Shown: positions 1-23,043 of the stretch, one piece after another
How the letters are laid out: the number at the start of each line of letters is the position of its first letter
Numbering within the stretch: position 1 is the first letter of the stretch
DNA from: a virus
Length of the DNA stretch: 23,043 bases
Direction: 5' to 3' (one strand)
Virus record (IMG/VR): IMGVR_UViG_3300021197_000884
Span: 1-23,043 of that record
The notes under the pieces: generated by a model
What the model saw: only the letters and a program-made list of their open reading frames with translations
Told to the model about the DNA's origin: nothing
Database searches by the model: none
Made by a program: the position numbers and the translations under genes

Positions 1-247
1 GTTCCTTGTCTTCGTTCTGCTTGACCTTTCGGGTTCCCTTGTAATGGGGGAACTCTTCTTTACGCCAATAATCACCAGAATCGAAAACGAGAATCATATC
101 CCCGTACTTCTTTTCGAACTTGTTCTTGTACATTCGCAAAGAGTTGAGGGTCATATGACGAACAACGTCTTCATCGATTTTCGAAATATCTCTAGTATAA
201 CCAAAAACATTTCCCAATATAACTTGACTCATATCAATAAGTATCAT
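1..247 (-). CDS. rnh: RNase H / 5' nuclease (T4 Rnh-like), C-terminus beyond window
   Basis: Partial gene; only the first 82 residues are in the window, and it is open to base 1. I read it by hand on the minus strand from an ATG at 247. The N-terminus (MILIDMSQVI) and the stretches VRHMTLNSL (residues 29-37), ILVFDSGDYWRK (52-63) and the following HYKGTRK match the opening of phage T4 RNase H in order and spacing, though it starts about 14 residues later than T4. D5 and D56 correspond to the first two metal-binding aspartates of this FEN-1/5' nuclease family. The T4 enzyme removes RNA primers from Okazaki fragments behind the replication fork. The ATG overlaps the TGA stop of the upstream 371-residue gene (ATGA), so it is probably translationally coupled. 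No clear ribosome binding site is visible. Confidence 0.85.
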   Translation of the reverse strand, partial: MILIDMSQVILGNVFGYTRDISKIDEDVVRHMTLNSLRMYKNKFEKKYGDMILVFDSGDYWRKEEFPHYKGTRKVKQNEDKE

Positions 248-1359
248 TTTAATGCCTGTAGTATTACGCAGTTCTTGTTGATTCTGCCTGTCGGTACAGA
301 TTCTTTCGTCGTGAGTGAGTTGTACCTATTATTTATGACACGAATACCAGAGTTGGCGCAATCCTTTACGATTTCCTTTGGTTTTCTTACTGTTCTTTCT
401 CTCGACTTCTTGTCATCAAATCCAACGATGGTTGTGCCTTTTACAGAAAGGCCATCCACCAGTGGAGATGCTTCGAAAATTGTAAGTTTTTTGTACTTGG
501 TATTGAACACAACTACCTTGTTTGCACCCACAATCTTTCGCGGGTCTATGGAAGTTAATCCATAGGTATCACACCTGTCACAGAACTGTAACTTCTTAAT
601 AATCTGACCTGGCGTTCTACTCTTCTTTGTTCGTGGCTTGCGAACTGCCTTTGAAAGTTTAGCGTGTTGTCTACAAATATCCACCACACTCTGAATCATA
701 TCTCTGAAATTTTTCAGTTGTGGACGAGTAAGATAGTCATACGCTTCTACGAGTTGTTCGCAAGTCTTATCGTATGCTTCCTTAAGTTCATTGAGGACAG
801 GTTGAAAGTGGTCTGCAATCATATCAGATTGAACAGACTTGACATCGTGGTTCTTCAACCACTTAGCAATGTCGAACTTTGGCTTCTTTTTGATTTCAAT
901 GAGATACTTGTCAGTCTCAAAGTTAAGGAGTTCCATATACTCATCAACCTGATTCTTGATTCTGTCCTGAATAGTAACCTTCACCTTTACAGGCTTACTT
1001 GCGTCTCGCAATTCTTTTTGGCTTCTCTTGGACTTACCAGTTCGAATCATAGCATTGATAAACTCATCAATCTTCTTCTTCCAATGAGGAGGAGCATCGC
1101 AATCTGCTTGTGTGCAGATACGACAACACGGAGCCACGCTTTCGAAGTGGAATGAACTTCCCCTTTGGGCAAACTCAATATCTTCCTTGGAGTACTTCTT
1201 CCACTTCATATAATCAGCCACCCACTTCTTTTCCTTGGAGGTAGATGGATGGATACCAGTTCGGTAGCGGTTTACGCATCGAAAGAAATCCCACTCTACA
1301 TCGTTCGACTTGGAATCGAATAGTGGCTCTTCAATTAAGTGTCTTGCTTTTTTTGACAT
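244..1359 (-). CDS. Conserved-looking protein of unknown function with two Cys clusters
   Basis: 371 residues, very Lys/Arg rich; I do not recognise the family. Two cysteine groups are visible: C78, C79, C82 and C87 (CCRICTQADC) and C260-x-x-C263 (FCDRC), which could together bind a metal such as zinc. A basic helical middle (about 100-250) leads into a compact beta-like C-terminal part (about 270-340) containing IVGANKVVVFNTKYKKL. There is no signal peptide or membrane segment. Its stop overlaps the start of rnh (ATGA), which suggests a replication or DNA-related role, but that is inference from position only. The ATG has no Shine-Dalgarno sequence. A sigma70-like promoter ends only 6 bases upstream, so the message may be nearly leaderless. 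Confidence 0.75.
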   Translation of the reverse strand: MSKKARHLIEEPLFDSKSNDVEWDFFRCVNRYRTGIHPSTSKEKKWVADYMKWKKYSKEDIEFAQRGSSFHFESVAPCCRICTQADCDAPPHWKKKIDEFINAMIRTGKSKRSQKELRDASKPVKVKVTIQDRIKNQVDEYMELLNFETDKYLIEIKKKPKFDIAKWLKNHDVKSVQSDMIADHFQPVLNELKEAYDKTCEQLVEAYDYLTRPQLKNFRDMIQSVVDICRQHAKLSKAVRKPRTKKSRTPGQIIKKLQFCDRCDTYGLTSIDPRKIVGANKVVVFNTKYKKLTIFEASPLVDGLSVKGTTIVGFDDKKSRERTVRKPKEIVKDCANSGIRVINNRYNSLTTKESVPTGRINKNCVILQALK

Positions 1360-1365
1360 AGTTCA

Positions 1366-1393
1366 ATTATAACACACTGGAGGTTCAAGTCAA
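1366..1393 (-). promoter_or_regulatory. Sigma70-type promoter before the 371-residue gene
   Basis: On the minus strand there is a -35 TTGACT (1393-1388), a 16-base spacer and a perfect -10 TATAAT (1371-1366). The -35 box contains the TGA stop codon of the upstream 264-residue gene. The predicted transcription start falls at or next to the ATG at 1359. Host-type early promoters of this kind fit a T4-like life cycle. The match is by eye, without a statistical score. Confidence 0.5.
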
Positions 1394-2184
1394 GTGGGTA
1401 ACCATTCAGAATATACTTCTTTTATGTCTTCTTCACCGCCTGAAATAGGCACACGATAGACAATATTTCTTCTGCCGAAGTTGTTGTCTTCTAGGCACTT
1501 CATTCTTTCCTTCTTGGTCAAATCTTTGACCCTCTTGAGGTCGTCTTTTCGCCTATCTTCAATCACAGAAACTAGGAAGTGGGAGTCATCTTCCCAGCCG
1601 ATTGCTTCGTCGTAGTGAAAAGAAATTCTGTTTCCAAGTTCTTCGTAGGGAAGTGCGAGAATATCCTCAAACTTAAAGAATCGAATAGAACGATATTCTG
1701 CCATTTCAGTAGGTTTGTTTCTTGCGTGTCCTTCGACTGCAAGAATTTTATTGTTTGGTGATTGGTGAAATTTCTGCCAACAGAACTCCATTTCTCTTTT
1801 GGCTTTTTCACCAATAAAATCATATCGTTCTTTGGTGTCTAATTGTATTACTGTCTGACCTTGGTAGTCTTCGCCACCAATTAAGTAGTCGTGACCATCT
1901 TCCTGACCTTCAAAAAAAGCAAAAGGGAATTTTTCACTGTTCCTGAAAATTGTACAAACGAGTTCACCAGTTTTATTCTTTAGTTTCTTATATACCTTAC
2001 CGACTGTATACGCCCAGTATCTATTGTCCTCTTTAAAGGCAATGGGAGTTATACTAAGAACATAATTTTTAAGAGGAGACACATATTCTTTTCTTTTGTC
2101 AGAAAGAAGTTTTCCTTCTTCAATCTTTTCGTCTACGTTTCTTCTTCTGGTACGATACCATCGCTCTGAGATATTATTGCTCAT
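1390..2184 (-). CDS. Unknown protein with GGEDYQGQT signature
   Basis: 264 residues from an ATG at 2184, which has GGAG 9 bases upstream. The frame stays open to a TTG at 2202, but that has no comparable support. The centre reads as beta-rich repeats: YWAYTVGKVY, CTIFRNSEKFPFAFFE, GHDYLIGGEDYQGQTVIQLDT, then FCWQKFHQSPNNKILAVEGH. I recall proteins with this F-x-E/GHDYL-GGEDYQGQ pattern in bacteria and large DNA viruses, but know no function for them. No catalytic motif, signal peptide or membrane segment is seen. It sits 38 bases after the glutamine synthetase gene and is the last gene of the accessory cassette before a new promoter. Confidence 0.75.
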   Translation of the reverse strand: MSNNISERWYRTRRRNVDEKIEEGKLLSDKRKEYVSPLKNYVLSITPIAFKEDNRYWAYTVGKVYKKLKNKTGELVCTIFRNSEKFPFAFFEGQEDGHDYLIGGEDYQGQTVIQLDTKERYDFIGEKAKREMEFCWQKFHQSPNNKILAVEGHARNKPTEMAEYRSIRFFKFEDILALPYEELGNRISFHYDEAIGWEDDSHFLVSVIEDRRKDDLKRVKDLTKKERMKCLEDNNFGRRNIVYRVPISGGEEDIKEVYSEWLPT

Positions 2185-2222
2185 AAGTGCTTTCTCCACC
2201 AATATGTAGGTAATATGGTGTA

Positions 2223-3362
2223 TTACACAGTAGCGTTTTCGGGAACTTTAACTGAAGAAATTGTTTTAATGAGAACCCCGATTGCCTGATATGGGTCAAC
2301 ATTGGCTGCTGGTCTTCTGTCTTCAAGATAACCACACCAATCAATTGCAGTCTGTGAAGGAATACGAACAGATGCACCTCTGTCGCTCACACCATAAGTG
2401 AACTTGCTATGGTGTTGTGTTTCGCAATCACCAGTAAGCCTCTTTTCGTTTTCTTCACCGTAAACTTTCATATGCTTATCGTGTGTTGTGGAGAGAGCAT
2501 CGCAAACATCTTCAAAGTATTGCTTGTCTCCTGCTTCTCTCATATATTCGGTACTAAAGTTAATGTGTGCGCCTGCTCCATTCCATTCACCTTCAACTGG
2601 CTTTGGATGGAGGGACATACTAAAATCTTGTCCTTCGGTTAATCTATGAAGCAAGTACCTACTCACCCACAAATCGTCTGCTGTTTCAACTGCACCCTTT
2701 GGTCCTAGTTGATATTCCCATTGGGAAACCAGAACTTCAGCGTTAGTACCAACCAAATCAATACCTGCTTGGATACAAGAAAAAGCGTGTTGCTCTACTG
2801 CAAGTCTATGATTCACATTCCGCGAACCAATTCCGCAATAGTTTTCACCTTGTGGTGTTTCATTGTGCCAGTTAACGGGAAGATTGTCCTTATCCATAAA
2901 GGTATATTCCTGTTCCACAGAGAACCACATATCATCACTCTCTTCATATTTTTCAACAATCGAGTGCAACTTATGACGAGTGTTTGTTTCGTGTGGAGTT
3001 CCATCGGAATTATATGTGTCACACAGAACAATAAAAGAAGCCATATCACTTACTTCGAGTGGGTTGTGGTACACTCTCACGGGATGAAGAACAACATCAC
3101 TCTTCTTGGTCTTTGCTTGCTTTGTACTAGAACCATCAAAGTTCCACTCTGGAATTCTTTCTAGTACAGTTTCTCTGCTCATATTTCCGCTTTGTGAATC
3201 CATTGTCCATTGTTCATAGCGAACCTTGCTTCGGAGATTCTGTGTGTTGTAACCATCAAGCCAAACATATTCTAGTCTGACGGTAATGTTTGCACTAGCA
3301 CTCATCTGGTGCTGTCCTTCGATTTGCATAGGTGAGTTATATTCATTTTCGTAGTTGTTCAT
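2223..3362 (-). CDS. Glutamine synthetase, type II (GSII-like)
   Basis: 379 residues, the size of type II (eukaryote-like) glutamine synthetases and clearly shorter than bacterial type I (about 470). The family makes glutamine from glutamate, ammonia and ATP in the cytoplasm. GSII hallmarks occur in order: YVWLDG (32-37), WNFDGSST (73-80), the metal/glutamate site FSVEQEYTF (147-155, E150 and E152), YCGIGS (175-180), EVLVSQWEYQLGP (209-221), KPVEGEWNGAGAHINFST (254-271, H266), RLTG (308-311), RGASVRIP (328-335, R333) and GYLEDRRPAANVDPY (344-358). All expected active-site positions I can place are present, so it looks catalytic. The first 20 residues are extra and low in complexity; starts at M12 or M20 are possible, but ATG 3362 overlaps the methylase stop (ATGA). 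It could instead be a divergent ligase acting on another amine. Confidence 0.93.
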   Translation of the reverse strand: MNNYENEYNSPMQIEGQHQMSASANITVRLEYVWLDGYNTQNLRSKVRYEQWTMDSQSGNMSRETVLERIPEWNFDGSSTKQAKTKKSDVVLHPVRVYHNPLEVSDMASFIVLCDTYNSDGTPHETNTRHKLHSIVEKYEESDDMWFSVEQEYTFMDKDNLPVNWHNETPQGENYCGIGSRNVNHRLAVEQHAFSCIQAGIDLVGTNAEVLVSQWEYQLGPKGAVETADDLWVSRYLLHRLTEGQDFSMSLHPKPVEGEWNGAGAHINFSTEYMREAGDKQYFEDVCDALSTTHDKHMKVYGEENEKRLTGDCETQHHSKFTYGVSDRGASVRIPSQTAIDWCGYLEDRRPAANVDPYQAIGVLIKTISSVKVPENATV

Positions 3363-4966
3363 AGTTTTTCCACTTTCTTAAAAACGAACACTGGTTCGTA
3401 CTTGAGATATTTATCGTTAACTTTGCAGTAATTTTTACAAGTAGGCTTACCGTCTTCGCCCATTCTATTTTGTCCAGGCATTCCTTCGAGTGCCATCTTT
3501 AGAGTGTATTGATATTCCATACCACACTCCTCTAGTATTTTTCTTGAGTCTTCTTCGAGAGGAAGATACTTACCACTTATAAGTAGGTCAGCAATATTCC
3601 ACAGAAGATATCTATCTGTTCGAAGATACTCAGCACAAGTTTCTAGAGTTGGTCGGAGGAATCCTTCCCTCCACGCCTCATACGACGAGCCATATTTTTT
3701 ATAGGACTGATTCCCATCTTCGCTATACGCCTCTCGGTTGAAATAAGGTGGTGATGTAAAGATAAGGTCGAGTTTTCCTGTGTAGTCTTGGAAGTGTGGG
3801 TCGTGTTGGATTTCTTCTGAGCCGAGTTGGTATACGTCGAAAGTATTTGTTTCGGAAAAGAAAGGATTTCCACGATAAGTCTTGGTATTGTAGAAAGTAG
3901 CAAGAGACTCATACTTGCTCCTATCGCCACCATCGACAAAATTATCAGGATTTGGGTCAGTACCAATATAATGAATCCTGCGGTCATCCCGAACACCCAT
4001 AGCACCAAGTATGCGACCACCCCAGCCAGCAGACGGGTCATAGATGTTAATAACTTCTTGGTCTTTGATGTCTTCTGTGAATCTTTCATACAAGTATTTA
4101 GCAGTCATTGGAGGGAAGTTCACAGCAGGTTGAATATATCCGATACGATATGCGGCGAACGCCTTCGGAAACATCTTCTTTCCTTGCTTGTAGACACGAA
4201 TGTTATATCGCATATCGTCAGACATATTTTCAATGTCAAAGGTGGAGTGGTGTCTATATTCCAACCAACCCTTATCTTTGTAATACTTAACCTCATCTTT
4301 TGTTAGATTAAGAATTTCACTCTGTTCTACTTGGAAGTAACCACTATTCAGTCCCTCTCGTACCTTTACTTCTTCGAGAATGAAATCATACCCCTTAAAG
4401 ATATGCTTTGCAGTAAAGAAAGTTTCTATCCAATGGTTAGCATCAGAAGTATTAATGATAGCATACTTCTTACTATTTGTGAACGCGGACTTCGCGTGTT
4501 CATAAAGGCTGTCTCTACGAAAGTGTCGCATTCCACCTTTGACCATTTTGTCTAGGTGCTTGTCATTTGCAAACAAATCATAGATGGAATAACCAGTGTC
4601 CTTGTCCGTATAATTAATACGAACCTTCATCATATTACTAAACCATTGGTCTGCTTCGCCACCCATACGAGACTTGTTGATAATTACATCATCGTCGATG
4701 TCAGACAACTCATCGCTATGGGTAAATTCGTGAACAGGGTACTCTGCAATTTTATTGAACTGGTCAATAATGCCTTCTTCGGTCTTTCCTGTTCGGGGAG
4801 GACACCCGTAAGTGTCCCACGAATCCTTAACTACTTTACGCATTTCAATAACCCACTCACGAAACTCATCGGGAGTCATCTCGACGAGTTCTTCGTAATT
4901 GCAGTTAATGTGTGAGTCAATCACACTTTCATTTCGTTCATAAAATAGTTTAGTTTGTGTGTTCAT
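3359..4966 (-). CDS. DNA methyltransferase (N6-adenine or N4-cytosine type), solitary
   Basis: 535 residues. A class I methyltransferase core occupies the C-terminal half. The SAM-binding motif I is DPSAGWGGR (310-318), followed by YIGTDPNP (333-340), and the catalytic motif IV is TSPPYF (404-409). The T/S-PPY form is used by enzymes that methylate the exocyclic amino group of adenine or cytosine. Motif I precedes motif IV, unlike the beta class. The first 300 residues have no motif I recognise and may carry target recognition or a separate domain. No restriction endonuclease lies nearby, so it probably acts alone, for example to protect or mark phage DNA. The start overlaps the end of the dehydratase gene by 17 bases, and the stop overlaps the glutamine synthetase start. 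Confidence 0.88.
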   Translation of the reverse strand: MNTQTKLFYERNESVIDSHINCNYEELVEMTPDEFREWVIEMRKVVKDSWDTYGCPPRTGKTEEGIIDQFNKIAEYPVHEFTHSDELSDIDDDVIINKSRMGGEADQWFSNMMKVRINYTDKDTGYSIYDLFANDKHLDKMVKGGMRHFRRDSLYEHAKSAFTNSKKYAIINTSDANHWIETFFTAKHIFKGYDFILEEVKVREGLNSGYFQVEQSEILNLTKDEVKYYKDKGWLEYRHHSTFDIENMSDDMRYNIRVYKQGKKMFPKAFAAYRIGYIQPAVNFPPMTAKYLYERFTEDIKDQEVINIYDPSAGWGGRILGAMGVRDDRRIHYIGTDPNPDNFVDGGDRSKYESLATFYNTKTYRGNPFFSETNTFDVYQLGSEEIQHDPHFQDYTGKLDLIFTSPPYFNREAYSEDGNQSYKKYGSSYEAWREGFLRPTLETCAEYLRTDRYLLWNIADLLISGKYLPLEEDSRKILEECGMEYQYTLKMALEGMPGQNRMGEDGKPTCKNYCKVNDKYLKYEPVFVFKKVEKL

Positions 4967-5909
4967 TTATCATATCATCCATAAGGGTTTCGAATGTATA
5001 TTTCGGTTCCCATCCCAACTCTTTTTTGAGTTTACTGGAATCACCTTTCAAGTCTCGGAGTTCTTCTGGTCTGTAATATCTTTCATCTATTGTAACAAAT
5101 TCTCTGTAGTCTAGTTCCAGAGAACTAAAAACATAATCACAACATTCCCTCACCGAATGAGAGACTCCTGTGGCACAAACATAATCATTTGGTTTATTGT
5201 GCTGGAGCATCAACCACATTGCTTCTACATAATCTTTAGCGTGTCCCCAATCCCTCGTCGCATCTAGATTGCCAAGTTTAAGAGTTGTTTTATTTCCTTG
5301 CTTGATTTCCCAAGCACCTTTCACTATTTTTCCTGTTACGAAATTGGAACCTCTTCTTGGAGATTCGTGATTGAATAGTATACCATTAGAAATAAACATA
5401 TTATAAGAATTTCTATAGTTTCTTGCGATATTATAAGCAAAAACTTTGGCACAACCATATGGACTCACTGGACTCATTGGTGTGGTTTCTCTTTGGAAGC
5501 CGTCTTCATCAATATTATTACCAAACATTTCAGAAGAAGATGCTTGATAAATCTTTGTCTCGGGACAAACAATTCGACAAGCCTCAAACAAATTTAATAT
5601 ACCCAAACCAGTTGTAGCGGCTGTGTATATTGGAATATCAAAACTAATTCGAACGTGAGACTGTGCTGCCAAACTATACACTTCGTCTGGATTAATTTCT
5701 TTTAAAAGGTGAATCAGTGAGGGAATGTCTCCCAAGTCACCATAATGCAAATTAATCTTACTGATAATATGATTCAAACGGGAAGATTGATTTTCGGCTA
5801 CCGAGTTTCTTCGAACCAGTCCGTGAACTTCATATCCTTTTTCCAGTAGTAGTTCTGCAAGATAGGAACCATCCTGTCCACTTATACCTGTAATTAATGC
5901 TCTTTTCAT
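4950..5909 (-). CDS. gmd: GDP-mannose 4,6-dehydratase
   Basis: 319 residues of the extended short-chain dehydrogenase fold. The family converts GDP-D-mannose to GDP-4-keto-6-deoxy-D-mannose with bound NADP, the first committed step to GDP-L-fucose and related sugars. Visible motifs are the nucleotide-binding TGISGQDGSY (7-16), LVRRNS (31-36), SSSEMFG (124-130) with catalytic Ser/Glu, the YGCAK catalytic Tyr-Lys (151-155), and NHESPRRG (180-187), typical of this family. DATRDWGHAKDYVEAMW (about 215-231) is also characteristic. It is somewhat shorter than the E. coli enzyme (about 373), mainly by a compact C-terminus. The start overlaps the stop of the GDP-fucose synthase gene (ATGA), so the two enzymes are probably made together. 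Confidence 0.95.
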   Translation of the reverse strand: MKRALITGISGQDGSYLAELLLEKGYEVHGLVRRNSVAENQSSRLNHIISKINLHYGDLGDIPSLIHLLKEINPDEVYSLAAQSHVRISFDIPIYTAATTGLGILNLFEACRIVCPETKIYQASSSEMFGNNIDEDGFQRETTPMSPVSPYGCAKVFAYNIARNYRNSYNMFISNGILFNHESPRRGSNFVTGKIVKGAWEIKQGNKTTLKLGNLDATRDWGHAKDYVEAMWLMLQHNKPNDYVCATGVSHSVRECCDYVFSSLELDYREFVTIDERYYRPEELRDLKGDSSKLKKELGWEPKYTFETLMDDMINEHTN

Positions 5910-6808
5910 AATCTAATATGTCCGCTATAATTCTCAACAAACCAATCTATAGATTCCTGTATGCCTTGTTCGATTGGTGTAAATTCAAAATCAGGAATCA
6001 TTGTCTTTAGTCTTGAGTTGTCAGATGGTTTTCTTTGTTGTCCGTCCATCTTTCCATTGTAATACAAACTTCCCCAGAAATCCATCCTGCTTGCAATCGT
6101 CTGTGCAAGTATTGCCATATTTATCTCCTCGTCGGGAGAAAGAATAAGAGGGTCTGGGTGGTTATAGTTTTCCAGAACCCATTGAACCAATCTAGCAACA
6201 TCCTTAGAGTAGATAAATTCTCTGTATGGTCTTCCTGTTCCCCAAATATCAAAATGGGTATTTTCTTCTTTTGCAAGATAACACTTATGAATAAGTGAAG
6301 GAATAACGTGTGCGGAATCTAGATTGTAATTGTCGTTGGGGCCATATATGTTACAAGGAATCACAGTTACAAAGTTACAACCATACTGTTCACGGTATGC
6401 TCGACTTTGTACCTCTAACATTCTTTTTGCGTATGCATATCCATAGTTAGAAGAATGCGGTTCGCCTTTATGAATTTGGTCTACCGACAAAGGAAACTCT
6501 GCTCCGTCTGGAAATATACAAGTGGAGAGGAAGGATACCACTTTATTCACTCCCGTTATTCTTGCCGCTTCAAGAACATTAGAATTCATAATAACATTTT
6601 CGTAATAGAACTCTCCAGGCTTTTCTGAGTTTGCCTTGATGCCTCCTACTCTTGCGGCGCAATGAACGATTGAATCAATCTTATTAGTATTAATATACCT
6701 TATGATTTCATTTAGATTCATAAGGTTTAGACTCTTTCGAGTTGGTTTATATTTTGATTCAATGGCGGAACCTACGAGGCCTGTTCCACCTGTCACTAGA
6801 GTATTCAT
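5906..6808 (-). CDS. fcl: GDP-L-fucose synthase (epimerase/reductase)
   Basis: 300 residues, short-chain dehydrogenase family. It would convert the product of the neighbouring dehydratase to GDP-L-fucose by epimerisation at C3 and C5 and NADPH reduction. Motifs are TGGTGLVG (6-13), HCAARVGGI (49-57), FLSTCIFP (93-100, with the Ser-Cys pair used in catalysis), the Tyr/Lys pair YAYAK (124-128), IPCNIYGPNDNYN (about 151-163) and GTGRPYREFIYSKD (about 191-204). The E. coli enzyme is about 321 residues. The ATG shares a base with the stop of gene 46 (TAATG), so this cassette is tied directly to a core recombination gene rather than set apart with its own promoter. Confidence 0.95.
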   Translation of the reverse strand: MNTLVTGGTGLVGSAIESKYKPTRKSLNLMNLNEIIRYINTNKIDSIVHCAARVGGIKANSEKPGEFYYENVIMNSNVLEAARITGVNKVVSFLSTCIFPDGAEFPLSVDQIHKGEPHSSNYGYAYAKRMLEVQSRAYREQYGCNFVTVIPCNIYGPNDNYNLDSAHVIPSLIHKCYLAKEENTHFDIWGTGRPYREFIYSKDVARLVQWVLENYNHPDPLILSPDEEINMAILAQTIASRMDFWGSLYYNGKMDGQQRKPSDNSRLKTMIPDFEFTPIEQGIQESIDWFVENYSGHIRL

Positions 6809-8520
6809 TATCTTATCCTACTGAAATTATTCTTCTTCTCAAAGACGATATGATTCTGGAACTTGTCCGTCATCGTATCAGACTTATGACTTATTACAAA
6901 TATATTAGCACGACTTCCGAAAGATGTCAAGAGTTTTAAGAACTCTTCAGTGCCGACTGCATCGAGACTTGAATCAAAGACCTCATCAAGAATCAGTAGA
7001 TTACAGTTTACACTGTTCTTCAGTCGTGCAATCTCACGCCACGCAAGAAGAAGAGACAGGTCGATACGCAATCGTTCGCCTTCACTGAAACTGTGGTAGG
7101 TGAATTCGTCCCGATGTCGGCTCTTGATTGTCTCACCAAAGTTTTCGTCGAGATTGAATTGGCAGAAAAAATCCATATCTGCAAGATACTTGTTGATTAA
7201 CTTGTTCATAATCGGCAAGTAGTGCTTGATAATCTTCGCCTTGATTCCACTATCCTTTAGAAGAGTAGAAGCAATAGCAAGATAATGTTTGTCTTCGACA
7301 AGTTCTTTTCTTCTTTCAACGTGATTCTTTCCTTCGCCCAATAATTGATTGAGTTCGTCTTTTGTTTCTTGTACCTCTGTACCTTCACCAAGAACCGATT
7401 CAATGTTATTTTGCATTTTGTTTATGTACTGAGATGAGGCACTAACTTGGCTTTGCTTTGCAGAAATTACCTTTTCTGTACTATGAACATCTTGCAACAC
7501 AGCATTGATTTCATTTAATCTAGTTTCTGTGTTTGTAATTGTTTCACGAAGTTCATTGATGGCAACTTCTATTTCATCCTGTTCGTCGGACATTTCTTCC
7601 CATACACTTTTCTTGTGGTGTTCTTCGATATCTTGTTTACAGGAAGGACAGGTATCATTTACTTCATAGAACTTAGCATTCTTCTCTATATTCTTTATCT
7701 TGTTCTTCAGTTGAGTTTCAAGAGACTCCATTTTGATAAGAGACTTGGGCACTTCATTTCTATCTTCGACTGCACCCAACAGAGCATTCAAGTTGGTTTG
7801 TTGTTCTTGTATTTCTTTTTCTAACTCTTCGATTTGCTTCTGTGATTCTTTTACTTCCGCCCGATACTTATCTACCGACTCGCTCGACTTCTTCTCTAGG
7901 GTGTCAATTAGTTTCTGCTTTTCGTCAACTTTACTTTTGGCAATCTCAATCTTAGTGTCTATGTCTTTAACATATTCTTTTGTCATCTGAAGTCTTGCAC
8001 GAACCAACGTATTCATCACAGAGAACACATCAATGTCTAGTAGATTCTCAACAACAAGTCTTCTGTCTGCGGCACTCAACTGCATAAATGGAACATAGTT
8101 TGACGAACCCAGAATTACCACCTGACAGAATGATTTATATGACATCTTAAGAATCTGTTCTTCTAGAATTCTCTGGTAGTCTTTTGCCTTTGCATCTTGG
8201 TCAAGCATCTCGCCATTCTTGTATATCTCAAACTTCTTTGGTTTAAGACTTCGGAATACTCTATAATCTTCGTTACCTATACTGAAGGTCATCTCAACTT
8301 CACAATCTTTTTCATTAATTGAATTGGGAAGTTGTGGAATGTTGATACCACGAAATGATTTTCCAAACAAGGCAAATGTCAATGCATCAAGCATCGTTGA
8401 CTTACCTGCACCATTCTCACCAGAGATGAGAGTGTTGTCGTGCCGAGTAAAGTCAACGATAGTCTTGTAATTGCCAGTCGAAAGAAAGTTCTTCCAACTT
8501 AGTGTTTGGAATATAATCAA
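6808..8520 (-). CDS. 46: Recombination endonuclease subunit gp46 (Rad50/SbcC-like)
   Basis: 570 residues (T4 gp46 is 560). It is the ATPase subunit of the phage Mre11/Rad50-type complex that resects DNA ends for recombination-dependent replication and aids host DNA breakdown. Visible features are Walker A GENGAGKST (34-42), the Q-loop region CQVVILGSS (132-140), a coiled coil from about 180 to 400 interrupted by the zinc hook CPSC (291-294), the ABC signature SFSEGERLR (477-485), Walker B LLILDEVFD (508-516), D-loop SSLD (517-520) and the H-loop His in SHK (544-546). The start overlaps the stop of the 183-residue gene (ATGA). Confidence 0.97.
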   Translation of the reverse strand: MIIFQTLSWKNFLSTGNYKTIVDFTRHDNTLISGENGAGKSTMLDALTFALFGKSFRGINIPQLPNSINEKDCEVEMTFSIGNEDYRVFRSLKPKKFEIYKNGEMLDQDAKAKDYQRILEEQILKMSYKSFCQVVILGSSNYVPFMQLSAADRRLVVENLLDIDVFSVMNTLVRARLQMTKEYVKDIDTKIEIAKSKVDEKQKLIDTLEKKSSESVDKYRAEVKESQKQIEELEKEIQEQQTNLNALLGAVEDRNEVPKSLIKMESLETQLKNKIKNIEKNAKFYEVNDTCPSCKQDIEEHHKKSVWEEMSDEQDEIEVAINELRETITNTETRLNEINAVLQDVHSTEKVISAKQSQVSASSQYINKMQNNIESVLGEGTEVQETKDELNQLLGEGKNHVERRKELVEDKHYLAIASTLLKDSGIKAKIIKHYLPIMNKLINKYLADMDFFCQFNLDENFGETIKSRHRDEFTYHSFSEGERLRIDLSLLLAWREIARLKNSVNCNLLILDEVFDSSLDAVGTEEFLKLLTSFGSRANIFVISHKSDTMTDKFQNHIVFEKKNNFSRIR

Positions 8521-9068
8521 ACTAGCATCTCCTCATACCACGAAGGTGTTTCAGAATAATTCCATACAGCAAACGCAGTCTTTTCTCCAAGGTAATATGC
8601 ACGGTACGCCTTTACTGCATCTTCATTCTTGTACTCCTCAGGCATTGCTTGTGCAAAGGGTGTAATAGAATCTGCGATTGGAATGTTTTTAGGCTTACGA
8701 AACCGAATGAGAGAAATCATATCTTCGCTCTTGTGTACCTTACCATATCGGCGAGTGTATTCCTTACAGAGTTCGTATGCGTGTTCCACTAACCAGTAAT
8801 AGTTTTTGTTGTTCTCCATTACCCACTGAGTGCAAGGATGTCCAACAAAAGATGCTTTGTATAGCATCTCCTCAAACAGTTTATGGGGAGACTTCCAGCG
8901 TTTGATACGTCGATTGTTTGCAGACAACTCAGTATACTGCTCACCATCAAGGACACGATGAGCAGTAGATAACATTTGTGCCGATTCAACAATCATTTTC
9001 ACAACGTGCTTATCGCACATATCTCTAGCGGCGACTTGCGGACTTTCGTCCAATACAAAAATATTCAC
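8517..9068 (-). CDS. Conserved protein of unknown function between gp47 and gp46
   Basis: 183 residues starting at a GTG whose last bases overlap the gp47 stop (GTGA); the end overlaps the gp46 start. I do not know a function. It has many conserved-looking polar positions: DKHVVKMIVESAQML (19-33), GHPCTQW (76-82), NYYWLVEH (89-96), EYTRRYGKVHKS (103-114), TPFAQAMPEEY (136-146) and AYRAYYLGEK (154-163). I recall proteins of this pattern in other marine T4-like phages. The clustered His, Asp and Lys residues look more like an enzyme or nucleic-acid-binding protein than a structural part. Its tight position suggests work with the 46/47 complex, which is inference. Confidence 0.82.
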   Translation of the reverse strand: MNIFVLDESPQVAARDMCDKHVVKMIVESAQMLSTAHRVLDGEQYTELSANNRRIKRWKSPHKLFEEMLYKASFVGHPCTQWVMENNKNYYWLVEHAYELCKEYTRRYGKVHKSEDMISLIRFRKPKNIPIADSITPFAQAMPEEYKNEDAVKAYRAYYLGEKTAFAVWNYSETPSWYEEMLV

Positions 9069-10108
9069 AGCGACAAACTTTCCATATAAAGGTCTTTGAT
9101 GAGTTTCTTCATACGAGCCTTATCTTCCACCTCATCAATAGAATCAATCTCATTATTTATTAGTGTAACAGTATCTTGTGCTAAGTCAACTATTTCTTCC
9201 TTAGTCCACTCAGAATCTACAATTTCTTCAACCACTGTTATCTTTGCAACGCCTGATTCATATAGTTTGTCCATAAATCTATCGAAACTATATGGGTGCT
9301 TCTTTGATTCTACGAACAGTTTAATATAAGAGCCTTTAAGATGCGGGTAGGTCTTATCTGTGTCCATAGGTCCATCTTCGTCATTGTAGCGAAGTGTATG
9401 GAACATCTTGTATGGATTCTCTATGAATTCAAGTTCTCTCGTTTCCGTATCTAGGATATGAAATCCTTTTGTTTCTGCCAAATCTGAGAATGTAATTTGG
9501 TACTGAGTCCCCAAGTAGTATACGTTTTCTTTTTCTTGGCGACAATGAAAGTGACCAGACAGAACCTTTTCATATCTGTCGAATAGTTTGGAGTTCATTC
9601 CGCCTTGGAAATCAACACCTCGCATAACTTCATACCCATCAAGTTCAAGGTGTCCCAATAGGATTGGAGCAGATGCAGTTTTAATAAAGTCTACAGATTC
9701 ATTGTAATTTTCTTTGTTTACCCAAGGAAGAAAGGCAATACTAAGACCATCAAACTCTACTACTTCTGGGGTTTCATATAGTTTAATATCATTACCAAAC
9801 AGTTCTCTTACAGAGTTCACTTCATTTGTATTTCGGTAATACACATCGTGGTTACCAAGTATGCAGTGGAAATCTATATTCTCTTCTTTGAGCCTATCTA
9901 TGAATCGATTTCTGACTTGATTCAGAATACTAAAATTGACAAACTTGCGCCTATCCATTAGGTCGCCTGCGTGAATTACAGTATCAATATTGTTTTCTTT
10001 GACGTATGGAAAAAATACATTGTCAAAGAACTTCATAAAGTAATCAAAGAATAATTGGGAATCGCCTCTTGCACCGAAGTGCGTATCATTTATCAGTGCT
10101 ATTTTCAC
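9065..10108 (-). CDS. 47: Recombination endonuclease subunit gp47 (Mre11/SbcD-like)
   Basis: 347 residues from a GTG at 10108 (T4 gp47 is 339). I chose this start because it has GAGG 9 bases upstream and its first residues (M)KIALINDTHFG align with the T4 N-terminus; the frame stays open upstream to an ATG at 10117 and a TTG at 10123. It is the calcineurin-type metallo-nuclease partner of gp46. Motifs in order are NDTHFG (about 7-12), GDLMDRR (48-54), GNHD (85-88), GHLE (152-155) and GHFH (185-188), giving the usual two-metal site. The C-terminal 100 residues are acidic and probably contact gp46. It overlaps the end of gene 55 by about 23 bases. Confidence 0.95.
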   Translation of the reverse strand: MKIALINDTHFGARGDSQLFFDYFMKFFDNVFFPYVKENNIDTVIHAGDLMDRRKFVNFSILNQVRNRFIDRLKEENIDFHCILGNHDVYYRNTNEVNSVRELFGNDIKLYETPEVVEFDGLSIAFLPWVNKENYNESVDFIKTASAPILLGHLELDGYEVMRGVDFQGGMNSKLFDRYEKVLSGHFHCRQEKENVYYLGTQYQITFSDLAETKGFHILDTETRELEFIENPYKMFHTLRYNDEDGPMDTDKTYPHLKGSYIKLFVESKKHPYSFDRFMDKLYESGVAKITVVEEIVDSEWTKEEIVDLAQDTVTLINNEIDSIDEVEDKARMKKLIKDLYMESLSL

Positions 10109-10688
10109 TTGTACCATCCTCAAAAAACGAATCTAAGGTTATACCTTTATTCTTTTCTTTTAGAGCCTTTGCTTTTCTATCTTTCTCTTTCTTTGGCGTA
10201 AAGTTATCGATGTCCGTATTTGTTAGTCGATAGTAATCAGCAGGAGCATTCTTTGATTCCGACATATCAACGCCTTCGGAATTTTCTACCCACCGTGGAA
10301 AGTGATGTTCTTTGTCTAACTCTTCAATCAGTTTATACTTCACATACATCTGTTTCTTTTCTTTTTGAATTCTTCTAAGAAAAGCATAATAGATTATTTG
10401 TGTGAAATATGAAAACGGATTCTTGGATTTTTCTGGATTAAAGTTGTGTGCATACATCAAGCAGTTTTCTATACCATCGCCAACCATCTCTTCCCTGTAT
10501 TCATAATTAATGAAGTTAGGTCTATGGGAGAGTCTTTCAGCAATTTCCATAAAACACGTTCCGATATACTCAGTCACAGGAGGTCTTGGGTCTTCCACTT
10601 CCTCCGCTTCGATAACCAGTTTCTTCCACTTACACATCTCTTCGAAGAATAATTGGTTGTCTACATAATGGTTTGATTTTTTTGTCAT
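10086..10688 (-). CDS. 55: Late-transcription sigma factor gp55
   Basis: 200 residues (T4 gp55 is 185). It directs host RNA polymerase core to late promoters with a TATAAATA -10 element. The match to T4 gp55 covers the sigma region 2-like core: IAERLSHRPNFINYEYREEM (49-68), the helix after it (DGIENCLMYAHNFNP, 71-85), and PFSYFTQIIYYAFLRRIQKEKK (91-112). The C-terminus carries ITLDSFFED (183-191), resembling the hydrophobic-acidic tail by which T4 gp55 binds the sliding clamp gp45. A basic Lys-rich linker (166-182) precedes it. The late octamers found upstream of the capsid genes in this window are the expected targets. No strong Shine-Dalgarno sequence is seen. Confidence 0.92.
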   Translation of the reverse strand: MTKKSNHYVDNQLFFEEMCKWKKLVIEAEEVEDPRPPVTEYIGTCFMEIAERLSHRPNFINYEYREEMVGDGIENCLMYAHNFNPEKSKNPFSYFTQIIYYAFLRRIQKEKKQMYVKYKLIEELDKEHHFPRWVENSEGVDMSESKNAPADYYRLTNTDIDNFTPKKEKDRKAKALKEKNKGITLDSFFEDGTSENSTDK

Positions 10689-10773
10689 TTTCTCACATTT
10701 TCTTCCTTGACATACTATAAAATTTGGGTTACTATTATCTGTGTTAGGGAATCAATAAATCCCTTTAGATAAC

Positions 10774-11403
10774 TTAAGGTTCTGGGTTCCAATCACGGAA
10801 GTAATCTTCAATGTCGGTTGGACGGCGAGGTTTTCTTTTTGGGGAATCCTCGTTTTTCATTTTTAAGAACTCTTCAATGTCAAACTCAGCACCTTCATTC
10901 TCTGGGTCTAGACTAACAATACCATTCATCAAAAATCCCAAGAACAGGCCAGGAGGAATACGAAAGTTCATCTGAACATTTTCTTCATCTTGTTGTTCTG
11001 GTTCCATTTCTTCTTCTGGTATGGCAGCATCTAGGTCACTCTCTACTATATTTCGTAGGTATTCTTCTAGTTGTTCTGGGTCACCAAGCATCTCTTGAAC
11101 TAAGTCCTGAACTACATCTTCTTTTTCGAGTTTATGTAGATATAAGCCAACTACGTCTTGTGTTGGTGATGTTTCCAGAAGGATATGTCTCACTGGAATT
11201 TTTGTGTCTAGTTCGTTGGTTAGATTTGCCCAAGGACGCATCAGTGTAATTTCTTTTTGCATTCCCGTCATTGGGTCTTGCATAGTAATTGTTTTAACCA
11301 TCATAGCACGATGTAGAGTAATTGTACGAGTGTTCTTTCCGACTACTTTTCCAATTACCTCATCACCCGAAGAAAGTTTATAGTTCCTGTATACATCACC
11401 CAT
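10774..11403 (-). CDS. Protein of unknown function, possible small beta-barrel N-terminus
   Basis: 209 residues; function not recognised. The N-terminal 60 residues (GDEVIGKVVGKNTRTITLHRAMMVKTI, then EITLMRPW) read as alternating strands with glycines, similar in layout to an Sm-like or other small beta-barrel; this is a guess from pattern. The middle (about 95-150) is highly acidic and helical, followed by a hydrophobic stretch (IPPGLFLGFLMNGIVSLDPE, 149-168) too short and polar to call a membrane anchor, and a basic-proline tail. The ATG overlaps the uvsW stop by 8 bases and has GGAG 6 bases upstream. It lies between uvsW and gene 55, so a part in recombination or late transcription is possible. 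Confidence 0.8.
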   Translation of the reverse strand: MGDVYRNYKLSSGDEVIGKVVGKNTRTITLHRAMMVKTITMQDPMTGMQKEITLMRPWANLTNELDTKIPVRHILLETSPTQDVVGLYLHKLEKEDVVQDLVQEMLGDPEQLEEYLRNIVESDLDAAIPEEEMEPEQQDEENVQMNFRIPPGLFLGFLMNGIVSLDPENEGAEFDIEEFLKMKNEDSPKRKPRRPTDIEDYFRDWNPEP

Positions 11404-12913
11404 TTGCTTCTCCTTCTTCTAGGTTAATTTTTACCGTCTTGTAATCGAACTTCTCTTTATTATATATCTTCATTCTCTCTACAAAATGCTTCAGTGTATG
11501 GTTCACCCAAGTCTTCCAAGTCAAATCGTCACCAATATCATACAATTTTGCCTTCTCTTTGTATTTAGACTTTCTCAATTGTCGCCCAATAGACTGAAGG
11601 ACACGGATTCTTGATTTGGAAGGAGAAGCAAAGATAATATTATGAAGCCTACGGATAGAAACGCCTGTGGAGAATGTTCCATAGGACGCTACAATAATCG
11701 CATTGTCGTTTTCTTCTGTCAACTTTCTTACCTTTTCTCTGTCTTCTGCATCAGTTCCTCCATACACAAAGTGAACATCGTGGTCTGGACAGGTGCGTTC
11801 AATTAGTTTGACTAATTTTTTACCGTGCTTTTCTACGAGTTGAAAAAGAACAAGAGTATTACCGTTGAGGTTTTTTGCCATATTTGCAATGAAGTTGTTT
11901 CTATATGGGTTGGTTACTAGCCATTCTAGTTCATTGAAATATTTACTTCTCTTTAATTCTTTTCTTGTTTTCTCCGAGTACTTTAATAGTATACACTCAA
12001 TTGACAACTTTGCAAGTAGGTCTTTGTCCATTAACTCATTAGTTTTAATGACGTTATATACAGAACCGAACAAACCTTCAATGACTAACTTGTGTGTTTG
12101 TGTACCATCGAGTGTTCCAGTTGTGCCGATTCTATATGGACAGGTCTTCAATTTTGACATAATACTTGTAAGAGACTTTGATTTGAACAGGTGGCATTCG
12201 TCACCGAATACTGCACCAAAGTTATCAAAGTACTTTTGACCACATTTGTATATGCTCTGCCAAGTAGAAATTACAATTCTACTTTCATTTATCTTTTCTT
12301 GATTGGCGAACACAGTGTGACATTCTGCCGCTACATCAAAGGTTCTATCCGCCTTTGAGTATTCTTTGAAGTCTTCGTACATCTGTGTTACTAGAGATAC
12401 AGTAGGAACAATAACAAGAATCTTTTTGTCTTGTGGTAGTTCCTCCATATAGTGCCTAATCAAAGAGTAGATGATTAAACTCTTTCCTGATGCAGTAGGA
12501 GAGAGAAGAAGACATCTGTTATTGTTCATTGCGTGATGAACAGCATCTATCTGGTGGTCGTATGCTTTGAGGATTTCGTCTTTATATGCTGGCTGTAGAG
12601 TATCGTTAATGTACTCTTCTACCTCTTCCCTGAGAAAATCATTCTTGGGAACAAGAGGAGTATTGAATGTTACTGAGTAGTCTCGTTCGTTTGCAAATGC
12701 CTGAACATAATCCTCAAGACCAGCATAGAGTTCTTGCTTGTAGATGTTGTATAGTTTAATGGTTCCATCCCACATTTTATTTCTGTAGGAAGGCATAAAT
12801 TGATAGCCTGGAACTTTAAAGGTGAAGAACTCAGATAACTCCTGTGCGATACCTCTATCGCAATCAACGGAAATGTAAACAGAGTCTTTTTGTGTTACAA
12901 CTAAATCACTCAT
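11396..12913 (-). CDS. uvsW: DNA/RNA helicase UvsW
   Basis: 505 residues (T4 UvsW is about 500). This superfamily 2 helicase unwinds R-loops and branched DNA and drives the switch from origin-dependent to recombination-dependent replication. Motifs are the Walker A sequence SPTASGKS (138-145), motif Ia IVPTVSLVTQ (168-177), DECH box (238-241), motif III TTGTLDGT (264-271), and in the second domain SYGTFSTGVSIRRLHN followed by motif VI QSIGRQLRKSK. The first 110 residues form the substrate-recognition domain seen in T4 (IAQELSEFFTFKVPGYQFMP onward). The gene starts 8 bases after the deaminase stop. Confidence 0.96.
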   Translation of the reverse strand: MSDLVVTQKDSVYISVDCDRGIAQELSEFFTFKVPGYQFMPSYRNKMWDGTIKLYNIYKQELYAGLEDYVQAFANERDYSVTFNTPLVPKNDFLREEVEEYINDTLQPAYKDEILKAYDHQIDAVHHAMNNNRCLLLSPTASGKSLIIYSLIRHYMEELPQDKKILVIVPTVSLVTQMYEDFKEYSKADRTFDVAAECHTVFANQEKINESRIVISTWQSIYKCGQKYFDNFGAVFGDECHLFKSKSLTSIMSKLKTCPYRIGTTGTLDGTQTHKLVIEGLFGSVYNVIKTNELMDKDLLAKLSIECILLKYSEKTRKELKRSKYFNELEWLVTNPYRNNFIANMAKNLNGNTLVLFQLVEKHGKKLVKLIERTCPDHDVHFVYGGTDAEDREKVRKLTEENDNAIIVASYGTFSTGVSIRRLHNIIFASPSKSRIRVLQSIGRQLRKSKYKEKAKLYDIGDDLTWKTWVNHTLKHFVERMKIYNKEKFDYKTVKINLEEGEANG

Positions 12914-12921
12914 TGTTATAT

Positions 12922-13464
12922 TTAGGGTGAAAATTCTTTACCATCAACCAAAATTGAAGTTCTTCCACCAACTACTCCTGACCATACTACGCAATGGACT
13001 CCTGCTTCTTTGAGCATCTGTAGTCCTATGTTGCACGATTCGTTCCATCTATCGGGTGTTCTATCGAAATACTCTTTATGACCAATAACTCTAATGACTC
13101 CGCACTGTATGATTGCTCTTGCACAATCAGAACAAGAGAACCAAGGACAATACATTGTACAACCCAGAGTAGACAATCCAGCCTTTGCGGCTTTATATAG
13201 CACGTTTCTTTCTGCGTGTTCTACATAATGATATTTCTCTGGACGTTTCCATCTTTCTTCTGTGTGCTTTACTTGGTATGGAATATTATTACACTCCATC
13301 GCAATAATTCCATTGTTATTGTCAGTTAATAAAGCCGCAAGTTGAGTAGATGGGTCTTGTGAATTATGTTCTGCATACTGATACAGTTGACGAAAGTATA
13401 CTTGATGCATTGGGTCATTTTGAATATTATATGCCACTGGTAAATCGCCTCCACTCAATTGCAT
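12922..13464 (-). CDS. cd: dCMP/cytidine deaminase-like enzyme
   Basis: 180 residues by the longest ATG reading. A GTG at 13437 (171 residues) has GGAGG 10 bases upstream and shortens the overlap with uvsY, so I think it is the likelier start. The zinc deaminase core is present: H83-A-E85, the proton-shuttle motif, and the cysteine ligands C111 and C114 in PWFSCSDCARAI. The family converts dCMP to dUMP, feeding dTMP synthesis and setting the T/C balance of phage DNA. The region from DPSTQLAALLTDNNNGIIA (38-56) matches the family's first strand pair. An insertion-poor core and the unusual PWFSCSDC in place of PCPDC are noted. A deaminase acting on another cytosine compound cannot be excluded. 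Confidence 0.85.
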   Translation of the reverse strand: MQLSGGDLPVAYNIQNDPMHQVYFRQLYQYAEHNSQDPSTQLAALLTDNNNGIIAMECNNIPYQVKHTEERWKRPEKYHYVEHAERNVLYKAAKAGLSTLGCTMYCPWFSCSDCARAIIQCGVIRVIGHKEYFDRTPDRWNESCNIGLQMLKEAGVHCVVWSGVVGGRTSILVDGKEFSP

Positions 13465-13861
13465 TTTTTATTTCCCACCCTCTACCAGATACACTCTTTA
13501 CAATAGATGCAAGATAGTCTACCTTTTCTTTGTGTAGGGTGATTCTATCGTCCACTTTAGTTACATCACTGTCAGACTGGATGTACATATCTAAGTCTTG
13601 CTTGAGAACTTTCAATTGAAATGGTTCCCAGCCTCTATCGTCAAGTTCCTCTTGACTCATTTTGCCAGTATAGAACTCCCATTTGACTCGAATAAGTTCA
13701 CGCCTATCCGCCTCTAGTTTACGAAGAAGAATTCTTTCGTCGTGAAATAGGTTCAGATACTTGTTGTGGAGTTGTGGAATTTTGAGCGATTCAAGGTCAA
13801 GTTCACTGTCATCAATGACCATATCTTTCGCTACCATTTTTCTAATATCATCAAATCGCAT
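13427..13861 (-). CDS. uvsY: Recombination mediator UvsY
   Basis: 144 residues (T4 UvsY is 137). UvsY loads the UvsX recombinase on single-stranded DNA covered by gp32. The alignment with T4 runs end to end by pattern: an N-terminal MRFDDIRKMVAKDMVIDDSE, the basic helix with LEADRRELIRVKWEFYTGK (49-67), a variable middle, DVTKVDDRITLHKEKVDYL (99-117), and the C-terminal SGRGWEIKNAIEWRRFTSG, which matches the T4 oligomerisation segment. The ATG at 13861 has GGAG 7 bases upstream. A consensus-like sigma70 promoter lies just before it, so it opens an early or middle transcript downstream of the late capsid genes. Confidence 0.95.
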   Translation of the reverse strand: MRFDDIRKMVAKDMVIDDSELDLESLKIPQLHNKYLNLFHDERILLRKLEADRRELIRVKWEFYTGKMSQEELDDRGWEPFQLKVLKQDLDMYIQSDSDVTKVDDRITLHKEKVDYLASIVKSVSGRGWEIKNAIEWRRFTSGI

Positions 13862-13885
13862 ATATGCACTCCAAAATTATCCTTT

Positions 13886-13914
13886 ATTATACAGGCAAAA
13901 ACCCATACGGTCAA
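13886..13914 (-). promoter_or_regulatory. Sigma70-type promoter before uvsY
   Basis: Minus strand -35 TTGACC (13914-13909), a 17-base spacer and a perfect -10 TATAAT (13891-13886). The predicted start lies roughly 20 bases before the uvsY ATG. The -35 box contains the TGA stop codon of the tube-like gene (13913-13911). It marks the boundary between the late virion genes and the recombination block, which must be read earlier in infection. Confidence 0.7.
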
Positions 13915-14534
13915 GATAATTTTGTAATTTCATAATTAGTATAACGAAAAGTGGCAGTACCAATCAATGCATCTGGACTAGTGGTAGTGCTATCAAACTC
14001 TAATCCAGAAAGTGATGTTGGCAGTAAGTTAAAGAACTGTACTCGAATCTTGGGATTCATTGCACTATTCAGAATAGTAAGAGTGGCGTCTGTGTAGTGT
14101 TCAGGAGCCTTTTCATATTCTGTATAATCATCAGTATGAACGGTTGAACGAATCCATTTATACAATTCCATCCAGTTATTCATTTCTTCGTCAACCATAA
14201 AATTAATTGTAAGGTCATCAAATTCAGGAACGCCAGGTGCGTGTGGAATATCAACAAACCTCGTAGGCTGTTCGATTACACTCACATTAATGCTGGGTAG
14301 GTTTGCACCTTGGCAGAAAAATGTAACGTGTGGACATCTTTTCATCGAGAACTGAAAGTATGTCGGAAGTAGCGGATTTAGATTGTCGGGTTGTCTTGCT
14401 AAAAAGTCTGTAGATATTCCAGTGCTTGGGTTATATCCTGCAACTTGGTCACCAGTAGGACCAGCGGATTTCGTTGGTTTATTGCTACCAATTGAAACTC
14501 TGTCTGTCCAAGTATTTCTTGATTGTGCTTCCAT
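13911..14534 (-). CDS. Virion protein with tail-tube-like core (gp19-type fold)
   Basis: 207 residues from ATG 14534, chosen because AGGAG precedes it; the longer frame to 14591 would run through the terminator hairpin. The core CQGANLPS (74-81), PEFDDLTINFMVDE (103-116) and NWMELYKWIRS (120-130) follows the same pattern as the tube protein in this window (CKSASIPA, GDRTFGDWELTILED, DKFEQW), so it probably shares the tube fold. Candidates are a tube initiator, a gp54/gp48-like baseplate protein or another tail-end protein. Some related phages place a tail completion gene (gp3) between 23 and uvsY, so that remains an alternative. It has its own late-type octamer upstream. Confidence 0.85.
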   Translation of the reverse strand: MEAQSRNTWTDRVSIGSNKPTKSAGPTGDQVAGYNPSTGISTDFLARQPDNLNPLLPTYFQFSMKRCPHVTFFCQGANLPSINVSVIEQPTRFVDIPHAPGVPEFDDLTINFMVDEEMNNWMELYKWIRSTVHTDDYTEYEKAPEHYTDATLTILNSAMNPKIRVQFFNLLPTSLSGLEFDSTTTSPDALIGTATFRYTNYEITKLS

Positions 14535-14550
14535 AGAATTTCTCCTATAG

Positions 14551-14558
14551 TATGTATA
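14551..14558 (-). promoter_or_regulatory. Possible late promoter of the tube-like gene
   Basis: TATACATA on the minus strand, one base from the T4 late consensus TATAAATA, 16 bases before the ATG at 14534 and directly after the gp23 terminator. The same octamer occurs upstream of gp22. The leader would be very short. Confidence 0.35.
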
Positions 14559-14588
14559 AAAGAAAAGGGGAGTCCCGAAGGACTCCCC
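14558..14588 (-). terminator. Rho-independent terminator after gp23
   Basis: On the minus strand a perfect 9-base stem GGGGAGTCC/GGACTCCCC (14588-14580 with 14575-14567) closes a TTCG loop in the cUUCGg context, a very stable tetraloop. It is followed by TTTTCTTTT (14566-14558). It lies about 30 bases after the gp23 stop, as expected for the end of the abundant capsid message. Confidence 0.9.
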
Positions 14589-14620
14589 CAATTCTTATCT
14601 TTAGATGTTACTGATAATTA

Positions 14621-16042
14621 TCAGTCACCAACTGTAGTAGTTGAACCACCAGAGAGGATACCGTGGAGGTTATCAATACGGAAGATTCTGTAGTACTTGT
14701 TAGTACGACGAGCGCCCATATTGTTACTTGCGGCAGAAGTACCTCTAGCGAATGGATTCTCGGTCATACCGTACCGAGTCTTGAATCCAATCTTGGGCTG
14801 GAAGTTGTTTGCATCAACCGCACGAACCATCTGGAGTGGGACATATGGGCAGTAGAAGATACCAGCATCATACTGGCTCGTACCGCGATATCCAACACAG
14901 ACGTAGTTAGTGGTGGCGTATGGGTCAACATAAACCTTAATCTTACCGTTCAGTGTTCCGACAAAGGTGTTACCAGTGTCATCGACTTCAAGTCCAGCAA
15001 ATGCGGCACCAGCGTCGAGAATACCAGTCATTGAAAGAGCGGCTGCGACATCTGAAGAACAGATGACGATGTTACCCTTACCACGACGAGTGTCCTTGGC
15101 GATTTGGTTTGCTTCGCGTTCGATTTGGAATACCAAACCACGGAAGCGTTCTGCTGACCAACGACCATCGGAGTCACGCATAACGTCGTAGACACCTGCT
15201 TGCTGATATGAACCATCAACAGTGATACCAGCAGTTGGGTGGACGGAACCACCGTGACTGAGGGCAGTTGTGTTGTGGAGGTCAGTTTGGTCTGCACCAA
15301 GAACTGCTTGCTCGTAGATGTTACGAATAACTTCGCGGTTGATTTCAGCAAGAATCTCAGTGCTAAGAATATTAGCGAGTTCTGCTTCAGCATCAAGTCC
15401 GTGAACAGCCTTGAGGTCTTGTGCGAGTTCAACGGAGTACTCAGCCTTGAGGGCGCGAGTCTTCGCTTCAACTGCTACACGTTCGATGGAGAATGCCATC
15501 TGGTTTGGTGTTAAGTTTTCAGCATCAGTTGTTGTGTGTCCTGTACCAACATCGTAAGTACCGCTGAGTGGGTCGCCGGTTCCGAGATGGGCACCAGTAC
15601 CACCACCAGTTACACCAGTAGCGGCTGCTAAACCAAGGGCATTGTGACCAGTGATTGCTTCGTTGTAGAATGCTTCGTCTGCCTTGCCACCGTTGGCATC
15701 GACATACTTAGCACGCATTGCGAAGATAAGTCCAGTAGGACCAGTCATTGGTTGAACACCGCAGATGTCGTATGCCATTAGGTTAGGCATTGAACGACGA
15801 ACGAGTGAAATCATAACAGGGTCGAAACCTTGTACGTCACCGTTTGAACCGATGTGTGCGCCCATACCATTGCCTACGGCGTTAGCGGGTACGGCTTCCA
15901 TTAGTGCCTGCTCTTCGTTCTCTAGTAGGATAGTTGTTACATTACGCTTGTAACTATCGCTAATCGAGGGAAGTTCAGGATGCTCAAGAACTGGCTGCCA
16001 CTTCTTTTGAAGTTGTTCAGCGAGTAGTGCTTTATCTTCCAT
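14621..16042 (-). CDS. 23: Major capsid protein gp23
   Basis: 473 residues (T4 gp23 is 521). Forms the hexamers of the head with an HK97-type fold. Hallmarks are LVRRSMPNL (79-87), YDICGVQPMTGPTG (90-103) and IFAMRAKY (105-112), which match T4 gp23 closely, and in the C-terminal half a capsid-typical run from VYVDPYATTNYVCVGYRG to FYCPYVPLQMVRA. A prohead protease site of the L-x-E|A type is visible at LME|A (cleavage after E49), which would remove the N-terminal 49 residues, comparable to the T4 65-residue delta piece. AAGGAG lies 8 bases before the ATG. It has its own likely late promoter and a strong terminator, fitting the most highly expressed late gene. Confidence 0.98.
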   Translation of the reverse strand: MEDKALLAEQLQKKWQPVLEHPELPSISDSYKRNVTTILLENEEQALMEAVPANAVGNGMGAHIGSNGDVQGFDPVMISLVRRSMPNLMAYDICGVQPMTGPTGLIFAMRAKYVDANGGKADEAFYNEAITGHNALGLAAATGVTGGGTGAHLGTGDPLSGTYDVGTGHTTTDAENLTPNQMAFSIERVAVEAKTRALKAEYSVELAQDLKAVHGLDAEAELANILSTEILAEINREVIRNIYEQAVLGADQTDLHNTTALSHGGSVHPTAGITVDGSYQQAGVYDVMRDSDGRWSAERFRGLVFQIEREANQIAKDTRRGKGNIVICSSDVAAALSMTGILDAGAAFAGLEVDDTGNTFVGTLNGKIKVYVDPYATTNYVCVGYRGTSQYDAGIFYCPYVPLQMVRAVDANNFQPKIGFKTRYGMTENPFARGTSAASNNMGARRTNKYYRIFRIDNLHGILSGGSTTTVGD

Positions 16043-16074
16043 TGTCTTTTCTCCTTGGGAAATTTAAATTTAAA

Positions 16075-16091
16075 TTACTTATACTAAGTAA
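16075..16091 (-). promoter_or_regulatory. Likely late promoter of gp23 inside an inverted repeat
   Basis: The minus strand has TATAAGTA (16083-16076), one base from TATAAATA, 33 bases before the gp23 ATG. It lies within a perfect 7-base inverted repeat TTACTTA/TAAGTAA with a 3-base centre. T4 gene 23 also has its own strong late promoter. A 16-base AT palindrome (16061-16076) lies between it and the ribosome binding site. Confidence 0.5.
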
Positions 16092-16109
16092 AGTTTTGGG
16101 TTAATTGAA

Positions 16110-17138
16110 TTACGCTTCTTTTCCGTTTCGTGGAACAGCGGCGTTACGGCTAATGGATTTAACATAACTGTTAATCATTCCACCATAAACGGGGGCTTCT
16201 TCTGCAAGAGTGTTCTCTTCCGAGTCTTCTACAGTATCGTTAACTGGAGCGTTAAAGTAACTCTCCTTAAGAAGTCCTAGTTTTTCTGTGTACTGTTCAG
16301 TGCTATCAAACTCAAGTCCTTCTGCGAGGCTACCAAGTTTAGCAGTGTCAGTATCGGTAAGGTCGCGGGTCATTTCAGCGAAAACCTTAACACATTCGAG
16401 GTCAGCATTGTTCTTGGTAAGAGCAACATTGGCTTCGAGTTGTTCGTTAAGTTTGGTTTCGAGACTTTCAACCTTTGTGTTTGCTTCTGCAAGTGCGTCG
16501 AAACTATCTTCGGGAACTTCGATGTTGTGACTTTCGAAGAGAGTCTTCAGGTCAGTAATGAACGACTCAGAAATTTCATTCTTAAGTCCGTGTTCAATTG
16601 CAATCTGATTCTCTTCCATCCACTCCTTGATGACGTAGTTTAGATAGTCATCAAGTTTTTCGGATAGTTCAGTTGAGATGCGTTCGGTTTCTTCTGCGAG
16701 AGCAACGTCGAATGACTCTTGAATCTCTGTACGAAGAATTTCTTCACGTTCGCTGAGAGCGACAGTAAAGATAGTTGTTGCCTTAGTGCGGAAGTCTTCT
16801 GAAAGGTCTTCACCACCAAAGAGAGCATCCATATGTTCTGCGGTTGCTTTAGCGGAAGAAGCCTTCATTGCGATGGTTTTCGCATTCTTTGTGGCTTCTC
16901 CTTCGCCAACTTCTGGTTCAATGACCTTTGCTCCCTTATCACTTTCAGCATCTTGGTAGATATCGTTATCTTCGATGCTGTCGGTGTTAACGGATGGTGA
17001 TGCTGTTGGCTTCTCGCCTTCAGCGTCAACATTGACTTCGCCCTTTTTCTTGGGCTTTACTTCTGCTTGAGTTTCATCAAGAGTTGCTTCACTCTCAATG
17101 ATGTTCTTTGCTACTTCTATGATGTCTTTGTCGGACAT
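16110..17138 (-). CDS. 22: Prohead core scaffold protein gp22
   Basis: 342 residues (T4 gp22 is 269), acidic and mostly helical. It is the main scaffold of the prohead core, later cut to small peptides by gp21. The family signature YLNYVIKEWMEEN (165-177) is present, flanked by long helices (about 115-260). The N-terminal 100 residues are low-complexity, acidic and Pro/Thr/Ser rich, and account for most of the extra length. Candidate gp21 sites of the L-x-E|A type are visible, for example LAE|A at 216-219 and another in TLAEEAPV near the C-terminus. AAAGGAG lies ahead of the ATG. Confidence 0.93.
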   Translation of the reverse strand: MSDKDIIEVAKNIIESEATLDETQAEVKPKKKGEVNVDAEGEKPTASPSVNTDSIEDNDIYQDAESDKGAKVIEPEVGEGEATKNAKTIAMKASSAKATAEHMDALFGGEDLSEDFRTKATTIFTVALSEREEILRTEIQESFDVALAEETERISTELSEKLDDYLNYVIKEWMEENQIAIEHGLKNEISESFITDLKTLFESHNIEVPEDSFDALAEANTKVESLETKLNEQLEANVALTKNNADLECVKVFAEMTRDLTDTDTAKLGSLAEGLEFDSTEQYTEKLGLLKESYFNAPVNDTVEDSEENTLAEEAPVYGGMINSYVKSISRNAAVPRNGKEA

Positions 17139-17172
17139 AGGAAATCTCCTTTGACTGTTTAAAATGCTACTA

Positions 17173-17180
17173 TATGTATA
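17173..17180 (-). promoter_or_regulatory. Possible late promoter of gp22
   Basis: TATACATA on the minus strand, one base from TATAAATA, ending 34 bases before the gp22 ATG. This is nearly the same distance as the gp23 octamer (33 bases). Confidence 0.4.
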
Positions 17181-17184
17181 TTTT

Positions 17185-17838
17185 TCAAAAATTAGACAAG
17201 AAATGTTTGAATACGATTAATTTGGCTTCTTCTACTTGTTTTCTATCTTTGGCTGATAGTATATACTCTTTATACTCTTCAATTACTCTGGGTTGAAGAA
17301 TGCCATTTTCCCATACCCATTCCTTACCTTCCATAACGCCATTCACAAAGGCATCTGGTGCAGAAGGGTCTGCAACGATGTCAACAGCAGCCAACATAAA
17401 GTCCTCTTGGACTTCATTGACACCATCATCGTTCTTCTTAAGAGAACCCATACCGCGTGAGGAAACACCGAGTTGTGCGCCTTCGTCGATAAGGTTTTTT
17501 ACAATATTCCCGTAGGGAGTATCTAAAATCTTTGCTTTACCAATGATATTGTCACCGTCTTCTTTGAGTTCGGTGATAATATGTGAAACTCTTTCGAGGT
17601 TAAGAGTTGGTCCTTCGGGGTGACCAAGTTCACCCATTGCTCTTTTGCTTTCAACTAGTTCTTTTGTATAACGAGAAACTTCCTTCATAAGAGTATCTTT
17701 AGGATACATTCTGCCGTTTCGGTTCTTCTGCTCTGATTGCATAAAGATACCTTCAATGAAGTGGTTCTTGGTTCCCTTTTCTTCATTTTCTTCAATGATG
17801 TATTTTACATCTTCGGTTGTTTCTGTTATGAGTCTCAT
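17185..17838 (-). CDS. 21: Prohead maturation protease gp21
   Basis: 217 residues (T4 gp21 is 212). This serine protease of the herpesvirus-assemblin-like type sits in the prohead core and cuts scaffold, internal and capsid proteins after L/I-x-E. The expected catalytic His lies in MGELGHPEGP (H73), and the nucleophile Ser in GVSSRGMG (S126 or S127, the S-S-R-G motif). DIVADPSAPDAF (153-164) is also typical of the family. The N-terminal NRNGRMYP (39-46) is a well-conserved substrate-groove segment. The start lies one base after the stop of the gp67-like gene, with GAGG before it. Confidence 0.96.
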   Translation of the reverse strand: MRLITETTEDVKYIIEENEEKGTKNHFIEGIFMQSEQKNRNGRMYPKDTLMKEVSRYTKELVESKRAMGELGHPEGPTLNLERVSHIITELKEDGDNIIGKAKILDTPYGNIVKNLIDEGAQLGVSSRGMGSLKKNDDGVNEVQEDFMLAAVDIVADPSAPDAFVNGVMEGKEWVWENGILQPRVIEEYKEYILSAKDRKQVEEAKLIVFKHFLSNF

Positions 17839-17839
17839 T

Positions 17840-18142
17840 TCATTCCTCGCTAGTTGTTGGTTCTGTTGTTTCGAAATCGACTACATCAAGGGTAGTAGGA
17901 GCATCTATTACATCTGCGAACGGGTCAATACCACTTTCAATTGAGGGCATTGGCTCTTCACCATTTGCTCGTTCTGGCTTTCCAATACTCTTTGCAATCT
18001 CTACTTTTTTGTCTACCATTGCTTCGGCAGATTTTTTGTAAAGAGTATCTTTGATACCGTCTCTTGCGGCGTCCAGATTCTTCGACGCAATGTTGTCGAT
18101 AACATCTTTGGTTGTGATTGGTTTGTCTTCACTATATGGCAT
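17840..18142 (-). CDS. 67: Prohead core protein, gp67-like
   Basis: 100 residues (T4 gp67 is 80). The segment IDNIASKNLDAAR (15-27) through AEAMVDKKVEIAKSIG (39-54) follows the T4 gp67 pattern (I-x-x-I-K-S-N-D-L-x-A-A-R ... K-x-x-I-A-R), and the C-terminal 40 residues are acidic as in T4. In T4 this small core protein is needed for correct prohead assembly and is cut by gp21. It lies directly before gene 21 as in T4-type maps. AAAGGA sits before the ATG, and an exact late octamer lies 57 bases upstream. Confidence 0.75.
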   Translation of the reverse strand: MPYSEDKPITTKDVIDNIASKNLDAARDGIKDTLYKKSAEAMVDKKVEIAKSIGKPERANGEEPMPSIESGIDPFADVIDAPTTLDVVDFETTEPTTSEE

Positions 18143-18143
18143 A

Positions 18144-18851
18144 TTAAAATCCTTTGGTTTGTTCTTCTACGAATTTCATAACCTTGTTATGATTTTCTTT
18201 ATTTATAATAAACGCCTCTCTGAACTTGCTTTTATTCGACATATCTAAGTGGTCGTAAACAAGTTTAACATTCTGAGCCGTTTTCTCATCAATATCAACT
18301 TTCGTTCCGTCGAGTAGTTTGTCAACAAACAAATCTAAATCGAATGACTCCTTGTATACCTTCTTAAGCATACTCCAGAGCCAGTGTTTATCATCTTCGA
18401 GTTCGTCATCCATACCAAATTCATCTGCAACTGCAAAAGCAGCCTCTGTACTATTGTCGAACTTTCTTTTATTCTTGTTGACCCACTTTTGAACTTCTGA
18501 TTTATTATGAATATTTGCTTCAGAAAGAAAAGCCTCAAAGTTACTATCAACGCTTTCCATTGTAGAACTTTTCTTAGCGTATCGGCGTGCTTCTCTTTTT
18601 GCAATTCTAGGACCAGGAAAAACTTCCCATCGCTTATCGTCAACATAGACGACAACAGGTTTTGTTGCACCAAGTCCAAGAGACTTGATTACAATGTTCT
18701 TTCCGTTAACTTCAAAGGAATCAATAAAAATTTCCTTCTCTAGTCTTGGGTCAAGAGCAATTTCTGGAGAGTCAACACTTGCTTCTTTTTCTGCGGGTGC
18801 TGGTGCTTTCTCTTCTGCTTCATTGATAAAATCTTTGAAGTTCCTAGCCAT
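18144..18851 (-). CDS. Putative capsid-interior protein with T4-type targeting motifs
   Basis: 235 residues from ATG 18851 (TGATG overlap with the portal stop; GAGGAG 8 bases upstream). A TTG at 18854 would add one residue. Function is not established. The N-terminus NFKDFINE|A (residues 4-12) closely resembles the capsid-targeting sequence of T4 internal proteins (YQEFIAE|A), which is cut by gp21. A second copy, NFEAFLSE|A (104-112), lies mid-protein. Between them is a beta-rich domain (about 38-85: EIFIDSFEVNGKNIVIKSL, VVVYVDDKRWEVFPG); after the second motif the protein is helical and charged (113-235). In T4 this place holds core genes 67 and 68. I infer a core or internal protein processed into two parts. 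Confidence 0.85.
   Translation of the reverse strand: MARNFKDFINEAEEKAPAPAEKEASVDSPEIALDPRLEKEIFIDSFEVNGKNIVIKSLGLGATKPVVVYVDDKRWEVFPGPRIAKREARRYAKKSSTMESVDSNFEAFLSEANIHNKSEVQKWVNKNKRKFDNSTEAAFAVADEFGMDDELEDDKHWLWSMLKKVYKESFDLDLFVDKLLDGTKVDIDEKTAQNVKLVYDHLDMSNKSKFREAFIINKENHNKVMKFVEEQTKGF
18200..18207 (-). promoter_or_regulatory. Exact T4-type late promoter octamer before gp67-like gene
   Basis: TATAAATA on the minus strand, the T4 late consensus read by gp55-RNA polymerase. It lies inside the 3' end of the preceding gene, 57 bases before the gp67-like ATG. It is the only exact copy I found on the minus strand of the window. Confidence 0.55.
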
Positions 18852-20383
18852 CAATAGTACTCCTCTGTGCCTGTAGTGATGAGTCCCTTTTCTCTTTCGC
18901 TCTGAATCTCGTTGTCCATTTCCTTAATTTCTTCTTCGGATTGATGAAGAATATGTTTACGAATCCAGTCGATAGAATAATACTTACCGATGTGTTCGTT
19001 CATAGAGCCTAAGAGATTCATTCGTTCTGTGAGAATTTCGTTGTTCTTGAGTTCAGTGAAGTATGAATCTCTGGCAAAATCGAATTGAACATCGTCTTTA
19101 ATCTTTTGCCAGTCATCTTCGCTCATAATTCCTTTAAGAACCAGTTGTACTCTCATTGCTTGTAGGAACAAGTCGGAGAATTTTTGTCGCTGTTTCTCAA
19201 TGAATTTGAAGAACTTAAGTTCATCACGATTGATTTCCGAAGAGCGACCCATATTGAATCCGTTGTCAGATTCAAGTCGGCTAATTGGAACATTCAATGC
19301 ACGATACAGTTTCTTCTTGAAGTATTCGACATCTTCCATCTCTCCGAGGTTTTCACCACCAGATAGGGTATCGATTTCTGTACCACGACCGCCTTCACGA
19401 CGAGGTAACCAGAAGTCTTCAAGCATAGACATATGTTTTTTGTCATCACGAATCTCACCAGTGTTTACATCGTAAACTAGTTTATTTCGGTATCGATTCA
19501 TAATGTCACGGAGATATTGTTCTGCCTTGTTCTTCGGCAAAGAACCAACATCGATGTAGAAGATGCGGCGCTCGGGGGCGCGAGAGATTCTATAAATCAC
19601 CACCGCATCTTCTATCATTCGAAGTTGGTTGAGTGGTTTAATAACCTTATGGAGATTTCCATATACTCGTCTTTTGTCTACATCAAACATTCCAGAGTGA
19701 ACATAAATGATAGAGTCAGGATGAATCTTAATCCCCTCCTGTGCCCCATCTGCAAATCCAAGTCTGTCATCTCTTTCTTGTTCAGTATATACAAAGAATT
19801 CTCGTACATCTGTAATAACTTTGATGCCTTCGTCATTTGTTTCTTTATCAATTTTTCGAATCTTGCGAATTGAAGTAGAATCAATAGGACGAAGTTCTTT
19901 AATTCCTTGCTTCTCTTTCTTATCATCGATTACGATATGGTAATATGCTTTACCATCAATGTACCACTTACGGAACATTTCGTATCCTCGAACATTAAAG
20001 TGTAGAAGTTTTAGAATGTGTCCAAACTCGTCTTGCATTTTGACCTTGACGGAATCTGGCAAATCAACGTGTTCCAAATCCATCTCTACCGTTTTCTTAA
20101 TATCGTCTTGAACAATTGCTTCATTTACGATATCATCAATAGCGGCATCTACTTCAGCGTGAAGAGACATCTCTCTGTATTTCTTAATAAGTTCAATGTC
20201 GTTCTTAATGTTTCCATCAAAATCGACGTACTGACCAAAGAAATTACCAGATTCAATAGTAGTAGCACCATCATCAAAATCAGGTGGGACAAAAGAAACA
20301 GGGCGCCGGATAGTTGATTCAAGACCAACTTTACCCGCGTCTTTCTTTCTCCCAATAGTAAATCCAAAAAAGTCAACTGGCAT
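18851..20383 (-). CDS. 20: Portal vertex protein gp20
   Basis: 510 residues (T4 gp20 is 524). It forms the dodecameric DNA entry ring that also starts prohead assembly. Strong family signatures are AEVDAAIDDIVNEAIV (76-91), WYIDGKAYYHI (140-150), LRPIDSTSIRKIRKI (164-178) and ISRAPERRIFYIDVGSLPK (266-284) followed by KAEQYL. The run DDKKHMSMLEDFWLPRREGGRGTEIDTLSGG is the classic gp20 crown/stem segment used in environmental surveys of T4-like phages. AAGGAT precedes the ATG. The stop shares a base with the start of the next gene. Confidence 0.98.
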   Translation of the reverse strand: MPVDFFGFTIGRKKDAGKVGLESTIRRPVSFVPPDFDDGATTIESGNFFGQYVDFDGNIKNDIELIKKYREMSLHAEVDAAIDDIVNEAIVQDDIKKTVEMDLEHVDLPDSVKVKMQDEFGHILKLLHFNVRGYEMFRKWYIDGKAYYHIVIDDKKEKQGIKELRPIDSTSIRKIRKIDKETNDEGIKVITDVREFFVYTEQERDDRLGFADGAQEGIKIHPDSIIYVHSGMFDVDKRRVYGNLHKVIKPLNQLRMIEDAVVIYRISRAPERRIFYIDVGSLPKNKAEQYLRDIMNRYRNKLVYDVNTGEIRDDKKHMSMLEDFWLPRREGGRGTEIDTLSGGENLGEMEDVEYFKKKLYRALNVPISRLESDNGFNMGRSSEINRDELKFFKFIEKQRQKFSDLFLQAMRVQLVLKGIMSEDDWQKIKDDVQFDFARDSYFTELKNNEILTERMNLLGSMNEHIGKYYSIDWIRKHILHQSEEEIKEMDNEIQSEREKGLITTGTEEYY

Positions 20384-20413
20384 AATATATCCTTTTACTA
20401 TTGTATGTTAGAC

Positions 20414-20935
20414 TCAACCGTCTGTTGCAGGCGAAGTCCACCACTGGTATGACATTGTTACTGGGAATTCAGCAAGATTGTCGTTATTATCAAAAGCGAC
20501 TTCGATTGCACCTACGGTCTTAGGCCAACATCCGACGAAGTTATAAGTTCTCTTACGATTTCCTTCTCTGTCTAACCAGTGAATTTTCCAGTCTTGAAAG
20601 AGAGGAGTGTTGATACTTCCAATTTCAGAAACATTATCGAAGTGATGTTGGAATGTTTGGTTCCACTGTTCGAACTTGTCTCTGAGATTATGGTCTGCAT
20701 CTTCGAGGATGGTTAGTTCCCAATCGCCGAATGTTCTATCGCCTGGCATCTTAAACTGACGGCCACGCCAAGGAACGACGATTTCACCAATCTCTGAAGC
20801 AGGGATTGATGCTGACTTACACATAAACTTTAGTAGACCGTCATCGCCGTTGTTGCCGATAGCGCCTTCTACTTCAAAGAGGTTTCCTCTTGCTCCACCA
20901 TTTTGAAGTGCTTGTGATTTGAATTCGTTTAACAT
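20414..20935 (-). CDS. 19: Tail tube protein gp19
   Basis: 173 residues (T4 gp19 is 163). It builds the inner tube of the contractile tail through which DNA passes. Family pattern: NLFEVEGAIG (18-27), FMCKSASIPASEIGEIVVPW (37-56), the conserved FKMPGDRTFGDWELTILED (61-79), DKFEQW (86-91), then GCWPKTVGAIEVAFDNNDNLAEFPVTMSYQWW near the C-terminus. AAAGGAG lies 9 bases before the ATG. It stands between the sheath gene and the portal gene, the standard T4 order. Confidence 0.97.
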   Translation of the reverse strand: MLNEFKSQALQNGGARGNLFEVEGAIGNNGDDGLLKFMCKSASIPASEIGEIVVPWRGRQFKMPGDRTFGDWELTILEDADHNLRDKFEQWNQTFQHHFDNVSEIGSINTPLFQDWKIHWLDREGNRKRTYNFVGCWPKTVGAIEVAFDNNDNLAEFPVTMSYQWWTSPATDG

Positions 20936-20962
20936 CTGTGTTATCTCCTTTAGTAGTATTTA

Positions 20963-20988
20963 GGTGGGGCGAGCGAACCCACCCCACC
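20963..20988 (-). terminator. Hairpin between gp18 and gp19
   Basis: On the minus strand an 11-pair stem, including two G-U pairs, closes a TTCG loop (20988-20978 with 20973-20963). The G-U pairs become mismatches on the plus strand, so the structure belongs to the minus-strand transcript. There is no T-run after it, so it may attenuate or protect the gp18/gp19 message rather than end it outright. Confidence 0.6.
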
Positions 20989-21008
20989 AAATACCAAGAT
21001 TTCTTTAA

Positions 21009-23043
21009 TTACGCCCCTGCGACTTCTTCGAAGTCTACACCTGTTCGGACTGCTACGAAGTTGAGTTGGATGAAGTTGATTGAACGAGCAGGCTTGATGA
21101 AGATGTCTGCAACGAATTCGTTGCGGTCGATTACTTCACCAGTATTGTTAGTCTCGTCACATACAACACGGAAGTCGAAGATACCTCTTCGTCCTTGAAC
21201 ATCTCGCAAGAATGGGGTTACCATATTTACGAAGTTAGAACGAGTAAACTCATCATTGAATTCGAAGAGTTGATACTTAGCGGCAGTTGCGATTGCTTTC
21301 TCAAGAACAATGAAGAGTCGGCGTACATTGATTCTATCGAATGCACTTGGCTTTCTCTGCATAGTCTTGTCCCCGAAGAGGACTGTACCCTCGCCTGGGA
21401 AGGCAACTACTGGGTTGAGGTTATTCTTATAGAGATTATCTCTATGAGCCTTGCGTGGGTTATAAGCAAGTTTTACGATGTTACGAATCTGTCCACGGTT
21501 GAAACCTGCTGGTGACCACCAGGCATCGTTTGTGAGTTCAGTTCTCGCACATAGTCCTGCAATATCACCGTTAAGTGGAATCCACCGATAGACATCACTG
21601 TATCTGTCGTACTGATACTTCCAACCACTATCAAAGACACCGTATGAGGATGACTTGTTGAGTGTGTTGTTGTAGTAATCTACTGCGGCTTCTTGTGCGG
21701 CAGTAGCAGTTGCTTTACCAACAACGTCTCGTCTTCGTGGTGAAAGGAATGAGATACAGTCCTTACGAGCAGTACTCAAGTCAATGAGTTGTCCACCAAG
21801 AGTGGTTTCTGCGTTACCACCAAGAATGAGACTCATATCAACAGTTTCAGCATCTGCAAACTGGTCATACCCGTTTGTGTATAGGTCGGTCTGAGAGAAC
21901 CCAGTACCGTCACTACCACCACTCATCTGGATGTACATATTTCTTTGTAGTCCATCGAAGGTTTGTCCAGAACCACCATCTTCAATCGTTCCTGCTTCGA
22001 TATTAGTAAGAAGTGTACCCCAAGAGCGTCCGTTTGCACCACCAGAAAGTCCTGAGATGTTTGATGTACGAGCATCGAGGTGGTCACCCCACCAGATGTA
22101 CTTGGACTGTTGGTTGATAACATTTACATAGTAGTTACCAGTACCGTCGAACTTCTTAGCATCCTTCGCTTTCGAAGCGTTGAATGTTTCAAGAACAGTT
22201 CCTCTTGCACCACTGAAGAGTCCTTCAGCATCGATAACTGCAATTTGTACTTCGTCATTAACTGCACCGTATCGAGCGGCATCAGTTGATGTGTCTGGAG
22301 TTGATGAGAAGTTTCCGTTGTATGCCCAATTGACAGTTGCTGTACCACCACCAGATGCAGAAGCATCAGCGGCATCAATGTTTTCCTTGAGAAGAATTGC
22401 ATCGTAGTGGCAATTCGAGCAAGTGTGCGAGGAGGTAATACCTGCAACACCATCGTCATTTGCTTGAATCATCTTGTTATACTCAACACCGTCGGTACCA
22501 CCAGAAGCACCACTAAATCCAGAAACAGTATATGTGTTTGACTTGAGAGTAATCAAGTCACCGACTTCTACTTCGCCTCTAATCTTAATGTTAAGGTCTG
22601 TGACATCAAAGGCCGTGTGGGTATTATCACTAGTAAGACCAATGAAGTTTTGTCCTGCAACTGCGGTGACACCTGCGGCGCTATTAAGACCACCACTACC
22701 GAATACCTGTGTTGCTCTATCCGAGATAGAAACCTTCAGAGAGTTACCAAGAACACCTGGCCACCTAGCGGCAAAATATACTTCGTCTGTACCCGAAATA
22801 CCTTCAGAACCTGCGTGCGGGAAAGTGATTCCTGCAAGGTGGTTTTCGTAGTAGTCTTCTTCATTCTTAATTAGAATGCCTTCTGGACCGCTAGTGTTTA
22901 AATCACCTTGACCTGTGCGTGCTTGGGCAACTGCATTGAACGCATTCGAGTTAACGATACGAACTACTTCGAGTGCTTCTGCATATCCGCGGAAGTTTGC
23001 GGCTGTCCACCAGTTTTCTGCGTTGTTGTTGTCAGGCTTACCG
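21009..23043 (-). CDS. 18: Tail sheath protein gp18, N-terminus beyond window
   Basis: 677 residues visible; the frame stays open to the right edge, and a TTG at 22556 inside the gene is not the start. T4 gp18 is 659 residues, so this protein is larger, probably through extra surface domain sequence. The sheath contracts to drive the tube through the cell envelope. The C-terminal domain matches T4 closely: CARTELTNDAWWSPAGFNRGQI, YNPRKAHRDNLYKNNLNP, FGDKTM, FDRINVRRLF, then RGIFDFRVVCDETNNT and DRNEFVADIFIKPARSINFIQLNFV. The first visible part (ENWWTAANFRGYAEALEVVR) is the N-terminal sheath pattern. An odd HTCSNCH cluster (22407-22427) lies in the middle domain. Confidence 0.97.
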   Translation of the reverse strand, partial: GKPDNNNAENWWTAANFRGYAEALEVVRIVNSNAFNAVAQARTGQGDLNTSGPEGILIKNEEDYYENHLAGITFPHAGSEGISGTDEVYFAARWPGVLGNSLKVSISDRATQVFGSGGLNSAAGVTAVAGQNFIGLTSDNTHTAFDVTDLNIKIRGEVEVGDLITLKSNTYTVSGFSGASGGTDGVEYNKMIQANDDGVAGITSSHTCSNCHYDAILLKENIDAADASASGGGTATVNWAYNGNFSSTPDTSTDAARYGAVNDEVQIAVIDAEGLFSGARGTVLETFNASKAKDAKKFDGTGNYYVNVINQQSKYIWWGDHLDARTSNISGLSGGANGRSWGTLLTNIEAGTIEDGGSGQTFDGLQRNMYIQMSGGSDGTGFSQTDLYTNGYDQFADAETVDMSLILGGNAETTLGGQLIDLSTARKDCISFLSPRRRDVVGKATATAAQEAAVDYYNNTLNKSSSYGVFDSGWKYQYDRYSDVYRWIPLNGDIAGLCARTELTNDAWWSPAGFNRGQIRNIVKLAYNPRKAHRDNLYKNNLNPVVAFPGEGTVLFGDKTMQRKPSAFDRINVRRLFIVLEKAIATAAKYQLFEFNDEFTRSNFVNMVTPFLRDVQGRRGIFDFRVVCDETNNTGEVIDRNEFVADIFIKPARSINFIQLNFVAVRTGVDFEEVAGA

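Follow-up and report, generated by a model that had tools for sequence, protein, structure and literature searches.

P0001, a 235-residue protein encoded between the portal and prohead protease genes of a T4-like phage, is probably a prohead protein that is addressed by an N-terminal capsid-targeting sequence (CTS) and predicted to be cut twice by the gp21 protease. The window, the whole 23,043-nucleotide stretch of DNA that was analyzed, is a fragment of an uncultured marine T4-like phage. Tags that direct cargo into proheads have been established by experiment in T4, where they have also served to bring foreign proteins into the head; to our knowledge, such tags have been little described in marine T4-like phages, abundant as these are. 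None of the basic elements, whether tag, gp21 cut, or prohead core protein, is of a new kind. What appears to be new is that a conserved second cut is linked to the insertion of a domain and that address modules are swapped in front of a shared cargo domain.

P0001 is encoded in the head gene cassette

The complete P0001 coding sequence (18144-18851, minus strand; ORF and translation) starts at the ATG at 18851, which overlaps the stop codon of portal gp20, and ends with the stop codon at 18146-18144. An AGAGGAG ribosome-binding site (18860-18866, minus strand) is located 8 nt upstream of the ATG. Homologues were found in at least 17 viral contigs. The gene order on the minus strand is gp18, gp19, gp20, P0001, gp67-like, gp21, gp22, and gp23, assigned mostly by Pfam and PHROG matches, with gp18 assigned by position and resemblance to annotated phages only. 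Portal gp20 (18851-20383; PF07230, 2e-176) precedes P0001, and a 100-residue gp67-like prohead core gene (17840-18142) follows it. The latter aligned with T4-type gp67 and has weak matches to phrog_1064 ('prohead', 0.0038), phrog_683, and phrog_2088. Prohead protease gp21, the presumed cutter (17185-17838; PF03420, 1.5e-39), scaffold gp22 (16110-17138; PF25623, 7e-63), and major capsid protein gp23 (14621-16042; PF07068, 1e-133) complete the series, all on the minus strand. These neighbors bear out the earlier placement of the gene among prohead core genes.

Comparison with RB68 puts P0001 in the position of gp67 and gp68, between portal gp20 and protease gp21. This slot was occupied in all six close relatives that had the interval in view in a small sample drawn independently via gp22. 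The gp21 of the window shares 64% identity with the gp21 of Pelagibacter phage Mosig and 60-62% with cyanophage gp21 proteins. The window has two tail-tube-type proteins, gp19 (20414-20935) and a second one encoded after gp23 (13911-14591, minus strand; phrog_45, 1.5e-37). The phage also encodes a glutamine synthetase-like protein (2223-3362, minus strand; PF00120, 1.7e-13), with genes for a GDP-mannose dehydratase and an epimerase nearby (4950-6808).

P0001 contains two candidate gp21 sites

Two motifs that an earlier sequence-only reading had picked out, NFKDFINE|A and NFEAFLSE|A, are located at residues 4-12 (motif 1; 18816-18842, minus strand) and 104-112 (motif 2; 18516-18542, minus strand). 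Cleavage at E11|A12 and E111|A112 would create the new N-termini A12 and A112 that this reading had predicted. Gp21 cuts after L/I-x-E (PMC9026906). Sites were counted in head proteins as L/I-x-E with A, G, S, or E in the next position, and P0001 has exactly two, one in each motif. The count was zero for gp18, gp19, gp20, and the gp67-like protein of the window, one for gp23 (LME|A, residues 47-50; 15893-15904, minus strand), three for gp21, and nine for gp22. The RB68 counts were zero for gp20, three for gp67, one for gp68, two for gp21, and nine for gp22. In T4-type phages, the portal is uncut and the scaffold is shredded, and the predicted sites follow this known processing status. The gp67 proteins differ, with three sites in T4 and none in the window.

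Short gp21-type sites are common, and L/I-x-E|A/G/S alone was present in 34% of shuffled P0001 copies. The strict pattern [FY]xx[FY][ILV]xE[AGS] is far rarer. It occurred at three internal positions in ~72,000 residues of the phage group, two of which are the family's motif 2, and shuffling residues 21-235 produced an internal match in 0.54% of trials. The strict layout is enriched at N-termini; in G001, a 134-kb relative, it starts three proteins and has no internal match in ~37,000 positions. As a control, the pattern recovered the N-termini MKTYQEFITEA and MKSYTQFLNEA, which are of the internal-protein type, together with gp23 FGSFLTE65|A from the T4-type phage RB68.

Several tagged or tag-like proteins were observed along the way. 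A 203-residue G001 protein starting MSKQYKQFINES (L041 15603-16214, minus strand) matches the S-adenosylmethionine lyase family PF23780 (2.3e-11), and by this match it could possibly be a capsid-packaged anti-restriction enzyme. The T4-like tag MKKFTQYIPES precedes a DUF6267 domain (PF19782, 1.6e-115) in G001 (L041 12358-13563, minus strand), and the tag MKSFKQYIIEG is found on a 496-residue protein without a known family (L042 15545-17035, plus strand). The cultured pelagiphage Mosig encodes a 461-residue protein with the tag-like start MQVQPFKNYLEEA (L092 3351-4742, minus strand).

Motif 1 resembles the T4 targeting tag

The P0001 N-terminus, MARNFKDFINE|A, keeps the spacing of the T4 CTS shifted by one residue, with F5-F8-I9-E11 corresponding to Y4-F7-I8-E10 of the T4 IPIII tag. 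In this tag, targeting depends on residues 4 and 7 and processing on residues 8 and 10 (PMC9026906). AlphaFold places a short helix at residues 6-11 followed by a disordered stretch. The aromatic pair of motif 1 is retained in almost all tag-bearing members. Four relatives (L018, L020, L056, and L061) have motif 1 without a properly spaced cleavage glutamate, and in these proteins the first cut is lost. Motif 1 thus appears to behave as an address with a cut that is usually retained.

Motif 2 is more likely an internal cleavage site than a tag

Motif 2 lies in an inter-domain linker whose AlphaFold pLDDT is <50 at residues 105-113. The targeting counterparts in motif 2 are F105 and F108, and the processing counterparts are L109 and E111. 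F105, E106, L109, and E111 are invariant in the 12 of 12 relatives having the motif, and its mean majority fraction is 0.77 compared to 0.54 and 0.51 in the variable flanks. The second aromatic, position 108, varies among F, L, V, Y, and M. The P1' residue is A in nine members and S, E, and V in one each; the V belongs to L017, whose LNE|V is outside the T4 consensus used here. The four relatives with the degraded motif 1 keep motif 2 as the only gp21-type site of the entire protein. The sequence-only reading had proposed to check both motifs for conservation; it holds for the invariant residues of motif 2, but the motif 1 cut does not persist throughout.

The same reading had taken both motifs for targeting sequences, and on this point the comparison argues against it. 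The RB68 control site FGSFLTE65|A, the known gp23 maturation site, has the layout F-x-x-F-L-x-E|A. T4 gp23 uses this layout as a plain cleavage site, so the layout is not targeting-specific. Because the targeting aromatic varies while the cleavage L and E stay invariant, motif 2 fits a putative internal cleavage site better than it does a second targeting tag. The difference in residue conservation between the motifs, together with the four relatives that keep only motif 2 as a site, points to an address in motif 1 and a cut site in motif 2.

Motif 2 and the KFDN domain travel together

AlphaFold models divide P0001 into a beta domain (residues 28-96; 18564-18770, minus strand) and two helical domains located behind the motif 2 linker. 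This division agrees with the beta-rich and helical pieces proposed earlier. The beta domain has four strands and a helix, is kept in 17 of 17 members, and is modeled with a pLDDT of ~80 in residues 40-90; the four-stranded part covers residues 40-78. The helical domains are the 'KFDN' domain (residues 114-170; 18342-18512, minus strand), which always occurs together with motif 2, and the C-terminal domain, or C-dom (residues 179-235; 18147-18317, minus strand). The models are modest overall, with a mean pLDDT of 67 for P0001 and 77 for the C-terminal piece alone.

Motif 2 and KFDN were present together in 12 of 12 members and jointly missing in the other five (L021-L023, L008, and L009). Beta domain and C-dom remain in L021-L023, and in L008 and L009 the C-dom is the next, separate gene. 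The gp21-only tree was too poorly resolved, and a tree of gp20, gp21, and gp22 was used instead; the 12 motif 2/KFDN members form one group in it with modest support (82/82). This distribution is consistent with the acquisition of motif 2 and KFDN by a single insertion. The earlier suggestion of a fusion of two internal proteins is partially supported to the extent that motif 2 and KFDN behave as one insert, with 12 members having it and five without it. A search for KFDN in bacterial genomes found none, and beyond the P0001 family it was found in viral contigs only in one 485-kb and one 121-kb phage. In L008, L009, L017, and L021, a gp67-like segment (hhalign, 91.7%) replaces the tag; the segment is confined to those relatives and is not found in P0001.

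P0001 had no family match in PHROG, Pfam, or NCBIfam, and matches to Pfam, NCBIfam, PADLOC, and PDB sequences were at chance level only. Searches of its pieces against defense and anti-defense families gave no match. P0001 was also considered as a gp67 or gp68 homologue; similarity to T4 gp67 and gp68 was searched for and none was found. Fold searches of the AlphaFold models against the PDB returned nothing significant: the best beta-domain matches (Z of 5.9, 6d7k_D, and below) and the match for the C-terminal piece (Z of 2.6) were within background.

C-dom occurs behind different N-terminal modules

BFVD matches led to cyanophage proteins of phrog_4187 and phrog_696, and sequence profiles confirmed the relationship for the C-terminal domain only. 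C-dom aligned with the cyanophage phrog_4187 proteins by hhalign (97.7% over 56 columns), and the PHROG 4187 similarity is confined to P0001 residues ~180-232 rather than spanning the full length. C-dom also aligned with CTS-tagged proteins of other marine phages (hhalign, 96.2%). Among the matches listed, same-slot proteins of L127, L132, L134, and L139 start MAIKRFK(A/S)(Y/F)V(A/S/T)E(A/E/D). This tagged family lies between gp67 and gp21 (L127 1556-2086, L132 2222-3061, L134 1918-2433, and L139 2494-3021), and in each protein the tag is followed by an acidic linker, L(S/T)EG, and C-dom. The L134 protein had no match in annotated phages. In L120, C-dom is fused to a gp67-like segment. All 39 outer-ring loci with gp20 and gp21 in view have a gp67-like gene among the matches listed, and none of the 39 has a beta or KFDN domain among those matches.

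The C-dom proteins of S-PM2 and ACG-2014e adjoin genes annotated as head or virion structural proteins, and the C-terminus of gp159 of the Synechococcus phage ACG-2014d aligned with them. ACG-2014d gp159 (L082 1512-2339) carries at its start a copy of residues 49-80 of the major capsid protein of the same phage (L070 3846-5234), identical at 26 of 32 positions, and the copied segment likely spans a gp21 site (MLTE|A compared to MINE|S). The address modules in front of C-dom would thus include a CTS tag (the window and L134), a gp67-like segment (L120, and with the beta domain L021 and L017), and a copy of a capsid cleavage junction (ACG-2014d gp159). We tentatively propose, as a possibility that falls short of even odds, that C-dom is a previously undescribed cargo or core domain of the prohead in marine T4-like phages, placed behind interchangeable address modules and released by a conserved gp21 cut that precedes it, and that the window clade carries an inserted second module consisting of a cut site plus a domain.

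Other contents of the gp20-gp21 interval were also recorded. Consecutive ORFs between gp67 and gp21 of L160 (2453-2764 and 2785-3051) have the identical start MDIQEFYKDKEKRDLIDTITTAKWVTEEQKEAIIDILAED, and by this identity the pair is an apparent recent tandem duplication. Pelagiphage-type intervals encode small, probably beta-rich proteins of the type MADxVxxQTIxDxxG and of a second type (L066 2415-2807 and 2800-3156, L067 1894-2684, L123, L146, L148, L164, and L174).

Proposed processing and alternative readings

From these data we infer that P0001 is packaged and cut at both sites, and likewise what becomes of the pieces and what the protein does. The first 11 residues would dock into the gp22 scaffold core during head assembly, as the T4 CTS does. 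Active gp21 would then cut after E11 to remove the tag and after E111 to part the N-terminal beta half from the C-terminal helical half consisting of KFDN and C-dom. Motif 2 would be a protease site that arrived, or was retained, together with the KFDN insert, and not a second address. The halves would most likely serve in or clear from the assembly core, or stay as internal head proteins. The prohead destination and the processing at both sites suggested by the sequence-only reading find support as predictions from sequence.

A host-takeover or anti-defense role, which that reading had also raised, found no direct support. Such an injected effector would enter the cell with the DNA as one or more mature pieces and act on the host or its defenses, like T4 IPI-IPIII. 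T4 IP1-IP3 all block restriction enzymes, and in T4 the tag marks injected anti-restriction proteins (PMC12373910); the CTS-like tag of P0001 and the three other tagged proteins of G001, one of which matches the S-adenosylmethionine lyase family, fit this reading. Against it, the P0001 pieces are acidic (calculated pI of 5.1 for residues 12-111, 5.6 for 112-235, and 5.3 for 12-235), match no defense or anti-defense family, and come from a gene with a fixed slot in the head cassette, and in relatives C-dom is found together with gp67-like core segments. We consider an injected effector improbable, kept alive by the IP1-IP3 precedent and the tagged SAM-lyase-like protein, and a structural or assembly role is moderately favored over it because of the acidity, the constant slot, and the link to gp67-like segments.

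The remaining alternatives concern the motifs themselves. If only the tag were processed, motif 2 would be an uncut structural element such as a short amphipathic helix or a domain contact. AlphaFold draws a helix at residues 100-111, F105 and E106 match the cleavage residues in invariance, which cleavage alone would not require, and L017 has V after the glutamate. However, the invariant L-x-E stands within variable flanks and is the only gp21-type site in four relatives, and an independent protein has an equivalent L(S/T)EG in front of its C-dom; we judge an uncut motif 2 to be unlikely. Chance resemblance, with P0001 not packaged at all, gains from the frequency of L/I-x-E sites but is made very improbable by the position-specific conservation, the N-terminal enrichment, the gene neighborhood, and the recurring architecture. 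The least probable arrangement has two gene products, in which translation from an internal start at M98 would yield another tagged protein (MESVDSNFEAFLSEA...), with motif 2 serving as a true tag. M98 precedes motif 2 in the window, L001, L002, and L004, but it is K, L, or N elsewhere in the family and is preceded by no ribosome-binding site similar to AGAGGAG. The internal start was rejected on these grounds, and cutting at both motifs by gp21 remains the preferred reading.

If this reading is true, a conserved two-cut cargo protein with swappable tags would show that the loading of heads is modular, with tag exchange as its mode of evolution. The predicted N-termini A12 and A112 are testable, and the motif pattern can be used to find packaged, possibly injected, proteins in uncultured phages.

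Comparison with known systems

Among the known systems closest to P0001 are the PHROG 4187/696 cyanophage proteins, such as S-PM2p147 and ACG-2014d gp159, which are annotated as unknown function or 'head'. They have a homologous C-dom and are encoded beside genes annotated as head or virion structural proteins. S-PM2p147 (LVEA 73) and the ACG-2014e homologue (IDEA 72) each have a single gp21-type site, located toward the N-terminus. They differ from P0001 in their N-terminal parts, their position before gp61, and the lack of a KFDN domain.

T4 gp67 and gp68 are gp21 substrates encoded in the same slot (20-67-68-21), and several P0001 relatives have a gp67-like N-terminus. P0001 itself has no detectable similarity to them, and its own phage has a separate gp67-like gene.

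T4 internal proteins have a basic mature form and are accessory and poorly conserved between relatives. P0001 is acidic, consists of three modules, and has a second conserved internal site. T4 internal proteins are encoded by sporadic accessory genes, whereas P0001 occupies the gp20-gp21 interval, which was constant in the six relatives of the small gp22-drawn sample. P0001 was therefore not classified as a T4 internal protein, being neither basic nor accessory. The likeness to IPI, IPII, IPIII, and Alt is in the N-terminal tag of about 10 residues, in which targeting and processing residues are spaced identically and which ends in a gp21 site, and at its N-terminus P0001 is predicted to work as a T4 internal protein does.
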